DNA of 64,000 nucleotides from Candidatus Saccharibacteria bacterium oral taxon 488 (GTDB lineage: Bacteria; Patescibacteriota; Saccharimonadia; Saccharimonadales; Saccharimonadaceae), in assembly GCA_013099195.1 (NCBI GenBank), contig CP039999.1, positions 62,001-126,000 of the forward strand, read 5' to 3'. Made by a program: the position numbers and the translations under genes. The notes under the pieces are model-generated. The model saw only the letters and a list, made by a program, of their open reading frames with translations. It was not told the DNA's origin and searched no databases. Positions within the stretch are counted from its first letter, which is position 1, and each line of letters opens with the position of its first letter. This document shows, in pieces, positions 1 to 64,000 of this stretch.

Positions 1-409
1 TCAAGAATGGCCGGCCAGTGCCGCAGGCAACGATGACGACGCGACCTTTCTTGATATGACTAAGGGCGCGGCGGAAGGTGTATTGGTCGATGAATTGATT
101 AATCTCGACAGTAGAGAGAGCGCGGGTCGGTAGGTCGGTGTCATTGAAGACATCAGCCAAGGCAATGGCATTCATCAGGGTTGAGAGCATGCCGATATTG
201 TGGGCTGAGACGGGCTGGATACCGTGGCCAATGATTTGGTTGCCGCGGACATAATTGCCGCCGCCAACCATGATGACGATTTCGGCGCCGGTTTCTAGAG
301 CTGGTTTAATTTGTTCGGCGATCCAACGGGCACGTTTGGGATCAAAGCCGCTGGCGAACTCGCCCTGGAGCTGCTCGCCGGATAATTTGAGAAGGATACG
401 TTTGGTCAT
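1..409 (-). CDS. pyrH: UMP kinase, partial (3' end outside window)
   Basis: The reading frame starts at the ATG complementary to 407-409 and is still open at base 1, giving 136 N-terminal residues. It begins MTKRILLKLSGEQLQGEF, has the glycine-rich MVGGGNYVRG loop, and reaches ACGTGRPFL at the edge, all typical of the bacterial amino-acid-kinase-fold UMP kinase that makes UDP from UMP in the cytoplasm. A -10-like TACACT (complement of 416-421) lies 6 nt before the ATG, so the mRNA is probably leaderless. The gene is divergent from orn, 43 bp away. The family assignment is firm; the C-terminal half cannot be seen. Confidence 0.93.
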   Translation of the reverse strand, partial: MTKRILLKLSGEQLQGEFASGFDPKRARWIAEQIKPALETGAEIVIMVGGGNYVRGNQIIGHGIQPVSAHNIGMLSTLMNAIALADVFNDTDLPTRALSTVEINQFIDQYTFRRALSHIKKGRVVIVACGTGRPFL

Positions 410-452
410 GGTTTTAGTGTAGCACGCTGCAAGGAAGTGGTAAAATAGAAAC

Positions 453-1004
453 ATGAAAGCCAGTTTTAAGCCGAAAAAGATTTTATGGATGGATTTGGAG
501 ATGACCGGGCTGGATCCGGTGCGTGATGAGATTTTGGAGGTGGCGGCGATCGTCACGGATTGGGATTTTACGGAGATTGCGACGTATGAGGGAGTGGTGT
601 GCCATGATTCAGAGAAGCTAGGTAAATTGCTGGATCGAAATGCTAGCTTTTGGAACGAACATCCAGAGGCGCGGCGTGGGTTGGAGCAACAAAATGCCTC
701 GGGCAAGCCGCTGGCCGAGGTGGAGCATGATTTGCTGGTGTTTTGCGATGAATATTTTGCGGACGAGCCGCGGATTTTACTGGGCGGTAATTCAATTCAC
801 CAGGATCGGCGGTTTATTGACGGGTGGTGGTCTACGTTGTCAAAAAGGCTACACTATCGGATGCTGGATGTCAGTGCTTGGAAAGTGGTGTTTGAGGGCA
901 AGTACGGCAAAAAGTTCGCTAAACCAGAGGATCATCGGGCGCTGGAGGACATTCGCGGTAGCATCAAGGAGCTTCAGTATTATCTGAAAAAGGTAAAACC
1001 ATGA
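453..1004 (+). CDS. orn: Oligoribonuclease
   Basis: This 183-residue protein is a DEDDh 3'-5' exoribonuclease that degrades short oligoribonucleotides to mononucleotides at the end of RNA decay. Visible motifs are DLEMTGLD (Asp14 and Glu16), GNSIHQDRRFI, YRMLDVSAWK and HRALEDIRGSI (catalytic His and Asp), in the family order and at the family length of about 180 residues. A TAAAAT box (441-446) ends 6 nt before the ATG and there is no obvious ribosome binding site, suggesting a leaderless mRNA. The stop overlaps the next gene by 4 nt, so the two are probably co-transcribed. Confidence 0.95.
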   Translation: MKASFKPKKILWMDLEMTGLDPVRDEILEVAAIVTDWDFTEIATYEGVVCHDSEKLGKLLDRNASFWNEHPEARRGLEQQNASGKPLAEVEHDLLVFCDEYFADEPRILLGGNSIHQDRRFIDGWWSTLSKRLHYRMLDVSAWKVVFEGKYGKKFAKPEDHRALEDIRGSIKELQYYLKKVKP

Positions 1005-1336
1005 CCCATAAACAATTTGAAGAGTTTATTCTCAGTTTGCCTGGCGTATGGCTGGACTATCCGTTTGGCGAGGATGTTGCGGTGTATAAATTTGGCAAGA
1101 GCAATAACGGTGTGGGGAAGATGGTGGCGCTAGTGACGGAGGGCTCAAAGCCACTCAGAGTTAGTCTGAAGTGCGATCCGCTATTGGCTGAGAATCTCCG
1201 CGAGAAGTACGAGACGGTGCTGCCGGGGTATCATCTGAATAAGAAGCACTGGAACACCATCATTTGTTCGGGGCAATTGAGTGATGAAGAAATTTTTGAT
1301 TTGGTGCGACTGAGTTATCAGCTGGCGGCGAAGTGA
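1001..1336 (+). CDS. MmcQ/YjbR family protein
   Basis: This small protein of 111 residues has the MmcQ/YjbR (DUF419) pattern: an N-terminal helix, LPGVWLDYPFGEDVAVYKFG, a strand with RVSLKCDP, PGYHLNKKHWNTI and a C-terminal helix LVRLSYQLAAK. Members adopt a compact CyaY-like fold and are often annotated as DNA-binding, but the biochemical role is not settled. Its ATG overlaps the orn stop by 4 nt, which indicates translational coupling. It converges on the membrane-protein gene at 1410-2030. Confidence 0.8.
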   Translation: MTHKQFEEFILSLPGVWLDYPFGEDVAVYKFGKSNNGVGKMVALVTEGSKPLRVSLKCDPLLAENLREKYETVLPGYHLNKKHWNTIICSGQLSDEEIFDLVRLSYQLAAK

Positions 1337-1342
1337 GTAAAA

Positions 1343-1390
1343 CAGCAGGGGCTAATCGCTGAGAAAAGTAGCGCTGATTTGCCCCAGCTG
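1343..1390. terminator. Imperfect hairpin between convergent genes
   Basis: CAGCAGGGGC at 1343-1352 can pair with GCCCCAGCTG at 1381-1390, with one A-A mismatch. An inner AATCGCT/AGC-GATT pairing lies around a loop near 1361-1368. It sits between convergent genes, as a bidirectional terminator would, but there is no clear T-tract on either side, so termination activity is uncertain. Confidence 0.4.
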
Positions 1391-1409
1391 GTGACAGAGT
1401 GAATAAAAC

Positions 1410-2030
1410 TTATGACTTTTCCGAATCACCGGTGATCGCCATGAGCTGCTTGCGTACGTTGGTGAGGTCGGAAATAGTTTTTTCGAGAAAGTCAATTGTG
1501 CTTTTGCTGCGCGAGCCCTCTTTGATACGATTCATCATCAACAGAGTGTCGGCTAGCTCGGTATTCATGGTGTAGGCATAGGTGTTGTCGAGGTCGGCGT
1601 TGAGATAGGCCTCCTCAAATTTTTCCTCGAGCTTTGTTGGTGGGTCGAGCGCGGTGATGTTTTTGAGGTCTTTTTTGACGTCGATATTCTGGGCAGCGGC
1701 TGGTGTTTCGATGGACTTATTGGCAGTGGTGAGTACAGCTGTGAGCGAGCTATTAGCATCTTGGAGCTGGCTGGATTTGAGGCGGGAAGTAAATTTCTCG
1801 GAGACGGTTTGGAGTTTTTGTAGACGAGCAATGAGATTATTTAATGAGGGGCCGCGGGAAGCGTTTTGGGCGGCATTAATAATAAAGACCAGACCGAGCA
1901 GCCCGATGATACCGAGAACGAGCAAGATAATCTTTGACTTTTTATCAAAGCCCTGCGGCGCTGGCGGTGCAGAAATTTGATTGAGATAATCGATACCGGT
2001 TGGCACGTCATAGTCATTGTGTGGCTGCAT
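1410..2030 (-). CDS. Single-pass membrane protein with helical extracytoplasmic domain, unknown function
   Basis: I place the start at the ATG complementary to 2028-2030, giving 206 residues; longer in-frame extensions run into dnaG and read like antisense. A Pro-rich N terminus (about 1-37) is followed by a membrane segment (IILLVLGIIGLLGLVFII, about 38-56) and then a mostly helical, coiled-coil-like domain rich in Lys, Ser and Leu. The architecture resembles the gene product at 19898-20776, so they may be distant paralogues. TTTAAT (complement of 2037-2042) ends 6 nt before the ATG. It is divergent from dnaG. I recognise no family. Confidence 0.75.
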   Translation of the reverse strand: MQPHNDYDVPTGIDYLNQISAPPAPQGFDKKSKIILLVLGIIGLLGLVFIINAAQNASRGPSLNNLIARLQKLQTVSEKFTSRLKSSQLQDANSSLTAVLTTANKSIETPAAAQNIDVKKDLKNITALDPPTKLEEKFEEAYLNADLDNTYAYTMNTELADTLLMMNRIKEGSRSKSTIDFLEKTISDLTNVRKQLMAITGDSEKS

Positions 2031-2084
2031 ATACCCATTAAAGCATAAACAACAACAGAGGTAAAGAGTGATATAATAAAAACC

Positions 2085-3818
2085 ATGAATGATGCCAAGG
2101 AAGAAGTGCGAGCGCGGCTGAATATCGAGGATGTAATCGGCGAATATGTTCAGCTGAAGCGGGCGGGTCGTAATCTGAAGGGACTGAGTCCGTTCACTGA
2201 CGAGCGGACGCCGAGTTTTATGGTCAGTCCGGAAAAGCAGATTTGGCATGATTTTTCTTCGGGCAAGGGCGGCGATATCTTTACATTCGTGATGCTGGTG
2301 GAGGGGATGGATTTTCGCCAGGCGTTGGAGCATTTGGCGCGCAAGGCGGGCGTGGATTTGAGTTTGTTTTCTCATGGTGATGGACGGGCGGCCAAGCGGC
2401 GGGCGCGGGCGCGGGAAGCGCTAAAATTAGCAGCAAATTTTTATCAGCAAAACTTGGTGAAAAATTCGGCGGCGCTAAAGTACGCGGTGAAAAAACGGCG
2501 GCTGAATCGGCAGACGATCGGTGATTTTGTCATTGGCTATGCGCCAGATCAGGGCGATGCGCTGACCAAAGCGCTGGAGAAGCGGGGGTTTTCGCGCCGG
2601 GAACTGGCTGATGCGGGGCTGGTGAATCGGTTTGGCGGCGACTTGTTTCGGGGGCGGATGATGGTGGCCTTGAGCGACGGCAGCGGCGAGGTGGTTGGCT
2701 TTACGGGGCGAATTATTCGCGACGATCCGCGTGCGCCGAAATATTTGAATACGCCACAGACATTGCTATTTGATAAATCGCGCCATATTTTTGGGCTGTA
2801 TCAGGCGAAAGAGGCGATTCGTAAGAGTGATGCGGCGGTGATTGTCGAGGGGAATTTGGATGTGGTTAGTAGCCATCAAGCTGGCATTAAAAACGTAGTG
2901 GCGACGGCGGGGACAGCGATGACGCTGCAGCATTTGAAGGCGCTGAGCCGGTTGGCGGGACGAATTCGCCTGGCGTTTGATGGCGACCGGGCGGGCGTGG
3001 GCGCGACGGAGCGGGCGATCAATTTGGCGCAGGAAATTGGCGTGGAACTAGAGGTGGTGAGCCTGCCGGATGACGTGAAAGACCCGGATGAATTGATCCA
3101 AAAAGACCCAGTGTTATGGCAAGCGGCGGTTGAGCAGGCGCAGCCGGCGGTGGACTGGGTGATCGCTCGGCACGCCGAGATGGAAGATTTGGCGACGGCC
3201 GAAGGCAAGCGGCGATTTTCAACAACTGCACTCAGAATTGTGCGCGGCTTGAAAGATCCGGTGGAGCAAGAGCATTACTTGGCGGTGATTTCTAAAGAAA
3301 CTGGCGCCAGTCTCGCGGCCTTGCGGGCGAAGCTGGGCGCTGACGGATCAACGCCGCCCGCTCAGCTTAAAAAACCAAAGATTGAAAAGGCGACTCCGAG
3401 TAAACCTCGTGACGAATTAGCGGACATCATCGTCGGTCTAGCGCTTAGTCAACCATCGACGCGGCGCTGGGTCGGGGCGCTTGAGGCGGCAAGCTTGGAC
3501 GAGCCAGCTCGAGCAGTGGTGACGGCGCTGCAAGCTGAGCCGCTACTTGATCGAGAAAAGTTGCCACGCCCCTTGCAAAAATTTGAGCAGTATGTGAAAA
3601 TAGTACAGTTAAAAAGTGAACGCCGCTACATGGACTGGGAACCAGAAGCTCTGGACAGTGAAATGGCGCGTTTGGTAAAGCAATTGATACGTAAACACCG
3701 CGACACAAAAAAACAACAATTATTAGAAGATTTGCGTGAGGCTGAGGAGCTCAGCGATGAGGCGCGGGCGCGCATCTTGCGGCAGCAGCTGAACGCATTG
3801 ATTAAGGAGAATGCGTGA
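2085..3818 (+). CDS. dnaG: DNA primase with degenerate zinc-binding domain
   Basis: This 577-residue DnaG makes RNA primers at the replication fork. The N-terminal CHC2 module (about 1-95), a catalytic core with TOPRIM motifs (VEGNLDV and FDGDRAG) and a helicase-binding-like C-terminal region are all present. The four canonical zinc ligands are not: the Cys-x2-His and Cys-x2-Cys positions are Ser35, Thr38, Asp56 and Ser59 ([13 protein letters not shown] and [11 protein letters not shown]). The surrounding fold residues are kept, so the loss looks specific. TATAAT at 2072-2077 ends 7 nt before the ATG. The stop overlaps rpoD by 4 nt, a reduced macromolecular-synthesis operon lacking rpsU. Confidence 0.95.
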
Positions 3819-4780
3819 ACAACGACCAGCAATACACCCCGACCAATGACGATCCACTTGAGCCAGATTTGACGGCGGTACATGATGACGAGGAGATGGA
3901 AGATCTCGAGGCATTAAGCACCGGCCAGTATCTGGATGATATTTCGGACGATTCGGTGCGGTTGTATCTGCGTGAGATTGGTAAAATCCCGCTATTAAGT
4001 TCGGATGAGGAAATGGAGCTGGCGCGGCGAATCATCGAGGGCGACAAGAAGGCCAAGGACAAGATGGCCGAGGCGAACATGCGTTTGGTGGTGTCGATTG
4101 CCAAGCGGTATTCGGGCCGCGGGTTGGATTTTCTGGACTTGATCCAGGAGGGCAACACTGGCTTGCTGCGCGCCGTGGAGAAGTTTGATCCGGACAAGGG
4201 CTTTAAGTTTTCGACCTACGCGACGTGGTGGATTCGCCAGGCGATTACCCGGGCGATCGCTGATCAGGCGCGGACGATTCGCATCCCTGTGCACATGATC
4301 GAGACGATTAACAAGCTAGTGCGGACGCAGCGACGGCTTACTCAGGAGCTGAACCGCGAGCCGACAATGGAAGAATTGTCCAAGGAAATGGACATGGAGC
4401 CGGAAAAGATTGAGTACATCAATAAAATTCGACAAGAGACGTCGAGTCTGGATGCTGGCATCGGGCGTGATGGTGACGAGGAAGATTCGGTGTTGGGCGA
4501 TTTTATCGAGGATGAAGATACAATTTCGCCAGAAGAATCAGCGACCAATCAGCTGCTGAAAGAAAAGGTCGCCGAGGTGCTGTCAAGCCTGTCTGATCGC
4601 GAGCAAAAAATTGTGCGCATGCGGTTCGGGCTGGACAATGGCGGCAAAAGCCATACGCTTGAGGAAGTCGGCCAACAATTTGCCGTGACGCGCGAACGAA
4701 TTCGCCAGATTGAAGCCAAGGCTTTGGCAAAGCTGAGGAAGCACAAGGATGCTAAAAAGTTGTATGAGTATTTGAGCTAG
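3815..4780 (+). CDS. rpoD: Primary RNA polymerase sigma factor (sigma-70)
   Basis: This is a compact 321-residue primary sigma factor. Region 1.2 contains [17 protein letters not shown]; regions 2.1-2.4 contain [20 protein letters not shown] and [16 protein letters not shown]; region 3 follows; and region 4 ends with the helix-turn-helix [18 protein letters not shown]. The long region 1.1 and non-conserved insertion of the E. coli protein are absent; a short acidic N terminus replaces them. The start is GTG at 3815, overlapping the dnaG stop, with AAGGAG at 3804-3809 as ribosome binding site. The TTGACA/TATAAT promoters seen in the window fit its expected specificity. Confidence 0.96.
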
Positions 4781-4796
4781 ATTGACGGGCGATAAT

Positions 4797-4828
4797 AAAA
4801 AGGCCAGGCGGGTATGTCTGGCCTTTTT
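4797..4828. terminator. Bidirectional intrinsic terminator
   Basis: AAAAAGGCCAG (4797-4807) pairs perfectly with CTGGCCTTTTT (4818-4828) around a 10-nt loop. The A-rich and T-rich ends make it work for both rpoD on the plus strand and the convergent kinase-like gene on the minus strand. Confidence 0.9.
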
Positions 4829-4841
4829 GGTGCGTTGTGAT

Positions 4842-5429
4842 TTAGCACTGCTCAGGCGCCTTGCAAAAATGTTCGTGGTGAGTGACGGCTTCTAACTGCG
4901 CGTACAGCTCATCCAGGCCGCGGTCGTTTGTTACGAAATAGTCGGCAATGGCAATAGGCCCGCCTTTTTCTAGGTTTTCAATTTCCGACCAATCGCGTTG
5001 GTCAACTTCGCGTGGTTGCATTGGCCGCTCAGGGCGTTTGGCCATGCGTTGATAGCGCAGGTGTTTTGGTGTGACGACGGCGATGACGGACATCTGGCCA
5101 GGGAATTCGTGCTTGAGAATTTTATATTCGCTCCAAGTGTACAGCCCGTCCAGGACGATAAGTTTTTGGCCAGCGTCAATCAAATCATGCGCGGATTTAA
5201 CGACGCGCTTGACCACGAAATCTTTGCCTTCGCGTCGGCGAATTTCCTCGCGGAATTTTTGCTGATTGTCCCACGTTGGTTCAATGCCAGCTTCTTCCAT
5301 GGCCTTGTAGATGATGCCGCCAAAATAGATTTTCGGAATACCCTTTTTGGTGAAATATTCGACCGCCGAACTTTTGCCGCTACCAGCCAGACCGACGAGG
5401 GCGATAATGTTTGCATGTGGTTGTGTCAT
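4842..5429 (-). CDS. P-loop nucleotide kinase-like protein (dephospho-CoA kinase-like)
   Basis: This 195-residue protein has a P-loop at residues 13-20 (GLAGSGKS), a lid-like Arg-rich region (RRREGKDFVVKRV), a Walker-B-like strand LIVLDGLYTW and the nucleotide-kinase segment VVTPKHLRYQRMAKRPERP. This resembles dephospho-CoA kinase and adenylate-kinase-like proteins, but the true substrate cannot be told from sequence. It is divergent from polA, with only 34 bp between start codons and a shared palindromic promoter. A TATACT box ends 6 nt before its ATG. The fold is confident; the function is only a suggestion. Confidence 0.7.
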   Translation of the reverse strand: MTQPHANIIALVGLAGSGKSSAVEYFTKKGIPKIYFGGIIYKAMEEAGIEPTWDNQQKFREEIRRREGKDFVVKRVVKSAHDLIDAGQKLIVLDGLYTWSEYKILKHEFPGQMSVIAVVTPKHLRYQRMAKRPERPMQPREVDQRDWSEIENLEKGGPIAIADYFVTNDRGLDELYAQLEAVTHHEHFCKAPEQC

Positions 5430-5435
5430 GTTGTT

Positions 5436-5457
5436 AGTATAGCAAATTTGCTATACT
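5436..5457. promoter_or_regulatory. Perfect 22-bp palindrome forming a symmetric divergent promoter
   Basis: The 22 bp from AGTATAGCAAA to TTTGCTATACT read identically on both strands. Each end is a -10 hexamer TATACT pointing outward: 5452-5457 toward polA (ATG at 5464) and the complement of 5436-5441 toward the kinase-like gene (ATG at 5429). Each hexamer is 6 nt from its start codon. The two polymerase footprints would overlap, so the promoters probably exclude each other, and the palindrome could also bind a dimeric regulator. Confidence 0.75.
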
Positions 5458-5463
5458 GAGTAT

Positions 5464-7998
5464 ATGAAGCGTTTGGCGGTCATCGACGGAAAATCAGTGT
5501 TTTACCGAGGGTATTATGCCATGCCAGGTCTCAGTACGGCGGACGGTACGCCGACTGGCGGCGTGTATGGATTTGTGAGTTTGGCAATTGAGCTGATCAA
5601 GAAATTGGAGCCGGATTATGTGGCGGTGGCGTGGGACAAGCGCGGCACTAACATCCGTAAGCGGCGGGAATTATACCCAGAGTACAAGGCGGGTCGCAAG
5701 CCAGCGCCCGATGATTTTTATCAGCAAATTCCGATTTTGATGGAACTTTTGGATGCCTTTGGCTGGCCGCTGTATGAGTTGGATGACTATGAGGCGGACG
5801 ATATCATGGGTGCGTTTGCCAGGCAAGCGGAAGCGCGCGGCGTGCAAACCTGTCTGCTGACGTCGGATTTGGATGCGCTGCAATTGGTGTCGCCCCTCAC
5901 CAAAGTCTACGCCATGAAAAATGGCCTGAGGAATATCGAGGAATTTACCGCGGAATATTTTGAACAAAAATATGGCATTCGGACGGATCAGTTTTTGGAT
6001 TTGAAGGCGCTGAAGGGCGATTCCAGCGACAATTTGCCGGGCGTGCCGGGCGTTGGTGAAAAGACAGCAGTGAAATTATTGCAAGCGTATGACACGCTGG
6101 ACGGCGTGTATGCGCATGTGGATGAGCAAACAGGCGCTCTACGGACAAAGCTGGAAAATGGTCGCGAGTCGGCATATTTGACCAAGCAAGTGGCGGAGCT
6201 GTGGACGGATGCGCCAGTGGAGCTGGATTGGGAGGTGGCGGATGTTAACGACTGCGACTTTGCGCGGGTGGCGGAGATTTTGCGGAAATTGGAGTTTCAT
6301 TCGCTGATTGGGCGGCTGCCAAAGACAATGCAGGCGGCGGATGAGGCAGTGGAGACGGCGGAGTTGGAATTGCCGCGCGTCGAAAATCTGCCGACTGAGC
6401 CACTGTTTGAGGCGGAAAATAGTATCTATATTGATCCATCGGAGCCGGACATAGTCTATATTAATTCCAAGCCTGACGTGGCGTGGCGAGCGAAGGTTAG
6501 TGAAATTGGCTGGTCGGTTTGGCAGCTGTTGGCGCAGGGCGTGGTGATCGCGGCGGATGTCAAGGAGCTGTATCATGCGCTGGACGCTCACGGTGTGACG
6601 GTGCGGTTTCACGAGGTCTGGGATATTGGGCAGGCGGCGTTTTTGATCGATCCACTGAGGCGCGACCGTCGTTTAGCGGCGCTGGCGGGCGATTTTTCTG
6701 AGGATAATTCCGCGTTGCGGCAGTTGGCGCGGCTTCGTCAGATTTACCGCCAGCAGCAGGATTATATGGCGACGCATCAGCAGATTGCCAGGGTGCTTCA
6801 CGAGTTTGATTTTCCAGTGATTTGGCCGCTGTTTCAGATGGAAAAGCGCGGCATGAAGCTGGACACGGCGCTCCTTGAACAGATGGGTGAGGAGCTGAGG
6901 GCGGAGGTGAGCCAGCTTGAACAACAAATGTATACGATGGCTGGGCGTGAACTCAATGCCGCCAGCCCGGCACAGCTGTCTGAGGTGTTATTTACCAAAC
7001 TTCAGCTGCCGACGACCGGTATCAAAAAAGGTAAAACCGGCTATTCGACGGGGCAGAAAGAGCTGGATAAGCTGCGCGGGCGACACCCGATCATTGAGCT
7101 GATTGAGCGGTATCGGGAGCTGACTAAATTGATCAGTACCTACATTGAAGCGCTGCCGAAATTGGTGGCCGAGGACGGTCGGATTCACACCACCTTTAAT
7201 CAAGACGTCACCAGCACCGGGCGGTTGAGTAGTACCAATCCCAACCTACAGAATATTCCGGTGCGCACAGAACTGGGCCGGAAGATTCGTCAGGCGTTTG
7301 TGCCCAGTCAGGGCAAGGTGTTTGTTGGTGTGGATTATTCACAATTTGAGCTGCGGCTGGCGGCGGTGTTGGCGGGTGATGAGCAGCTGATTGATGATTT
7401 TAATAGCGACGTGGATATTCATACCAAGACGGCGGCCGAGACCTACGGCGTGCCAATGGCTGAGGTGACAAAATTGCAGCGGCGCGCGGCCAAGGTGATC
7501 AACTTTGGTGTGCTGTACGGCATGAGTCCGCACGGCTTGGCGGCAGCTACCGGCATGACCTTTACTGAGGCAAAAAAATTTATCGAACACTATTTTGCAG
7601 TGCGCCAGCCAATCCGCCAGTATTTGGACACAATTTTAGTTCAAGCGCGTGAACGAGGTTTTGTCGAGACCTATTTTGGTCGGCGCCGACCAACGCCCGA
7701 CGTTAAGTCGAGCAACTTTATGGTGCGTTCAGCGGCGGAGCGGGCGGCGATGAACATGCCGATTCAGGGAACGGAAGCGGATTTGATGAAGCTGGCGATG
7801 ATTCGGCTGGAGGACAAGTTGGCTGGGCTGGCCGAGCCAGTCCTGCAGGTTCATGACTCGATTTTGGTGGAATGTTCGCCGGAAGACGCTGAGCGAGTCG
7901 GTGAAATCATGCGCAGAGAAATGGAAGGCATTTGTCCGGAACTACCGATTGCGCTAAAAGTGGACGTCGGCGTGGGGCTACACTGGGACGAGGTGTAG
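5464..7998 (+). CDS. polA: DNA polymerase I
   Basis: This 844-residue family A polymerase fills repair and Okazaki gaps. The 5'-3' exonuclease domain (about 1-285) keeps YKAGR, DDYEADDIMG, TSDLDALQLV and LKGDSSDNLPGVPGVGEKTA. The middle 3'-5' exonuclease-like domain (about 320-405) is shrunken and lacks the DEDD catalytic residues, so proofreading is probably absent. The polymerase domain has motif A (DYSQFELRLAAVLAGD), motif B (RRAAKVINFGVLYG, with Phe at the nucleotide-discrimination position) and motif C (QVHDSILVE). TATACT at 5452-5457 lies 6 nt before the ATG; a leaderless mRNA is likely. Confidence 0.96.
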   Translation: MKRLAVIDGKSVFYRGYYAMPGLSTADGTPTGGVYGFVSLAIELIKKLEPDYVAVAWDKRGTNIRKRRELYPEYKAGRKPAPDDFYQQIPILMELLDAFGWPLYELDDYEADDIMGAFARQAEARGVQTCLLTSDLDALQLVSPLTKVYAMKNGLRNIEEFTAEYFEQKYGIRTDQFLDLKALKGDSSDNLPGVPGVGEKTAVKLLQAYDTLDGVYAHVDEQTGALRTKLENGRESAYLTKQVAELWTDAPVELDWEVADVNDCDFARVAEILRKLEFHSLIGRLPKTMQAADEAVETAELELPRVENLPTEPLFEAENSIYIDPSEPDIVYINSKPDVAWRAKVSEIGWSVWQLLAQGVVIAADVKELYHALDAHGVTVRFHEVWDIGQAAFLIDPLRRDRRLAALAGDFSEDNSALRQLARLRQIYRQQQDYMATHQQIARVLHEFDFPVIWPLFQMEKRGMKLDTALLEQMGEELRAEVSQLEQQMYTMAGRELNAASPAQLSEVLFTKLQLPTTGIKKGKTGYSTGQKELDKLRGRHPIIELIERYRELTKLISTYIEALPKLVAEDGRIHTTFNQDVTSTGRLSSTNPNLQNIPVRTELGRKIRQAFVPSQGKVFVGVDYSQFELRLAAVLAGDEQLIDDFNSDVDIHTKTAAETYGVPMAEVTKLQRRAAKVINFGVLYGMSPHGLAAATGMTFTEAKKFIEHYFAVRQPIRQYLDTILVQARERGFVETYFGRRRPTPDVKSSNFMVRSAAERAAMNMPIQGTEADLMKLAMIRLEDKLAGLAEPVLQVHDSILVECSPEDAERVGEIMRREMEGICPELPIALKVDVGVGLHWDEV

Positions 7999-8044
7999 CC
8001 GGGGTGGTAAGTGCAAAACTGACAGAATATGGTATAATCAACCC

Positions 8045-8692
8045 ATGAGGCGTACGTATAATTCGTTTAATTCTTTTTCTCGGTTTGTGCCAATTTTGCT
8101 CGTTATCATTATCACCATCGTGACCATCGTCGCGATTATCAGCATTAGCCGGTCAATATTTGGTGGCAATGAGCAAAAGCAGCAGCCAGAAACAACTGAG
8201 CAGAAAAAAAGCGACTTACTACAAACCGACGAAGGTCGATCGGTCAGGCTGACAGTGCGTGGCCCGATTGTCGCTAATGAGAAATTCCGTTCGTATCAAA
8301 TAACTATTGCGCCGTCGTCGCGGGTGATGACGACGTATGAAGGCTATGTCGAGAAGCAGCTGAACACCAAGCAGCTGAATAATAACGCCAAGGCTTATGA
8401 AGAATTGGTGTACGCACTGGACAAGCGCAAGATGATGGAGGGGCGACAGTTGAGCGATGAGCAAAATGACCTGCGCGGTATTTGTGCGACAGGCAAGGTA
8501 TATAAGTTCGAATTGTTGATGAATGGAACATCGATCAAGGCGCTATGGACGTCAGATTGTGGCGGCTCCAAGGGCTCAGCCGTTGCTAATGTCGAGGAAA
8601 TTGTCGATATGTTTATCAAGCAAATCCCTGATGGCAACAAGATGGCCACCGCTATTGGGTTGTATCAGCGGGATACGCTGTTCAAGTTTTAG
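8045..8692 (+). CDS. Membrane-anchored protein of unknown function
   Basis: This 215-residue protein has a short basic N terminus, a membrane segment at about residues 14-36 (VPILLVIIITIVTIVAIISI), a charged Gln/Glu/Lys linker and an extracytoplasmic domain of about 150 residues. That domain contains two cysteines (RGICATGKV and TSDCGGSKG) that could form a disulfide. I recognise no family. TATAAT at 8033-8038 ends 6 nt before the ATG, so the mRNA is probably leaderless. It is followed 9 nt later by mutM and is probably co-transcribed with it. Confidence 0.75.
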   Translation: MRRTYNSFNSFSRFVPILLVIIITIVTIVAIISISRSIFGGNEQKQQPETTEQKKSDLLQTDEGRSVRLTVRGPIVANEKFRSYQITIAPSSRVMTTYEGYVEKQLNTKQLNNNAKAYEELVYALDKRKMMEGRQLSDEQNDLRGICATGKVYKFELLMNGTSIKALWTSDCGGSKGSAVANVEEIVDMFIKQIPDGNKMATAIGLYQRDTLFKF

Positions 8693-8701
8693 GAGCGTCT
8701 T

Positions 8702-9670
8702 ATGCCGGAACTTCCCGAAGTCGAGACGGTTCGCCGCGGGTTGGCGGAGTTACTGCCGGGCCGAGTGGTGGCGCGAGTGGCAGTGTTTGATTCGCCAAAA
8801 AGCTTTCCGAATGCGCCGGCTGATGTTGAACAATTTTTATATGGTGCGCGCGTGACGGCGGTGCGGCGGCGGGCAAAGGTGCTGATGATTGATTTGGATA
8901 CGCATTATTCGCTGGTGGTGCATTTGAAGATGACGGGGCAGCTAGTTTTTCGCCAAAGCTCTCGTCATAGCGCTCGGGTATCCCCAAAAAAATCTCGGGG
9001 CCCACGTAAAGTTGCCCAAGATTTTTTTGCGGATACCGCTCGCGAAATCGACGACTTTGCTGGCGGTCATCCGAACGATAGCTTAATTGGTGCGCTGCCG
9101 GATCGGTCGACGCGGGTGCAGGTTGATTTTGTGGATGGGTCACGGCTATTTTTCAATGATCAACGTAAGTTTGGTTGGGTAAAATTACTGCCGACTGATG
9201 AGGTGAAGAACTTGCCGTTCATGCAAAAAGTTGGGCCGGAGCCGCTTGATCCCAATACACGCGCCGAGGATTTCATCCAGCGGATTCGCCGCCGCCAGAA
9301 TTCGATGATCAAGCCAGCTTTTCTTGACCAGACAGTGATCGCCGGGGTTGGTAATATTTATGCTGACGAGGCGTTGTGGGCGGCGCGGATTCATCCGCAA
9401 ACGCGGGTAAAAAACATCAGCGATCAGCAGCTGAATACATTATTTAACGAGTTGCGGCAAATCTTGCAATTGAGTATTGACCAGGGCGGCTCGACCGATA
9501 AAAATTATGTTGATGCCGAAGGCCGGAAAGGGAATTACCTGACATTTGCTCATGTGTTTCGCCGTGAAGGTCAAGCCTGCCATCGCCACCCCGATCAGGA
9601 GATTATCAAATTGAAAGTCGGCGGTCGCGGTACGCATGTTTGTCCAGTGTGCCAGGTGGAAGTTATATGA
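8702..9670 (+). CDS. mutM: Formamidopyrimidine-DNA glycosylase with in-frame palindromic insertion
   Basis: MutM/Fpg excises oxidised purines such as 8-oxoguanine and nicks the backbone. The mature start PELPEVETVRRGL supplies the catalytic Pro and Glu. HLKMTGQLVFR, NDQRKFGWV, GVGNIYADEALWAA and the C-terminal zinc finger (CHRH then CPVC, so one ligand is probably His) are present. At 322 residues it is about 50 longer than usual. Roughly 34 residues between LVFR and FAGGHPNDSLIG look foreign to the family and coincide with a large DNA palindrome (8946-9070). The frame stays open through it. The stop overlaps holA (ATGA). Confidence 0.94.
   Translation: MPELPEVETVRRGLAELLPGRVVARVAVFDSPKSFPNAPADVEQFLYGARVTAVRRRAKVLMIDLDTHYSLVVHLKMTGQLVFRQSSRHSARVSPKKSRGPRKVAQDFFADTAREIDDFAGGHPNDSLIGALPDRSTRVQVDFVDGSRLFFNDQRKFGWVKLLPTDEVKNLPFMQKVGPEPLDPNTRAEDFIQRIRRRQNSMIKPAFLDQTVIAGVGNIYADEALWAARIHPQTRVKNISDQQLNTLFNELRQILQLSIDQGGSTDKNYVDAEGRKGNYLTFAHVFRREGQACHRHPDQEIIKLKVGGRGTHVCPVCQVEVI
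8946..9070. repeat. Palindromic element inserted in frame within mutM
   Basis: The left arm 8976-8999 (from GGGTATCC to ATCTCGGG) and right arm 9015-9038 (from CCCAAGAT to GGATACCG) are inverted repeats matching at about 21 of 24 positions, around a 15-bp centre. Weaker outer arms (CGCCAAAG and ACTTTGCTGGCG plus TCGTC/GACGA blocks) extend the symmetry to about 8950-9067. The element encodes the extra residues of MutM without breaking the frame, and the opposite strand is also open here. This resembles Rickettsia palindromic elements in size and behaviour; homology to them is not implied. I see no second copy in the window. Confidence 0.7.
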
Positions 9671-10578
9671 TCCATCTCTTTCACGGCGACAACGAGTTTG
9701 AGAAACGGGCGGCGCTTGCGGCGCTGGTTGGTGATATGGAGGTGGTGCGGCGTGACGGCGAAGAGCTGACGGCCGCCGAGGTCTGTGAAGTGGTGATGGG
9801 GCAGAGCCTGTTCACGCTAGAGCAGGCGGTGGTCATTACTGATGCGAGTCAGAATGTGGCCCTGTGGCGTGAGTTGCCGGAGCTACTCAGCGACACGGCG
9901 ATCACGGTTGTCCTTCTGGAGGCAAAGCTTGATAAGCGCACGAAAACGTATAAGTGGCTGCAAAACCATGCCGAGGTAAGGGAATACGCTCATTTCACTG
10001 AACGCCAAAAACCGCAGCTGAGTGCGTGGTGTGTTGAGCGGGCCACGGTGCATGGGGCAGTGTTGACAGCGGCACAGGCAACGACGTTGATCGATCGGCT
10101 GGGGTTTGATCAATCACGGCTTGATCTGGTGCTGCAGCAGTTGGCGTTGGCTGGCGAGTTGAATGATGAGCTAATTAATGCACTGGTGCCGCTCGCTCCG
10201 GCTGAAAGTGCGTTTGAGCTGTTTGCGGCGATGATGGATGGTGACCAGGGAAAAGTGCGCGCAATCATTGCCTACCTCGAGGCGGAGAGCGGTGATGATG
10301 GGGCGTACCAGACGCTGGGGCTGTTGGTTTCGCAATCGGTGCAGCTGAACGCGTTGGTGCTATCTGGCGGTGACACGGGGGCGGTGGCTCGTGATTTTGC
10401 GGCCCATCCGTATGCGCTAAGAAAGGTAGCGCCGTATGCAGCGCGGACGACACCGGCGCAACTTGCGGTAATTAATTCTGCCTTGGCGCAGGCTGATGAA
10501 CATATGAAGACAACCCGTGTGTCGCCGTGGCTGTTGGTTGAGGCGGCGCTGATTGATGTGACTAGGATAGATCGCTAA
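9667..10578 (+). CDS. holA: DNA polymerase III delta subunit
   Basis: HolA opens the sliding clamp as part of the clamp loader. I choose the ATG at 9667, which overlaps the mutM TGA by 4 nt, giving 303 residues. The start MIHLFHGDNEFEKRAAL matches the family's first strand and P-loop-like region, followed by the VVMGQSLFTLEQAVVITDA strand, a KWLQNHAEV helix and an all-helical C-terminal domain (LVQQLALAGEL-like and SPWLLVEAALI). Divergence is typical of this family. Co-transcription with mutM is near certain from the overlap. Confidence 0.88.
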   Translation: MIHLFHGDNEFEKRAALAALVGDMEVVRRDGEELTAAEVCEVVMGQSLFTLEQAVVITDASQNVALWRELPELLSDTAITVVLLEAKLDKRTKTYKWLQNHAEVREYAHFTERQKPQLSAWCVERATVHGAVLTAAQATTLIDRLGFDQSRLDLVLQQLALAGELNDELINALVPLAPAESAFELFAAMMDGDQGKVRAIIAYLEAESGDDGAYQTLGLLVSQSVQLNALVLSGGDTGAVARDFAAHPYALRKVAPYAARTTPAQLAVINSALAQADEHMKTTRVSPWLLVEAALIDVTRIDR

Positions 10579-10601
10579 GCCAGCATAAGCCATTTATATG
10601 C

Positions 10602-10630
10602 TTGACAAAATAAGTATGATATAGTACAAT
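10602..10630 (+). promoter_or_regulatory. Consensus sigma-70 promoter
   Basis: TTGACA (10602-10607) and TACAAT (10625-10630) are separated by 17 bp. It lies just downstream of holA and drives the unknown gene at 10675, leaving a leader of about 38 nt that holds an AAAGG/AAGGAA ribosome binding site. Confidence 0.85.
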
Positions 10631-10674
10631 GCAAACTACTATTAGTTTACTAGAAAGGTAAAAAGGAATTAGCC

Positions 10675-11532
10675 ATGGTCTTCAAAGATACGGAGCTTGA
10701 TACGCAGGGGTCTGATAAACAACAGTCTTTAGACGAACGGCAAAAGCAATGGATGGAGCTGGGGCTCGAGGAGAAAATGGCTAGAAAAGAAACAGAGATT
10801 AGCCGAGGAGCTATTGACAATGAGCCTGCGTTAGTGATCGCCGAGATGGCAAAGTATGTTGGCGAAGAGTGTCCTCATCTCGTTCAGGTATTTGAGGAGA
10901 CTAAACGTATGCGACTATCTGACAAACATCTGAGCTCATTAGCGGCAAATATAGACATAAGGTTAAATGAAACAAGACCCGAAGAATTGTATGAGATTGC
11001 CGGGGAGATCAAGGATAACTATGATACGTGGGCCGAGGGAAGGGCTGCACCGCCAATTGGCTCAAGAGGTCCACGTGGTGACGGTTATAAAACTCAGTAT
11101 TTGTATGAAAGTATGATGGGGAACGGGCTTCCTGAGGAATTTTTTGACAAAATGGCCGTGGCATCCGTTCATTTTAATTATGTTTATCACCCAGACTCTC
11201 CGCAGAGTCAGATATATCAACAAATGCGACTTAACTCAGGGCGAGTGTCTGACATTGATGAGCTACAGGAGCAAACACTGAGAATTGCTGATGAAAGTCT
11301 TTATGATGCGGTAAAGCTGGTTATAGGGAAAAAAGAGCATGTGATTCGTGGAGTTTTTTGTGAGACGGACAATTATTACCCACAGCTCGTAACTCGGATG
11401 ATAACAACGCTCGAGGTAGATAAGGGCTTGCCACAAGGGACTCTGTTGGAACGGGTTAAGATGGACGACTTGTTCCATAGAATAAAGGAGGATATTGGCC
11501 CGCGAGCAAGCACTAGACTTTCTCGGTACTAG
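10675..11532 (+). CDS. Hypothetical soluble protein
   Basis: This 285-residue acidic protein has no signal peptide or membrane segment. The first 60 residues are charged and probably helical (DERQKQWMELGLEEKMARKE). A Gly/Arg patch (SRGPRGDGYKTQYLYESMMG) sits near residue 125, and the C-terminal half has many aromatic residues (HFNYVYHP and ETDNYYPQLVTRMITTLE). I recognise no domain. It has its own near-perfect promoter and a terminator, so it is a separate transcription unit. Its base composition looks slightly more AT-rich than the repair genes before it, as do the unknown genes at 16170, 16797 and 26097. Confidence 0.72.
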   Translation: MVFKDTELDTQGSDKQQSLDERQKQWMELGLEEKMARKETEISRGAIDNEPALVIAEMAKYVGEECPHLVQVFEETKRMRLSDKHLSSLAANIDIRLNETRPEELYEIAGEIKDNYDTWAEGRAAPPIGSRGPRGDGYKTQYLYESMMGNGLPEEFFDKMAVASVHFNYVYHPDSPQSQIYQQMRLNSGRVSDIDELQEQTLRIADESLYDAVKLVIGKKEHVIRGVFCETDNYYPQLVTRMITTLEVDKGLPQGTLLERVKMDDLFHRIKEDIGPRASTRLSRY

Positions 11533-11550
11533 GGCTCACAAATTGTAAAA

Positions 11551-11574
11551 TACTCCCGCCAACCGACGGGAGTA
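11551..11574. terminator. Hairpin between convergent genes
   Basis: TACTCCCG (11551-11558) pairs with CGGGAGTA (11567-11574) around an 8-nt loop. T/A-rich sequence on each side is short, but the position between convergent genes fits a shared terminator. Confidence 0.7.
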
Positions 11575-11596
11575 ATTGTTGATGCAAACCGAATGG

Positions 11597-11965
11597 CTAT
11601 TTAGCTTCTTTGGCTGCTGGCTTTTTTGCAGCTGGTTTTTTGGTAGCGGTTGACTTGGTGGTAGTCTTTGCCGTCGTCTTTGCTGGGGCTTTGGCAGCTG
11701 GTTTTTTGGTCGCTTCAAGCTTAACACCGGCTTTTTTCGCGATAGCTGAGAGGGCACTCTTGCGCCGGGCAGCAGTATTTTTCTTCAGCAGGTTCTTCTT
11801 GACAGCGGTGTCAAGTTCACTATGGGCAGCGGCCAGCGTTGCGGCGCTTGGCTCGGCCATGAAGGCCTTGACGGCTGACTTGATGTCGCGCTTGATACCG
11901 ATATTGCGCTCGCGGCGTTTTAGGGTTTGTTTTGCCCGTTTGATGGCGGATTTGATGATTGGCAT
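11597..11965 (-). CDS. rpsT: Ribosomal protein S20 with long basic tail
   Basis: The first 85 or so residues (MPIIKSAIKRAKQTLKRRER through NTAARRKSALSAIAKKAG) match the three-helix S20 that binds 16S rRNA. After that comes a tail of about 35 residues made almost only of Lys, Ala, Pro and Thr, similar in composition to histone H1 tails, bringing the length to 122. An ATTATA (TATAAT on the minus strand) at 12011-12016 sits about 40 nt upstream with an AAAGGAAAT-type ribosome binding site close to the ATG. The tail may add RNA affinity; this is inference. Confidence 0.92.
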   Translation of the reverse strand: MPIIKSAIKRAKQTLKRRERNIGIKRDIKSAVKAFMAEPSAATLAAAHSELDTAVKKNLLKKNTAARRKSALSAIAKKAGVKLEATKKPAAKAPAKTTAKTTTKSTATKKPAAKKPAAKEAK

Positions 11966-12065
11966 AGATTTCCTTTACCTCTATAAATTTGTTTCGCTAA
12001 TCAAGGATGGATTATACAGAAAAACCCAATAAAAGTAAAGAGTGGCTCGCATTGACGATAATCTA

Positions 12066-12094
12066 TTGACTTTCCTGAAATGCTTATGTATAAT
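12066..12094 (+). promoter_or_regulatory. Consensus sigma-70 promoter for the DHH-truB operon
   Basis: TTGACT (12066-12071) and TATAAT (12089-12094) are 17 bp apart. The transcript would start near 12101, about 35 nt before the ATG at 12136, with CAGGGA as a weak ribosome binding site. Confidence 0.85.
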
Positions 12095-12135
12095 GTGATT
12101 CAACGGTATAAACAAAAATAAACAGGGACACAACA

Positions 12136-13905
12136 ATGGCGAGCCAGTCACAAAAGCAGCAGATCATTCAGAGCATCAAAGATGTGACTAATATCTTGGT
12201 GACGGTAAGCGCTGATCCATCGGTGGACGAGCTATCGGCAGCGTTGGGGCTGACAATTTTCCTCAATAAACTGGGCAAGCACGCCACGGCTGTTTTTAGT
12301 GGCAAAGTCCCGCCGGCGATTTCGTTCCTCGAGCCTGACGAGACGTTTGAAGCCACGGCGGATAGCCTGCGTGATTTTATCATCGCGCTTGATAAGGAAA
12401 AAGCCGACCATCTGCGCTACAAGGTGGTTGATGATGCAGTGAAGATTTTTATCACGCCGTACCGGGCGACAATTACCGAGGCTGATCTAGAGTTTTCGCA
12501 GGGCGATTATAACATTGAACTGGTGCTCGCATTGAATGTTGAGAGCCAGGACCATCTCGACAAGGCGCTGACGGCTCATGGCAAGATTTTGCATGATGCA
12601 GTGGTATCGACGGTGACCGCCGGTATGGTGAGGAGTAGTCTCGGGACGGTTGATTGGCATGATGATAAGGCGTCAGGCGTGAGCGAGATGCTGGTTGACC
12701 TGATCGATGAGTTACGAACACCGAAAATAACCATGGATGAGCAGATCGCGACGGCGTTGCTGACCGGTGTCGTGGCGGCGACGGAGCGGTTTAGTAATAA
12801 CCTAACCTCGTCGCGGGTGATGACGTTGGCGGCAGAGCTGATGGCGGTTGGCGCGAACCAGCAATTGATTGCTACTAAGTTGGCCGAGGGGCAGGCGATT
12901 AAAGCCGAGGAGCACTCAGAGCTAGAGCAATCAAAGCAAGCGGCCGATGCAGCTGATGATGAGATGCACGATAATGACGGCCAGGATGGTGCTAATTTTA
13001 AGGTCGAGCGGGGAAAACGCTCAAAGCCGGCTGAGTCAAAAAGAGATGATGGCGCGTTGTCAATCAGCCATGAGCGGCGGGGTAGCCTTGATGAGGTGGC
13101 CAAGCAGACTCGGGCCGAAGAGCAAGATGCGGCGGCCCGCGCGGCCACGGCGCAGCTTGATCGCCTTCGAGCGGCGTCAGTGACGAGCGGACGGAGCGGT
13201 GCGCCATCAACATCGCAACCAATCAGTGCGTCGGTGTCGGCTGAGCCAGAAACGGCCGCACCGCTCTTGGGTGGAACGCTAAACGCAACGACGGAGCGGG
13301 CGGCTGAGGATAAGCGTCGTGATCTTGATACTGATCAAAACAAGACTATCTTGCATCACGGTACCTATGTCGGTGCGTCGCGGCCGGCCCTCGGCGAATC
13401 GCCGTTGAATGCCGCCATGGGGAAGTCTGATGAACCGCCGAGCGTTGACCCGTTTGCGACCACCAACAAAGACGAAGCGGTCATTGCCGCACTCAAGGAG
13501 GAGACGCAGGCGCTGGCTGACAAGCAGACTCAACCTGCCGCGCCGCCATCGCTGCCAGATTCTGAGCGCGACGCCCGAGCGGCAATTACCGAGGCGCTGG
13601 CTGCTGCACCACCGCTTGAATCTGCGACTTCGCCCGCTCCGGCAGTTTCACCTTCGCCACTACCGACAGTGTCGTCTGCTCCGGCCACGCTCGCCGATAT
13701 TGAGTCTAATGTAATGCATGGCCTGCCACCGCTGCCTGATTTCTCTGACTTCTCAGGATCAGGTTTGCCGCCGCTGCCACCAGCTCCGGTCGGTGCTGCA
13801 GATGGGGGACTGCCAGCGTTGAACACCTCACCCTCAGCGCCATCCGCTCCGGCGCCGCCGCGCACCTTTAATCCGTCCCAATTCCAGATCCCGGGGCAAA
13901 AATAG
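12136..13905 (+). CDS. Degenerate DHH-family (NrnA-like) protein with long Pro/Ala-rich tail
   Basis: Residues 1-260 align by pattern with DHH/DHHA1 phosphoesterases of the NrnA type (VTNILVTVSADPSVDELSAA, then GTVDWHDDKASGVSEMLVDL and a helical GVVAATERFSNN segment). The catalytic signatures are gone: the usual HxxPDGDAxGS loop reads SADPSVDELSAALG and no DHH triad is visible, so hydrolysis is doubtful. The remaining 330 residues are low complexity, charged at first and then Pro/Ala/Ser-rich. It lies 3 bp before truB, the same neighbourhood NrnA holds in many bacteria. A scaffolding or RNA-related role is possible but unproven. Confidence 0.7.
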   Translation: MASQSQKQQIIQSIKDVTNILVTVSADPSVDELSAALGLTIFLNKLGKHATAVFSGKVPPAISFLEPDETFEATADSLRDFIIALDKEKADHLRYKVVDDAVKIFITPYRATITEADLEFSQGDYNIELVLALNVESQDHLDKALTAHGKILHDAVVSTVTAGMVRSSLGTVDWHDDKASGVSEMLVDLIDELRTPKITMDEQIATALLTGVVAATERFSNNLTSSRVMTLAAELMAVGANQQLIATKLAEGQAIKAEEHSELEQSKQAADAADDEMHDNDGQDGANFKVERGKRSKPAESKRDDGALSISHERRGSLDEVAKQTRAEEQDAAARAATAQLDRLRAASVTSGRSGAPSTSQPISASVSAEPETAAPLLGGTLNATTERAAEDKRRDLDTDQNKTILHHGTYVGASRPALGESPLNAAMGKSDEPPSVDPFATTNKDEAVIAALKEETQALADKQTQPAAPPSLPDSERDARAAITEALAAAPPLESATSPAPAVSPSPLPTVSSAPATLADIESNVMHGLPPLPDFSDFSGSGLPPLPPAPVGAADGGLPALNTSPSAPSAPAPPRTFNPSQFQIPGQK

Positions 13906-13908
13906 CCC

Positions 13909-14565
13909 ATGGATGAGGTGCTGCTCATTGATAAGCCGGCTGGCATGACAAGTTTCGGGGTAGTAGCGCGGTTGCGGCGGGTGCTCAGCCAGGCGGCGGG
14001 CAAGAAAGTGAAAGTTGGCCATACTGGTACGCTTGATCCGTTCGCTACGGGACTGATGATTATTGTGACGGGCAAGAAGTGCCGTGAGGCTGATACCTTT
14101 ACGAAGCTTGATAAGTGGTATGAAGCAGAAATCATGCTTGGCGAGACGTCGACGACCGGTGATCCTGAGGGTGAACTGACTCGCGTGTCGGAGCGGCAGC
14201 CGCCTCGCAGTGAGGTTGAAGCGGTACTCAGTACATTGGTGGGTGAAATTAAACAGCGCCCACCGATATTTAGCGCCATCAAGATCAATGGCCGTCGGGC
14301 CTATCAGCTGGCACGTCAGGGTCAGTCGGTCGATATGCCAGAGCGCACCGTGTCGATCTATGCCCTGGAGCTTGTCGCGTATGAGTATCCTCGTCTGGTG
14401 ATTCGAGCGCATGTTTCGAGCGGTACGTACATTCGGAGCCTAGCGGTTGATATTGGTCAGAAGCTGGGAACAGGGGCCTACTGCCACCAGCTGCGCCGCC
14501 AGGCTATCGCTGAATATGACGTCGCTCAGGCAAAACCATTAGCAGATTTTGGGATTTCGTCTTGA
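13909..14565 (+). CDS. truB: tRNA pseudouridine-55 synthase
   Basis: TruB converts U55 in the T-loop of tRNAs to pseudouridine. The family motifs are clear: LLIDKPAGMTSFGVV, GHTGTLDPFATGLMII with the catalytic Asp, KWYEAEIMLGETSTTGD, QRPPIFSAIKINGRRAYQLAR and VSSGTYIRSLAVDIGQKLG. At 218 residues it stops just after the catalytic domain and lacks the C-terminal PUA-like domain of longer homologues, in line with other trimmed proteins here. It begins 3 bp after the DHH-like gene stop. Confidence 0.94.
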   Translation: MDEVLLIDKPAGMTSFGVVARLRRVLSQAAGKKVKVGHTGTLDPFATGLMIIVTGKKCREADTFTKLDKWYEAEIMLGETSTTGDPEGELTRVSERQPPRSEVEAVLSTLVGEIKQRPPIFSAIKINGRRAYQLARQGQSVDMPERTVSIYALELVAYEYPRLVIRAHVSSGTYIRSLAVDIGQKLGTGAYCHQLRRQAIAEYDVAQAKPLADFGISS

Positions 14566-14582
14566 AGTGCTATTATCAAAGC

Positions 14583-15077
14583 ATGGGTAGGCAGACAGGT
14601 TTTACAATCGTTGAACTATTAATTGTGATGGTCGTGATCGCGATTTTGGCAACCATCGGTATTGTGGCGTATTCGGGCGTGCGCCAGGACGCTACCGATA
14701 CCAAGATCCGTTCCATCGTCAAGATCGCTGGGGACGCGCTGCAGATATATGATACACAGAAGCGAACGCTGCCGTCAGGACAGGGGACGTTCAACAACGC
14801 TAATAGCGTTGACTCGCTTGTACCACAGTATATCCAGCCGGGGTATCGTGAGGGTGTCAGCAGCAAGAACGCGTCTAGTCCAGACGATATTTTTGTCTGG
14901 TATCCATGCAAAGATACCTCTGGTAAGATAACAGGTATTGCGGTATTTGCGGCCCTTAATTCCGCCAAGCCGCAGGAGTCGGCTCAGGTTAATGCGGTCA
15001 AGGCGACCTGTAACATTCCGGGTGCCGCTGTGCCGACTACGGGTAGGCCAGCCTATAACTACGTGCAAACCTTTTAG
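14583..15077 (+). CDS. Type IV pilin-like protein, isolated from the pil locus
   Basis: This prepilin has a short leader MGRQTG, then the cleavage site and hydrophobic stretch FTIVELLIVMVVIAILATIG with Glu at +5. The C-terminal half has two cysteines (YPCKDTSG and KATCNIPG) placed like the disulfide-bounded loop of pilins. I use the ATG at 14583 (164 residues) rather than a TTG 21 nt earlier, because TATTAT at 14571-14576 ends 6 nt before it. It sits between truB and rpsO, 20 kb from the pilus cluster, and would be processed by the PilD encoded at 43764. Confidence 0.85.
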   Translation: MGRQTGFTIVELLIVMVVIAILATIGIVAYSGVRQDATDTKIRSIVKIAGDALQIYDTQKRTLPSGQGTFNNANSVDSLVPQYIQPGYREGVSSKNASSPDDIFVWYPCKDTSGKITGIAVFAALNSAKPQESAQVNAVKATCNIPGAAVPTTGRPAYNYVQTF

Positions 15078-15128
15078 TAGTGCAGCTGATTTGCGTTTTT
15101 AGCGTAGCATTGGTATAATGACGAGGCT

Positions 15129-15395
15129 ATGATTAGCAAAGACGATAAAGCGAAAGCAATTGCTTTGACTCAGGTCAACAAGGACGACGTCGGCAGCCCG
15201 CAGGCGCAGGTGTCGATCTTGACGGCTCGTATCAAAGAGGTCACAAAGCACCTGAAGGCGAATAAGCACGACTTCATGGCACGCCGTGGCTTAATCCAGA
15301 TGGTTGGCAAGCGTAAGCGCCTGCTCAAATACCTGGAGCGAACTGATTTTGAGAGTTATAAAGCGGTTGTGGCTGCCCTGGGTCTGCGTAAATAG
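15129..15395 (+). CDS. rpsO: Ribosomal protein S15
   Basis: This 88-residue protein matches S15, which binds 16S rRNA helices 20-22. Motifs are DVGSPQAQVSILTARI, HLKANKHDFMARRGLIQMVG and KRKRLLKYLERTD. TATAAT at 15114-15119 ends 9 nt before the ATG, so the leader is at most a few bases. S15 leaders are often autoregulatory, but here there is little room for a structured one. In many bacteria pnp follows directly; here pnp is 2.3 kb downstream. Confidence 0.96.
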   Translation: MISKDDKAKAIALTQVNKDDVGSPQAQVSILTARIKEVTKHLKANKHDFMARRGLIQMVGKRKRLLKYLERTDFESYKAVVAALGLRK

Positions 15396-15417
15396 TCGCG
15401 CCTCGGTAGTTGTACGG

Positions 15418-15449
15418 ATATCCACCTTGATATATCACGAGGTGGATAT
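15418..15449. terminator. Bidirectional terminator between rpsO and sortase gene
   Basis: ATATCCACCT (15418-15427) pairs perfectly with AGGTGGATAT (15440-15449) around a 12-nt loop, followed by TTTTGATTT on the plus strand. Confidence 0.85.
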
Positions 15450-15455
15450 TTTGAT

Positions 15456-16049
15456 TTAACGTGGCGTAGCTACAAAAACCGTCCGGCCGTCGGCTGCGCC
15501 GCCAAGCGTGCATGAATAGAGGGTGAGCTGTGGCTTGTTGGTTCGGTTTTCAATGTGAACGGCATCTGGCTTGACATCAAATAACTGAGATATGACGTAC
15601 CTGTAGCGTTTGCCACGGTAGTCAATGATTATTTCATCGCCAATGCGCAGCTTATTAATATTGTAGAATGGTGATTTTTGGATGGTTTGCTGCGGCGTCA
15701 GGCCCATGATAAATCGATGGGCCGACAAGACGAAGTTGCCGCCGTCGACTGGATTGCCATTCTCTGGCCGACGCCACCATGCACCTCGCTCCATAGTTTC
15801 GGCGCCGCCAGTAGCGTACGGTACGCTAATGTCAATTTTGGGGATGTAGAGGCGGTCCTCGGTGATGCTGGTTTCTGGCGTAGCGGCGAGAAGCTGGGTG
15901 GCTTGGTTGCGCGTTGGGTTAATGAGCTGAGCGCGAAAGAATGGACTAAACGCCGTGATGAGTGTGTAGCCGCCGCCAGCGAGCATGATGATAGCCAGAC
16001 TCATACTGAGCCATCGGCGGCGGTTTTTGGCGTGGGTTGTCTGCTTCAC
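15456..16049 (-). CDS. Sortase family transpeptidase
   Basis: This 197-residue protein has an N-terminal membrane anchor (about 14-33) and a sortase domain. The catalytic residues are visible: His111 (VLSAHRF), Cys180 (LTLYSCTLGG) and Arg189 (DGRTVFV). The Cys context LYSC differs from the usual TLxTC. Sortases join sorting-signal proteins to the cell wall or to each other in pili outside the membrane. No LPxTG-like C terminus is found on any protein here, so substrates lie elsewhere or the signal differs. It converges on rpsO, sharing the hairpin at 15418-15449. Confidence 0.88.
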   Translation of the reverse strand: MKQTTHAKNRRRWLSMSLAIIMLAGGGYTLITAFSPFFRAQLINPTRNQATQLLAATPETSITEDRLYIPKIDISVPYATGGAETMERGAWWRRPENGNPVDGGNFVLSAHRFIMGLTPQQTIQKSPFYNINKLRIGDEIIIDYRGKRYRYVISQLFDVKPDAVHIENRTNKPQLTLYSCTLGGAADGRTVFVATPR

Positions 16050-16133
16050 TTGTTAATTGTAGCATGGGCGGGTCAGCCTAGCAGCATGGGTCGTTGTTTT
16101 ACCGGGGTGAGCCGATCTGTTTTTTGGTGTTGT

Positions 16134-16162
16134 TTGACTTTTTATAGTTTTTATGCTAAATT
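16134..16162 (+). promoter_or_regulatory. Sigma-70 promoter for the 16170 gene pair
   Basis: TTGACT (16134-16139) and TAAATT (16157-16162) are 17 bp apart. The -10 ends 7 nt before the ATG at 16170, which predicts a leaderless mRNA. Confidence 0.75.
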
Positions 16163-16169
16163 ACAAAGT

Positions 16170-16787
16170 ATGAATGAATACGCGCCGCGGGCTGATAAAT
16201 TACCGCCAGATGTGGCTAAACAAGCGGCAAGAGTCAGTGAAGTTGTGGCTGCTGTTAAGAAGCAGATTGGTCCGGATGGGGGACGATTAAGTGATGGCCC
16301 GCTGCATCTTGAGAAGTTGGAAGAGCCGAGCGCTGATGACCATAGCCCAAGGTTTACGAATGCAGATGATTTTTGGAAAAACGGCATGGATCCGTCGCGA
16401 GCAAATCCGTCGCAAGACGGCTCTGATACGTCTGAAAAACTGCCGAGTAAATTTGTTAATAATTTTTGGCAGTACTTCTTTCCGGATAAAATGTTTGAGG
16501 ATGACTTATTGGGGCCAACGGTCCTAAATAAACCGCCGCGAAAACTGCTTAAAGAAACAGGAGGAGAACTCCTCACATCGGTTCAGCAGTTGTTTGGGAT
16601 GTTATTTGAGGATACCAATATTGATAGCCACAAACTTGCTACCCTGGAGTCAGCAGCTGGTGAAGAGCACCTTACCGATCTTAAGGAGGCAGTGTTTATG
16701 CTCTATGTGCTGGCACTACATACGGTTACTCAACAAGATGCTGCTGGGGCTGGGTGTCCGAGCGCACATGCTTATTTATGTCTGTAG
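16170..16787 (+). CDS. Hypothetical protein
   Basis: This 205-residue protein starts at the ATG at 16170; longer forms read into the sortase promoter region. The first 100 residues are hydrophilic and Pro/Asp/Ser-rich and probably disordered. The second half is more ordered, with FVNNFWQYFFPDKMFEDDLL, a helical LLTSVQQLFGMLFEDTNI stretch and a hydrophobic LKEAVFMLYVLALHTV helix near the C terminus. There is no signal peptide. It lies 9 nt before the exported-looking gene at 16797, so the two probably act together. I recognise no family. Confidence 0.7.
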   Translation: MNEYAPRADKLPPDVAKQAARVSEVVAAVKKQIGPDGGRLSDGPLHLEKLEEPSADDHSPRFTNADDFWKNGMDPSRANPSQDGSDTSEKLPSKFVNNFWQYFFPDKMFEDDLLGPTVLNKPPRKLLKETGGELLTSVQQLFGMLFEDTNIDSHKLATLESAAGEEHLTDLKEAVFMLYVLALHTVTQQDAAGAGCPSAHAYLCL

Positions 16788-16796
16788 GAGCTTCAT

Positions 16797-17591
16797 ATGA
16801 CGAGTCATGAACAATCGGAAAAAAAGAGTCCAATAAGTCGGCGCGGTCTATTATGTGGTGCGGTTGGGACAGCGGCGGCTATAGCTGGTGGGTTACTTAT
16901 GAACTGTGGCGATGAAAGTCAACGGATACTATCGGTAGAGACGAATGCTTCAAAGCTTGATCTTGATTGGGCGTATGAGATATATGGTCAAGCCCGTGAC
17001 ATGTTTCGGCAATGTATTGAGGAGGCGCCCGTGTTTACGAGTGAGATACCGCCGATATTGCCACCGCCCACGTCGGTATCTGTCTCTCGAGACGGAGGTA
17101 GGCGTGGTTTTATGACGGGGGGTGCGCTACTTCGTAAGGCCGGTCATTCTGAGCGAGCAGTGATAGGCACGGGAGTCTCTTCGGATTTGGGTGATGATAG
17201 TAGGGTGCACGTAGCCGTCGCGTTTGAATTGTTGGCAGGTAAGCCCGAAGCTAAGATTGCTGAGCTGATGGCGGTTTGGGGAGTATCGAGGCGAGGGTTA
17301 CCGACAGAACGTGCCTTTCGGGGTATACTGTATGAAATTGATCCGGAAGAGCTGATGCTATCCTTTGTGCCAGTATCTCAGAGGCAACCGACAGCGCCAA
17401 CTAGTGAGCAGCCGTATGAGTGGACTGCTATGCTGCCGGGAATGGAGAGTTTTAATGTGATACAACAAGTCATTGGTGCGGCTGGCGGTAGCTCACCGGA
17501 GGTGTTGTCACCAACGCCAGAGGTTTTGGATCGAGTAAGTGAGCAGCTCGCTGCGGTTCGGGATGCGTTTGCTCAGGCCGGCTTCCTATAA
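16797..17591 (+). CDS. Hypothetical protein with twin-arginine-like N terminus
   Basis: This 264-residue protein begins with a polar stretch, then SRRGLLCGAVGTAAAIAGG, which resembles a twin-arginine signal (SRRxLL followed by a moderately hydrophobic Ala/Gly core), and a Cys at LLMNCGDES that is only a poor lipobox because Asn precedes it. The rest appears soluble, with a Pro-rich segment (PPILPPPTSVSV) and a second internal GRRGFMTGGALLRKAG patch. TAGGAG precedes the ATG. It follows the gene at 16170. I recognise no family, and whether a Tat system exists in this organism cannot be seen here. Confidence 0.68.
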   Translation: MTSHEQSEKKSPISRRGLLCGAVGTAAAIAGGLLMNCGDESQRILSVETNASKLDLDWAYEIYGQARDMFRQCIEEAPVFTSEIPPILPPPTSVSVSRDGGRRGFMTGGALLRKAGHSERAVIGTGVSSDLGDDSRVHVAVAFELLAGKPEAKIAELMAVWGVSRRGLPTERAFRGILYEIDPEELMLSFVPVSQRQPTAPTSEQPYEWTAMLPGMESFNVIQQVIGAAGGSSPEVLSPTPEVLDRVSEQLAAVRDAFAQAGFL

Positions 17592-17608
17592 AGCGTGCGG
17601 CGCTGTGA

Positions 17609-17719
17609 TATAATAGATGGTACGAAGCATAACCCGCAGACGGTGATGGATGTGTGGTGTGTTGATAGTAAACCAGCATGCATACACCTGTTACTGTCTT
17701 TGCGAGAAAGAGAGGATCT
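17609..17719 (+). promoter_or_regulatory. pnp promoter and long 5' leader
   Basis: TATAAT at 17609-17614 would start transcription near 17621, leaving about 100 nt before pnp. This is long for this window, where many genes are leaderless. GGTGT and ACACC blocks near 17660-17690 can form a hairpin. PNPase is autoregulated through its leader in several bacteria, so the leader may serve that purpose here; that is inference. Confidence 0.5.
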
Positions 17720-19837
17720 ATGGCAATTATTAACCCGAGTGGCAAGGAGATTTTTTCGGTTACTACTGAATTATGTGGGCGGCCGTTGACGCTGGAGGTC
17801 AACCGTGTTGGTTTTCGGACGACTGGTAGCGTACTGGTGCGCTATGGCGATACGGTGGTCTTGGGCAGTGCTCAGGTGGGCAGCCGGCCGGTGCAATTGG
17901 ATTATTTCCCGCTGTCGATTGATTATGAAGAACGGTTTTATGCAGCGGGTAAAATTTCTGGCTCGCGGTTTATTAAGCGCGAGGGCCGGCCGAGCGACGA
18001 GGCGGTGCTGATCGGCCGGTTGATCGACCGTCCGATTCGGCCACTGTTTCCAAAGGGCTACCGCCAAGAAGTGCAAGTGGTGGCGACGGTGCTGAGTATG
18101 GATCCGGATTTCCGTCCAGATGTGGTGGCGATGATTGCGGCTTCGAGCGCCTTGATGCTGACTGGGACGCCGTTTGACGGGCCGGTAGCGGGCTTGCGGG
18201 TGGGTCGCGTGAATGGTGAGTTTAAGGCCTTTTTGACGCCAGAGGAACGTGAGCAATCTGATTTGGATTTGGTAGTAGCTGGTATCGAGAGTGGCATCAC
18301 CATGGTGGAAGCTGGTGCCAAGGAGGTATCAGAAGAGGTGATCGTCGATGCCATGGCCTGGGCACACCAGATGATGCAGCCGGCGATTGCTTTGCAGCGA
18401 GAACTGGCGGCCAAAGTGGCGCCAGTCGCGCAGGAATATGAATTAGTTTTACCCGACGAAACAATTCAGCAGACGGCTGATGCGTGGGTTGACGGCAAGC
18501 TGGGCGAGAAAATCCGCCTGCCGTACCCGGAGCGCAACGAAGTGGTTAACGAGATTCGCTGGGCATTTCACGAAGCGATGGCCGAAAAGCTGGGATTGAG
18601 CGCTGAGGAGTATGATGAAGTACGCGACGAGTATGATGAAGCGTTCACGCTGGCGCTACACAAAGATGTCCGCCGCGGGATTGTCGAGGACGGCAAGCGC
18701 CCGGATGGCCGCGCTTTGACGGAAATTCGTCCGCTCAGCTCAGAGGTCGGCTTGCTGCCGCGAGCGCACGGTTCGAGCTTGTTTACTCGCGGCGTGACGC
18801 AGGGTATGAATATTGTCACCCTGGCGCCGCTGAGTTACGCGCAGCTGGTTGATACTATGGAAGTTAACGATGGCGAGCGGCGCTATATGCACCATTACAA
18901 TGCGCCGGGCTATACGGTTGGCGAGGTTAAGCGGATGGGCAGTCCGGGCCGGCGCGAAATTGGTCACGGCTACTTGGCGGAGCGTGCCTTGACGCCGGTA
19001 TTGCCAAGCGAAGAAGACTTCCCGTATGCCATTCGCAGCGTTACCGAAATTATGAGCCAAAACGGTTCAACGTCGATGGCAGCGACCTGTTCGAGCTGTC
19101 TGGCGTTGATGGACGCTGGCGTGCCTCTCTCGGCACCGGTTAGCGGCATTGCTATGGGTCTGATGATGGACGGTGATACGCCGTACATACTAAGTGATAT
19201 TGCCGATGCTGAGGATTTTGCCGGTGATATGGATTTCAAGGTGACTGGTACAGCCAAGGGTATCACGGCGCTGCAGATGGATATGAAAGTGCATGGCTTG
19301 CCGGTGGCAGTGCTGCGCCAAGCGATTGAACAGAGCAAGGCGGGGCGGGCGCATATTTTGCAGCATATGCTAAGCGTACTACCAGCGCCGCGCGAAGCAC
19401 TTAGCCCGTACGCGCCGCGAATTGAAAAGCTAAAGATTGATCCGGATAAAATCGGCGCCGTGATTGGCAAGGGCGGCGAGGTAATCAACAAGATTACCAG
19501 TGAGACTGGTGCTGAGATTGATATTAAGGAAGACGGCCTGATTACCATCGCTAGTCCGAATAGTGAGTCGATTGAGAAGGCACTTGCCTGGATTAAAAGC
19601 CTGGTCGAAGAGCCAGAAGTTGGCAAAATCTACGAAGGCAAGGTCGTCAGTATCAAAGATTTCGGAGCGTTCGTGAATATTCTGCCGGGAGTTGACGGGA
19701 TGGTACATATCTCGAAGCTGGCCGATCACCGCGTGGCTAAGGTGACTGACGTGGTCAAGGAAGGCCAGATGGTTCGAGTAAAAATTACCGGCATCGATGA
19801 GCGCGGTAAGATTAACTTGACGATGATCGGGTTGTAA
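17720..19837 (+). CDS. pnp: Polyribonucleotide nucleotidyltransferase (PNPase)
   Basis: PNPase is the phosphorolytic 3'-5' exoribonuclease of RNA turnover. I start at the ATG at 17720, preceded by AGAGAGGA, giving 705 residues. Two RNase PH domains are present (RYGDTVVLGSAQVG and FIKREGRPSDEAVLIGRLID; then DGRALTEIRPLSSEVGLLPR and GSTSMAATCSSCLALMDAGV with the active-site region), followed by a KH domain (IGAVIGKGGEVINKITSETG) and an S1 domain (GKVVSIKDFGAFVNILPGVD). All domains of the typical bacterial enzyme are kept. RNase J and oligoribonuclease are also encoded in this window. Confidence 0.97.
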   Translation: MAIINPSGKEIFSVTTELCGRPLTLEVNRVGFRTTGSVLVRYGDTVVLGSAQVGSRPVQLDYFPLSIDYEERFYAAGKISGSRFIKREGRPSDEAVLIGRLIDRPIRPLFPKGYRQEVQVVATVLSMDPDFRPDVVAMIAASSALMLTGTPFDGPVAGLRVGRVNGEFKAFLTPEEREQSDLDLVVAGIESGITMVEAGAKEVSEEVIVDAMAWAHQMMQPAIALQRELAAKVAPVAQEYELVLPDETIQQTADAWVDGKLGEKIRLPYPERNEVVNEIRWAFHEAMAEKLGLSAEEYDEVRDEYDEAFTLALHKDVRRGIVEDGKRPDGRALTEIRPLSSEVGLLPRAHGSSLFTRGVTQGMNIVTLAPLSYAQLVDTMEVNDGERRYMHHYNAPGYTVGEVKRMGSPGRREIGHGYLAERALTPVLPSEEDFPYAIRSVTEIMSQNGSTSMAATCSSCLALMDAGVPLSAPVSGIAMGLMMDGDTPYILSDIADAEDFAGDMDFKVTGTAKGITALQMDMKVHGLPVAVLRQAIEQSKAGRAHILQHMLSVLPAPREALSPYAPRIEKLKIDPDKIGAVIGKGGEVINKITSETGAEIDIKEDGLITIASPNSESIEKALAWIKSLVEEPEVGKIYEGKVVSIKDFGAFVNILPGVDGMVHISKLADHRVAKVTDVVKEGQMVRVKITGIDERGKINLTMIGL

Positions 19838-19897
19838 CTTTTGCTTTTTAGCAAAGTACGCTACAATAGGAGAATATAAGACTAATTGAGGGGGATT

Positions 19898-20776
19898 ATG
19901 GACGATAAGAATAATAAAAACGTACCACAACCGACAGCAACACCGCCAGCAGCAAATGAGCAGGCTGCTCCAGTAGTACCACAGCCAGTACCATCGGCTC
20001 CACAATCGCAGCAGCCGCTGCAGCAGGGTGTGCCAATGCAGCCCAAAAAGGGCTTGAGCAAGGGTGCGCTATGGGGTATCATCGGTGGCTCAATTGGTTT
20101 GATAGTCATTGTCGTTGGTATCGTGTTGGCAGTTATATTCCTTGGTGGGCCATCAAAGGCTGATTACCAAGAAGCTGCTAAGGCCATGAAAGAGTTTGAT
20201 GGTGGTAGCCTTAATTCAGCACTCAGGTCGGCAAGCGCTGATAATGCAAAGAAGCTGATTGAGGAATCGGTGGAGCGTGCTGATACAATGATGAAAAAAC
20301 TTGATGCATCAAAGATTATGCGCGACGAGGAGACCAAAAAATCTTTCGGTGAATACAAGACTGCCTACGAAAAAGTACGCCCGAATTTGCTTGCCATTGC
20401 CAGTCTGATAGGAGATATGAAGGACTTTTCTAAGAAGTGCGCACCAAGCTTCTCCGGCTATGTCGGTAAGTCAGGAGACGAAGTAAAGAAACTCTACGAT
20501 GAAAAGATGAGCGACTGCTATAAGCTACTCGATAACGTTGCCAAATCAGAACAGAAAGAAGCACAGGACTTTGGCAAGCAAATGAAAGAGTATTACAAGT
20601 TGCTGGGTGATTACTTCGTGGCACGCGCTAATAAAGACTACACTACTCGGGTACCGCGTCTACCGTCGGGTAGCTCAAATCCACTGGCCGGCTTTGCTAA
20701 AAAGATTCAAGAGTCAAACCTACAGAAACACGAGCGAGAATTCATCAATTTAGTGAAAGAAAAAGCTGAAAAGTAA
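19898..20776 (+). CDS. Membrane-anchored protein with Pro/Gln-rich N terminus, unknown function
   Basis: I take the ATG at 19898, which follows GAGGGGG, rather than a TTG 12 nt upstream; this gives 292 residues. An N-terminal Pro/Gln/Ala-rich cytoplasmic tail (about 1-50) leads to a strong membrane segment (IIGGSIGLIVIVVGIVLAVIF) and a helical, Lys-rich outer domain of about 200 residues with two cysteines (KKCAPSF and SDCYKLL). The layout matches the gene at 1410-2030. I recognise no family. It ends in a terminator whose right arm abuts the next promoter. Confidence 0.75.
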   Translation: MDDKNNKNVPQPTATPPAANEQAAPVVPQPVPSAPQSQQPLQQGVPMQPKKGLSKGALWGIIGGSIGLIVIVVGIVLAVIFLGGPSKADYQEAAKAMKEFDGGSLNSALRSASADNAKKLIEESVERADTMMKKLDASKIMRDEETKKSFGEYKTAYEKVRPNLLAIASLIGDMKDFSKKCAPSFSGYVGKSGDEVKKLYDEKMSDCYKLLDNVAKSEQKEAQDFGKQMKEYYKLLGDYFVARANKDYTTRVPRLPSGSSNPLAGFAKKIQESNLQKHEREFINLVKEKAEK

Positions 20777-20795
20777 TTTTCGCCTCAGCATCAAG

Positions 20796-20827
20796 CAAAA
20801 CACCTCGCATAGTGACGAGGTGTTTTG
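20796..20827 (+). terminator. Terminator abutting the next gene's -10
   Basis: CAAAACACCTCG (20796-20807) pairs perfectly with CGAGGTGTTTTG (20816-20827) around an 8-nt loop. The T-rich right arm is immediately followed by TATAAT at 20828-20833, the -10 of the uracil-DNA glycosylase gene. Confidence 0.85.
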
Positions 20828-20839
20828 TATAATAGAAAT

Positions 20840-21418
20840 ATGGATGAGGCAGCGCAACTGGAGGTTTTGGCGGCAGAGATTATCGCTGGTGATATTTGTC
20901 ATGACTTGGCGCTGCAGGCGACGCAGCTGGTGATAGGTGATGGTCGGGCTGACGCAGACATTGTATTTATCGGTGAAGCGCCAGGAAAAAACGAAGATCT
21001 TCAGGGCAAACCATTCGTTGGGGCAGCTGGTACATTTCTTGACGAGATGTTAGCCGCAGCCCAGTTACGTCGTCAAGATGTCTATATCACCAATATCGTT
21101 AAATATCGGCCGCCAAACAATCGTGACCCGCTGCCGGAGGAGAAGCGCGCTTTTTGGCCGTATTTGATGCGCCAATTGCAAATTATTCAACCAAAGGTAG
21201 TCATCACACTGGGTCGGCATAGCGGCATGGCATTTATTCCTGACTTGGCGATCTCGCGTGATCATGGCAATCCGCGCTGGGCACAGTTCAACGGTTTGAA
21301 GTTCTTGGTGATTCCGCTGTATCATCCGGCAGCGGCGCTGTATAACGGGGCGTTGCGGCAGACGTTAATTGACGATTTTGTGCGGGCGGCGCAATTGGCC
21401 GTCCAGGCGAGCGTCTGA
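20840..21418 (+). CDS. Family 4 uracil-DNA glycosylase lacking most iron-sulfur ligands
   Basis: This 192-residue protein has the UDG family 4 motifs GEAPGKNEDLQGKPFVG and YHPAA, plus TNIVKYRPPNNRDPLPEEKRA, so it should remove uracil from DNA. Family 4 enzymes hold a 4Fe-4S cluster with four cysteines; here only Cys20 remains, the other positions being Gly17, Tyr89 and Phe105. Start: the TATAAT at 20828-20833 ends 6 nt before the ATG at 20840, ruling out a longer form. Family assignment is firm; whether the cluster is lost needs experiment. Confidence 0.9.
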   Translation: MDEAAQLEVLAAEIIAGDICHDLALQATQLVIGDGRADADIVFIGEAPGKNEDLQGKPFVGAAGTFLDEMLAAAQLRRQDVYITNIVKYRPPNNRDPLPEEKRAFWPYLMRQLQIIQPKVVITLGRHSGMAFIPDLAISRDHGNPRWAQFNGLKFLVIPLYHPAAALYNGALRQTLIDDFVRAAQLAVQASV

Positions 21419-21425
21419 GCTATTT

Positions 21426-21561
21426 TTGACAAGAGCTGGCACCCCGTGCTATAATGAACGCAATTGTTAGGGGATAGATTTGTCGTACGTTGCCCCCATG
21501 TCTATCGCCTGTCATTCTAATTTTGCAAGGTATTTATTTTTATAAAAGGAGAACAATACGC
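21426..21561 (+). promoter_or_regulatory. RNase J gene promoter and structured leader
   Basis: TTGACA (21426-21431) and TATAAT (21450-21455, with an upstream TG) are 18 bp apart. The leader of about 100 nt contains AGGGGATAGA near 21468, which can pair with TCTATCGCCT near 21505 with one mismatch, and ends in AAAGGAG (21545-21551). Ribonuclease genes often carry leaders through which they regulate themselves; that role here is inference. Confidence 0.7.
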
Positions 21562-23730
21562 ATGGGCCAGAGACGACTTGCGACGCCGAAGGGCGATGAT
21601 CAGTCAAAACGACCAGCTACAAAAAAAAGTAACACAGCGGTGATGAATAGTACCACCACTCGCAAGGGCGAAGTGTTTCGGGCGCAGCGGCGCACGAGTG
21701 AGAACGTTAATCTCAGGGCGTCGCAGCACGTGATCGATATTCCGGTCAACAAATCAGTTTACAACGGCTATGGCGGCGAGCAATTTAGCGCCAAAATGCA
21801 GCCAAAACGCACTCGCGGCGGCAAACCGAAGTTGAGGATTATCCCAATCGGCGGTGTCGGCGAAATGGGTATCGGTAAAAACATGAACGCCATTGAGTAT
21901 GACGATGAGATTATCATTGTGGACATGGGTTTCCTGTTTCCGGGGAGCGATTATCCAGGTATTAATTACATCACGCCAGATATCACGTGGCTAGAAGAAA
22001 ATAAGCATAAGATCAAGGCGCATGTGTTCACCCACGGGCACCTTGATCACATTGGTTCATTCCGGCACTTTATCCACCGGATTCCAGCACCGGTCTATGC
22101 ATCGAAATTTACCATCGGCATGCTAGATAAGTCGCTGGCTGACGCGGATACTGATTTCCAGCCGGACTTTCGGGTGATGGACCCATTGAGCCACGAAGTT
22201 GTTCAGGTGTCGAAGCACTTTTCGGTAGAATTGGTGCGGGTGAATCACTCGATTCCAGATTCAACGGCGGTGGTGATTCGGACGCCGCTGGGCGTGGTGA
22301 TTGACTCTGGTGACTGGCGATTTGAGGAAAGTCCGGTTGATGGTCAGAAGTTCGACCTCAAACGGATGACTGAAGTGGCGTCCAAAGAAGGCGTGTTGAT
22401 GTTCATGAACGAATCGACCAACTGTGAATCAGAGGGGACGCACACGCACACCGAGTTTGATATTCAATATTCCATCGGTCAGGTGATGGATAAATTTAGT
22501 AACAGCCGAGTGATTTTAAGCTGTTTCTCATCGCAGGTACACCGCCTACAATTGATTTTGGAAGAAGCGCATAAGCACGGACGCAAGGTGGCGTTTGCTG
22601 GATTCTCGATGATTCAGAACTTGGAGGTGGCGCTGCGTTCAGGCACCATCAAGATTCCGAAAGACACCGTCATGAAGATGGAGGACATCATCAAGCTGCC
22701 TGATAGTCAGATCACCGTGGTTTGTACCGGTTCGCAGGGTGAGTTTAATGCCGTGCTGAGCCGCATGGCGACTGGCGCGCATAAATACATGAAGATTAAG
22801 GGCTCTGACGTAGTGGTGTTTAGCTCCAATCCGATTCCGGGCAATGAGAAAAACGTGGTGCGAACGGTTGACGGCTTGATGCGCGAGGGCTCTGATGTGA
22901 TTCAGAACGGCAAGACGCACCTGACGGGGATTGGGCCGCTGCACTTGTCGGGCCATGGTTACTACGACGATCACATCAAGCTGATTAACGCATTGAACCC
23001 GACGTACTACATGCCAATTCATGGTGAATTCCACATGCTGGTGCACAATGCGCGGCTGGCAGAAAAAGAGTGTGGTATTCCGAGGAAGAATATCTTTGTG
23101 TGCGACGCCGGCGATGTTATTGAAATTGACGTTGAGCGGCAAGCTAAGAAAGCCGGTCGGATTCAGGCTGGCGGCGTGATGTATGATGATACGGGCGCTA
23201 TCGTCTCTGAGGTGGTACTAAAAGACCGGATTCATATGTCTCAAGAGGGAATGTTTGTGGTGGTGTTAACGGTACAGCGTGGCACGGGACGGTTGCTAAC
23301 CAGCCCAGACATTATTTCCCGTGGTTTCATCTATCTACGCGATTCCGAGGAATTGATGAATATGATTCGCCAGTACTTGAAGCAGAAGGCGGCGCGTAGT
23401 TTTGCTGGCAAGTACGACCTTGATGTGGTAAAGAAAGAAATTAAGGATGAAATTACCCATATATTATATGACCAGACCAGGCGGACGCCGATCGTTATCC
23501 CGGTAATTAACGAGGTTGGCGGTCTGAAAACGGTAAAATCGACTGCTGCTTCGAATACTTCTATCGCAAAGACACCGGTGCGCAGCAAAAAACCTACCAT
23601 CGCTTCAGCGGCGGAACCGAAAATGACTCTGCCAACTATGCCGCGCCGCCGCTTCCCGCGCCGCCAGGTGCCAGACACCGAGGCGAATGATACCAAGGCT
23701 CGAGAGGTCGGCCGAGTGCGCGCATACTAG
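21562..23730 (+). CDS. rnj: Ribonuclease J
   Basis: This is a metallo-beta-lactamase/beta-CASP RNase that processes and degrades mRNA and rRNA. From the ATG at 21562 it has 722 residues. The first 90 are basic, polar and absent from typical RNase J. Then come LRIIPIGGVGEMGIGKNMNA, THGHLDHIGS (the HxHxDH metal site), SGDWRFEESPVDG, NESTNCESEGTHTHTE, CFSSQVHRLQ and IHGEFHMLVHNARL of the catalytic core. A Pro/Arg-rich tail ends the protein. Start choice rests on the ribosome binding site AAAGGAG. The basic N terminus may bind RNA or partners. Confidence 0.95.
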   Translation: MGQRRLATPKGDDQSKRPATKKSNTAVMNSTTTRKGEVFRAQRRTSENVNLRASQHVIDIPVNKSVYNGYGGEQFSAKMQPKRTRGGKPKLRIIPIGGVGEMGIGKNMNAIEYDDEIIIVDMGFLFPGSDYPGINYITPDITWLEENKHKIKAHVFTHGHLDHIGSFRHFIHRIPAPVYASKFTIGMLDKSLADADTDFQPDFRVMDPLSHEVVQVSKHFSVELVRVNHSIPDSTAVVIRTPLGVVIDSGDWRFEESPVDGQKFDLKRMTEVASKEGVLMFMNESTNCESEGTHTHTEFDIQYSIGQVMDKFSNSRVILSCFSSQVHRLQLILEEAHKHGRKVAFAGFSMIQNLEVALRSGTIKIPKDTVMKMEDIIKLPDSQITVVCTGSQGEFNAVLSRMATGAHKYMKIKGSDVVVFSSNPIPGNEKNVVRTVDGLMREGSDVIQNGKTHLTGIGPLHLSGHGYYDDHIKLINALNPTYYMPIHGEFHMLVHNARLAEKECGIPRKNIFVCDAGDVIEIDVERQAKKAGRIQAGGVMYDDTGAIVSEVVLKDRIHMSQEGMFVVVLTVQRGTGRLLTSPDIISRGFIYLRDSEELMNMIRQYLKQKAARSFAGKYDLDVVKKEIKDEITHILYDQTRRTPIVIPVINEVGGLKTVKSTAASNTSIAKTPVRSKKPTIASAAEPKMTLPTMPRRRFPRRQVPDTEANDTKAREVGRVRAY

Positions 23731-23801
23731 TCCACGCTTGCTATTTGTTGTAAAATATGCTACAATGTGAATGTCGGTAAAGTGATATAATAAAAATAGT
23801 T

Positions 23802-26021
23802 ATGCCAAAAAAACGAAAATCTACCCGTAAGAAATCAGTTTCCACAGCTCCAAAGCATGATGTGCCGAGCGGCTTTTGGGCGCAAGTCGGCGCGGTACTG
23901 CTCGTTGTGTTGTCGCTTCTTCTGATGGTGGCGTGGTTTGGTGTTGGTGGTCCGGTACTGGGGTGGTTACACAAAGCGACCCTGAGCATGCTTGGTTACG
24001 CGATGTATGGATTGCCGATTTTGCTGATATATATTGCTGTGGAGATTTTCCGGGCGGAGAATAATCGGTTGCCGCTGGCGATGAAATTAGCAGCCATCCT
24101 CGAGGTGGTGTGGTTGTCTGGTTTGTTTGGATTATTAAAGACACCAACCCGCCCAAATGCTGGTGGATTTATCGGTGATACGGCCAATCGGGCGATGAGC
24201 GCCATGGTCGACCCGGGCATCGCTGCTTTGATATATGTGGTCCTCATCATCATCACGGCGCTATTTATTACTCAGACGTCGCCGTTTATGGTGATCAAGA
24301 AAATCGCCGAGGCGCTCAAGCGCGACCACTCCGAGGAGGATAACAATGCGGCGGTGATGAAGAAGGCGGCTCGTGAAGATGCGGCCAGCGCCAAATCATC
24401 GAGCGACATCAAGTTGAATGCCGGCGTCCCAACCGTCGATCCGGTTACGCCAAAGGATAAAAAGGCATCGCCGTTGAGCAGTCTGCGTGGTAGTGTAGCA
24501 CGGGATAAGGCAGCTGAGGAGCAGGCAGCACTGGTGGCGGCACACGACCCGAATTGGCAGGCACCGAGCCTTGATCTATTGGAGAAGAAGCAAAGTCCAG
24601 CTGATGCTGGTGATATTCGGCAGAATGCGCAGATTATTCATGATACCTTGGCAGAATTTAACATTGATGTGGAGATGGAAGACGCAAATATTGGACCAAA
24701 GGTGACGCAGTATACCTTGCGGCCGCCGAGCGGTGTGAAGTTGACACGCATCACGGCGCTGGAGACGAATATTGCTTTGAATTTGGCGGCGCAGAGCTTG
24801 CGGATTGAAGCTCCAATTCCTGGGCAAAAAGCCGTTGGTATTGAGGTGCCGAACCGCCGAGCCGCTGATGTGCGGCTGTATGGTGTGTTGGACTCTAAGC
24901 AGTGGAAGCACGCTCGTGAACCATTGAGTTTTGCCATCGGTAAGGATATCTCTGGCGAAGCAGTGGTTGGCGAGCTCAACAAAATGCCACACATGTTGAT
25001 TGCTGGTCAGACTGGTTCTGGTAAGTCGGTGATGATTAATACCTTGCTGACCAGTTTGCTATATCGCAACAGTCCGAGCGACATGAAATTGATTTTGGTT
25101 GACCCAAAGCAGGTGGAAATGGCACCGTACGAAGATATCCCACATTTGCTGACTCCGGTGATTACTGAGCCAGAAAAGACTATTTCGGCCTTGAAATGGG
25201 CGGTCAATGAGATGGAGCGGCGCTATAAGCTGTTGGCGGCCGAGAAGATTCGCGATATCAAGGGGTATAATCAGCGCCTCGCCACGCGAGCTAAAAAAAT
25301 CCCGGTAGCGGACGCCGATGGCAACATTCAACAGCACGAAGACGGGGCGATGCCGTACATCGTTATTGTAATTGATGAGCTAGCCGATTTGATGATGGTG
25401 GCAGCACGCGACGTCGAGGCGCTGATCGTTCGCTTGGCGCAGAAAGCGCGGGCGGTGGGTATCCACCTGGTCTTGGCAACGCAGCGGCCAAGTGTTGACG
25501 TGATCACTGGTTTGATCAAGGCGAACGTGCCGGCGCGTATCGGCTTTACCGTGGCGTCGCAGGTTGACTCGCGGACCATTCTTGATCAAATTGGCGCCGA
25601 GAAACTACTTGGCCAGGGTGATATGCTGCTGTATACGCCGAGCATGAGTAAGCCAAAGCGCATTCAAGGTGCGTGGGTGACCGATGACGAGGTCAATAAA
25701 ATTACTGATCACCTGCGGATGCAGTCAGCACCGCAGTACAATGATGAGGTGGTGGCGCAGCCAGTTCAGCTGAACGGCAAGGGTGGCATGGCGGTTGATT
25801 TTGGCGGTGGCGGTGAAGATGAAGCATTTATGGACGCGGTGCGAGTGGTGATTGAGGGCGGCAAGGCCTCTACCAGCTATCTGCAGCGGCGGCTACGGAT
25901 TGGCTACGGCAAGGCAGCGCGACTGATTGAAGAGATGGAAGAGCGTGGTATTGTCGGCCCAGCGAACGGCTCAAAAGCTCGTGATGTTTTGGTCTCAAGT
26001 GTCGATGAGCTAGGGCAATAG
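23802..26021 (+). CDS. ftsK: DNA translocase FtsK/SpoIIIE
   Basis: This 739-residue protein pumps DNA through the division septum. A basic N terminus is followed by about four membrane segments (residues 25-170), a linker of 100 residues and the motor: the alpha and beta RecA-like parts with Walker A AGQTGSGKS (about residues 402-410), Walker B IVIDELADLMM, and THLVLATQRPS-like LVLATQRPSVDVITGLIKAN. The C-terminal gamma winged helix (STSYLQRRLRIGYGKAARLI) that reads orienting sequences is present. TATAAT at 23786-23791 ends 10 nt before the ATG. Confidence 0.96.
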   Translation: MPKKRKSTRKKSVSTAPKHDVPSGFWAQVGAVLLVVLSLLLMVAWFGVGGPVLGWLHKATLSMLGYAMYGLPILLIYIAVEIFRAENNRLPLAMKLAAILEVVWLSGLFGLLKTPTRPNAGGFIGDTANRAMSAMVDPGIAALIYVVLIIITALFITQTSPFMVIKKIAEALKRDHSEEDNNAAVMKKAAREDAASAKSSSDIKLNAGVPTVDPVTPKDKKASPLSSLRGSVARDKAAEEQAALVAAHDPNWQAPSLDLLEKKQSPADAGDIRQNAQIIHDTLAEFNIDVEMEDANIGPKVTQYTLRPPSGVKLTRITALETNIALNLAAQSLRIEAPIPGQKAVGIEVPNRRAADVRLYGVLDSKQWKHAREPLSFAIGKDISGEAVVGELNKMPHMLIAGQTGSGKSVMINTLLTSLLYRNSPSDMKLILVDPKQVEMAPYEDIPHLLTPVITEPEKTISALKWAVNEMERRYKLLAAEKIRDIKGYNQRLATRAKKIPVADADGNIQQHEDGAMPYIVIVIDELADLMMVAARDVEALIVRLAQKARAVGIHLVLATQRPSVDVITGLIKANVPARIGFTVASQVDSRTILDQIGAEKLLGQGDMLLYTPSMSKPKRIQGAWVTDDEVNKITDHLRMQSAPQYNDEVVAQPVQLNGKGGMAVDFGGGGEDEAFMDAVRVVIEGGKASTSYLQRRLRIGYGKAARLIEEMEERGIVGPANGSKARDVLVSSVDELGQ

Positions 26022-26026
26022 CTAGC

Positions 26027-26054
26027 TTGACATAATTATTTTATAGGTTATAAT
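26027..26054 (+). promoter_or_regulatory. Consensus sigma-70 promoter
   Basis: TTGACA (26027-26032) and TATAAT (26049-26054) are 16 bp apart, directly after the ftsK stop, and drive the unknown gene at 26097. Confidence 0.85.
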
Positions 26055-26096
26055 ACGCTAAGTGAGAAGTTGATTTGTATGTGGAAGGATGGCTAC

Positions 26097-27002
26097 ATGG
26101 CGCACATAAGTTGTAGAAATAATGGAGAATTATCCCCTAATAGTAGAGGCGACAGATTAAGGAAGCCTCTTGTGCTGGGGGTTGCTGCGGTCACGTTAGC
26201 CGTATCGGGTATACTTGGGTATAGTCTTGGCCGGTCACACAATGTTCCGCCCGCACCATCAGTAGAAAATACCGATGGTGGAACATTCAAAGAGTCCAAT
26301 GATAGTTCGAGAGCGGAAGAAATTACATTTACGCTACCAGACACCGAAGGCCGTCAAGAGGCAGAGGTCTTTTTAAAGAATCCTGATATGCTTCGACAGG
26401 CACGCGGTATTGCCGGACGAGTGCTTACTGCTGCGGGGAAGTTGGTTGATAGTAAGGCCGCTCGACTTACTCGCCAAGATTATCATGATGATCACAATAG
26501 GCTTAAACAGCAGTCAATAGCGATTACAGATGATAGGGGAAATGTGGTATCGGTTGATGTTACTCAAGGCGACAAAAGGCTTGGTGGAAGTGAGATCGCA
26601 GTAGAAGTTGCCACTGATATGATTGAGGTTGGCGCAAAGAGTAGACAGACGGACCGGATAACGTGGCGGTTAGATTTTTTGTCTCCAGAACCTGTGGCGC
26701 ATCAGCATATTGAATCTCCAGAAGCACTACTACCGGCCCTCGAAGGCGTGTTACTGACGAAAGTGGAATGGTCGCACAGACAGATCACTGATGGTTGGTC
26801 GGAGACTAAGGCAATTACAATCGTTTCACCAAAGTCTGTCTCGCCATCGAGACCAGATTATGAAAGCATAGCGGCGGTACCGGCTAAGGGAGAGATTAAC
26901 GGTCGGGCCGTGAAGAGTGCTAAGGTATATGATGCGGCAAAAAGCCTATTTGATCGGCTCGCGACCGATGGTGATATATCCGATATCTTGCCTTCTCAGT
27001 AA
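26097..27002 (+). CDS. Membrane-anchored hypothetical protein
   Basis: This 301-residue protein starts at the ATG at 26097, which has GGAAGGA 8 nt upstream; an earlier TTG has no such site. A basic N terminus is followed by one membrane segment (LVLGVAAVTLAVSGILGYSL) and a hydrophilic outer domain of about 250 residues with a long helix (MLRQARGIAGRVLTAAGKLV), a strand-rich section (ITDDRGNVVSVDVTQGD) and DRITWRLDFLSPEPVAHQHI. I recognise no family. It has its own strong promoter and converges on pheA with 1 bp between the stops. Confidence 0.7.
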   Translation: MAHISCRNNGELSPNSRGDRLRKPLVLGVAAVTLAVSGILGYSLGRSHNVPPAPSVENTDGGTFKESNDSSRAEEITFTLPDTEGRQEAEVFLKNPDMLRQARGIAGRVLTAAGKLVDSKAARLTRQDYHDDHNRLKQQSIAITDDRGNVVSVDVTQGDKRLGGSEIAVEVATDMIEVGAKSRQTDRITWRLDFLSPEPVAHQHIESPEALLPALEGVLLTKVEWSHRQITDGWSETKAITIVSPKSVSPSRPDYESIAAVPAKGEINGRAVKSAKVYDAAKSLFDRLATDGDISDILPSQ

Positions 27003-27003
27003 A

Positions 27004-27813
27004 CTAACGTGCCGCCAGATATTCACCGAGTAATGTTACTTTGTGACCAGTTGAGGTAATTTTATTGATGGCGTGATGCAATGACGGGCCGGCAGCGTCA
27101 ACGGTCATGAAGAATTTGTAGTTCCATGGTTGGCCGATGATGGGTTGGGACTGGAGGCTGGTGAGGTTAATGGACTGATCGGCGAATGTACGGAGTATTT
27201 CAAGGAGGCTGCCTGGTTGATGGGCAGTGGTCACCACAAGCGTTGCTCGATTAGCGTTAGTCACTGTGGCGGTTGGATCAAGGACGAGGAAACGAGTGAT
27301 GTTGTCCTGACCGTCTTGGATGTGCCGCCTGAGAATTGGCATATTGTATAGTTGGGCAGCGGTTTCACCGGCGATGGCTGCCAGGTGTGGTGAACCCTGT
27401 TGCTTGATGAATTCGACAGCGCCAGCGGTATCAAAATATTCAATTTGTGCAGCTTGCGGTAGGCGTTCTTGGAGAAAACGCTGACATTGTGACAAGGCGA
27501 CAGGATGTGAATAGACAGCGGTAATGTCTTCAAGTTTTGTGCCCAGATTGGTGATGAGTGTTTGTTGAATGGTAAGTGTTACTTCCCCGACGATGGGAGC
27601 ACTGCAGGATTCAATGTGACGGTAAGTTTCGTTGACGGTGCCGTAAATGGTATTTTCCACTGCTACGACAACGGCGTCGGCCTTACTGCGAGCATAGGTT
27701 TGAAAGACATCGCCAAAGGTCATGCACGGAACAATGGTGATGTCAGATCCATACCATTGTTTTGCCGCTTGTTCGTGAAATGACCCAGCTTGTCCTTGAA
27801 TGGCGATACGCAT
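27004..27813 (-). CDS. pheA: Prephenate dehydratase with ACT domain
   Basis: This 269-residue protein has the periplasmic-binding-like catalytic fold (IAIQGQAGSFHEQAA, VVVAVENTIYGTVNETY, VYSHPVALSQCQRFL, AAIAGETAAQLYNMPIL) with the essential Thr in QDNITRFLVL, and a C-terminal ACT domain (HQPGSLLEILRTFADQSINL). It would convert prephenate to phenylpyruvate. In the ACT domain the Phe-binding ESRP motif reads QSQP, so feedback control may differ. No other aromatic-pathway gene is in the window, which is odd for a lineage thought to lack amino acid synthesis. Confidence 0.92.
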   Translation of the reverse strand: MRIAIQGQAGSFHEQAAKQWYGSDITIVPCMTFGDVFQTYARSKADAVVVAVENTIYGTVNETYRHIESCSAPIVGEVTLTIQQTLITNLGTKLEDITAVYSHPVALSQCQRFLQERLPQAAQIEYFDTAGAVEFIKQQGSPHLAAIAGETAAQLYNMPILRRHIQDGQDNITRFLVLDPTATVTNANRATLVVTTAHQPGSLLEILRTFADQSINLTSLQSQPIIGQPWNYKFFMTVDAAGPSLHHAINKITSTGHKVTLLGEYLAAR

Positions 27814-27850
27814 GGACCCTATTGTAGCATGGTCTGGCGGGGTGCATCAC

Positions 27851-27949
27851 TGGACTTTTGCATTAGATTACCGTATAATACGGAGGAATAATAACCTAAG
27901 GTTATGTGCGATGACATAACCATCCGTAATGGATTCCAAAGGAGGAAAC
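27851..27949 (+). promoter_or_regulatory. rpsF promoter and putative S6:S18-binding leader
   Basis: TGGACT (27851-27856) and TATAAT (27874-27879) are 17 bp apart; the -10 lies inside a CCGTATAATACGG inverted repeat. The leader of about 64 nt has a perfect hairpin GGTTATGT/ACATAACC (27900-27907 with 27914-27921), then CCG at 27924-27926, then ATTC (27933-27936) able to pair with GAAT (27886-27889). A helix with a 3'-side CCG bulge is the hallmark of the S6:S18 autoregulatory motif known in rpsF leaders of many bacteria. AAAGGAGG precedes the ATG. Confidence 0.6.
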
Positions 27950-28309
27950 ATGAACGAATACGAACTGACTGTTCTTATTCACCCAGATTTGGAAGCAAAT
28001 TTGGATACGGCCCTAGACAAGGTCCGGTCGCTTGTCACTACCAATGGTGGCGAAATTACTAAAGAAGACAATTGGGGCAAGAAAAAGCTAGCCTATGCAA
28101 TTCGTCGTGAAGACTTTGCGGTGTATGTTTACTTTGAGGTGAAGTTGCCAAGCAGTGCGCCGCTCAAGATATCAAATGTTCTGAATATCACCGACGAGGT
28201 GCTTCGTTATTTGTTGGTTAAGACCGACGAGAAGACACGTCGAGCGCTTGCTGAGCAGAAAGAGCGCGAAGCTAAGGTCGCTACCGAGGCGGCTGATAAA
28301 GAAGCCTAA
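27950..28309 (+). CDS. rpsF: Ribosomal protein S6
   Basis: This 119-residue S6 starts at the ATG at 27950 preceded by AAAGGAGG. Family pattern: MNEYELTVLIHPDLE, GGEITKEDNWGKKKLAYAIR, FAVYVYFEV and ITDEVLRYLLVKTDE. A charged helical tail (EQKEREAKVATEAADKEA) extends the C terminus. S6 pairs with S18 in the 30S platform, and both genes are in this operon with ssb between them. Confidence 0.96.
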   Translation: MNEYELTVLIHPDLEANLDTALDKVRSLVTTNGGEITKEDNWGKKKLAYAIRREDFAVYVYFEVKLPSSAPLKISNVLNITDEVLRYLLVKTDEKTRRALAEQKEREAKVATEAADKEA

Positions 28310-28346
28310 TATTCGACGCGATACATAATAAAAAAGGAGGGTCATC

Positions 28347-28775
28347 ATGGCACGAAGTATCAACCAAGTTATTTTACTAGGGCGGTTAACGCGCGATCCA
28401 GAGCAGCGGACAACGCCATCAGGTCGGACAGTTGTTAGCTTTAGTATCGCGGTTGATCGTGCCGGACAGGATGATCAAGTTGATTTTTTCGACGTTACCG
28501 CGTGGGAAAAATTGGGCGAACTGGTGATGCAGTACCTGTCAAAAGGCCGCCGCGTGTTGGTCCAGGGTCGGTTGCGACAGGACAGCTGGGATGATAAAGA
28601 AACCGGCAAGCGCCGCTCGCGTATTGAAGTGACGGCGACCGATGTAACATTCCTTGACGCTCCGAGCGGCGATAGCGCGAATACAACCGCACCACGTAAT
28701 ACTAATACTAAGCAGGCTGAGACCGTAGCGGATATTGACGATAAGCCGATCGATCTTAGCGAGATACCGTTCTAA
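28347..28775 (+). CDS. ssb: Single-stranded DNA-binding protein
   Basis: This 142-residue SSB has the OB fold ([61 protein letters not shown]), a short polar linker and the acidic C-terminal tip DLSEIPF that recruits replication and repair partners. AAAAGGAGG precedes the ATG. Its position between rpsF and rpsR is the classical operon order. Confidence 0.96.
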
Positions 28776-28786
28776 AGGAGAACAAA

Positions 28787-28990
28787 ATGGCAAAACGATT
28801 AAAGAAGGACACCCCAACGGTTTTTGACTATAAGGATGTTAAAACATTAATGCGCTATGTTAATGCGTATGGTCAAATTGAGCCGATAGCGAAGACGGGT
28901 CTCAGTGTCAAGCAGCAGCGTAGCTTGGCAGTGGCAATCAAGCGTGCTCGGCACTTAGCATTGCTGCCGTTTGTATCGCAAGGGCAATAA
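28787..28990 (+). CDS. rpsR: Ribosomal protein S18
   Basis: This 67-residue S18 has [40 protein letters not shown] and [10 protein letters not shown], all diagnostic. AAAGGAG precedes the ATG. In many bacteria rplI (L9) follows; none is present here, and the next gene is efp after 278 bp. Confidence 0.95.
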
Positions 28991-29052
28991 AAGTATACAT
29001 TGAGGGAACTCTCTAGCCCCCGAACGTATTTATAGATAAGAAAGAGAGTCGA

Positions 29053-29082
29053 GTGGTCTGTGCAGGGTAAGGCACGGGCCAC
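29053..29082 (+). terminator. Hairpin after rpsR, possible terminator; rest of 28991-29268 non-coding
   Basis: GTGGTCTGTGC (29053-29063) pairs along its full length, with two G-U pairs, with GCACGGGCCAC (29072-29082) around an 8-nt loop. TGTTGTTTG follows, a weak T-tract. In the rest of this 278-bp gap I see no gene; AAAGGAAA just before 29269 is the efp ribosome binding site. Confidence 0.6.
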
Positions 29083-29268
29083 TGTTGTTTGTGGGCTGCT
29101 GTACAGTGTGTTTTTATTTTTGATACAGGATAGTATTATGATACCACTAAACCCACTGCGGGATGTTTGAGTAAAAAATATGTTCAGCCGACAAGAAATA
29201 CTCTGCCGTCCGAAAGAATGTTAGAATTAGGTACGGTAGCTTAATAGTTATAGGAAAGGAAAAACAAC

Positions 29269-29829
29269 ATGTATCAGCCGACAGATCTTAAAAAGGGTAC
29301 GGTTTGTCAGATTGACGGTAAGCCATATCGCGTCATTGAATATGGACAGAAGGTTATGGGGCGTGGAGGCTCTATTGTGAACGTTAAATTAAAAAATTTA
29401 CTAGACGGAAGTGTCATCCCGAAGACCTTTAAGGGCCAAGACAAAATTGAGTCAGCTGAGGTGACTAGTAAGACTGTTCAATATTTATATCATGACGGAG
29501 ATATGTTCTGCTTCATGGATCCAGAAAATTTTGAGCAATTTGAGCTGTCTAATGATGTGGTAGATGAGGCAAAAAATTATTTGAAAGAGGGTTGTGAGTT
29601 GAATCTCCAGGTGTTTGACGGGCGAGTGATTAATGTTGAATTACCAAAAAATCTCTATCTCGAAGTTACATATACTGAAGATGTCGTAAAGGGCGATACA
29701 ACCTCGAGCGTACTTAAGGATGCAACGCTTGAGACGGGTCTTGTTATTAAGGTACCAGCATTCATTAAGCAGGGCGATATTGTCAGTGTCGACACGGCGA
29801 CGGGTGAATATCGAGAGCGCAAAAAATAA
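29269..29829 (+). CDS. efp: Elongation factor P
   Basis: EF-P relieves ribosome stalling at polyproline. This 186-residue protein has the three-domain layout: KOW-like N domain (TDLKKGTVCQIDGKPYRVIE), middle OB domain (VQYLYHDGDMFCFMDPENFE) and C-terminal OB domain (TLETGLVIKVPAFIKQGD IVSVDTATGEY). The tip residue that is modified Lys34 in E. coli is Arg (KVMGRGGSIVNVK), the residue rhamnosylated by EarP in some Proteobacteria. No EarP gene is in the window, so it may work unmodified. GGAAAGGAAA lies upstream. Confidence 0.95.
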   Translation: MYQPTDLKKGTVCQIDGKPYRVIEYGQKVMGRGGSIVNVKLKNLLDGSVIPKTFKGQDKIESAEVTSKTVQYLYHDGDMFCFMDPENFEQFELSNDVVDEAKNYLKEGCELNLQVFDGRVINVELPKNLYLEVTYTEDVVKGDTTSSVLKDATLETGLVIKVPAFIKQGDIVSVDTATGEYRERKK

Positions 29830-29849
29830 CAAAAGGGCCTTCTTGTCGG

Positions 29850-29883
29850 AAGCGTCGCCCAGGGTGTTCGGGCGACGCTTTTT
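29850..29883 (+). terminator. Strong intrinsic terminator after efp
   Basis: AAGCGTCGCCC (29850-29860) pairs perfectly with GGGCGACGCTT (29870-29880) around a 9-nt loop, followed by a run of T to 29883. Confidence 0.93.
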
Positions 29884-30273
29884 GTTGTTATGAATACATC
29901 AAATAACGATAAAGAATGGAACGATATTTTAGATATTGATGCTAAAAATACAACGTAATATATGTATAGCTGGTGGGGTGTTTTTGGTGATACATACGAC
30001 AATTGTTTTCATGAAAATTATGGGCCTATTTGCGATAATGGTGAGAGTCTTCTTGACTACTACAGAGGTAAATATAACTATTGATGTATAAATTACACTG
30101 ATGTGTAGTACACAACGTTGTATTTTAGTTAACGTAGAATTAACGATAGCGAAGATCGGCCTATAGGTAAAAGAAAGAATAGTTATTGATGTATCTATAA
30201 CAGCAGTTTCGCTATCGCAATAGGTCACTAGTGATTGAGAAAAATATGTATTCAGGCTACAATGAGAAGTGAC
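29884..30273. other. AT-rich gap with diverged repeats, no convincing gene
   Basis: This 390-bp gap is clearly more AT-rich than its surroundings. TATTGATGTAT occurs twice, near 30079 and 30185. GATAGCGAA near 30145 and TTCGCTATC near 30209 form an inverted repeat. A 22-codon plus-strand frame (29890-29958) and a 100-codon minus-strand frame rich in Ile, Thr and Val (29929-30228) are open, but neither has a ribosome binding site or recognisable protein. TACAAT at 30258-30263 is the probable -10 for the next gene. It could be a decayed gene. Confidence 0.5.
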
Positions 30274-30993
30274 ATGAAGCAGCGATTAGATAAAATGATA
30301 CTAGAACGCGGGTTGGTTGAATCGCGTTCAGAAGCAGAGAACTGGATAGGCTTAGGGCAAGTCATGGTCAATGGTAGGGTGGCGACGCGTCCCGGATGTT
30401 TCGTTAATGAGACAGCAGACATTACATTGCTGACTCGTGAGCGGTACGTTTCGCGTGCAGGCCTCAAGCTAGCGAGTGTGGCGGATAGTTTTCGGTTGGA
30501 CTTTCAGGGGAAAACAGTGCTGGACATAGGGTCGAGTACTGGTGGATTTACTGATTTTGCGCTGCGTCATGGCGCCCGACGCGTGTATGCTGTTGACGTG
30601 GGCACGAATCAGTTGCACCATCGACTGCGTGACGATCGGCGCATAACATTACACGAAAAGACAGACATTCGTGACTTTGAGCTTGATTTCCCACCAGACA
30701 TTATCGTGGGAGATGTGTCATTTATTAGTCTGCGCGACATTCTACCACACGTTGCAAAGCGACTGATGGGTAGTGCGACGGTGCTTGTAGCAATGGTAAA
30801 GCCGCAGTTCGAGGCGGGGCGTCATTTGGTACAAAAGGGTGTTGTAAAAAATGCTGCTATACGACGAAAGATCCTGACCGATTTTGAACAATGGGCAAAA
30901 CAGTACTTTGTAGTTCTTGATAAAAAGGATAGCACCGTCGCTGGCAGTAAAGGTAATGTCGAGCGCTTTTATAAGCTACAACTAAAAAAATAA
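30274..30993 (+). CDS. tlyA: TlyA family rRNA 2'-O-methyltransferase (hemolysin A-like)
   Basis: An N-terminal S4 RNA-binding domain (QRLDKMILERGLVESRSEAE, GQVMVNGRVATRPG) is followed by an FtsJ-like SAM methyltransferase (YVSRAGLKLASVADSF, VLDIGSSTGGFTDFAL, YAVDVGTNQL, DVSFISLRDILP, VAMVKPQFEAGR). This is the TlyA pattern; mycobacterial TlyA methylates 16S and 23S rRNA. I choose the ATG at 30274 (239 residues) because TACAAT at 30258-30263 overlaps the earlier in-frame ATG at 30262. Substrates here are inferred from family only. Confidence 0.9.
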   Translation: MKQRLDKMILERGLVESRSEAENWIGLGQVMVNGRVATRPGCFVNETADITLLTRERYVSRAGLKLASVADSFRLDFQGKTVLDIGSSTGGFTDFALRHGARRVYAVDVGTNQLHHRLRDDRRITLHEKTDIRDFELDFPPDIIVGDVSFISLRDILPHVAKRLMGSATVLVAMVKPQFEAGRHLVQKGVVKNAAIRRKILTDFEQWAKQYFVVLDKKDSTVAGSKGNVERFYKLQLKK

Positions 30994-31062
30994 CAGGGGT
31001 AATAGTTGTAGTAAAAATGGCATCGTTGTACTTAAGTCAACGTAGTATACTATACAATAATA

Positions 31063-32142
31063 TTAGACATTGAACCGAAATTCGACGACATCATTAGGCT
31101 GCATGATGTAATTTTTACCCTCAGTACGTATTTTACCCGCTTCACGGGCCTTAGCTTCTGAACCTGCGGCAACAAGGTCGTGGTAACTAATTACTTGCGC
31201 GGCGATGAATCCGCGCTCGAAGTCTGAGTGGATGACGCCAGCAGCCTGTGGTGCCGTCCAGCCTTTATGTATTGTCCATGCTCTAACTTCCTTCTGACCT
31301 GCCGTGAGATAGCTTTGTAGACCAAGTGTGTCGTACGCGGCATGGACAAGCTGTGACAATCCAGTTTCGGAAGCCCCGTAGCTATCAAGTAGTTCCAAGG
31401 CGTCATTATTGGACAATTCTCTGAGCTCTTCTTCAAGCTTGGCACAAATAAATAATACTCGGGCTGGTGCGACGAGTTTGGCAAGCTTTTCTTGTAGGGC
31501 ATGGTCGCCGAGCCCCGCCTCGTCAACATTAAATGTATAAATAATTGGCTTGGCGGTGAGTAAATGAAGATCATTAATTATCTCATATTTGATATTTTCT
31601 AAGGATGCTATCGGCGTACCTGAATTAAGTGATGTCAGGAGTGTTTCAAGGTATGTAGCGACCTGTCGTGCCTCCGGCTTGGCTTTGGCTTCTTTTTGGA
31701 GACGAGGCAGACGATGTTCTATGGTTTGGATGTCAGCAAGGATAAGTTCGGTGTTGATGATATCAATGTCGGCCTGAGGGTTGATCGGGGTATTGTCGTG
31801 TCGTAATATATCTGAGTTTTCAAAGGCGCGAACGATATGGATAATGGCGTCGCATTCACGAATATTGTGCAAGAATTTATTGCCGAGCCCTTCTCCTTTT
31901 GAGGCGCCAGCCACCAATCCAGCGATGTCGACGAACGTTACGGTCGCGGGGATAATTTTTTGTGTATCATACAGTTTTGCGAGTACATCAAGCCGCTCGT
32001 CGGGGACCGGCACAATGCCAGTGTTTGGTTCAATGGTGGCAAATGGGTAATTAGCCGCTAGAATATTATTGTTAGTAAGTGCATTAAATATGGTCGACTT
32101 ACCGACATTTGGCAGGCCGACGATTCCGATTGATAGACTCAT
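31063..32142 (-). CDS. ychF: Ribosome-associated ATPase/GTPase YchF
   Basis: YchF is a universally conserved P-loop NTPase of the Obg family that prefers ATP and associates with ribosomes. This 359-residue protein shows the P-loop GLPNVGKST (residues 9-17), switch segments (ANYPFATIEPNTG, DIAGLVAGASKGEGLGNKFL), the coiled-coil insertion (LPRLQKEAKAKPEARQ), and a C-terminal TGS domain (EVRAWTIHKGWTAPQAAGVI). A TATAAT (complement of 32150-32155) ends 7 nt before the ATG, so the mRNA is probably leaderless. Confidence 0.96.
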   Translation of the reverse strand: MSLSIGIVGLPNVGKSTIFNALTNNNILAANYPFATIEPNTGIVPVPDERLDVLAKLYDTQKIIPATVTFVDIAGLVAGASKGEGLGNKFLHNIRECDAIIHIVRAFENSDILRHDNTPINPQADIDIINTELILADIQTIEHRLPRLQKEAKAKPEARQVATYLETLLTSLNSGTPIASLENIKYEIINDLHLLTAKPIIYTFNVDEAGLGDHALQEKLAKLVAPARVLFICAKLEEELRELSNNDALELLDSYGASETGLSQLVHAAYDTLGLQSYLTAGQKEVRAWTIHKGWTAPQAAGVIHSDFERGFIAAQVISYHDLVAAGSEAKAREAGKIRTEGKNYIMQPNDVVEFRFNV

Positions 32143-32170
32143 ATCGTGTATTATAACAAATTATACAAAC

Positions 32171-32199
32171 TTGCCTCAGTATATAATATGTATTAGAAT
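32171..32199 (+). promoter_or_regulatory. Sigma-70 promoter of the surface-protein operon
   Basis: TTGCCT (32171-32176) and TAGAAT (32194-32199) are 17 bp apart. The -10 ends 7 nt before the ATG at 32207, predicting a leaderless first gene. The three genes that follow overlap or abut, so this promoter may serve all of them. Confidence 0.7.
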
Positions 32200-32206
32200 A
32201 AGCAGT

Positions 32207-32701
32207 ATGAATAAGGTTATTATCTCGCGAATATTTATGATAGTGGGTATCGTGTTGAGTGTCGGGGTGATAGTCGCCGTTATCATGATGGTGACGGGGC
32301 GATTGCATGTTGGACTAAAAGAGCCGAGCCAAGATATCGCGCCAACCGCTAAGATGATATGTGGCGAGGATATGATAAAAGAATATCAATCGATTATCGC
32401 TGCGCCAAATGGGTATGGTCCGACAGCGCTTGAGGGGCTGGTGAAGAAGATTTCAGAGCGTGGCGGCCCGGGTGACGATACGGTGTGTCACTATATTGTG
32501 CTTCACGATGCATCGCTACGGAATGATCGCCAGCGGATTGATCAGATTCATCAAGGGCTGGTTAACTCGATGAAGATGCGTCAGGCGGTCGAGCCGTTTT
32601 ATCGACTGGGTATTAATCAGGATACGGTAAAAGCACTGGTCGAGATCGGTAAGGCTGATGCGGGTGTGGGGAATAAGGATGGTACACCGGGTCAGGGTTA
32701 G
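32207..32701 (+). CDS. Small membrane-anchored protein upstream of surface genes
   Basis: This 164-residue protein has an N-terminal membrane segment (IFMIVGIVLSVGVIVAVIMM) and a soluble outer domain with two cysteines (KMICGEDM and DTVCHYIVLH) that could pair. The domain looks helical, ending in a Gly/Asp-rich tail. No family is recognised. Its 3' end overlaps the next gene, so it is probably part of the same assembly or export pathway as the two large exported proteins downstream. Confidence 0.72.
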   Translation: MNKVIISRIFMIVGIVLSVGVIVAVIMMVTGRLHVGLKEPSQDIAPTAKMICGEDMIKEYQSIIAAPNGYGPTALEGLVKKISERGGPGDDTVCHYIVLHDASLRNDRQRIDQIHQGLVNSMKMRQAVEPFYRLGINQDTVKALVEIGKADAGVGNKDGTPGQG

Positions 32702-34337
32702 GGTCGGACTACGGCTCGTTATTGGCTATATGCTGGCACTTGTGGTTGTCGCATCGACGTTGGCGATTATTGGTGCGGATAGAGCAGAGGCGGTAGACTG
32801 TAGCGGTTTGAGCGGTCGACGACGTTTGATGTGTATTAATGCACGCAATGATGGTGAACGGTTTGCGGTGCAATATATCTGTAAGGGCGGTGGAACGCGG
32901 TGCGGTGCGATGTGGATGTCGTCGCCTGGGACGTCGTATACGAATGATGTTATTAACACCGTTAGCTGGAATGCGACGTCATTATCACTTGACTTGAGGG
33001 GGTCGGTGAACGGCAACGGTCAGTCGCGAGCACGGGTGTGGGCGACAAATGTAACGGTTAGTCAGAATGGTCGGACATTACTGTCTGGCGGTACGCTTGA
33101 TCGGGGGACGCATCCATCGGGCGCGTACCACTGGGTTGATGGCGGTAGCAGCATTCGAGTAAACGGGATCGACATATCTGGTGTAGTTGCGCCAGGAAGT
33201 TCCGGCCGTATCATTTTGCAGGTGCGGCGCTGTTTCTATAGTAGTCCAGGCGGTAGCGGTGTTTGTGCGACACAAGATGTTGAGGTGTGGATTAAGCGTG
33301 AGCAGGCGCCAAACCAATGGACTGTCGAAGGACAATCGCGAGTATCAATCAATGGTGGCAGTTTAGTGCAAAATGCGACCGCTGCGCCAGGACAGCGCGT
33401 ACGATTTTTTCATTATTTACGGAATAATTCTTCGTATACGATTCCTCCCTACACCCTAAAGCGCATAGGAATTAATCAGGATGTTAATGGTACGACAACG
33501 CATCATGCGTGGGCATCGCCGTATACGCGTAGTGCTAGCCCGTGGAATACGTTTTATGAGCCGAGCGATGTTAAGCCATATAATAATGTCTTTGGGGCTG
33601 AGGGGATCGTGACGCAGGATGATGTCGGTAAAACAGTGTGTCAAAAGATTTTATGGCTGCCGGGCGCGTGGAATACTGATGGCTGGGGGGTCTCATCGAA
33701 TGCCTGTGCGTCGGTGCCGTATGATTATGAGTTGCGACCGGAGGTGCAGGCGCCAGATTATATTAATGAAGGAACGATTGAGGTGAGTGGCGTGACCGCG
33801 CGAATTAATCATACAGGATCGACACGGTCAAATCGGGCAAATTATGCTGTGGTGCGGTTTGTGTTAAGGGGCGGTGGAAATTATACCGTGCCGGGCGGTG
33901 AGGGGGTTGTTGTGCCGTATGATAGACGTTCGCCGGGTAATTTAGTGGGCGATTGGGATTGTTATATCGCCAAGAACACGATTAAAAATAGTCGGCCAGG
34001 TTTGCAGGTGGCAGATTGCACATCAAATAATTTGGCGCGTAATGGCGCGGGAACAATTATCCAGCGAGGTGGGCTGGAAATTCCGCTTGGCAAGGATAAC
34101 TTGAGCGGAGTGACGATGACGACTGGTGACCAGTTGTGCTATATGACTATTGTGAGTACATACAACCAACATGTGAATACCAGTATGTTTCGCTATGCGG
34201 TAGATTGTGCAAAGGTTGCCGGACGGCCAAAAGTTCAGTTTTGGGGGGCGGATGTGCGAGTTGGTGTCGGGATAGACGGCAGTGCGGGTAATAATAATGC
34301 GGAAGTCAGGACATCACTGACGAGAGTGAGGCGATAG
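32679..34337 (+). CDS. Large secreted protein with signal peptide, candidate pilus-linked surface protein
   Basis: From the ATG at 32679 this has 552 residues; an ATG 21 nt earlier is also possible. A basic N terminus and hydrophobic core (LVIGYMLALVVVASTLAIIG) end at a likely signal peptidase site ADRAEA. The mature part is Gly/Ser/Asn/Thr-rich and strand-rich with at least twelve cysteines, such as DCSG, YICKGGGTRCGAMW, RRCFYS, SNACAS and WDCYIAKN, suggesting a disulfide-stabilised beta protein. There is no LPxTG motif. It lies two genes before pilM. I recognise no domain; an adhesin-like role is inference from location and composition. Confidence 0.75.
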   Translation: MVHRVRVRVGLRLVIGYMLALVVVASTLAIIGADRAEAVDCSGLSGRRRLMCINARNDGERFAVQYICKGGGTRCGAMWMSSPGTSYTNDVINTVSWNATSLSLDLRGSVNGNGQSRARVWATNVTVSQNGRTLLSGGTLDRGTHPSGAYHWVDGGSSIRVNGIDISGVVAPGSSGRIILQVRRCFYSSPGGSGVCATQDVEVWIKREQAPNQWTVEGQSRVSINGGSLVQNATAAPGQRVRFFHYLRNNSSYTIPPYTLKRIGINQDVNGTTTHHAWASPYTRSASPWNTFYEPSDVKPYNNVFGAEGIVTQDDVGKTVCQKILWLPGAWNTDGWGVSSNACASVPYDYELRPEVQAPDYINEGTIEVSGVTARINHTGSTRSNRANYAVVRFVLRGGGNYTVPGGEGVVVPYDRRSPGNLVGDWDCYIAKNTIKNSRPGLQVADCTSNNLARNGAGTIIQRGGLEIPLGKDNLSGVTMTTGDQLCYMTIVSTYNQHVNTSMFRYAVDCAKVAGRPKVQFWGADVRVGVGIDGSAGNNNAEVRTSLTRVRR

Positions 34338-36347
34338 ATGGCGCTACAGTTAAAAACCCGAAGGTGGTGGATCGGAGTCGGTGCCGTTGGGCTAGTGGTA
34401 TTCGGAAGCCTTGGAGTGTATATCTGGCGTCATTATATCAGCGTAACGGCGCAAGTAGCACCTGACGTAACTCACGTCGAGAGGGCGGTGCTAGCAGCAA
34501 GTACGACAACGCCACCGGGCGGCAGTAGTTATGACCCAGCCACGTCGTATCACATGCCGTGGGAGAAATATCCGGTTGGCGAGAGAGAGCAGATCGGCGG
34601 GACGCCAGAACGGATTAGTAGTTGGCCAACGGCCGGGGATGGTGGATCTGACTGTCGTGTGAACGTAAATGCTACGACAGTGGTCGATGGTATTGGCGGG
34701 ACGTTTAATTATGGTGGGTTTACGATGCTGCCATTACCGATGTCCGGTAATCGGACGGCTGGTCAGGATAAGTGTAGCGGATCGGTGTCAACATGGACGG
34801 CACCGGATGGTGAAAATAGCACGTCTTCGGCGACGCCAGCACCGAGTTGGTTTGATGATGTGGTAGCGGCTAATAGCGGTGGTCTAGCGGGTGGAGCATA
34901 CGTTAATCCACGAGCTTATGGTGGCTGGGCGACGGATACTAATGCCACGACGAAAGTGCCGTTTGGTGTGCCCGCCCAGCGATCGGGCGCGGCTGGGGCG
35001 GCCGAGTTTGCCGAATGCGGCGGGGTTGCCAAGGAATCGGGGACATCGGCGTGGGCGACTGACGGGGCTTTTCGGCAGTCAATGTATGATCAAGGCGGCC
35101 AATCAAAGCCGCTCTGGGGTGCGCGCTGCAAGGACGAGACAAAGTTGAAAGAGGTACTGACCCGGCGTCATAATGCACTGCAAGCTGATACCAACGGTGG
35201 AAATTACGTGAAGTCGTCTGGTGTAACACTATTTCGGCAGAAATTCCGGCTGACTAGCCAGCAGCTTGAAGAGATTCGTCAGCTGGATTTGTTGAACGAC
35301 GGGCGATCGGGACTATACTTGCGTTTGGCGGTTGATGATTATGCTGCGGTGTACATTAATGGCAAGCCAGTCTTTGCTAATCCGAAAGCGTCGTCTGGTG
35401 TCGAGATGAAGAGAATCATCGCGGATTATTTACGGGCTGGTGATAATGTGATTGCCCTAGAGGTGCAAGATGCGATTGCTCCAACTAGCCTCGCCAACGC
35501 TAATGTGGCTGCTCGGTGGCTGCTCGGTGTGTATGCGCCAAAGGGGTGGCAGCCGGTGCCGGGGGAGCCGCGGCTGTACGGATCGTGGGCGGAATATGCT
35601 ATTAGTGCGCCTGGACAAATTATTTCTTCCTCAGGGGCAGGCTTGTCGTCTGCGCCGACAGGGCGAACGGGGGCGATTGAGGCACGGCAATATAATGATC
35701 TGACATTTCAGAACACTAACACCCCGTTTGGTAATTTCCGCGACAAGATGCCGACCGTACGCACACCTGATGCCTATTTTACGAACACGGGAAATTTATC
35801 CGGGGCGGTGTCTATGAGCGACGTGGCCGGTGGCGTGTATCAGGCTGGCAACCTGACGATTACTGGTGGCGAGATTAAACGTGGTCGGCAAATTGTTATC
35901 AAATCGGGCGGCGTGGTGACTATCAAGGGTGATGTGAAGCAGGAGGGCGGTAACTATTCGGTGGCTCGGGATCTGCCGCAGTTGATTATCAGCGCTCGGC
36001 ATATTATCATTGAGCCGAATGTGACGCAGCTTGATGCTTGGCTGGTGGCCAAGAACGGTACAATTAACACCTGTGATACCATAGTTCGTGATAGTCGCCA
36101 GTGGCTGTCGGGGCTGGATGCAAAAACCTGCGAAAAACAGCTGCGGATTAACGGTCCAATTATCGCGAAGCACCTCTTTTTGCGTCGTACCTTTACCAAG
36201 GGTGGCGATACCTCTGGCAATAATCCGGGCGAGCCGGCGGAAATATTGAATTTGCGTGCCGATGCATATTTGTGGGGAAATGAGCGGTCGAAAGAATCGG
36301 GGGCTATCAAAACGATGCATCTAAAGGAATTGCCGCCACGTTTTTAA
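34338..36347 (+). CDS. Large membrane-anchored surface protein with carbohydrate-binding-like and beta-helix-like parts
   Basis: This 669-residue protein starts directly after the previous stop. A membrane segment (IGVGAVGLVVFGSLGVYIW) anchors it. The outer part is Gly/Ser/Thr-rich; around residues 300-390 a jelly-roll-like module appears (LYLRLAVDDYAAVYINGKPV then LRAGDNVIALEVQDA), as in galactose-binding-like domains. The C-terminal 150 residues have repeating short strands (GGVYQAGNLTITGGEIKRG, IIISARHIIIEP-like) that resemble a beta-helix. It lies 40 bp before pilM and could be a pilus tip or host-contact protein; this is inference. Confidence 0.75.
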   Translation: MALQLKTRRWWIGVGAVGLVVFGSLGVYIWRHYISVTAQVAPDVTHVERAVLAASTTTPPGGSSYDPATSYHMPWEKYPVGEREQIGGTPERISSWPTAGDGGSDCRVNVNATTVVDGIGGTFNYGGFTMLPLPMSGNRTAGQDKCSGSVSTWTAPDGENSTSSATPAPSWFDDVVAANSGGLAGGAYVNPRAYGGWATDTNATTKVPFGVPAQRSGAAGAAEFAECGGVAKESGTSAWATDGAFRQSMYDQGGQSKPLWGARCKDETKLKEVLTRRHNALQADTNGGNYVKSSGVTLFRQKFRLTSQQLEEIRQLDLLNDGRSGLYLRLAVDDYAAVYINGKPVFANPKASSGVEMKRIIADYLRAGDNVIALEVQDAIAPTSLANANVAARWLLGVYAPKGWQPVPGEPRLYGSWAEYAISAPGQIISSSGAGLSSAPTGRTGAIEARQYNDLTFQNTNTPFGNFRDKMPTVRTPDAYFTNTGNLSGAVSMSDVAGGVYQAGNLTITGGEIKRGRQIVIKSGGVVTIKGDVKQEGGNYSVARDLPQLIISARHIIIEPNVTQLDAWLVAKNGTINTCDTIVRDSRQWLSGLDAKTCEKQLRINGPIIAKHLFLRRTFTKGGDTSGNNPGEPAEILNLRADAYLWGNERSKESGAIKTMHLKELPPRF

Positions 36348-36387
36348 GGGTTTTACATTTTAATATGCTTATGTATAATAGAATAGT

Positions 36388-37434
36388 ATGAAAATAGCTA
36401 AAGGGCTGGGCGACTTTTTCGGATTAGACATCGGGACGAATGCGGTGCGCGTGGTTCAGCTGGTGCGAACGAGCAACGGATGGAATCTGCTGCATTATGG
36501 TTATGCGCCTGTCGACCCGAAGATTACAGGTAGTGATTCGCCAGAGGCGCAGCGTAAGCTTGGTGAAGTGATCATGACTGCTGTCGGACAGAGCGGTATC
36601 AAGACGCAAAATGTAGCGATTGGGCTACCGTCGAGCAAGACCTTTACGGCGATTATTGATGTGCCAAAAGTGTCAGACCAAGAGCTAAAGGCGACTATGA
36701 AATACCAGGTCGATCAGTACATTCCTATGGCGATTGAGGATGCCAAGGTTGATTGGGCGCTGCTCGGCGACAGTTTGCGTGAGCAAGGCCAGTATGAGGT
36801 GTTGTTGACCAGTGCAGCGATTAGCTATGTCGAGGAGCGGCTCGAGTTCATTGAAGGTCTTGGCTTTAATGTAGTTGCTGAGGAGCCGGATCCGATCGCG
36901 ATGCTTCGGGCATTAGCGCCGACTGATGGAGCGACCGCAAAATTAGTACTAGATATGGGCGAACACTCGACCGATTTGGCGGTCATTTATGGCGATATGC
37001 CGCGGTTAGTGCGCACGGTGCCGAGTGGACTGCAGGCGTTGGTGCGAGCGGCGGTGCAAAATCTCAATGTACAGGATGATCAGGCTCGCCAGTTTATTAT
37101 CAAGTTTGGCTTGGCGCCCGACCGGCTTGAAGGGCAAGTTCTCAGGGCGATTGACGGTGTGCTGGATAATTTTGCGACCGAGCTGACTAAATCAATTAAG
37201 TTCTTTCAGACGCGCTATCCGAGTATTTCCGTGTCAGGAATTCTACTATCGGGCTTTGGCGCGGCGATACCGATGATGGATAATTATATTACTAACAAGA
37301 CTGGTATACCGGCGACTACGGCTGATCCGTGGCAGCATGTTAGTCTTGGGCAGGCCGATCAGCAAAAATTAGCACCAATTGCCTCGGAGTTTGCGACGGT
37401 TGTTGGTCTAGCGCAGCGGAGGAGTGGGTCGTGA
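36388..37434 (+). CDS. pilM: Type IV pilus assembly protein PilM
   Basis: PilM is an actin-like cytoplasmic ATPase-fold protein that links the pilus motor to PilN. This 348-residue protein has FFGLDIGTNAVRVVQLVR (phosphate 1), NVAIGLPSSKTFT, VLDMGEHSTDLAVIYGDMPR (phosphate 2) and SGILLSGFGAAIPMMDNYI (adenosine). TATAAT at 36374-36379 ends 8 nt before the ATG. Its stop overlaps pilN by 4 nt, starting a tight pilM-N-O series. Confidence 0.93.
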   Translation: MKIAKGLGDFFGLDIGTNAVRVVQLVRTSNGWNLLHYGYAPVDPKITGSDSPEAQRKLGEVIMTAVGQSGIKTQNVAIGLPSSKTFTAIIDVPKVSDQELKATMKYQVDQYIPMAIEDAKVDWALLGDSLREQGQYEVLLTSAAISYVEERLEFIEGLGFNVVAEEPDPIAMLRALAPTDGATAKLVLDMGEHSTDLAVIYGDMPRLVRTVPSGLQALVRAAVQNLNVQDDQARQFIIKFGLAPDRLEGQVLRAIDGVLDNFATELTKSIKFFQTRYPSISVSGILLSGFGAAIPMMDNYITNKTGIPATTADPWQHVSLGQADQQKLAPIASEFATVVGLAQRRSGS

Positions 37435-38162
37435 TTGAGATTAACTTGATTCCCGATGTCAAGCGCGAGCTGCTTCGGGCAAAAATGATGCGCAACACCG
37501 TGACAGCGATGTCGATAACCGTCAGCATGATCGCGGTCGGAGTGGCGGTTGCTCTCGGCTTAATCTTTGGTGGTCAGATAGCCTTGGAGGCGCTGCATGA
37601 TGGAACAATTAAGAGTAAGACGCGCGAGCTGACGTCGATTGAAGATCTCGATAAGTTAGTGACCATTCAGCATCAGCTGGCGACAATTAACAAACTATCA
37701 AGTGAGCGTCAGGCCGATTCGCGGCTATTTGACGTGATGACGGCGGTCAATCCGGTGGCGCCAAATAGTATTAAAATTGCGACGCTAAAACTCAAGCCAG
37801 AGTCACGGACAATTACTATTGAGGGATCAGCTGAGAATGGCTATATTGCGCTGGAGATATTTAAGAAGACGATTACTAATACGACTGTGCAGACAACACA
37901 AAATGGGCAAGAGGTTAAACAGCCGCTGGCTGAGAATCTGCAGGCGGGTGAGGCCAGCTTTGGTGAAGATGCCAACGGTAAGAAGGTGTTGCGCTTCTCG
38001 TTCACGTTTACCTATCCGGCAGAATTGTTCTCGAAAACGAGCGACTCAGTGGTGATTGCGACGCCAAACGGTAAAGTTGATGTGACTGATTCGCGGCTGG
38101 GGGTGCCAGAGAGCCTATTTGCCAAGAAGCCAAAAGACGCTTCAAATAAGGAGAAAAACTAA
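37431..38162 (+). CDS. pilN: Type IV pilus assembly protein PilN
   Basis: This 243-residue protein starts with GTG at 37431 and the conserved PilM-binding segment MIEINLIPDVKRELLRAK, followed by one membrane helix (about 30-55) and a periplasmic-type ferredoxin-like domain with NSIKIATLKLKPESRTITIEG. It bridges PilM and PilO in the alignment complex. The start overlaps the pilM stop (GTGA), and the end overlaps the pilO ATG by 1 nt. Confidence 0.9.
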   Translation: MIEINLIPDVKRELLRAKMMRNTVTAMSITVSMIAVGVAVALGLIFGGQIALEALHDGTIKSKTRELTSIEDLDKLVTIQHQLATINKLSSERQADSRLFDVMTAVNPVAPNSIKIATLKLKPESRTITIEGSAENGYIALEIFKKTITNTTVQTTQNGQEVKQPLAENLQAGEASFGEDANGKKVLRFSFTFTYPAELFSKTSDSVVIATPNGKVDVTDSRLGVPESLFAKKPKDASNKEKN

Positions 38163-38839
38163 TGCCTGAAAACAAAGACGTTGCCATCCGTAAGCGCCAG
38201 CAGATTGATTCATCAAAGAAAACCATGTTTCTGTTCGTGGCGGGGGCGGCATTTGTTAGCGGGGTGGCGATTGTGGTGTCGTTCTTCCTCGTGCGGCAGA
38301 TTTTGTTTCATGGCGCAGTGGTACTCGCGAAGCAAGACACCATCAACACACTGGAGAATAATAAAAAGGCGGCCGAGTCGCTCAAAGATAATGTGCGTTC
38401 ACTAGAGGCGAATGAGGCGCTTAACTCAGTGAAGTTAAAGGATAGTAGTAGTCCACTGCAAACGATTCTTGATGCGCTGCCGGCTAGTGCGAATGCCGAT
38501 GCGCTCGGCGCGTCCATTCAGAAGAAGTTCGTCAATGGCATCGCCGGTCTGTCACTAGAAAGCATTTCGGTCCACTATACGGCGAATGAGTCGGGTGCGG
38601 AGCAAGAGGACGCTGGTGATGGTCGCTCGGCGGTGAGTTTCACCATGACAGTGAGCGGTACGTCATCAAGCCTCAAGGAGCTATTAACGCGCTTTGAAAA
38701 ATCAATTCGGGTTATCAATATTACCGAGATCGAGATGCAGGCCAGCGAGGACGGCAAGATGACGATGGATATCTCTGGCAAGGCCTATTTTGAGCCGGCG
38801 CAAAAAGTTGGATTAGGAAAGAAGGTGATCAAGCCATGA
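38162..38839 (+). CDS. pilO: Type IV pilus assembly protein PilO
   Basis: This 225-residue protein has a polar N terminus, a membrane helix (MFLFVAGAAFVSGVAIVVSF), a coiled coil (about 55-90) and a PilO-type outer domain (SSSLKELLTRFEKSIRVINI, MTMDISGKAYFEP). Sequence conservation of PilO is low and the call leans on position after pilN and on the architecture. AAGGAG precedes the ATG. It overlaps the next small gene by 4 nt. Confidence 0.85.
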   Translation: MPENKDVAIRKRQQIDSSKKTMFLFVAGAAFVSGVAIVVSFFLVRQILFHGAVVLAKQDTINTLENNKKAAESLKDNVRSLEANEALNSVKLKDSSSPLQTILDALPASANADALGASIQKKFVNGIAGLSLESISVHYTANESGAEQEDAGDGRSAVSFTMTVSGTSSSLKELLTRFEKSIRVINITEIEMQASEDGKMTMDISGKAYFEPAQKVGLGKKVIKP

Positions 38840-39066
38840 AGAAGAGCGATATAGCGATGATCGTGTTGATAGCCAGCCTCGGCGTTGTAGTGGCATATTT
38901 CGTTGCCAGTAGTATTCCGTTCTTGCGCGTACCATCATCGGGTGTAGAAGTACAGACGATATCAAAGATTAGTCCAGATATTGAGCAGCCAGATAAGACA
39001 GTATTTAATCGTGAAGCTATTAACCCAACGGTGGAAGCAATTGTTGGCAAAGCGACTGGTAGTTAG
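38836..39066 (+). CDS. Small membrane protein within the pil operon
   Basis: This 76-residue protein has one membrane helix (MIVLIASLGVVVAYFVASSI) and a short polar tail. It overlaps pilO by 4 nt and lies 12 nt before pilB, the spot where PilP is encoded in other bacteria. There is no lipobox and it is far shorter than PilP, so I only call it a pilus-associated small protein. Confidence 0.75.
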   Translation: MKKSDIAMIVLIASLGVVVAYFVASSIPFLRVPSSGVEVQTISKISPDIEQPDKTVFNREAINPTVEAIVGKATGS

Positions 39067-39078
39067 CGCGGAGGTGAT

Positions 39079-40842
39079 ATGGCGCTACTGACGGATGATA
39101 TGCAGGGAAAATTGATTGGCTTGCTGACGAGCGAGGGCTTGATTGAGCGGTCGGTCGTTAAGGAGGCGCAAAAACGCGCCGGCGAGTCGGGTAAGCCGTT
39201 ACTGTCACTGCTAACTGAGGAGCACCTTTTGGAGAATGAATTATTGGTGCATGCGGTGGCGCAATTGTCTGGTGTGCCGTATGTTAATCTCGCAAGCAGC
39301 GTGATTGAGCAGCACATCTTGAACCTGCTGCCGGAGGATGTTGCCGAGCGATTTATGGCGGTACCGCTGGCCGAGGTGCAGGGGCGCTTGGCGGTGGCGA
39401 TGATTGACGCCAATAATGTCCAGGCGGTTGACTACCTAGCAAATCGTATTCAGCGGCCGCTGAAGGTATTTATGGCCTCCGAAGAAAGCATCCGTCATGT
39501 CCTTGGCCAGTACAGAACAGACTTATCATCGGTCAATGAGGCAGCGGAGGACTCACAGCGCGAAGCACTGGATGAGTCGTCGCAGAACATTGTGACGATC
39601 GTTCAAGATTCGCCGATCTCGCGGGCGCTTAGTACAATCCTAGAGTATGCAGTAAAGAGCCATGCCTCGGACGTGCACATTGAGCCGTTAGAAAAGGCGT
39701 TGAAAATTCGCTGCCGTGTTGATGGCGTGTTGCGGGAAATTATGCAGCTACCAAAAAGTATTGAACCAGCGCTGGTTAGCCGTATTAAGATTCTATCAAA
39801 TCTCAAAATTGATGAGCATCGAATTCCGCAGGATGGCCAGTTTGCAGTCAATGTGGCTGGCAAGGACGTCGACCTACGTATCGCGATTTCGCCGGTGGTA
39901 TGGGGAGAGCAGGTGGTGATTCGTCTGCTTGATAAGACAGGTAACTCGTTTGATCTGACTGATATGGGGTATGCTGGGCGGGCACTGAGAGCCATCAAAA
40001 AAGGCATCAAGCGGCCGAGCGGAATGATTTTGACGTCTGGGCCGACTGGTTCGGGTAAGTCAACCAGTTTGTATGCGCTGATCAAGGAAATCAAGGACGA
40101 CTCGATCAATATTGTGACGCTGGAGGATCCGGTGGAGTACAAGATTGACGGCGTCAATCAGATTCAGGTGCACGCTGATGTTGGACTGACGTTTGCATCG
40201 GGCTTACGGTCAATCCTCCGGCAGGATCCCGACGTGGTGATGGTCGGTGAGATCCGCGATACTGAGACGGCGAACTTGGCGGTGCAAGCGGCATTGACCG
40301 GACACTTGGTATTTTCGACGCTGCACACTAATTCGGCGGCGGGTGTGCTGCCGCGGCTGTTGGATATGGGGATTGAACCGTTCTTGATTGCTAGTACCGT
40401 AAATACTATCATTGGTCAACGGCTGGTCAGGCGGGTGGCGCCAAAATATGATTCATATCAATCGTCACCACTTGAAACGGAGACCATTCAGTCAACGGTT
40501 GGCCACCTCCTGCCAAAAACCCAGGCTGACATATCGACTGTTTCGCAGGATTTGGGCTACAAGGCCTTGCCATTATCTGGTCAAGCCGCTTATACTTTAG
40601 TCAGGGGCCGCGATATGCCGCAGACGCCGCAAGGTTACTCTGGCCGGTGCGGTTTGTACGAGGTTATGGACGTCACTGAGGAAGTTCAAAACCTGATCGT
40701 CAAGCGGGCAACGAGCGCCGAGATTCAGCGGCTCGCCATTCAGCAAGGCATGATAACGATGCGTCAAGATGGTTATCTCAAGGCGCTCAGTGGCGTGACA
40801 ACATTAGAGGAAGTAAATCGGGTAGCAGCCGATACAGCATAA
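39079..40842 (+). CDS. pilB: Type IV pilus extension ATPase PilB, zinc motif missing
   Basis: This 587-residue GspE-family hexameric motor powers pilus extension. An N-terminal MshEN-like domain (SLLTEEHLLENELLVHAVAQ, LLPEDVAERFMAVPLAE) precedes the ATPase with Walker A GPTGSGKST (about 320-328), Asp box TLEDPVEYKIDGVNQIQV, Walker B SILRQDPDVVMVGEIRD and His box GHLVFSTLHTN. The usual four-Cys zinc-binding insertion is replaced: RRVAPKYDSY and PQTPQGYSGRCG lack the CxxC pairs. GCGGAGG precedes the ATG. Assigned PilB because a PilT follows. Confidence 0.93.
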   Translation: MALLTDDMQGKLIGLLTSEGLIERSVVKEAQKRAGESGKPLLSLLTEEHLLENELLVHAVAQLSGVPYVNLASSVIEQHILNLLPEDVAERFMAVPLAEVQGRLAVAMIDANNVQAVDYLANRIQRPLKVFMASEESIRHVLGQYRTDLSSVNEAAEDSQREALDESSQNIVTIVQDSPISRALSTILEYAVKSHASDVHIEPLEKALKIRCRVDGVLREIMQLPKSIEPALVSRIKILSNLKIDEHRIPQDGQFAVNVAGKDVDLRIAISPVVWGEQVVIRLLDKTGNSFDLTDMGYAGRALRAIKKGIKRPSGMILTSGPTGSGKSTSLYALIKEIKDDSINIVTLEDPVEYKIDGVNQIQVHADVGLTFASGLRSILRQDPDVVMVGEIRDTETANLAVQAALTGHLVFSTLHTNSAAGVLPRLLDMGIEPFLIASTVNTIIGQRLVRRVAPKYDSYQSSPLETETIQSTVGHLLPKTQADISTVSQDLGYKALPLSGQAAYTLVRGRDMPQTPQGYSGRCGLYEVMDVTEEVQNLIVKRATSAEIQRLAIQQGMITMRQDGYLKALSGVTTLEEVNRVAADTA

Positions 40843-40860
40843 AAGAAAAGGGGGACGATT

Positions 40861-41931
40861 ATGAACAATCAAGAATTACGCATCGAAATTTTACTCGAAG
40901 AGGTGGTTAAAAAGCGGGCCTCAGACCTTCACATTCAAGTGGGCCTGCCACCGATGCTGCGTATTGACGGAACGTTGGTCGCAGCAACGGGCACGCAGCC
41001 GCTTGATGAGGCAACCGTGGAGCGGCTGGTATTTCAGATTCTTGATGAGGATCAGCGGCAAATTTTGCTCAAAGATAAGGAGTTTGACTTTTCGTTTGCG
41101 TTCGGTACACTAGGACGATTCCGGGTGAATGCCTTTCATGAGAGGGGTAATTTGGCAGCGGCGCTGCGCTTAATTCCAAACGAGATCAAGACTGCGCAGG
41201 AGCTGGGCATGCCGCCAATTGTTAATACATTTGCCGATTTCCCACGCGGTTTGGTGTTGGTGACGGGGCCGACTGGCTCTGGTAAATCGACGACGCTGGC
41301 GGCGCTGGTCGATAAAATTAACACCGAAAAGTCGCAGCACATCATTACTATCGAAGACCCGATTGAGTTCACGCACAAGTCAAAAAAATCAGTGGTGGTG
41401 CAGCGTGAGGTTCATTATGACACCTATTCGTTCTCAGCGGCGCTGCGCTCGAGCCTGCGCCAAGATCCAGACGTGGTGCTGATCGGCGAGATGCGCGACC
41501 TCGAGACAATCTCGGCGGCGATTACCATTGCCGAGACCGGGCACTTGGTGTTTGCGACGCTACACACCAACTCGGCAGCGCAGTCGATTGACCGTATGAT
41601 CGACGTCTTCCCGCCGCATCAACAGCCGCAAATCCGGGCGCAGCTATCAAACATTCTGATGGCAATTTGTTCGCAGCGGCTGGTGCCGTCTATCGGTGGC
41701 GGTCGGGTGGTGGCGGCCGAGATCATGATTGCTAATCCAGCGGTGCGTAACATTATTCGCGAGGGCAAGAGCCATCAGCTGGATGCCGTCATTCAGACAG
41801 GTGCTGATCAGGGCATGCAGACCATGGATCGGACGCTGGTAAATCTGGTACAAAACGGTACGATTACCTATGATAGTGCCCGTGAGTTTGCGGTTGATCT
41901 AGCGGAGTTTGAGCGGCTTATCAGGGGATAG
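40861..41931 (+). CDS. pilT: Type IV pilus retraction ATPase PilT
   Basis: PilT depolymerises the pilus for retraction. The 356 residues carry the PilT start (ILLEEVVKKRASDLHIQVGLPP), Walker A GPTGSGKST, Asp box IEDPIEFTHKSKKSVVVQRE, Walker B DPDVVLIGEMRDLETI, His box TGHLVFATLHTNSA and the C-terminal AIRNLIREGKxHQ pattern (AVRNIIREGKSHQLDAVIQT). AAGGGGG precedes the ATG. Having both motors implies active extension and retraction, which is needed for twitching or DNA uptake. Confidence 0.95.
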   Translation: MNNQELRIEILLEEVVKKRASDLHIQVGLPPMLRIDGTLVAATGTQPLDEATVERLVFQILDEDQRQILLKDKEFDFSFAFGTLGRFRVNAFHERGNLAAALRLIPNEIKTAQELGMPPIVNTFADFPRGLVLVTGPTGSGKSTTLAALVDKINTEKSQHIITIEDPIEFTHKSKKSVVVQREVHYDTYSFSAALRSSLRQDPDVVLIGEMRDLETISAAITIAETGHLVFATLHTNSAAQSIDRMIDVFPPHQQPQIRAQLSNILMAICSQRLVPSIGGGRVVAAEIMIANPAVRNIIREGKSHQLDAVIQTGADQGMQTMDRTLVNLVQNGTITYDSAREFAVDLAEFERLIRG

Positions 41932-41934
41932 CAC

Positions 41935-43146
41935 ATGAAAAAATATTACTATGAAGCCAGGGATTCGGCCACGCAAAAGATTACCAAGTCGGTTGTGCAG
42001 GCTGAGAGCGAGGTCGCTGCGGCGAAATTGCTGAGCGCTCAGGGTTTCGTGCCGCTGAAAATTGAGCTTCAAGATGAGCGTGAGGGCTTCTTTCAGCGAT
42101 TGTCAAATAAAATATCGTCCAAGGACAAGATCGTCTTTACGCGGCAGCTAGCGACGTTGATTGGTGCGGGGTTGCCGCTGGCGCAGAGCATGCATACGGT
42201 ACTGGAGCAGACGCAAAACAAGCGGATGCAGAGTATCATTCAGGAGATAATTTCCGATATTGAGGGCGGTCGGCAATTATCAAGTGCGTTCGAGAAGCAT
42301 CCAGAAGTATTTGACAATGTGTATGTAGCATTGGTGGCGGCCGGTGAGGTATCAGGAACGTTGGATGAAGCGCTTAAGCGCATCGCGTCACAACAAGAAA
42401 AAGATACAGCGATGCTTAGCAAAGTGCGTGGCGCCATGGTCTATCCGGCGATTGTGCTGTTAGTGATCATCGCAGTGGTGGTATTCATGCTCGTGATGGT
42501 AGTGCCGCAGGTCGAAGGACTGTATGGCAGCTTACACAAAGAGCTACCGTTCACAACGAAGGCCATGGTCAGCGTCGCTGGTTTTTTGGCGCAGTTTTGG
42601 TGGGCGTTGGTGATTTTACTTGGCATCGGTTTATATTTCTTTCAGCAGTATCTCAAAACCGAGGCTGGTATTCGCGCTAAAGATACGTTCAAGCTGAACA
42701 TACCAGTGTTTGACGCCATGTTCCGCAAGCTGTACATGGCTCGCTTTACTCGTACCGGTCAAACGCTTCTTAATAGCGGGGTAGCGATGCTGGATATGCT
42801 GCGCATCACTGCTCGGGCGGTCAATAATTCAGTTATCCGTCAAGGTATTGAGCATGCTAGCGAAAAGGTGAAGGGCGGCAAGGCGCTGTCAGTGTCCTTA
42901 AAAAATGAGGATTATATCTTGCCGATGGTGCCGCAGATGATCAAGATTGGCGAACAGTCGGGTAAGATTGATGAGATGATGGGCAAGTGCGCGCAGATTT
43001 ACGAAGAAGAGCTGGATGAGGAGATCAAGGCGATCACGACGACCATTGAACCAGTGCTGATGGTGGTCTTGGCGGTCGTGGCCGGCGTGATGGTGGGTGC
43101 AATAATCTTTCCAATTTATAATCTGGTCGGAGATATTAGCCTCTAG
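41935..43146 (+). CDS. pilC: Type IV pilus platform protein PilC
   Basis: This 403-residue inner-membrane platform protein has two GspF/PilC domains, each a helical bundle (VFTRQLATLIGAGLPLAQSM and RFTRTGQTLLNSGVAMLDML), and three membrane helices (about 165-190, 215-235, 370-395). The N-terminal strand YYYEARDSATQKITKSVVQA is typical. It begins 4 nt after pilT and completes the motor-platform group. Confidence 0.94.
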   Translation: MKKYYYEARDSATQKITKSVVQAESEVAAAKLLSAQGFVPLKIELQDEREGFFQRLSNKISSKDKIVFTRQLATLIGAGLPLAQSMHTVLEQTQNKRMQSIIQEIISDIEGGRQLSSAFEKHPEVFDNVYVALVAAGEVSGTLDEALKRIASQQEKDTAMLSKVRGAMVYPAIVLLVIIAVVVFMLVMVVPQVEGLYGSLHKELPFTTKAMVSVAGFLAQFWWALVILLGIGLYFFQQYLKTEAGIRAKDTFKLNIPVFDAMFRKLYMARFTRTGQTLLNSGVAMLDMLRITARAVNNSVIRQGIEHASEKVKGGKALSVSLKNEDYILPMVPQMIKIGEQSGKIDEMMGKCAQIYEEELDEEIKAITTTIEPVLMVVLAVVAGVMVGAIIFPIYNLVGDISL

Positions 43147-43211
43147 ACAATCCATAAGCAGTACGGTACAATAACGAAAGAAAGTTAAGTCACAGAAAGG
43201 TGGGCAACTTC

Positions 43212-43685
43212 ATGGCTCAGCAAAAAGCAAATCGAGGGTTTACAATTATTGAAGTCGTGTTGGTGCTGGCGATCGCCGGACTGATATTTTTGATGGTATT
43301 CTTGGCGTGGCCGGCCTTGCAGCGCAGCCAGCGCGACACACAACGACGCAGTGACGTGACTCGGTTCGTCTCGCAGGTGAATAGTTATGCAACAAATAAC
43401 AAGGGAAGCATCCCGAAAACCGATACGGGGTCGATTAATAGTTTCCTCGATTCGTATATGAAGCGTGGCAACGGTGAATTCAAGGATCCGCAGACAGGCA
43501 ACAATTACAGCGTGGTAACTGGTGTCGCTCAGCAGGGTTCGGCAACGACCGAGAAGATGGTCTATGCCACGAGCGCTCAATGTGATGGCGAAAATATTGT
43601 TGCTAAAAGTGGTTCGCCGCGCTCGTTCGCTGTCAAGGTGCAGCTAGAAGGAAGCGGTGCGTTTTGTAAAGACAATCAAAACTAG
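43212..43685 (+). CDS. Type IV pilin, probable major pilin
   Basis: The prepilin starts at the ATG at 43212 (AAAGGTGG upstream), with leader MAQQKANRG and mature start FTIIEVVLVLAIAGLIFLMV including Glu5. The mature domain is about 148 residues and ends with two cysteines (SAQCDGEN and AFCKDNQN) bounding a D-region-like loop. It follows pilC and is closed by a strong terminator. Position suggests the main subunit, though the pilin at 14583 is an alternative. Confidence 0.88.
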   Translation: MAQQKANRGFTIIEVVLVLAIAGLIFLMVFLAWPALQRSQRDTQRRSDVTRFVSQVNSYATNNKGSIPKTDTGSINSFLDSYMKRGNGEFKDPQTGNNYSVVTGVAQQGSATTEKMVYATSAQCDGENIVAKSGSPRSFAVKVQLEGSGAFCKDNQN

Positions 43686-43704
43686 CCAGAGACAACGAAT
43701 TATT

Positions 43705-43737
43705 AGCAGCCTCCTACTATTAGGGGGCTGCTTTTTT
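43705..43737 (+). terminator. Strong intrinsic terminator ending the pilM-pilin operon
   Basis: AGCAGCCTCCTA (43705-43716) pairs over 12 positions, one of them G-U, with TAGGGGGCTGCT (43721-43732) around a 4-nt loop, followed by six T. Confidence 0.93.
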
Positions 43738-43763
43738 CATGATTTCTTGTTACCATTAACAGT

Positions 43764-44630
43764 ATGATGGTAGTGACAATACTGGTGGGTGTGGCAATTC
43801 TTGGCGCAGTGATGGGGAGCTTTATCGGTGCTCAGGTGTGGCGAGTCCGTGCTCGGCAGCTCGTTGAAGACAAGCAGGCCGGCGAACCGGTTGATACGCT
43901 GGAGCTACGCCGCCTGAAGCTGCTGCTCAAACCTCTCAAGAAAGATCGATCGCAGTGTCTTTCCTGTGGGCACGAGCTACGCTGGTATGATTTGCTGCCA
44001 GTGGTGAGCTGGCTGGCTGCTAGAGGTCGCTGTCGGTATTGCCAGGCACCGATTGGCTGGATGGAACTGGGGCTCGAAGTGGCGATGGCCGGGCTGTTTA
44101 CAGTGGTGACGTGGCATAGCATGATGACGCTTACGGCGCCACTAGTGATAACGAAGGTCGCGATTATGCTGATGGGGCTATCATATCTAGCGTTCCTGTT
44201 CGTGTATGACAAGCGGTGGTTTTTGCTTCCGGACGTGGCGAATTGGCCGTTCGTGATGTTGGGGGCGCTATTTGCTGGGATTCACGTAGCGACTGGCCAG
44301 CTGCCGGGCGGAGTGCTGGGGTTGGTAGCGGCGGTTGTTATCCTCAGTGGCATGTACGCATTGCTCTACGTCGTGTCGAGTGGTCGCTGGATAGGGTTCG
44401 GTGATGTCAAGCTGACACTCGGCCTCGCCCTCTTTTTGATGGATTGGCGGCTAGCATTTCTTGCGCTGTTTCTGGCAAATTTACTCGGCACGCTACTAGT
44501 GCTACCGGGGATGCTTCGAGGTACGGTGCAGCGTGGAGCGCGAATCCCATTCGGGCCGCTACTAATCGTTGGCTTTCTTATCTCGTGGTTTTTTGGTGCC
44601 AGGATCGTGGATTGGCTTATCGTGATTTGA
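43764..44630 (+). CDS. pilD: Prepilin peptidase PilD
   Basis: This 288-residue aspartic membrane protease cleaves and methylates prepilins. It has the N-terminal GAVMGSFIGAQVWRV segment, a cytoplasmic domain with two CxxC pairs (CLSCGHELRWYDLLPVVSWL and CRYCQAPIGWMEL), at least six membrane helices, and the catalytic FGDVKL motif (IGFGDVKLTLGLALFL); the second Asp is probably in YDKRWFLLPD. All prepilins here (14583, 43212, 44658, 45379, 45923) are plausible substrates. TACCAT, a weak -10, ends 7 nt before the ATG. Confidence 0.93.
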   Translation: MMVVTILVGVAILGAVMGSFIGAQVWRVRARQLVEDKQAGEPVDTLELRRLKLLLKPLKKDRSQCLSCGHELRWYDLLPVVSWLAARGRCRYCQAPIGWMELGLEVAMAGLFTVVTWHSMMTLTAPLVITKVAIMLMGLSYLAFLFVYDKRWFLLPDVANWPFVMLGALFAGIHVATGQLPGGVLGLVAAVVILSGMYALLYVVSSGRWIGFGDVKLTLGLALFLMDWRLAFLALFLANLLGTLLVLPGMLRGTVQRGARIPFGPLLIVGFLISWFFGARIVDWLIVI

Positions 44631-44657
44631 TAGTGCTTATGCTATAATAATGAGCAT

Positions 44658-45395
44658 ATGAAGCGGTGGCAATCCGGGTTTACAATCGTTGAAGTGGTGT
44701 TGTTCTTGGCGATCACTGGCCTGTTGACCGTTGGCTTGTTAGCTGGCGTGAGTGCTGCACTGCGCCAACAACAATACCATGACGCTGTTCAATCGTTCGC
44801 CGGCTTTATTCGTGATCAGTATAGCCGAGTGATTAGTATCGAGAATGATCGGGGCGATCGCGACACGTGTCCTGTTAAGGGTGCAACAAACGACGGAGCT
44901 CGGGGCCAGTCGAATTGCGTTGTCGTTGGTCGCTATGTCAAGTCGACGAATTCCGAGGCACGTTCATTTACTGCCTATCCGCTGTACGCCCTGAAGCGCT
45001 CGGGAGTGTGGACGTATAGTTACAGTGAGAGTGAGGCAAGTACCTACACGGTTGGCTGGGGTGCGCAGGTACGCTCGCTCACGGCAACTAATACGATTGG
45101 TAGAGAACTGGCTCTATTAATATACCGCGATCCAGATAGCGGGCAGGTTATCGTACGCACGAATGACGCGCCGTATTCACCAGCTAATATTAATAATTTT
45201 ATTCGCAATATGCAGCCGAATGGCGGTATGTATACGGCCGATTTACAGCTGCGGCAGCGAGAGTTTTGTATCTATGATACTGGCTGGTCAGTTGGCCAGA
45301 GGCTGTCAGTCTTTCTGGGGGCAAAGGCCGGCTCGAGCGAGGCAGTGACGGTCGGTCATGCGACAAAGGGGTGCGATAATGAAGCGACGGCATAG
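44658..45395 (+). CDS. Type IV minor pilin-like protein (GspH/FimT-like position)
   Basis: This 245-residue protein has the prepilin start MKRWQSG followed by FTIVEVVLFLAITGLLTVGL, with Glu5. The soluble part contains four or more cysteines (DTCPVKG, SNCVVVG, REFCIYD, KGCDNE). It is the first of four overlapping minor-pilin genes, a set that normally primes pilus assembly. TATAAT at 44643-44648 ends 9 nt before the ATG. Exact orthology to H, I, J or K type cannot be decided. Confidence 0.85.
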   Translation: MKRWQSGFTIVEVVLFLAITGLLTVGLLAGVSAALRQQQYHDAVQSFAGFIRDQYSRVISIENDRGDRDTCPVKGATNDGARGQSNCVVVGRYVKSTNSEARSFTAYPLYALKRSGVWTYSYSESEASTYTVGWGAQVRSLTATNTIGRELALLIYRDPDSGQVIVRTNDAPYSPANINNFIRNMQPNGGMYTADLQLRQREFCIYDTGWSVGQRLSVFLGAKAGSSEAVTVGHATKGCDNEATA

Positions 45396-45939
45396 CGCGC
45401 GCGGCGACACGATCATTGAAGTGGTAATGGCGGTAGCAATGTTTAGCATGCTGGCGATCGGTATCATGGCACTCATGAACAGCGGTATTGCTATGGCGCA
45501 GCGATCATTAGAGTTGACGCTTGTGCGGCAACAGATTGATAGTCAAGCAGAAATGCTGCGCTACATTCACGACAAGTCGTCTCAGGCCGGCAGCTCATTT
45601 GCTACCCTCTGGGACGCAATGAAAGGTCGGACCATTGACCACGCCAATTCGCTACTGAATGTTAATCGATGTCCAGAGGCAATGCCGAGTGGGGGATTTG
45701 CACTAGCGCCCAGCAAAAATACCTTTCAGTTGATTACCAATAGGTATGAATTATCGCCGACATATGCCAAGATTTCAACTGCCCGAAATCCAATTTCTTT
45801 AGGTATTTCAATCCAGCTGGTGCGTGTTGAAGGCGGCCGCGCCTATGATGCGTATATTCAGGCCTGCTGGATGAGTGTGGGGACTGACCGGCCAATGACC
45901 ACGGGGACGATTGTGAGGATGTATGACACAGCGGTATAG
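45379..45939 (+). CDS. Type IV minor pilin-like protein (PilV-like)
   Basis: I start at the ATG at 45379, inside the end of the previous gene, giving 186 residues. The signal is MKRRHSARG followed by DTIIEVVMAVAMFSMLAIGI: Glu5 is kept, but +1 is Asp instead of Phe, as in some PilV-like proteins. Two cysteines (NRCPEAM and IQACWMSV) may pair. The start within the upstream gene indicates translational coupling. Confidence 0.83.
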   Translation: MKRRHSARGDTIIEVVMAVAMFSMLAIGIMALMNSGIAMAQRSLELTLVRQQIDSQAEMLRYIHDKSSQAGSSFATLWDAMKGRTIDHANSLLNVNRCPEAMPSGGFALAPSKNTFQLITNRYELSPTYAKISTARNPISLGISIQLVRVEGGRAYDAYIQACWMSVGTDRPMTTGTIVRMYDTAV

Positions 45940-46657
45940 ACGATACGGGTTTACCTTGATTGAACTGATGCTGGCGATGGCATTTGTGTCGGTGTTGCTA
46001 CTGGCGATTGCTACGATAGCGATCCAGGCTGGCAAGCTGTATAATCGAGGTCTCACGCTCAAAAGTATCAATCAGTCCGGCCGCGAAATTAGCGATAGCT
46101 TGCGGCGCGACTTTTTGCAGGCTAATGCTGGCAAGATAAGTGGTAATGCTAGTTCGGCCGTTGTCATGGTGCAGGCGGGTGGTACTGATCGGAGCGGCCG
46201 ACTCTGCCTCGGTGACTATTCATATGTCTGGAATGTGCCAAAGGTTGTCTCTGGAGAAGTGAAGTCCGGCGCGGGTATTATTACCGAGGTTGGCGGGCCG
46301 CATTCTGGTCGTCCGATTAATTTTGCTCGAGTGATTGACCCAGATGGCATGCTGTGCCAAAAAAATGAAACAACGGGGGCGTATATGTCAACGGTCGCGA
46401 CGGATAAGGTGACGCATCTTCTCAAGCCAGCCGGGTCGAATGATGTGGTGTTGGCAATTCATCACATGAAAGCAGCGCGAGTGGCGGGTGATAGCGGGGC
46501 AGACAGTCTGTATCGTTTGGAATTTGTCCTTGGAACCAGTCAGCTTGAGGCGGTCAATACAGCTAATGGCACCTGTAAGCCACCGGCGGATAACAGTGAG
46601 AATCTCGACTTTTGCGCAATAAATAGCTTTGAGATGATTGTGAGGACAAATGGATAA
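45923..46657 (+). CDS. Type IV minor pilin-like protein (PilW-like)
   Basis: This 244-residue protein has the prepilin start MTQRYRRYG then FTLIELMLAMAFVSVLLLAI with Glu5. The soluble domain has four cysteines (RLCLGDYS, GMLCQKNE, GTCKPPA, DFCAINS). Size and place match PilW/GspJ proteins. It overlaps both neighbours, by 17 and 8 nt. Confidence 0.84.
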   Translation: MTQRYRRYGFTLIELMLAMAFVSVLLLAIATIAIQAGKLYNRGLTLKSINQSGREISDSLRRDFLQANAGKISGNASSAVVMVQAGGTDRSGRLCLGDYSYVWNVPKVVSGEVKSGAGIITEVGGPHSGRPINFARVIDPDGMLCQKNETTGAYMSTVATDKVTHLLKPAGSNDVVLAIHHMKAARVAGDSGADSLYRLEFVLGTSQLEAVNTANGTCKPPADNSENLDFCAINSFEMIVRTNG

Positions 46658-47804
46658 AATAGCGAGAAATAATCAATTAGGTGCAGTATCGTTATTTGCA
46701 GTGATCTTTGCGACACTGCTACTAACGGTTTTGATGCTCGGCTTCATGCGGCTCATAATGGTTGATCAGCGACAGGCCCTGAATAATGAGCTGTCACAAA
46801 GTGCGTACGATGCGGCCCTGTCCGGTGTTGAAGACGCCAAGCGAGTCGTGCGTGCCTGTCAAAAAGGAGATAACGGCGGTAAGGCTTGCGAGCAGTTACG
46901 ACTGCCTAATGACTGCAAAGTGGTCGCACGTGCGGGTGTTGCCGGTAATGTGACCGCTAAAGAGACACTGATTCAGTCACGTCGCTCAGGGGATGGTAAA
47001 GAGTTCAACCAAGCCTATACCTGTGTCAATATTACGATGGATACGGAAGATTTCCTGGTAAGCATACCCGAAGGGTCATCTCGTCTCGTACCACTAAAAG
47101 CCAAATCTGAATTTAATAAAATTGTCCTCGAGTGGTTTACTAAAGAGGATGCGAACGGTAACGTGGCTGCTGGGCGAGTAAAGAATGCTGCTTCGGCGTC
47201 AACTTCGCTGCCGGCGTACAGTGATTGGGATGAGTCGCCGTCTCGTCCTGCACCCGCGCTATTACGCACTCAGATGATTTTTCCAGGTGATACATTCGAC
47301 CTTGCTAGTCTTGATAGCTCTCGTGTTGCGACGATGTTCCTTTATCCACGGACGCTGAGTGTTCCCGGGCCGACGAACGGAGGTGTATCGGCAATTAATC
47401 TACCGCGAGCGGGCGGTGGTGGGCAATTTAACAATGCTCCGACACCGGTGAGCTGTTCTCCGGATTTTGCTAATAGTGGCTATTCGTGCCGAGCCACAAT
47501 TGATATATCGCCTGTTACAGTCGCCGCCAGCGTTAATTCATTCTTGCGTTTGACGCCGCTATATCGCATGTCACACGTACGAATTGCCCTGCGTAATGGT
47601 GCAGAACCGGTCAAGTTTGATGGCGTTCAGCCGGCGGTCGATGCGACTGGTCGTGCTAGTAATGTGTTTCGGCGGGTTGAAGCACGCCTCCAGATAGGTG
47701 ACGATTTCCCGTATCCTGAAAATGCCATTGATCTTGAGAACAGCCTCTGTAAAGATTTTTCGGTGACCGAAGGCAGCGTAACGCCGGGTAGCTGTCGGCC
47801 GTAA
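46650..47804 (+). CDS. PilX/GspK-like pilus-associated protein
   Basis: This 384-residue protein starts MDKIARNNQLG followed by AVSLFAVIFATLLLTVLMLG, the QxGAVSLxxVxF pattern of PilX and GspK-type components, lacking Glu5 as GspK proteins do. The large outer domain contains several cysteines (VRACQKGD, KACEQL, NDCKVV, YTCVNI, VSCSPDFANSGYSCRA). In the H-I-J-K scheme the K-like protein caps the pilus tip. It ends 12 bp before the convergent recombinase gene. Confidence 0.8.
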   Translation: MDKIARNNQLGAVSLFAVIFATLLLTVLMLGFMRLIMVDQRQALNNELSQSAYDAALSGVEDAKRVVRACQKGDNGGKACEQLRLPNDCKVVARAGVAGNVTAKETLIQSRRSGDGKEFNQAYTCVNITMDTEDFLVSIPEGSSRLVPLKAKSEFNKIVLEWFTKEDANGNVAAGRVKNAASASTSLPAYSDWDESPSRPAPALLRTQMIFPGDTFDLASLDSSRVATMFLYPRTLSVPGPTNGGVSAINLPRAGGGGQFNNAPTPVSCSPDFANSGYSCRATIDISPVTVAASVNSFLRLTPLYRMSHVRIALRNGAEPVKFDGVQPAVDATGRASNVFRRVEARLQIGDDFPYPENAIDLENSLCKDFSVTEGSVTPGSCRP

Positions 47805-47816
47805 TGTCTTAGGGGT

Positions 47817-48737
47817 CTATCTCGTATCACTGTGAAAGCGTTCGTGGACGTCTTTGAGGTGCTGGTCGGTGACGTGTGTGTAAATCTGGGTCGTGGCGAT
47901 ATTGCTATGACCAAGCATCGATTGTACCGCCCGTAGGTCCGCTCCATTCATCAGAAGGTCGGTGGCAAAGCTATGACGCATAGTGTGCGGGCTAACGTGC
48001 TTGGTGATGCCAGCAAGTCGGGCATAGTGCGATACCATCCGCTGGATTGAGCGAGCACTCAGCCGACGATAATCGCCGGAAACTGATGGCTTTGCTAGGC
48101 GCCTGCTATAGCTGATGAATAGAGCCGGCAAGCTGTCACTTCGCGCATCAAGGTAGTTTTTGACGTGCTCGGCAGCGGACATTGAAACGAATACAGGCCG
48201 GTCTTTCTGGCCCTTGCCGCGCACCATAAACTCGCGTCGAGCGAGATTTATGTGGTCACGGTTCAAGTTAACAAGCTCCGACACGCGCAGTCCGCTCGAA
48301 AACAAAAGCTCAATGATTGCTCGGTCGCGAAGGCCCGGCTCATTGTCCAGCGGGATCTGCTCAATTAGTCGTACCACCTCGTCGTAGTGAAGAAATGTGA
48401 CTTGTTTGCGAACGGTTTTTGGTAGGGTAATCTTGTCGGCCGCCAGTGATGAGATGTCTCGTTGTGATAAATACGTCAATAATCCACGCAGGGCGATCAA
48501 GTGATAGTTTTGTGTAATTAACAACAATTCTTCACCGGTGTTGCTATTTTTATAACGGTTTAACCAGAGGCGATATTTACGAATTGTCTCTGATGTTATT
48601 TTTGCAACATCAATATCACCAGCAAAATCAATGAAGCGTTCAAGGTATAGTTTGTAGTTCTCAATGGTGCGAGGACTGCGTCCACCCTCAACTTCTAGGT
48701 GTTCCAGGAAATCTGCTAATGCTTCGGAGAAATACAT
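47817..48737 (-). CDS. xer: Tyrosine recombinase XerC/XerD type
   Basis: This 306-residue recombinase has an N-terminal SAM-like core-binding domain (EALADFLEHLEVEGGRSPRT) and the catalytic domain with Arg in SSGLRVSELV, Lys in GKGQKDRP, HTMRHSFATDLL, LGHSNIATTQIYTHV including the nucleophilic Tyr. Length and motifs match chromosome-dimer resolvases acting with FtsK at dif, but I find no dif-like site. TAAAAT (complement of 48744-48749) ends 6 nt before its ATG. No mobile-element features surround it. Confidence 0.9.
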   Translation of the reverse strand: MYFSEALADFLEHLEVEGGRSPRTIENYKLYLERFIDFAGDIDVAKITSETIRKYRLWLNRYKNSNTGEELLLITQNYHLIALRGLLTYLSQRDISSLAADKITLPKTVRKQVTFLHYDEVVRLIEQIPLDNEPGLRDRAIIELLFSSGLRVSELVNLNRDHINLARREFMVRGKGQKDRPVFVSMSAAEHVKNYLDARSDSLPALFISYSRRLAKPSVSGDYRRLSARSIQRMVSHYARLAGITKHVSPHTMRHSFATDLLMNGADLRAVQSMLGHSNIATTQIYTHVTDQHLKDVHERFHSDTR

Positions 48738-48820
48738 AGGTTAATTTTAACAACATCTATACCGTTTATCAAATGGCTAGTTTTTGCTATGATGAAGAAA
48801 ATAATACACGAAGGAGGCGT

Positions 48821-49348
48821 ATGGCTGAGTCAAAAAAGAAGAATATGTGTGGCATTGAACGAACACTGATTGTGTTCAAGCCTGATGCAGTACAGCGGGG
48901 GATCGTCGGCGAAATCCTGCAGCGGTTTGAGCGTGTTGGCCTCAAGATTATCGGTGTCAAGATGGTTGCTCCGGGTCGTGAGCACTACTTTGCGCACTAC
49001 GAAACGATTGGCAAGATGGTGACCCGTCGTGGTGAAGAAATTTTTGACATGACGCTTGATATGATGATGGACGGGCCGGTTATCGCTATGGTTCTTGAAG
49101 GAGTTGAAGCGGTTGCCGTGGTGCGTAAAATTGTTGGCCCAACCGAGCCAAAGTCTGCCGATATGGGTACGATTCGTGGTGACTATTCGCATGTTAGCTT
49201 TGGCTACGCCAACGAGTGCCAGAAGGGTGTGCCGAACTTGATTCACGCATCGGGTGATCCTGACGAGGCGGCGCAAGAAGTCGCCCACTGGTTTAAACCC
49301 GAAGAGTTGATGGATTATGCGACGTTAAACGAAAAGTTTACTCGGTAG
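48821..49348 (+). CDS. ndk: Nucleoside diphosphate kinase
   Basis: This 175-residue Ndk transfers phosphate between NTPs and NDPs through a His. It has TLIVFKPDAVQRGIVGEIL, a Lys/Arg-rich MVTRRGEEIFDMTLDMMMDG segment, GPTEPKSADMGTIRGDYSHV and the active-site NLIHASGDPDEA. The piece between GDYSHV and NLIH is longer than in E. coli Ndk, a variant seen in some other lineages. AAGGAGG (48811-48817) sets the start at 48821. It may help supply nucleotides in a cell with little synthesis of its own. Confidence 0.95.
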   Translation: MAESKKKNMCGIERTLIVFKPDAVQRGIVGEILQRFERVGLKIIGVKMVAPGREHYFAHYETIGKMVTRRGEEIFDMTLDMMMDGPVIAMVLEGVEAVAVVRKIVGPTEPKSADMGTIRGDYSHVSFGYANECQKGVPNLIHASGDPDEAAQEVAHWFKPEELMDYATLNEKFTR

Positions 49349-49365
49349 CATTGTCGCGACCGACG

Positions 49366-49395
49366 ACCACCCGTGTTATAATTAACACGGGTGGT
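49366..49395 (+). terminator. Terminator after ndk with a -10 in its loop
   Basis: ACCACCCGTGTT (49366-49377) pairs perfectly with AACACGGGTGGT (49384-49395) around a 6-nt loop, followed by TTTTTT. The loop region contains TATAAT (49377-49382), which is well placed to be the -10 of the tRNA-Arg gene at 49407. Confidence 0.9.
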
Positions 49396-49406
49396 TTTTT
49401 ATGTGT

Positions 49407-49483
49407 GCCTCGGTAGCTCAACTGGATAGAGCAGATCCGTCCTAAGGATAAGGTTGTAGGTTCGACTCCTGCCCGGGGTACCA
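49407..49483 (+). tRNA. tRNA-Arg (CCT)
   Basis: A 77-nt cloverleaf: acceptor GCCTCGG with CCGGGGT, D arm GCTC/GAGC, anticodon loop GTCCTAA giving anticodon CCT, T arm GTAGG TTCGACT CCTGC, discriminator A and an encoded CCA. It reads AGG. Only 7 nt separate the CCA from the next gene's ATG, so both are probably on one transcript. Confidence 0.96.
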
Positions 49484-49490
49484 AAGAATT

Positions 49491-50024
49491 ATGACGAAGA
49501 AAGCCAAATTAGATAAATCATTTGATGGCCAGCGCGATGGCGAGGAGTTGCTGTTTGTGTTTCGCCGGCATATTATTGCTATGCGTAAGGGTTTTTATCT
49601 ATTACTCATCCCGATGACGATTGGCGCGCTGCCGTATCTTATTTGGCAGGATAATCTCAATCTTTTATGGGTATTTCTCGGCAGCTTCATCTTTGGACTC
49701 GTTCTGTTTGGTTATCATTTTTTAATGTGGTTTTATACATATTACATTGTGACAAATCAGCGACTTCGCCAGATAACGCAGCATGGTTTTTTTGGTAAGG
49801 ATGTAATTGAACTTAAACTAGCGAAAGTCCAGAATATCAGTTATGTCGTGCCTGGTTTTACGGGCGAAATGTTCAAATTTGGTACAATAGTTATTCAGAC
49901 GTTTGTCGGGGACCTTGTCATTAAAAATGTCGAGCACCCAGATAAGATTTATAATAAGCTGCAAGATGCGGTGGACCTCGCTGCTGAAAGGAGTGATCAT
50001 GCTAAAGAAGACAACGAAGGGTAA
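49491..50024 (+). CDS. Membrane protein with bacterial PH domain
   Basis: This 177-residue protein has two membrane helices (about 36-52 and 58-82) and then a YdbS-like bacterial PH domain (WFYTYYIVTNQRLRQITQHG, LKLAKVQNISYVVPGFTGEM, FGTIVIQTFVGDLVIKNVEH). Such proteins are common but poorly characterised. The ATG is 7 nt after the tRNA-Arg CCA and has no ribosome binding site, so the processed mRNA is nearly leaderless. It overlaps the next gene by 26 nt. Confidence 0.82.
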   Translation: MTKKAKLDKSFDGQRDGEELLFVFRRHIIAMRKGFYLLLIPMTIGALPYLIWQDNLNLLWVFLGSFIFGLVLFGYHFLMWFYTYYIVTNQRLRQITQHGFFGKDVIELKLAKVQNISYVVPGFTGEMFKFGTIVIQTFVGDLVIKNVEHPDKIYNKLQDAVDLAAERSDHAKEDNEG

Positions 50025-51030
50025 GAAAAAGGACAAACGCTCACTGCCGTCACGGATTACCAATGACACGGTCGCGGAGCATCGCGAAAAGGTGCTGGCT
50101 GGTGGGCGCAAACACAAATACCCGATACAATACTCCAAACATAAACTAGTCTGGAACACGGTATTTATTAGTATTGCTGGACTCGTGACGGTGATTGTCC
50201 TATTGTATCTGCAACTCTATGTCTGGAAGGACACAAGCGATTTAGCATATCGTATTACCAAAATTTTGCCGCTACCGGCCGGTTCAGTTGAAGGGGAATT
50301 TGTGCGCTATAGTGATTATTTACTATATAACCGCGGTAATATGGCGGTGCTTAAGACTCAGGGTCAAGATCAGGCTGGTGATAAAGTCGCTTTTCAGCGG
50401 CAGCGGGCCATGAACCAAGCGGTGCAGGATGCATATGTGCGTAAGCTAGCGAGAGAAAGGGGTATATCAGTTGATGATCGAAAAGTTGATGAAGAGATGG
50501 ACCGCCAGCAAAAGGATGCCGGCCTGTCAAAAGAAGCCTACCGTTCGGCGGTAAAAGATATGATTGGCTGGTCGCTTGATGAGGCGCGTGATGGCATTAG
50601 GGCATCGCTGCTGCGCTGGGAAGTATCGTTTGCCGTTGATGAAGCGGCGGCCAACCTTGTTAAGGAAGTTGAAGCACAGCTCAAGGCCGGTAAATCGTTG
50701 ACCGATGTCGCGGCGGCGTTAGGCGAACGAGTACAAGTAATGCCAGAGACTGTTGTTCCGAAGACCAACAAAGACGGTGGCTTGACCGAGGCGGCGATTA
50801 GAACCGCAGATGGCACGATCTCTGGGGTTATTAAGCCGCTCGGTGGCGATGGCTACTACTTTGTTCAGCCACGCTCACGGGATAACGGTTCAATCACCTA
50901 CTCATACCTCAAGATTCCATTGACGACATTTAAAGCTAATTTTGATAAGTTGATCAATGACAAGAAAGTTACCTATTACGTTCATCTTGATCAGCCAGCC
51001 GAACAAAAGTCTGGTGAGTCTGGTGAGTAG
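49999..51030 (+). CDS. Membrane-anchored SurA/PpiC-like chaperone
   Basis: From the ATG at 49999 (AAAGGAG upstream) it has 343 residues. A basic cytoplasmic N terminus, one membrane helix (VFISIAGLVTVIVLLYLQLY) and a SurA N-like helical domain (NQAVQDAYVRKLARERGISV, KVDEEMDRQQKDAGLSKEAY) precede a parvulin-like domain (AQLKAGKSLTDVAAALGERV, IRTADGTISGVIKPLGGDGY YFVQ). The parvulin part seems divergent, so isomerase activity is uncertain; chaperoning of exported proteins such as pilins is plausible. Confidence 0.8.
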   Translation: MLKKTTKGKKKDKRSLPSRITNDTVAEHREKVLAGGRKHKYPIQYSKHKLVWNTVFISIAGLVTVIVLLYLQLYVWKDTSDLAYRITKILPLPAGSVEGEFVRYSDYLLYNRGNMAVLKTQGQDQAGDKVAFQRQRAMNQAVQDAYVRKLARERGISVDDRKVDEEMDRQQKDAGLSKEAYRSAVKDMIGWSLDEARDGIRASLLRWEVSFAVDEAAANLVKEVEAQLKAGKSLTDVAAALGERVQVMPETVVPKTNKDGGLTEAAIRTADGTISGVIKPLGGDGYYFVQPRSRDNGSITYSYLKIPLTTFKANFDKLINDKKVTYYVHLDQPAEQKSGESGE

Positions 51031-51103
51031 AAATAGCCTCCGGCCTGCTCGTCATCATCTTTGCGAAAGCCTCACTCATCTGCTATAATTCTTGGGGAGA
51101 CGT

Positions 51104-51179
51104 GCCGCTGTAGCTCAGTTGGTAGAGCGGCGCTTTCGTAAAGCGTAGGTCACCGGTTCGAATCCGGTCAGCGGCTCCA
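51104..51179 (+). tRNA. tRNA-Thr (CGT)
   Basis: A 76-nt cloverleaf: acceptor GCCGCTG with CAGCGGC, D arm GCTC/GAGC, anticodon arm GCGCT TTCGTAA AGCGT giving anticodon CGT, T arm ACCGG TTCGAAT CCGGT, discriminator T and encoded CCA. TATAAT at 51084-51089 is the promoter -10. The discriminator T matches the T-box bulge upstream of thrS. The next ATG is 7 nt after the CCA. Confidence 0.96.
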
Positions 51180-51186
51180 GAACAGC

Positions 51187-51564
51187 ATGAAGAACCATAT
51201 TACAAACACATTACGACAGATAATGAAAGACCGCTGGCTACTTGGTCTTGTTATTGTTAATATCTTACTAGCGTCAATAATTATTATCTCCTTTGCTGTT
51301 ACTATCAAGCCTAAAGAAACCCAAGTTATTGTTCAGCATAGTGCATTTAGTGTGACGGGGCTTTATCGTGGTCACTGGTATTCGCTTTGGACGTATGGCG
51401 TGTTGCAGCTTATGATTACGGTTGGGCACATCATATTGAGCGCTAAGCTTGCTGTGGTACAGCGTCGAGACTTAGCACTGGCACTTCTTTGGCTCACAAT
51501 CGCTATATCAGTTATACTAGCACTGTTTGCTTACTCAATAATCGTAATCGCGTCGGTGGTGTAG
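51187..51564 (+). CDS. Small integral membrane protein
   Basis: This 125-residue protein has three likely membrane helices (WLLGLVIVNILLASIIIISF, YGVLQLMITVGHIILSAKL, LALLWLTIAISVILALFAYS). I recognise no family. Its ATG lies 7 nt after the tRNA-Thr CCA without a ribosome binding site, and it is 4 nt before the glycosyltransferase gene, suggesting a joint role in surface polysaccharide synthesis. Confidence 0.75.
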   Translation: MKNHITNTLRQIMKDRWLLGLVIVNILLASIIIISFAVTIKPKETQVIVQHSAFSVTGLYRGHWYSLWTYGVLQLMITVGHIILSAKLAVVQRRDLALALLWLTIAISVILALFAYSIIVIASVV

Positions 51565-51568
51565 AATT

Positions 51569-53254
51569 ATGGATATAGAAATACCACTTGGTAAACGAAA
51601 GCCGCTCTATCGATTTTTAGAGATTCTGCCGGGTCTGTTGAGCTATGGTGCAATTATTCTTCTTGTCATACTGTCGATTTTTAGTCCACTGCTTGCGTCA
51701 CTCTATCTGCTTATTATCATCCTGTCGATGATGGTGCGCGTGGTTGGCATTACCTATCATATGGTCGCTGGCCGTGCCAGGATGGATAAGGCGTGTCTGA
51801 TCAATTGGCATGCGCGTCTTGAAGATCTCGAAGATCCGCAGGCGGTATATGCACGTATTCGTGACCAGCGACAGAAGGAGGTCGGCTTTGCAGAGCACAA
51901 AGAAAACTTACGTCTCATTGCTTCTGCACAGCCAGGGTTTTTCCCGAAACCATCTGAAATTTATAATGCAGTCATCATGCCAGCCTATAATGAGAGCATT
52001 GAGGTAATCGAACCAGCCATTCAAGCAGTAATCGCTACTACGTATGATAAAAAGCGTATGATTATGGTATTTGCGTATGAAGAGCGAGGCGGTAAGGATA
52101 TTGACACAACTGCCAAGACACTGCAAAAACGCTATGGCAAGTATTTTCACGCCTTTCATATCGTCAAGCATCCAAAAGACATTCCGAATGAGGTGATCGG
52201 CAAGGGTGGCAATATTACACATGCCGGGCGCTGGCTGAAGGGGTGGCTTGAGAAGCAGCATATTCCGTACGGTAATGTTATTGTCACGACGATGGACTGT
52301 GATAATAAGCCACATGAAACCTACTTTGACTACCTGACATACGAATATATCGTCCGCGAGGACCGTAAGCACTACTCGTATCAACCGGTTTGCCTATTTA
52401 CTAGTAATATTTGGGATGTGCCGGCGCCGATGCGTGTGGTCGCGACGGGTAACTCATTCTGGAATATTATTAGCTCAATGCGCCCTCATTCGCTACGTAA
52501 TTTTGCTTCACATGCTCAGCCGATGGATGCGCTCGTTGAGATGGACTTCTGGAGTGTTCGAACGATCGTCGAAGACGGCCACCAGTATTGGCGCAGCTAC
52601 TTCTATTTTGGTGGTAACTACGGGGTCGTGCCACTCCATGTACCGATTTATCAAGACGCGGTATTGTCAGCTACGTATATAAAAACGCTCAAAGCGCAGT
52701 TTATCCAGTTTCGTCGTTGGGCGTATGGGGCATCTGATGTTGCGTATGTTGGTGAACGGGTCTTTACTAAGCAGCGTAATGTACCATTTTGGGCTGGTTT
52801 CTCACGGTTTGTGCGGCTACTTGATGGAAATGTGACGTTAGCCTGCAATTCGGTTCTAGTTGCTTTTGGTGGCTGGGTGCCGCTTATTGTTAATGCCGAA
52901 GCAGCTCGTAGTGTCGCCGCGCATCAATTGCCTGATACGGTGAGTACGCTGCAGCAAATTGCGTTGATTGGTATGGCGATAGCGATTTTTAGTGCTTTCA
53001 AGATTTTACCACCGCGTCCAGTTCGCTACACGCGACGTCGAAGTGTCTGGATGCTTTTACAGTGGGTGCTGATGCCAGTGACGTCTATTGTCTATAGCTC
53101 TGCTGCGGCGTTTGCCGCGCAGACTCGCCTGTTAGTCGGGCGATATCTCGATAAGTTTGACGTCACCGAAAAAGCTACAGCGGCGATTAACGCTCGCCAG
53201 AGGGCGGCTGCACGTAAACGGTCGAAGACCTCCCGCCGCGTCGTCGAGAAGTGA
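51569..53254 (+). CDS. Membrane-embedded family 2 glycosyltransferase
   Basis: This 561-residue protein has N-terminal membrane helices (about 19-60), a GT-A domain with MPAYNESIEVIEPAIQAVI, an acidic metal-binding DCD in TTMDCDNKPHET, a later acceptor-site acidic pair (ALVEMDFWSVRTIVEDG) and QFRRWAYGASDV in place of QxxRW, then further membrane helices and a basic tail. It would transfer sugars from nucleotide sugars to a surface polymer. It follows the small membrane protein by 4 nt. Its 3' end overlaps the convergent nrdR by 68 nt. Confidence 0.85.
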   Translation: MDIEIPLGKRKPLYRFLEILPGLLSYGAIILLVILSIFSPLLASLYLLIIILSMMVRVVGITYHMVAGRARMDKACLINWHARLEDLEDPQAVYARIRDQRQKEVGFAEHKENLRLIASAQPGFFPKPSEIYNAVIMPAYNESIEVIEPAIQAVIATTYDKKRMIMVFAYEERGGKDIDTTAKTLQKRYGKYFHAFHIVKHPKDIPNEVIGKGGNITHAGRWLKGWLEKQHIPYGNVIVTTMDCDNKPHETYFDYLTYEYIVREDRKHYSYQPVCLFTSNIWDVPAPMRVVATGNSFWNIISSMRPHSLRNFASHAQPMDALVEMDFWSVRTIVEDGHQYWRSYFYFGGNYGVVPLHVPIYQDAVLSATYIKTLKAQFIQFRRWAYGASDVAYVGERVFTKQRNVPFWAGFSRFVRLLDGNVTLACNSVLVAFGGWVPLIVNAEAARSVAAHQLPDTVSTLQQIALIGMAIAIFSAFKILPPRPVRYTRRRSVWMLLQWVLMPVTSIVYSSAAAFAAQTRLLVGRYLDKFDVTEKATAAINARQRAAARKRSKTSRRVVEK

Positions 53255-53654
53255 TGAGGCGGTGCTGAGCGGCATACTGGAGTGCCGCTATTGGATCGTA
53301 GCGTTGGAGAATCATGTGTGTTATTTGAGTGATGATTTGCGTAGATAGCGGCTTACCTTGCTTGATAATCTGTTGCTGCACAGTTTGTGCAAGGAAGTAG
53401 CTATCATGTGCTGCAGCATGCTTATTATGTTGAAAGCTACGGCTAATGCTTATGATGAGCTTTCCTAAATTGAAAGGGGTGGTTGACCCGTCGTGTGTTA
53501 GCACCATGCGCCCGTCTAGCGTAGCCTGTTCGTATGTCGTAAAGACTGCGCCACATTCTGGACAAGCCCGTCGCCGCCAGACGCTGGGGTGTTTCGTGTG
53601 CTTGCGGGAGTTTTTTGTAGTAGTTTTATCGTGAAAACAATTTATACAAATCAT
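53187..53654 (-). CDS. nrdR: Transcriptional repressor NrdR
   Basis: NrdR senses ATP/dATP and represses ribonucleotide reductase genes. This 155-residue protein has the zinc ribbon Cys3, Cys6, Cys31, Cys34 (ICINCFHD and RRRACPECGAVFTTYE) and an ATP-cone (LGKLIISISRSFQHNKHAAA, TQITHMILQRYDPIAALQYA). The region between the Cys pairs is more divergent than usual. Its C terminus, rich in Arg and Ser, overlaps the glycosyltransferase gene on the other strand. No nrd genes are in the window. Confidence 0.88.
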   Translation of the reverse strand: MICINCFHDKTTTKNSRKHTKHPSVWRRRACPECGAVFTTYEQATLDGRMVLTHDGSTTPFNLGKLIISISRSFQHNKHAAAHDSYFLAQTVQQQIIKQGKPLSTQIITQITHMILQRYDPIAALQYAAQHRLITSRRRGGRSSTVYVQPPSGER

Positions 53655-53764
53655 ATCAATATATTGACATATCGCTATAAAAAATACTAGTGGAAAAGTA
53701 TATAAAAATGTGTAAAATAGAAAAAACTAAAAACCCTCCGCACTGCGAGGGTTGTATGCAATAA

Positions 53765-53841
53765 TGGTGGGCAATAGAGGATTCGAACCTCTCACCTCTT
53801 CAACGTCAATGAAGCGCTCTAGCCAAATGAGCTAATCGCCC
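53765..53841 (-). tRNA. tRNA-Val (GAC)
   Basis: On the minus strand: acceptor GGGCGAT with ATTGCCC, D arm GCTC/GAGC, anticodon arm CTTCA TTGACGT TGAAG giving anticodon GAC, T arm AGAGG TTCGAAT CCTCT, discriminator A and an encoded CCA; 77 nt. It is divergent from the thrS leader. Confidence 0.95.
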
Positions 53842-53996
53842 GACTATTGTCAATAATAGCAGGAATTAGTGGTGAATGCAATTACCTCTTGCGGAGAGCG
53901 TAGGGGTTGGCCGTCATGTCGTTTCTTGGTGTAGTATTACGGATCCGCTACCTAGTCCATGCGTCGTAAGGGTTGCCCGGAACTTTTAACTATGAT

Positions 53997-54157
53997 ACGG
54001 TGAGAATAGCAAGGACAGAGACTAACCACCTCTCGAGCAACGTGAAAGCGGTTGCGGCGCACGAAACCAGCCGGAGCAAGAGTCATCGCCAAGGTGGAAC
54101 CTCCTGGCTCGTCCCCAGGACCGAGGCACGCACGCTATACGCGTTGGGCGTGCTTTT
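53997..54157 (+). promoter_or_regulatory. T-box riboswitch controlling thrS
   Basis: The leader holds AAGGTGGAACC at 54091-54101, a good match to the T-box core, followed by a terminator: GCACGC (54126-54131) with GCGTGC (54148-54153), inner ACGC/GCGT pairing and TTTTAT. The bulge TGGA would pair with the UCCA end of a tRNA with discriminator U, which is what tRNA-Thr at 51104 has. A short hairpin GAGA/TCTC (54018-54034) shows ACC, a Thr codon, in its loop, resembling ultrashort stem I T-boxes. Uncharged tRNA-Thr would favour thrS expression. Exact 5' end is unknown; 53842-53996 shows nothing else I can identify. Confidence 0.8.
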
Positions 54158-54179
54158 ATAATTACTTAAAGGAGGTTTT

Positions 54180-55991
54180 ATGAGCGAAGATAAACTCTAT
54201 GCAATGCGACACAGCCTGGCGCATATTATGGCGGCGGCTGTGCAGCGGGTATGGCCAGACGCCAAGTTTGGAGTTGGTCCGGTTATTGAACATGGGTTTT
54301 ATTACGATATTGATCTTGGTGAAACGAAGATCAGTGAGCAGCAGTTTAATAAAATTGAAAAGGTAATGCGACGAATCATTGCCGAAAAGCAAGACTTTGT
54401 GTGCACAAAATGCCCAATTGATGAAGCAATTCAATGGGCCAAAGATAGCCATCAGCCATATAAAGAAGAACTTCTTAATGACCTAAAACGTGCCGGGACA
54501 ACGGTAGCAAAAGATCTGGACGCTGCAGAAATGGGTACAATTGCCGAAGGTGATAGCGCGCTCGATGAAGTTTCGTTTTATACCAACGGGTCGTTTAAGG
54601 ATCTGTGTCGTGGACCGCATGCTGTAAATACCAGTCAGGTTGGTGCATTTAAGTTGATGCGGGTTGCGGGCGCCTATTGGCGGGGCAATGAAAAGAATCC
54701 TCAAATGCAGCGACTATACGGTGTAGCTTTTGCTACGCAGGAAGAGCTGGATAAATATTTGGAGAAATTAGAGCTGGCCAAACAGCGTGATCACCGCAAG
54801 TTAGGCAAGGAGCTTGATCTGTACACCACCTCGCCGCTCGTGGGGGTTGGTTTGCCATTATTTACACCTCGTGGAACTATCTTGCGCGATACCGTGGCCC
54901 AATACTCAAATCAGCTGCGTCAGAGGTTTGGTTTTGAAAAAGTCTGGACGCCGCATATTACCAAAAAGGATTTGTATGAAACGTCAGGCCACTGGGCCAA
55001 ATTTGGCGAAGAGCTGTTTTTGGTTAAAAGCCAGGAAACCAGTGATGAAATGGCGTTAAAGCCGATGAACTGCCCGCACCATACGCAGATTTTTGCTTCA
55101 CAACCTCGTAGCTACCGCGATATGCCGGTGCGCTACTTGGAGACGACCACTGATTATCGTGACGAGAAAACCGGTGAGCTTGGTGGTCTGAATCGCGTGC
55201 GCTCATTAACCCAGGACGATAGTCATGTTTTCTGTCGTCCAGATCAAATTGAGCAAGAGATCAATAATTTGTTGTCCGCTGCCCAGGAATTGTACGGTAC
55301 TATTGATATGAAACTGCGGGTTCGACTGAGTTATCGCGATGATTCTGATGCATATTTGGGCGAACGTGAGCTGTGGGCTTCCGCACAAAATCAGTTGAAA
55401 TCAGCAGTTGAAAAAGTTGGCTTGGACTATTTTGAGCAGGAAGGTGAGGCTGCTTTTTACGGACCAAAAATTGATTTCATGGCAACTGACGCTATCGGTC
55501 GTGAGCACCAAGTCGCGACAGTGCAGCTAGACTTCGTGCAGCCGCAACGGTTTGGTTTGGAATACACAGATAGTGATGGTAATTTTACAACACCTGTGAT
55601 GATTCACTGTGCGCTGCTCGGGTCGATTGAACGATTCTTGAGCGTCTTCATTGAACACACGGGTGGTTGGTTCCCGTTTTGGGCGGCGCCAGAACAAGTA
55701 CGTATTCTAACGATTAATGACACCGTCTCAGACTACGTTGATGAAATTACATCGATTTTATCAGAGGTGACCTTAATGAAACCAATAAAATACAACGATG
55801 TAAGATTTACAATAGATAGTCGTAATGAATCCCTTGGGAAAAAGATTCGTGAGGCGACTGTTGTAAAAATACCAATACAGATTATTGTTGGGCCAAAGGA
55901 TCAGATAGCACGTGTCGTAAGCATCAGGACGCATGCGGGTGAAGAGCAAATTCCGCTTGAACAGCTAGCTGAGTATGTACGGGGACTGTAA
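54180..55991 (+). CDS. thrS: Threonyl-tRNA synthetase, lacking TGS domain
   Basis: This 603-residue class II synthetase starts at once with the editing domain (MRHSLAHIMAAAVQRVWP, containing the HxxxH site; CRGPHAVNTSQVG with the SAD-type motif), so the N-terminal TGS domain of the E. coli enzyme is missing. The catalytic core has motif 1, motif 2 (RYLETTTDYRDEKTGELGGL), zinc ligand region MNCPHHTQIF and motif 3 (LGSIERFLSVFIEH), then the anticodon-binding domain (VRFTIDSRNESLGKKIREAT). AAAGGAGG sets the start. It is regulated by the T-box upstream. Confidence 0.96.
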   Translation: MSEDKLYAMRHSLAHIMAAAVQRVWPDAKFGVGPVIEHGFYYDIDLGETKISEQQFNKIEKVMRRIIAEKQDFVCTKCPIDEAIQWAKDSHQPYKEELLNDLKRAGTTVAKDLDAAEMGTIAEGDSALDEVSFYTNGSFKDLCRGPHAVNTSQVGAFKLMRVAGAYWRGNEKNPQMQRLYGVAFATQEELDKYLEKLELAKQRDHRKLGKELDLYTTSPLVGVGLPLFTPRGTILRDTVAQYSNQLRQRFGFEKVWTPHITKKDLYETSGHWAKFGEELFLVKSQETSDEMALKPMNCPHHTQIFASQPRSYRDMPVRYLETTTDYRDEKTGELGGLNRVRSLTQDDSHVFCRPDQIEQEINNLLSAAQELYGTIDMKLRVRLSYRDDSDAYLGERELWASAQNQLKSAVEKVGLDYFEQEGEAAFYGPKIDFMATDAIGREHQVATVQLDFVQPQRFGLEYTDSDGNFTTPVMIHCALLGSIERFLSVFIEHTGGWFPFWAAPEQVRILTINDTVSDYVDEITSILSEVTLMKPIKYNDVRFTIDSRNESLGKKIREATVVKIPIQIIVGPKDQIARVVSIRTHAGEEQIPLEQLAEYVRGL

Positions 55992-55995
55992 TCTT

Positions 55996-56610
55996 GTGCG
56001 TAGGCTAAGAATTGCAATTGACATTGACGATGTTCTAGCAGAAAATGCAATCGGGTTTGTGGCATTTAGTAATGAACGGTGGGGCACACGATTGGGTGTT
56101 GATGACTATAGCGAACATTGGTCAGAGATGTGGCATGTTGATAGCGAGGAGGCAGAACGGCGTGCTTATGTCTTTCACGACTCTGGTGCGATAAAGGGAT
56201 ATGCTTATATAGGGGGGGCGGAGGAGGTGCTTAGAAACATGTCGCAGGTGGATCATCTCATGGTGGCTACTTCGCGTTGCTTGCAGGTGCAAAGCGATAC
56301 ACTGCTTTGGATCGAGGAGCATTTTCCAGGGGTTTTCGCCAGTTCTGCGGTCTACTTCTCTGGCCTATGGGATACAGTGCACGAGGGCTCTCATAAACTG
56401 ACAAAAACCGAGTTAATCACGCAAATTAATGCCGATGTTTTAATTGATGATCAGTTGAAACATTGTTTAGCTGTTTCCGAGACTGGTCGTAATGCCATCT
56501 TATTTGGTGATTATACTTGGAATAGAGCAGATAGTTTGCCGGATAGAGTGGTGCGATGCCATTCGTGGTCAGAAGTGGAGGTGGAAATTGAGCGAATTGC
56601 CAATAGCTAG
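55996..56610 (+). CDS. HAD-like hydrolase, 5'-nucleotidase-like
   Basis: From the GTG at 55996 (GGGGA upstream) it has 204 residues; an ATG at 55975 inside thrS is an alternative. The HAD nucleophile motif is RIAIDIDDVLAENA, followed by a helical cap (AFSNERWGTRLGVDDYSEHW), motif II-like MVATSRCLQVQ, and motif IV ADVLIDDQLKHCLA. This resembles 5'(3')-deoxyribonucleotidase-like HAD proteins, but the substrate is unknown. It is translationally linked to thrS and the ATL gene. Confidence 0.75.
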   Translation: MRRLRIAIDIDDVLAENAIGFVAFSNERWGTRLGVDDYSEHWSEMWHVDSEEAERRAYVFHDSGAIKGYAYIGGAEEVLRNMSQVDHLMVATSRCLQVQSDTLLWIEEHFPGVFASSAVYFSGLWDTVHEGSHKLTKTELITQINADVLIDDQLKHCLAVSETGRNAILFGDYTWNRADSLPDRVVRCHSWSEVEVEIERIANS

Positions 56611-56911
56611 CTTGCGAGACCGGATCTATATTCTCATGGCGCAGCTACCTGACGACAAGGTGACGACGTACGGTGACTTGGCAGCACTGTCTGGACACCC
56701 GCACGCAGCGCGAATTGTGGGCGGGATAGCGCATGGTGGCCCAGAGAATTTGCCGTGGCATCGCCTAGTGAACGCGAAAGGTGGCTTGGCGGTAGGTTTT
56801 CCGGGTGGGCAAGGTGTGCAAAGGCAGCTACTTGAACAAGATGGTATTTATTGCGATGAGAGATGGCGGATAATTGATTTTGAGGAACGACGATGGCGGC
56901 CGAAACTATAA
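56588..56911 (+). CDS. Alkyltransferase-like protein (ATL)
   Basis: This 107-residue protein matches the DNA-binding domain of O6-methylguanine-DNA methyltransferase (VTTYGDLAALSGHPHAARIV GG then LPWHRLVNAKGG). The methyl-accepting Cys of PCHR is Trp (PWHR), the mark of ATL proteins, which bind alkylated guanines and recruit nucleotide excision repair. I start at TTG 56588, which has GGAGG 6 nt upstream and overlaps the previous gene by 23 nt. It overlaps miaA by 19 nt. Confidence 0.87.
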   Translation: MSELPIASLRDRIYILMAQLPDDKVTTYGDLAALSGHPHAARIVGGIAHGGPENLPWHRLVNAKGGLAVGFPGGQGVQRQLLEQDGIYCDERWRIIDFEERRWRPKL

Positions 56912-57777
56912 AAGCAAAATTACCCCTAGTTGTTATCGCGGGGCCGACTGCTAGCGGTAAGACCTCGCTGGCGATTCGCCTGGCAAAACAGTATAATGGC
57001 GAAATAATTTGTGCCGATAGCAGAACAATATATCGAGACATGGATATTGGTACCGCAAAGCCAACTATGGCTGAGCGAGAAGCCGTGCCCCATTGGGGCC
57101 TTGATTTGGTCAGCCCGGGTGAGACATTTAGCGCCGCACAGTTTAAGGAGTATGCTCTGCAAAAAATAAGTGAAATTCGCTCTCGGGGGCGTTTACCATT
57201 TCTTGTCGGCGGCACGGGTCTCTATATCAATGCAGTAATTTTTGATTTTCAATTTGGAGCTCCTCCCGATCCTACTTTACGGCATGAGCTAGAAAAAAGG
57301 ACAGTAGCCGAGCTACAATATTATTGTAGTATACACAACATAAAATTACCAGAAAATGACAAAAATAAACGCTATCTTATACGTGCTATTGAACAAAAAA
57401 ATAATATTAACAGATGTAGTACAGGAATTAGAGATAATAGTATCGTTGTAGGAATTGCTACGAATAAAGATATACTGCGAACAAGAATTATACTCAGATC
57501 TGAACAATTATTTTCAAATAATGTTGTAGATGAGGCAATTCGACTAGGCCAAAAATATGGCTGGGGCAGTGAGGCTATGACAGGTAATGTTTATCCGCTG
57601 GCCCGGGAGTCTCTGAATAAAAATATTACTGAGGGTGAATTAAAACAGCGATTTATCACGGCTGATTGGCGACTGGCGAAGCGCCAGATGACATGGTTGC
57701 GACGCAACCCGTTTATCATGTGGGTGACCCTTGACTCCGCTGAACACTATTTGTCACAACTTTTGGCTCAGGCGTAA
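56893..57777 (+). CDS. miaA: tRNA dimethylallyltransferase
   Basis: MiaA adds the dimethylallyl group to A37 of tRNAs reading UNN codons. This 294-residue protein has the P-loop AGPTASGKTSLAI, the DSRTIYRDMDIGTAKPT segment, HWGLDLVSPGETFSAAQFKE, LVGGTGLYINAV and a C-terminal RLAKRQMTWLRRNP. The middle part (about 120-200) is AT-rich in base composition compared with the ends. Starts inside the ATL gene. Needs dimethylallyl diphosphate, whose source is not visible here. Confidence 0.94.
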   Translation: MAAETIKAKLPLVVIAGPTASGKTSLAIRLAKQYNGEIICADSRTIYRDMDIGTAKPTMAEREAVPHWGLDLVSPGETFSAAQFKEYALQKISEIRSRGRLPFLVGGTGLYINAVIFDFQFGAPPDPTLRHELEKRTVAELQYYCSIHNIKLPENDKNKRYLIRAIEQKNNINRCSTGIRDNSIVVGIATNKDILRTRIILRSEQLFSNNVVDEAIRLGQKYGWGSEAMTGNVYPLARESLNKNITEGELKQRFITADWRLAKRQMTWLRRNPFIMWVTLDSAEHYLSQLLAQA

Positions 57778-57801
57778 AATTTATGGTACAATTTTTAATA
57801 C

Positions 57802-58392
57802 ATGATTGATGCGCTGTTCGGCTCAAAAACGAGGGTGAAGTTACTACACCTGTTTTTAGCGAACCCTGAAAAATCGTTTTATGTTAGAGAGATTACGCGA
57901 TTGATCGGCGAGCAAATTAACTCGGTACGGCGTGAACTATCAAATATGCTCAGAGTCGGAGTCATTGTTTCGAATAATTATGACAATAAGTTGTATTATG
58001 CTGCGAATCAGCAGTATGCATACTTCACGCCACTAAAGATGATTTTTGCCGATGAACGACCGAGTGAACAGGTTGACCATAACAAGAAGAACAGTATACC
58101 GTGGGTGAACGATATTGCTCGGCTGTCCGGGCTGAAGATCGCTATAGTTGCCGGTGCGTTAGTGCGTGGATCAACGAGTCGGGTTGATATACTGTTAGTT
58201 GGTCGGCTATCGGAGTCGAGAGTGGGTGTCGCCATTAAGAAAATTGAAAAAGCCGAGGGGAGAGAGCTGAATTATGCTGTAATGAGCTATGATGATTTTT
58301 ACTATCGTCTGAGCGTTAGAGATAAGTTTGTGATGGAAATAATGAATAGTAAGCACTCGGTTGTGGTAGACGCAGAGAGCATACTAGGATAA
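57802..58392 (+). CDS. Winged-helix protein with nucleotidyltransferase-like domain
   Basis: This 196-residue protein opens with an ArsR-like winged helix (DALFGSKTRVKLLHLFLANP, YVREITRLIGEQINSVRREL), then a domain resembling minimal nucleotidyltransferases (IVAGALVRGSTSRVDILLVG). The second Asp of the expected D-x-D is Leu and the spacing after GS is short, so catalysis is unlikely. It may be a regulator using a nucleotide-binding fold as sensor. TACAAT at 57787-57792 ends 9 nt before the ATG. It is 10 nt before the beta-lactamase-fold gene. Confidence 0.75.
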   Translation: MIDALFGSKTRVKLLHLFLANPEKSFYVREITRLIGEQINSVRRELSNMLRVGVIVSNNYDNKLYYAANQQYAYFTPLKMIFADERPSEQVDHNKKNSIPWVNDIARLSGLKIAIVAGALVRGSTSRVDILLVGRLSESRVGVAIKKIEKAEGRELNYAVMSYDDFYYRLSVRDKFVMEIMNSKHSVVVDAESILG

Positions 58393-58402
58393 GGAGACGT
58401 AT

Positions 58403-59041
58403 ATGTTTGAAGTAGAATACAAAGGTGCAAATAATGTTATTTTTACAACGAAAATGGTAAAAATTGCGTTTGATCCAGCGTTATCGCTGGTTGGTCTTAA
58501 GGATAATCTCGGGGGGCAGGATGTTGAGATATTGTCAGAGGATAGATTTGCCGCAAGTAATGTAACACCACGGTTACTCTTCAGCGGTCCGGGTGAATAT
58601 GAGGTCGGCGACGTATCTCTGAAAGGGGTGGCAGCCTGGCGACACATTGATACGGAAACTGATGTTAAAAAATCAACGATTTACCGTTTAGCAATTGGTG
58701 GTGTGCGTGTTGTGATTATAGGTAACGTTGCCCCAAAATTGTCAGAGTCTCAGCTAGAGGAGATTGGTGTCGTTGATGTTGTTGTGATACCGGTTGGCGG
58801 TGGTGGTTACACGCTTGACGCGACATCTGCGGTTCATATGGTACGCCAGCTGGAGCCGAAAGTAGTTATCCCGGTACATTATGCTGATAGCGCGCTACAC
58901 TACGAAGTACCGCAAGATGACCTGTCGGTGTTTGTTAGCGAAATGGGCGTGGAGACTGTTGACGCTGGGCCAAAGTGGAAGGTGAAAGGGGTGGCATCTT
59001 TACCTGAACAACTATCAATCATTATTGTCGCGCGGAGCTAG
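58403..59041 (+). CDS. Metallo-beta-lactamase-fold protein with missing metal motif
   Basis: This 212-residue protein follows the UlaG/UPF0173-like pattern: strand pairs (EVEYKGANNVIFTTKMVKIA FDP), LLFSGPGEYEVGDVSLKGV, VRVVIIGNVAPKLSESQLEE, VDVVVIPVGGGGYTLDATSA and VVIPVHYAD. The HxHxDH metal-binding motif is not present, although GPGEYEV occupies the corresponding strand. It may bind a ligand without hydrolysis. AAGGAG precedes the ATG. It is probably co-transcribed with the winged-helix gene. Confidence 0.8.
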   Translation: MFEVEYKGANNVIFTTKMVKIAFDPALSLVGLKDNLGGQDVEILSEDRFAASNVTPRLLFSGPGEYEVGDVSLKGVAAWRHIDTETDVKKSTIYRLAIGGVRVVIIGNVAPKLSESQLEEIGVVDVVVIPVGGGGYTLDATSAVHMVRQLEPKVVIPVHYADSALHYEVPQDDLSVFVSEMGVETVDAGPKWKVKGVASLPEQLSIIIVARS

Positions 59042-59069
59042 GCTGGTCGATACGTTGCACCAATAATCT

Positions 59070-59097
59070 AATCCCCCTCCTTGTCAGGAGGGGGATT
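59070..59097. terminator. Terminator between convergent genes
   Basis: AATCCCCCTCCT (59070-59081) pairs perfectly with AGGAGGGGGATT (59086-59097) around a 4-nt loop. It lies between the beta-lactamase-fold gene and rpmB; T-tracts are short on both sides. Confidence 0.8.
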
Positions 59098-59101
59098 GAG
59101 C

Positions 59102-59317
59102 TTAGGCGGTTTTTGTCTGTATCGGGCGTAACAGCCCTTTCTTTTTAAGAGTACGAATTGCTTGAGTACTCAGAACCAACGTGACTTTTTGACCATCTAC
59201 TACAAGAGTTTTCTTCTGTAGGTTTGGCTTAAAAGTGCGCTTGGTACGGCGAAGGGAAAAGCTAACGTTGTGACCGTATTGCTTGCCTTTGCCGGTTAGT
59301 TCGCATCGTGATGCCAT
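59102..59317 (-). CDS. rpmB: Ribosomal protein L28
   Basis: This 71-residue L28 starts MASRCELTGKGKQYGHNVSF and has SLRRTKRTFKPNLQKKTLVV and LSTQAIRTLKKKGLL, all characteristic. I choose the ATG at 59317, with GAGGTTGG upstream, over a TTG two codons earlier. Only one Cys is kept, so it is a zinc-independent form. Confidence 0.94.
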   Translation of the reverse strand: MASRCELTGKGKQYGHNVSFSLRRTKRTFKPNLQKKTLVVDGQKVTLVLSTQAIRTLKKKGLLRPIQTKTA

Positions 59318-59402
59318 TTCCAACCTCGCTTTATATTAACTAAACAATCTATCGTATTGTAGCGGTATTTCTATAATTAGTCAAGGTGTTATAATGGTAA
59401 TT

Positions 59403-60050
59403 ATGGATTTGGCATATTTAGGTATGGTCTTGGTGGTCATTCTCGTCTCAATGACGCTACACGAGGCGATGCATGCGTTTATGGGCTATTTCCTTGGAGA
59501 TGATACAGCCAAGGCAGAGGGGCGGCTGACATTAAACCCGCTGAAGCATATTGATCCGTTCATGACGCTTTTGCTGCCATTATTACTAGCTATGCTAGGG
59601 CTGCCAATTTTTGGTGGTGCTCGACCGGTGCCATTTAATCCTCAGCGCGTACGACACGGTGAATGGGGCGCAGCGTTTGTAGCGCTTGCTGGGCCACTGA
59701 CTAATTTGTTTTTAGCGTTTTTAGCGTTTGGCGTGGGTGTCGTCAGCGGGGTTATTACTAGCGGCGGGCTGATTCAAAATATATTAGTGGGGCAAATCAT
59801 TAGCCTCGTCGTGTTGGTCAATTTAGGTTTTTTCGTGTTTAATATGTTGCCGCTGCCACCACTTGATGGGTCGCGGGTGCTGTACGCGCTTGCTCCAGAG
59901 GGTGTGCGCCGTGGCATGGAGTGGATTGAGCGCTACGGGGTAATGGTGGTGTTCATTATCATTATGATCGGACAGGCGGCAATTGGGCGAATTATGACGT
60001 TTGCTACGAACGGTATTATCCAATTCTTTTGCGTGATTTTTGGTGTATAA
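59403..60050 (+). CDS. Site-2 protease family (M50) membrane metalloprotease
   Basis: This 215-residue protein has the zinc motif TLHEAMHAFMGYFLGD (HExxH) and the distal NMLPLPPLDGSRVL motif that supplies the third ligand, embedded in about five membrane helices. M50 proteases cut substrates within the membrane; the target is unknown. The ATG at 59394 lies inside the -10 TATAAT (59390-59395), so the true start is the ATG at 59403, 7 nt after the -10. The stop codon overlaps the -10 of the RNA gene downstream. Confidence 0.9.
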   Translation: MDLAYLGMVLVVILVSMTLHEAMHAFMGYFLGDDTAKAEGRLTLNPLKHIDPFMTLLLPLLLAMLGLPIFGGARPVPFNPQRVRHGEWGAAFVALAGPLTNLFLAFLAFGVGVVSGVITSGGLIQNILVGQIISLVVLVNLGFFVFNMLPLPPLDGSRVLYALAPEGVRRGMEWIERYGVMVVFIIIMIGQAAIGRIMTFATNGIIQFFCVIFGV

Positions 60051-60057
60051 TAGAGAT

Positions 60058-60203
60058 AGCCTCAGGTAGGCGGGCGCATATGATTTTCCTAACATCATAT
60101 GATAGGGAGTCCTAATGGTCAGTCATCGTGGTGACTGGTTGCGGATACCCACCTTGCATCTATGCGGGGGAATATCACGTGCTTGCACTGCTTGGGGCTT
60201 TTA
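60058..60203 (+). ncRNA. Unassigned structured RNA, about 146 nt
   Basis: TATAAT at 60046-60051 ends 6 nt before 60058. From there AGCCTCAGGT (60058-60067) pairs over 10 positions, including G-U, with GCTTGGGGCT (60190-60199), and GCGGGCGC just inside pairs with GTGCTTGC. A TTTT tract follows the last arm. Inside are four hairpins: CATATGAT/ATCATATG, TAGG/CCTA, GGTCAGTCA/TGACTGGTT and a GC-rich one with CCTTGCAT/ATGCGGGG. No coding frame fits. It lacks the signatures of SRP RNA, tmRNA and RNase P; a divergent 6S RNA cannot be excluded. Confidence 0.7.
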
Positions 60204-60221
60204 TGATGTATAATAATAGGG

Positions 60222-60559
60222 CAGTCTACTAAGCGATCGCTTGGCGGTGAAGCCAAGAGGAAAGTCCGGGCAGTAAAGGACACCGACAGTCGCTAACGGC
60301 GACCGGGGGTAACCCTAGGGAAAGTGCCACAGAAACAAAACTACCTTTGTGGCGATAGACACAAAGGAAAAGGTGAAACGAGTAAGGTAAGAGCTTACAG
60401 TCCTCGGTGGTGACACAGAGGAGAGGTAAACCCTGTCGACTGCAAGGAGGTCTACAAATGAGTTGTCCGCTCGTAGACCGATAACCGCTTGATTTATCTG
60501 GCAACAGGTAAACTAGATAGATGATCGCTCGCGACAGAACCCGGCTTATCGGTAGGCTG
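60222..60559 (+). ncRNA. rnpB: RNase P RNA
   Basis: The catalytic RNA of RNase P matures tRNA 5' ends. P1 forms from CAGTCTAC at 60222 and GTAGGCTG ending at 60559. The conserved P4 region GAGGAAAGTCCGGGC, the ACAGAAA segment, GGTGAAAC and the closing ACAGAACCCGGCTTATC are all in place, a bacterial type A layout. TATAAT at 60209-60214 ends 7 nt before the RNA start, which calibrates the -10 to +1 distance for this organism. A strong terminator follows. Confidence 0.96.
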
Positions 60560-60560
60560 T

Positions 60561-60598
60561 AAACTAAAACCTTCTCTCAGCGGAGAAGGTTTTAGTTT
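60561..60598. terminator. Bidirectional terminator between rnpB and rplT
   Basis: AAACTAAAACCTTCTC (60561-60576) pairs perfectly over 16 bp with GAGAAGGTTTTAGTTT (60583-60598) around a 6-nt loop. It serves rnpB on the plus strand and rplT on the minus strand. Confidence 0.93.
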
Positions 60599-60613
60599 GC
60601 TGAAGTCGCTTTC

Positions 60614-60955
60614 TTATAGTGCTGCTTTAACAATTGCGGTAAAGGCCGTAGGTTCGTTAACGGCTAACTCTGCCAACACTTTTCGGTCAAGCTCAATATT
60701 CTTTGCCTTGAGAGCAGCCATGAGCCTGCCGTACGTCGTGCCCTCTTGGCGAGCGGCTGCGTTAATCCGGGTAATCCACAGGCTGCGGAGGTCTCGTTTT
60801 TTATTGCGTCGATCACGATAGGCATATTGCAGAGCTCTAATTACCCCCTGCTTCGCTAAGCGAAAGCTACGAGTTCGATTGTGCTGCATGCCTTTAGCGG
60901 CTTTCAGAATTTTCTTGTGCTTTGCGTGTCCAGGGACGCCTCGTTTTACCCTCAT
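60614..60955 (-). CDS. rplT: Ribosomal protein L20
   Basis: This 113-residue L20 has the basic N-terminal extension [22 protein letters not shown] and the globular part [27 protein letters not shown]. It is essential for early 50S assembly. It ends the infC-rpmI-rplT operon, 3 nt after rpmI. In other bacteria L20 represses this operon; no leader for that was identified here. Confidence 0.96.
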
Positions 60956-60958
60956 AGA

Positions 60959-61153
60959 TTAAACTCCCATTGCCCGTCGGGCATTCTTTGCCATCGAGCC
61001 TGTTACTTTCGCTGTTGTATTAATCGCCCGCTTACGGCTTTTTGACTTCTTGGCTAAGAAGTGACCGCCAAATGCACGTTGACGAGTTAACTTGCCAGAG
61101 CTCGTTAACTTAATGCGCTTTGCGGTACCTTTGTGGGTCTTTAGTTTTGGCAT
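60959..61153 (-). CDS. rpmI: Ribosomal protein L35
   Basis: This 64-residue L35 has MPKLKTHKGTAKRIKLTSSG KLTRQ and FLAKKSKSRKR, the family pattern. Its ATG overlaps the infC stop by 1 nt (TAATG), which predicts translational coupling. Confidence 0.95.
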   Translation of the reverse strand: MPKLKTHKGTAKRIKLTSSGKLTRQRAFGGHFLAKKSKSRKRAINTTAKVTGSMAKNARRAMGV

Positions 61154-61659
61154 TATTTACTCCTTATTACCACACTCAGATTGCGACCAGCCATCTGAGG
61201 TTTTTGTTCTAGAATTGCCTCTTCCTCAAGCTGATCAGTGATTTTTTGGATCAATTCGTAACCGACTTCTTTATGCGCCATCTCGCGACCCTTATAGACG
61301 ACTTGGATACGGACCTTGTGTCCATTGGCGAGAAAATCTCGTATTTTGCGCAGCTTGACTTCGAGATCGCCAGCGCCAATCTTCAGGCCAAAGCGCATTT
61401 GCTTGAGATCGCCGACTTTTGCCGCGCGCTTGTTGCGCTGCTGGTCTTTGATCTTCTGATATTGGAACTTGCCCCAGTCAATAATCTTGGCGACTGGTGG
61501 ATTGGCATTTGGTGATATTTCAACGAGATCAAGTCCCGCATCCTCCGCCGCTTGAAGGGCGTCGCGCAGGGGCATTATCCCCAGCTGTTCACCGTCAGAA
61601 CCAACAACGCGCAGTTCCCGAGCACGGATCGCTCCGTTAATACGAATTGATTTATTAAT
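61153..61659 (-). CDS. infC: Translation initiation factor IF-3 with AUU start codon
   Basis: IF-3 keeps ribosomal subunits apart and checks start codons. Conserved N-terminal residues INKSIRINGAIRARELRVVG lie upstream of the first ATG (61575), so the start must be earlier. Reading back, the frame gives ATT at 61659, then GAG, then a TAG stop, leaving no ATG, GTG or TTG. AAAGGAG lies 9 nt before the ATT. AUU is the known autoregulated infC start in E. coli. From ATT it has 168 residues, with MPLRDALQAAEDAGLDLVEI and QMRFGLKIGAGDLEVKLRKI. It leads the infC-rpmI-rplT operon. Confidence 0.93.
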   Translation of the reverse strand: MNKSIRINGAIRARELRVVGSDGEQLGIMPLRDALQAAEDAGLDLVEISPNANPPVAKIIDWGKFQYQKIKDQQRNKRAAKVGDLKQMRFGLKIGAGDLEVKLRKIRDFLANGHKVRIQVVYKGREMAHKEVGYELIQKITDQLEEEAILEQKPQMAGRNLSVVIRSK

Positions 61660-61737
61660 CTCCTAGCTCTCCTTTTGAAGCAATTTTAGATTAATTTCAT
61701 CAGTCATTGTATCAGGTATAGGGGTCGATTTCAAGCA

Positions 61738-63255
61738 CTAGGTCGGGATAATCTGTCGGTATTGTAGGCTTTCGGCGACATGAGGAATGGTTATTTCTAG
61801 TGATGACTCAAGATCAGCGATAGTGCGAGCAACCTTGATAACTTTGAAATAGCCACGAGCGCTTAGGTCAAGCTTTTTGGCGGCTGTAAGGAGAAATTGC
61901 TTGGCCTCAGTCGTTAGGGCAGTTATTTTATCAACACTACTGCCATCTATATCAGCGTTGTATTTATTACCATTACCGTATCTGTTAGTTTGTAGTGTAC
62001 GAGCTACCTTAATCATAGTTTCAAACTGTTTTTGTTGTGAATCCGACGATGACTTACGGGACAACAAATCTTCATGTGCGACGCGGGAAACATTGATTGT
62101 TAGATCAATACGATCAAGGAGCGGGCCGGATAATCGTTTCTGATAGTTCAGGATTTGGGTCGATGAGCAATGGCAACTTTTTTCTGGATCGCCCAGATAA
62201 CCACATGGACAAGGGTTCATCGTGGCAACTAACATAAAATTGGCGGGGTAGTAGTATTTACCTTGGGCGCGGGAAATTGTGATCTGCTTATCCTCAAGCG
62301 GCTGACGAAGCGATTCTAATGTCGTTCGTGGATATTCTAATAATTCGTCTAAGAAAAGTGTGCCGTGGTGCGCGAGGCTAATTTCGCCGGGCGTGGCCTT
62401 TGCGCCACCACCAATCATTGATATGCGGCTTGCGGTGTGGTGTGGTGTGCGAAATGGTCGGTCGGTAACGATATCATGACTAACTTGATTGCCGTCAAGA
62501 TTGTGGAGTTTCGTTACTTCGATAATCTCAACGTCAGATAGCGGCGGCAGGAGTGAATTGAGTGCGCGTGCTAGCATGGTCTTGCCGGATCCCGGTGGTC
62601 CGGACAGCAAAATATTGTGCCTACCCGCGACGGCAATGGCGACAGCTCGCTTGGCCTGCTCTTGTCCGCGGATGTCATCAATGATGATGCCGCGTTTCTT
62701 TTGGCGATATTGCTGCTTTGTTTTTACTGCGGGTTGGATGAGTTTTTCTTGTTTGAGGTGGAGAAATAATTCGGTCAGATTATTGACGGGGATTACGGTA
62801 ATATCAAAAATAAGCAAGGCTTGTTCGCTGTTGGAAGCTGGTAGGTATACCGTCGAGATACCGTGCTGCTTGGCGGTTTCGGCAATAGTAATGGCCGAGC
62901 GAATGGGGCGAAGACTACCATCGAGTGCCAATTCACCAGCAAATAGCGCTCCCTCTAGGGCGGTTTGAGGAAGTTGTTTGCCGAGACAGAGAATTGCGAG
63001 GGCTATTGGTAGGTCGAATTGCGTACCGTCTTTTGGTAGTTCCGCCGGGGCGAGATTGATGGTAATTTTACCTTTTGGAAAATCAAGTAGCGAGTTCTTG
63101 ATGGCGCTGCGAACGCGATCACGCGATTCATCGATTGCTTTGTTGCCAAGTCCGACGATTTGTAGTCCAGGTAGTCCTCGTGATATGTCGCCTTCAATTT
63201 CAATAAGCTGACCGTGAAAGCCATATGGCGTCGCTGAAACTACCTTGCTAACCAT
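61738..63255 (-). CDS. comM: ComM/YifB family AAA+ ATPase (Mg-chelatase-like)
   Basis: This 505-residue protein has the Lon-like N-terminal domain (GLPGLQIVGLGNKAIDESRD), a Walker A LSGPPGSGKTMLARA, Walker B-type HGTLFLDELLEYPR, the Cys cluster MNPCPCGYLGDPEKSCHC and a C-terminal helical domain (LSARGYFKVIKVARTIADLE). ComM acts as a hexameric helicase promoting branch migration during natural transformation. Together with the pilus motors encoded here this supports DNA uptake. It does not rule out the general recombination role of YifB proteins. Confidence 0.94.
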   Translation of the reverse strand: MVSKVVSATPYGFHGQLIEIEGDISRGLPGLQIVGLGNKAIDESRDRVRSAIKNSLLDFPKGKITINLAPAELPKDGTQFDLPIALAILCLGKQLPQTALEGALFAGELALDGSLRPIRSAITIAETAKQHGISTVYLPASNSEQALLIFDITVIPVNNLTELFLHLKQEKLIQPAVKTKQQYRQKKRGIIIDDIRGQEQAKRAVAIAVAGRHNILLSGPPGSGKTMLARALNSLLPPLSDVEIIEVTKLHNLDGNQVSHDIVTDRPFRTPHHTASRISMIGGGAKATPGEISLAHHGTLFLDELLEYPRTTLESLRQPLEDKQITISRAQGKYYYPANFMLVATMNPCPCGYLGDPEKSCHCSSTQILNYQKRLSGPLLDRIDLTINVSRVAHEDLLSRKSSSDSQQKQFETMIKVARTLQTNRYGNGNKYNADIDGSSVDKITALTTEAKQFLLTAAKKLDLSARGYFKVIKVARTIADLESSLEITIPHVAESLQYRQIIPT

Positions 63256-63322
63256 ATACCTAGTAAAGCATAGATAGCTAGACTTGAAAAGGGAAGGTTG
63301 CTATAATTCAAGGCAGATTGAT

Positions 63323-63720
63323 GGGGCTGATATAGCTTTCGACAATTGGACTTTATCAAGATATTCTGCGAGCCGACGATACGCGTAACGTATGTTTTAG
63401 TTGCAAAGTCTAAACTTGCAGGTGCATTTGCTAGCCTGAAGAGTGTTTTCACTCCGATGGCTGCTGCGCCAGTCGCTGCTTAATTTAAGCGACCGTCCTT
63501 GCTTTGCGGCAACAGGCAAAGCCTAGGGTGTCATATATATGTTGCTGGCTGCATGTTCGGAAGCGGCGGACATGTGGGACTTTCTCCGCGTAACGAAGCT
63601 TGGTTTTTTGGTTCGTTTTTAAGCCGAGCAACGTTATAAAATAAATTAAAAGAACCTATGCTCGTAGACGGATATCATGATACCAGTTGGACCCGGGGGC
63701 AGTACCCGGCAGCTCCACCA
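63323..63720 (+). ncRNA. ssrA: tmRNA with a 26-residue tag
   Basis: tmRNA rescues stalled ribosomes. The tRNA-like part pairs GGGGCTG (63323-63329) with CAGCTCC before ACCA at 63720; the 5' end has GATATAGCTTTCGACA and the 3' end GACCCGGGGGCAGTACCCGG. The tag frame resumes at GCA 63403-63405 and stops at TAA 63481-63483, giving 26 residues that begin AKSKLAGAFA and end AAAPVAA; typical tags are near 10-15 residues. Pseudoknot-like pairings follow. TATAAT at 63302-63307 is the promoter -10. Total about 398 nt with encoded CCA. Confidence 0.93.
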
Positions 63721-63731
63721 GACAGTTATAT

Positions 63732-63756
63732 ATCGACCTAAAGAGGTCGATTTTTT
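63732..63756 (+). terminator. Intrinsic terminator after tmRNA
   Basis: ATCGACCT (63732-63739) pairs with AGGTCGAT (63744-63751) around AAAG, followed by TTTTTT to 63756. Confidence 0.9.
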
Positions 63757-63800
63757 ATCGTAAAACAGGTGATAATGTGGCTGCGTGTGTTGCTATGAAA

Positions 63801-63835
63801 TGAAAACAACCACCTGCGAGTAGTGGTTGTTTTCA
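63801..63835. terminator. Symmetric hairpin, probable terminator
   Basis: TGAAAACAACCAC (63801-63813) pairs perfectly with GTGGTTGTTTTCA (63823-63835) around a 9-nt loop. The T-rich and A-rich arms suggest it can end transcription from either side, probably for a minus-strand gene beyond the right edge. Confidence 0.75.
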
Positions 63836-63882
63836 AAAAGTGGAGTTTTACGTGTGCTGTTTATTTTTGGCTCCCGACAAGT

Positions 63883-63891
63883 TGTGTATAA
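63883..63891 (-). promoter_or_regulatory. DnaA-box-like nonamer in AT-rich right edge
   Basis: The complement of 63883-63891 is TTATACACA, a match to the DnaA box consensus TTATNCACA. The remaining sequence to 64000 is very AT-rich with no gene seen. One box alone is weak evidence for an origin. Confidence 0.35.
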
Positions 63892-64000
63892 CTTTTTTAT
63901 TCAGAAGCTACCCCTATAGTAAATGATAAAAATGGTTATGTCAATAATCTTTGAGAAAAAATCTAGGTAAAAAATACCACATAATTTAGAGGGTCAGTGA

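Follow-up and report, generated by a model that had tools for sequence, protein, structure and literature searches.

Inside the coding sequence of mutM in Candidatus Saccharibacteria bacterium oral taxon 488 lies a palindrome, and the question raised by this locus is how a hairpin-forming DNA came to sit in frame in a protein gene, and what kind of element it represents. A preliminary description of the window (i.e. the whole stretch of 64,000 nucleotides analyzed here) had proposed an insertion comparable to Rickettsia palindromic elements (RPEs). We conclude that the mutM palindrome is likely to be one copy of a short dispersed in-frame palindromic element of Saccharibacteria housekeeping genes, hereafter family A, which would have spread by copying. 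The features of the locus are the following (arms and spacer are given without strand):

8702..9670, + strand: mutM (formamidopyrimidine-DNA glycosylase), 322 aa, with the palindrome in frame (ORF, Pfam and PDB Fpg matches)
8954..9055, + strand: codons 85-118 (QSSRH...EIDD), a place at which relatives with an empty site show just a few residues
8961..9055, - strand: the 95-bp palindromic element of family A, which in the orientation of the family model is antisense to mutM
8946..8976: weaker outer left arm, pairing partially with 9038-9070 (fold)
8977..8999: left inner hairpin arm
9000..9014: spacer between the inner arms, 15 nt
9015..9037: right inner hairpin arm
9038..9070: weaker outer right arm (fold)
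8700..9143, - strand: opposite-strand open frame of 147 aa, with no Pfam match and not taken as a gene

Both MutM domains are present in the mutM ORF (Pfam Fapy_DNA_glyco, 1.8e-29; H2TH, 5.2e-26), and the closest named MutM relatives (L001-L004) belong to Candidatus Saccharibacteria, with 56-60% identity. The palindrome coincides with 34 extra residues placed between HLKMTGQLVFR and FAGGHPND. Its inner arms are 23 nt long each, 91% complementary and 15 nt apart; their ungapped inverted-repeat score of 19 is the top score of the 64 kb, compared to at most 17 in 20 Markov shuffles, and a repeat search of the window ranked the pair first of 5. Folding of the 125-nt stretch, a check suggested in the preliminary description, gave -51.9 (z -5.7) on the + strand and -58.5 (z -7.6) on the - strand, values matched by none of 200 shuffles on either strand. 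The earlier claims of a palindrome in frame inside mutM, of a conserved reading frame with an open opposite strand (322 and 147 aa, respectively) and of weaker outer arms, which the fold shows to lengthen the stem, are therefore all borne out. The size proposed, about 120 bp in all, is slightly long, the family-wide element being 95 bp and the net gain relative to empty MutM being 30 residues (322/325 versus 292/295 aa).

As had also been suggested, MutM proteins of relatives were aligned. Among the best 120 of 8,000 scored MutM matches, the long form is carried by P0001-P0102, P0095 being four residues shorter. An inner piece of the insert is missing from P0103-P0106 and from P0095, and a remnant of 12 of the 34 residues (Q(S/N)SRHTAREIDD) is left in P0116, P0119 and P0120, as well as in P0121, obtained in a second search. 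A different insert sequence (SSANNPGPGDKHAQI..), by eye like the peptide of the leuS copies described below, is found in P0107, P0110-P0112, P0114, P0115, P0117 and P0118. The second search also yielded P0122-P0138, which are MutM proteins of empty length (292-295 aa) 90-93% identical to P0116; the 11 of these 17 that were inspected are all empty and read TGQLIFRG..SFAGGHP. Ten of these empty proteins, aligned with the window MutM, show 91-95% identity in aligned residues. The residues are also lacking in L001-L005, and L006, whose MutM is 48% identical, carries at the same place a shorter insert of unrelated sequence. Empty mutM sites were found in genomes G394, G395, G396 and G398. To judge from these alignments, the stretch is an insertion and not an ancestral part of mutM.

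We then consider the distribution of the element in other genes. A nucleotide search covering 9 genomes of the nearest genus identified copies in mnmA of G111 (82% identity over 82 bp, E 2.5e-14), G116 (80% identity, E 6.9e-12) and G396 (86% over 41 bp, E 3e-6), all three in frame in the loop flanked by ATGHYARV and LLRARD; the remaining matches in these 9 genomes had E >=0.07, and G398 had none. Two covariance models were used, R1 built from the window and these three mnmA copies, R2 from all ten copies listed below. R1 was positive in 7 of 198 family-level genomes. R2 recovered the same places in 394 family-level genomes, with 8 genomes at E<=0.001 including a weak match in G422 (E 8e-4); with laxer filters, 8 of 12 chosen genomes were positive at E<=0.1, including a weak match in G395 (E 0.046), and nothing was found in G393, G394, G398 and G312. 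The model searches (198, 394 and 379 genomes, in overlapping sets) scored the best 21, 10 and 11 candidates per genome, respectively, and weak copies may escape them. In the window, 8961-9055 (- strand) scored 95.6 bits with R1 and 87 bits with R2, the window itself being among the model-building sequences; the + strand is also matched, at 27-29 bits. Family A totals 10 copies, in the window and 7 Saccharibacteria genomes:

mutM, 2 copies: window, G116
mnmA, 3 copies: G111, G116, G396
leuS, 3 copies at one site: G333, G396, G397
dus, 1 copy: G229
ABC-F (abcF), 1 copy: G424

These gene names, like those of lepA, tsaD and tatD below, come from reading of the sequences, Pfam having been applied to mutM alone and the MnmA name being source-given for P0139 and P0142. 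All ten copies lie in frame inside stop-to-stop ORFs, a proportion not unusual alone given an ORF cover of 92-93%. The five host genes are unrelated, and both orientations occur: three copies are sense to the model and seven antisense, the mnmA copy of G116 being inverted compared to those of G111 and G396. On reading, the peptides of the ten copies can all be assigned to a single mirror frame, SSE(K/N)N(L/P)G..FSE. Since two to four of the six frames are stop-free in each copy, the choice of frame is partly dictated by stops. The window and the mnmA copies share a well-conserved core around 9000-9014 (minus strand GGGCAACTTTACG.GGG). The peptide encoded over the element by the opposite-strand frame 8700..9143 resembles the MnmA insert of G111, and residues 128-164 of the L152 MnmA match window positions 9058-8948 in tblastn (46% identity, E 3e-4).

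Sites without the element were found for several of these genes: mnmA is empty in G398, G229, G394, G333 and both genes of G424, and dus and abcF are empty in G116. For abcF, the pieces 64-469 and 566-710 of the G424 protein are directly contiguous in G116 (tblastn). In leuS, G116 shows a different and shorter stretch at the copy site. It is thus not the case that all close relatives of the window carry the same residues and that no other copies exist, since there are empty relatives and nine further copies in related genomes; these nine, in mutM, mnmA, leuS, dus and abcF and all in frame, uphold the working analogy of the preliminary description, in which the element enters protein genes in the manner of RPEs. 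We consider it very likely that family A is a dispersed coding palindrome. Clear copies number one or two per genome examined, and not many: the 712,890 bases of G116 contain the two known copies and one 17.7-bit match, nothing more. The same-site copies in mnmA, and those in leuS, may represent one ancestral insertion each, leaving only about 5-7 independent insertions.

Other stretches accompany the element at some loci. The mnmA gene of G396 (L154/L258) has two adjacent inserts, a stretch (SPVTRSAPRDIFLAEKSSRGAAPPRATR) followed by family A. The first is similar to the stretch that occupies the MnmA loop in numerous proteins bearing the name oral taxon 488 or grouped with it (P0181, P0196, P0202), and a palindromic relative of this first insert ("family B") is present in G395 (L215). 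The abcF gene of G424 (L202) has about 96 residues more than that of G116, corresponding to family A and a second tandem stretch. About 880 bases before the dus copy of G229, positions 547-618 of L201 give a sub-threshold tmRNA match (26 bits, gathering 47).

The conservation of the stem was analyzed on the ten-copy alignment, in which 90.3% of 278 stem cells pair and both-side changes occur in 15 of the 28 stem pairs. Cells with both-side changes number 33, versus 11.6 (sd 2.8) in shuffles (0/500) and at most 10 in slid controls, the structure having been derived from this same alignment of related sequences, so that the shuffle figure is not a probability. The fold reaches z <= -3.7 on both strands in 8 of the 10 copies; the weak folders are the mnmA copy of G396 (z -1.0/-1.2) and the mutM copy of G116 (-3.0/-0.6). 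Stem pairing could be kept because new copies come from paired masters, by conversion of one arm by the other, or by selection on the hairpin.

These paired stems, with many changes on both sides and strong folds on both strands, would also suit a structured element of mRNA or DNA (attenuator, pause or processing site) whose hairpin is under selection within the coding region, the peptide being incidental. We judge this explanation improbable, as the host genes are unrelated, the orientation relative to the gene differs between copies, MutM proteins 91-95% alike differ in whether they have the element, and the remnant alleles are without the hairpin core. Moreover, no Rfam family was found on the element of the window at gathering score. 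Lax Rfam searches of the element and three copy loci gave nothing above gathering on the element, only weak miRNA-model matches. A terminator scan did not flag the element, which its loop limit of 8 would exclude.

Under the preferred reading, that of a dispersed element, a short DNA without genes of its own would be copied into new places, now or formerly, through MITE-like movement in trans or via a single-stranded hairpin intermediate. Most insertions would be lost, the survivors being those in tolerant loops with a stop-free frame. The inserted copy would be translated as a disordered peptide, and would decay through substitution and in-frame deletion. Mobility through copying of the element is, in our opinion, somewhat favored over another route. 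A search of the 712,890 bases of G116 with a 20-base arm (<=4 mismatches) returned the known copy and two other places, neither of them a convincing further arm match, and no transposon partner was seen. No target-site duplication was visible by eye between the filled window and the empty mutM of G398, two alleles that are too diverged for a firm comparison. A degenerate DNA pattern had 0 matches in viral contigs, and the mutM gene had no match in plasmids. With a strict score, de novo hairpin scanning of G116 found 3 hairpins but, owing to bulges, not family A; a laxer scan, modestly above one shuffle per contig, recovered the mnmA copy.

The MutM loop was also examined in a sample of the order, in which 380 of 392 genomes have a MutM match. 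The loci fetched, which are the best-scoring ones and thus favor loops with inserts, carry many different inserts across Saccharibacteria. Folding was evaluated for 27 sources (window, L083-L104, L106-L108, L113), from which L107 was dropped as too short; short-loop L105 and L109-L112 were left out. With the better strand used for inserts and controls alike, 13 of 26 inserts fold at z < -3 compared to 5 of 104 control stretches of equal length taken from these genes (Mann-Whitney p 1.2e-5), and 11 of 26 remain above z -2. Among the other MutM loci scanned with R1, family A is present in L084 only. The mutM inserts of L108 (G312) and L113 (G397), which have no family A model match, are 58 residues long in the same loop and reach z -5.1 and -4.4 on one strand.

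In other Saccharibacteria, the MutM loop and the MnmA loop each also house two further hairpin families in frame. They were set apart from family A by the blank result of R1 in L085-L092, L096 and others, and separated from each other on reading. Family C (GGAGGGGCACACCCCTCC.. plus a second hairpin) is found in three mutM genes (G280, G373, G287) and in the mnmA gene of G397. Three more places in G287 (L172, L175, L176) are outside ORFs >90 aa, and L171 (G159) is in a doubtful 137-aa ORF. Family D (GGAATATGGAA..) is found in mutM, mnmA, lepA (L192) and tsaD of G378, in mnmA and tatD (L179) of G114, and in tsaD (L178) of G322; the hairpins of L192, L178 and L179 are in frame in these lepA-, tsaD- and tatD-like genes. 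L187, L194 and L180 are outside ORFs >90 aa. In 390 kb of G378, 7 of 25 family D places are in ORFs, three being single arms, whereas all 10 family A copies are (Fisher p 1e-4, under slightly different ORF rules). We do not regard all hairpin families as coding elements, the hairpins of G378 being mostly non-coding: 27 of its 30 strong hairpins are outside ORFs or only partly in them.

The diversity of the MutM-loop inserts, the high proportion of strong folders among them and the low-complexity inserts of L100, L102 and L104 would fit a local origin, in which no mobile element is involved and hairpins arise within tolerant loops through template switching or quasi-palindrome repair. This may hold for some other inserts, but a local origin does not yield the family A sequence in five unrelated genes, and we regard it as very unlikely for the mutM palindrome. 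Starting again from a dispersed element, a broader picture can be put forward tentatively, with somewhat less than even confidence: Saccharibacteria would harbor a full repertoire of coding palindromes, several families of hairpins, different in sequence, having independently colonized the same few loops of housekeeping proteins (MutM and MnmA, also LeuS, Dus, ABC-F, LepA and TsaD), with pairing kept by selection or arm conversion, and these small host-dependent genomes would repeatedly turn mobile hairpins into protein.

At the protein level, AlphaFold2 (40 sequences, mean pLDDT 85.9) gives pLDDT <50 only at residues 88-116 of MutM, a predicted loop preceded by a strand at 79-84 and followed by a strand at 118-122. 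The inserted stretch is thus predicted to be a disordered loop, the remaining fold being modeled with confidence. Codons 85-118 also form the most variable 34-residue stretch (rank 1/288) in the 102 close MutM proteins and the window, with a mean entropy of 0.455 for the insert versus 0.165. A functional, selected MutM insertion (specificity or partner loop), as might be suggested by its intact frame and its retention across many strains (P0001-P0102), is most improbable for a stretch that is the most variable of the protein, predicted to be disordered, absent in close relatives and related to inserts of other genes. Elsewhere in the protein, window positions 9578-9652 encode a MutM zinc finger C-x2-H..C-x2-C (CHRH; CYRH in G116), where L001-L005 show C-x2-C.

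Family A can be compared with known systems. As described in parts of published work, RPEs and Wolbachia palindromic elements are palindromes of about 100-150 bp that preserve the frame in ORFs of unrelated housekeeping genes (PMC3767692, PMC10969869; RPEs are also characterized in PMC2694212 and PMC6649704). Extracts of the same two papers report tRNA-synthetase and repair genes among the RPE hosts, insertions at the same site in orthologues and different element groups at one locus (PMC3767692, PMC10969869). Family A is likewise a palindromic repeat, of 95 bp (just under this range) and 28 model pairs, dispersed in frame in unrelated genes (mutM, mnmA, leuS, dus, abcF) and missing from orthologues. 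The comparison supports the view that family A works like protein-coding RPEs and is RPE-like in kind; no descent from RPEs is claimed. The differences are that Saccharibacteria are a different phylum, that family A has one or two copies per genome examined versus tens for RPEs (44 in R. conorii, according to an extract of PMC10969869), and that its stems are kept by both-side changes, whereas the Rickettsia elements are said, in a part of PMC6649704, to lose repeat identity over time. A passage on Rickettsia japonica regards the RPE-4, -6 and -7 sites as possible hotspots for insertions of different origins, or the elements as possibly sharing one origin (PMC3767692), and the MutM and MnmA loops raise the same question.

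MITEs and the ERIC, BOX and REP hairpin repeats are also described, in a portion of PMC10969869, as short and palindromic or hairpin-forming, with occasional in-frame fusions. Family A shares these properties, but these repeats are mostly intergenic (as is family D, with 7 of 25 places in ORFs), and family A is in ORFs in 10 of 10 cases. In Nematomorpha mitochondria, palindromes are translated inside genes (an excerpt of PMC6649704); the repeats there are perfect and, as far as that excerpt goes, their arms encode conserved residues, whereas family A provides extra loop residues. Coding palindromes are presented in part of PMC3767692 as a Rickettsia/Wolbachia feature, other bacterial palindromic repeats being mostly non-coding. 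Among the matches listed in a search of mostly open-licence literature, we found no description of such a family for Saccharibacteria or other Patescibacteria, which is weak evidence of its absence from the literature.

The same behavior in Saccharibacteria, a distant phylum with small genomes, suggests a general route from hairpin DNA to protein sequence. The fate of such insertions can be traced, as close MutM proteins include full, partial, remnant and empty alleles. With the changes on both arms, selection on the hairpin can be put to the test against its renewal through copying or conversion.

Some weaker candidates were also encountered. A search of 379 genomes of the phylum gave clear matches only in G111 and G116, and five weak matches (L297-L301) with E values from 2.4e-5 to 0.008, about 4 being expected by chance at E<=0.01 and the best being better than expected. 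These five, like the weak matches in G422 and G395, were not counted as copies. L297 (G601) and L298 (G701) are long palindromes between ORFs, the latter with a fold z of -4.6; their outer arms and A/T tracts look similar to family A, but they are longer and have different centers. L299 is in an open frame of 106 aa and L300 in one of 215 aa, whereas L301 is in none of note. In the 64-kb window there is no second convincing family A copy: a match at 18385-18442 (17.8 bits, E 0.008) was rejected, as it is in a conserved ORF, by reading that of polynucleotide phosphorylase, and has a fold z of -0.7. An over-represented short word (uptake sequence) was likewise discarded, GGTATCC occurring just 3 times on one strand of the window and 4 times on the other. 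Finally, a perfect 16-bp inverted repeat at 60561-60598 overlaps the RNase P RNA gene (60221-60564) at its end and is probably the terminator of that gene.
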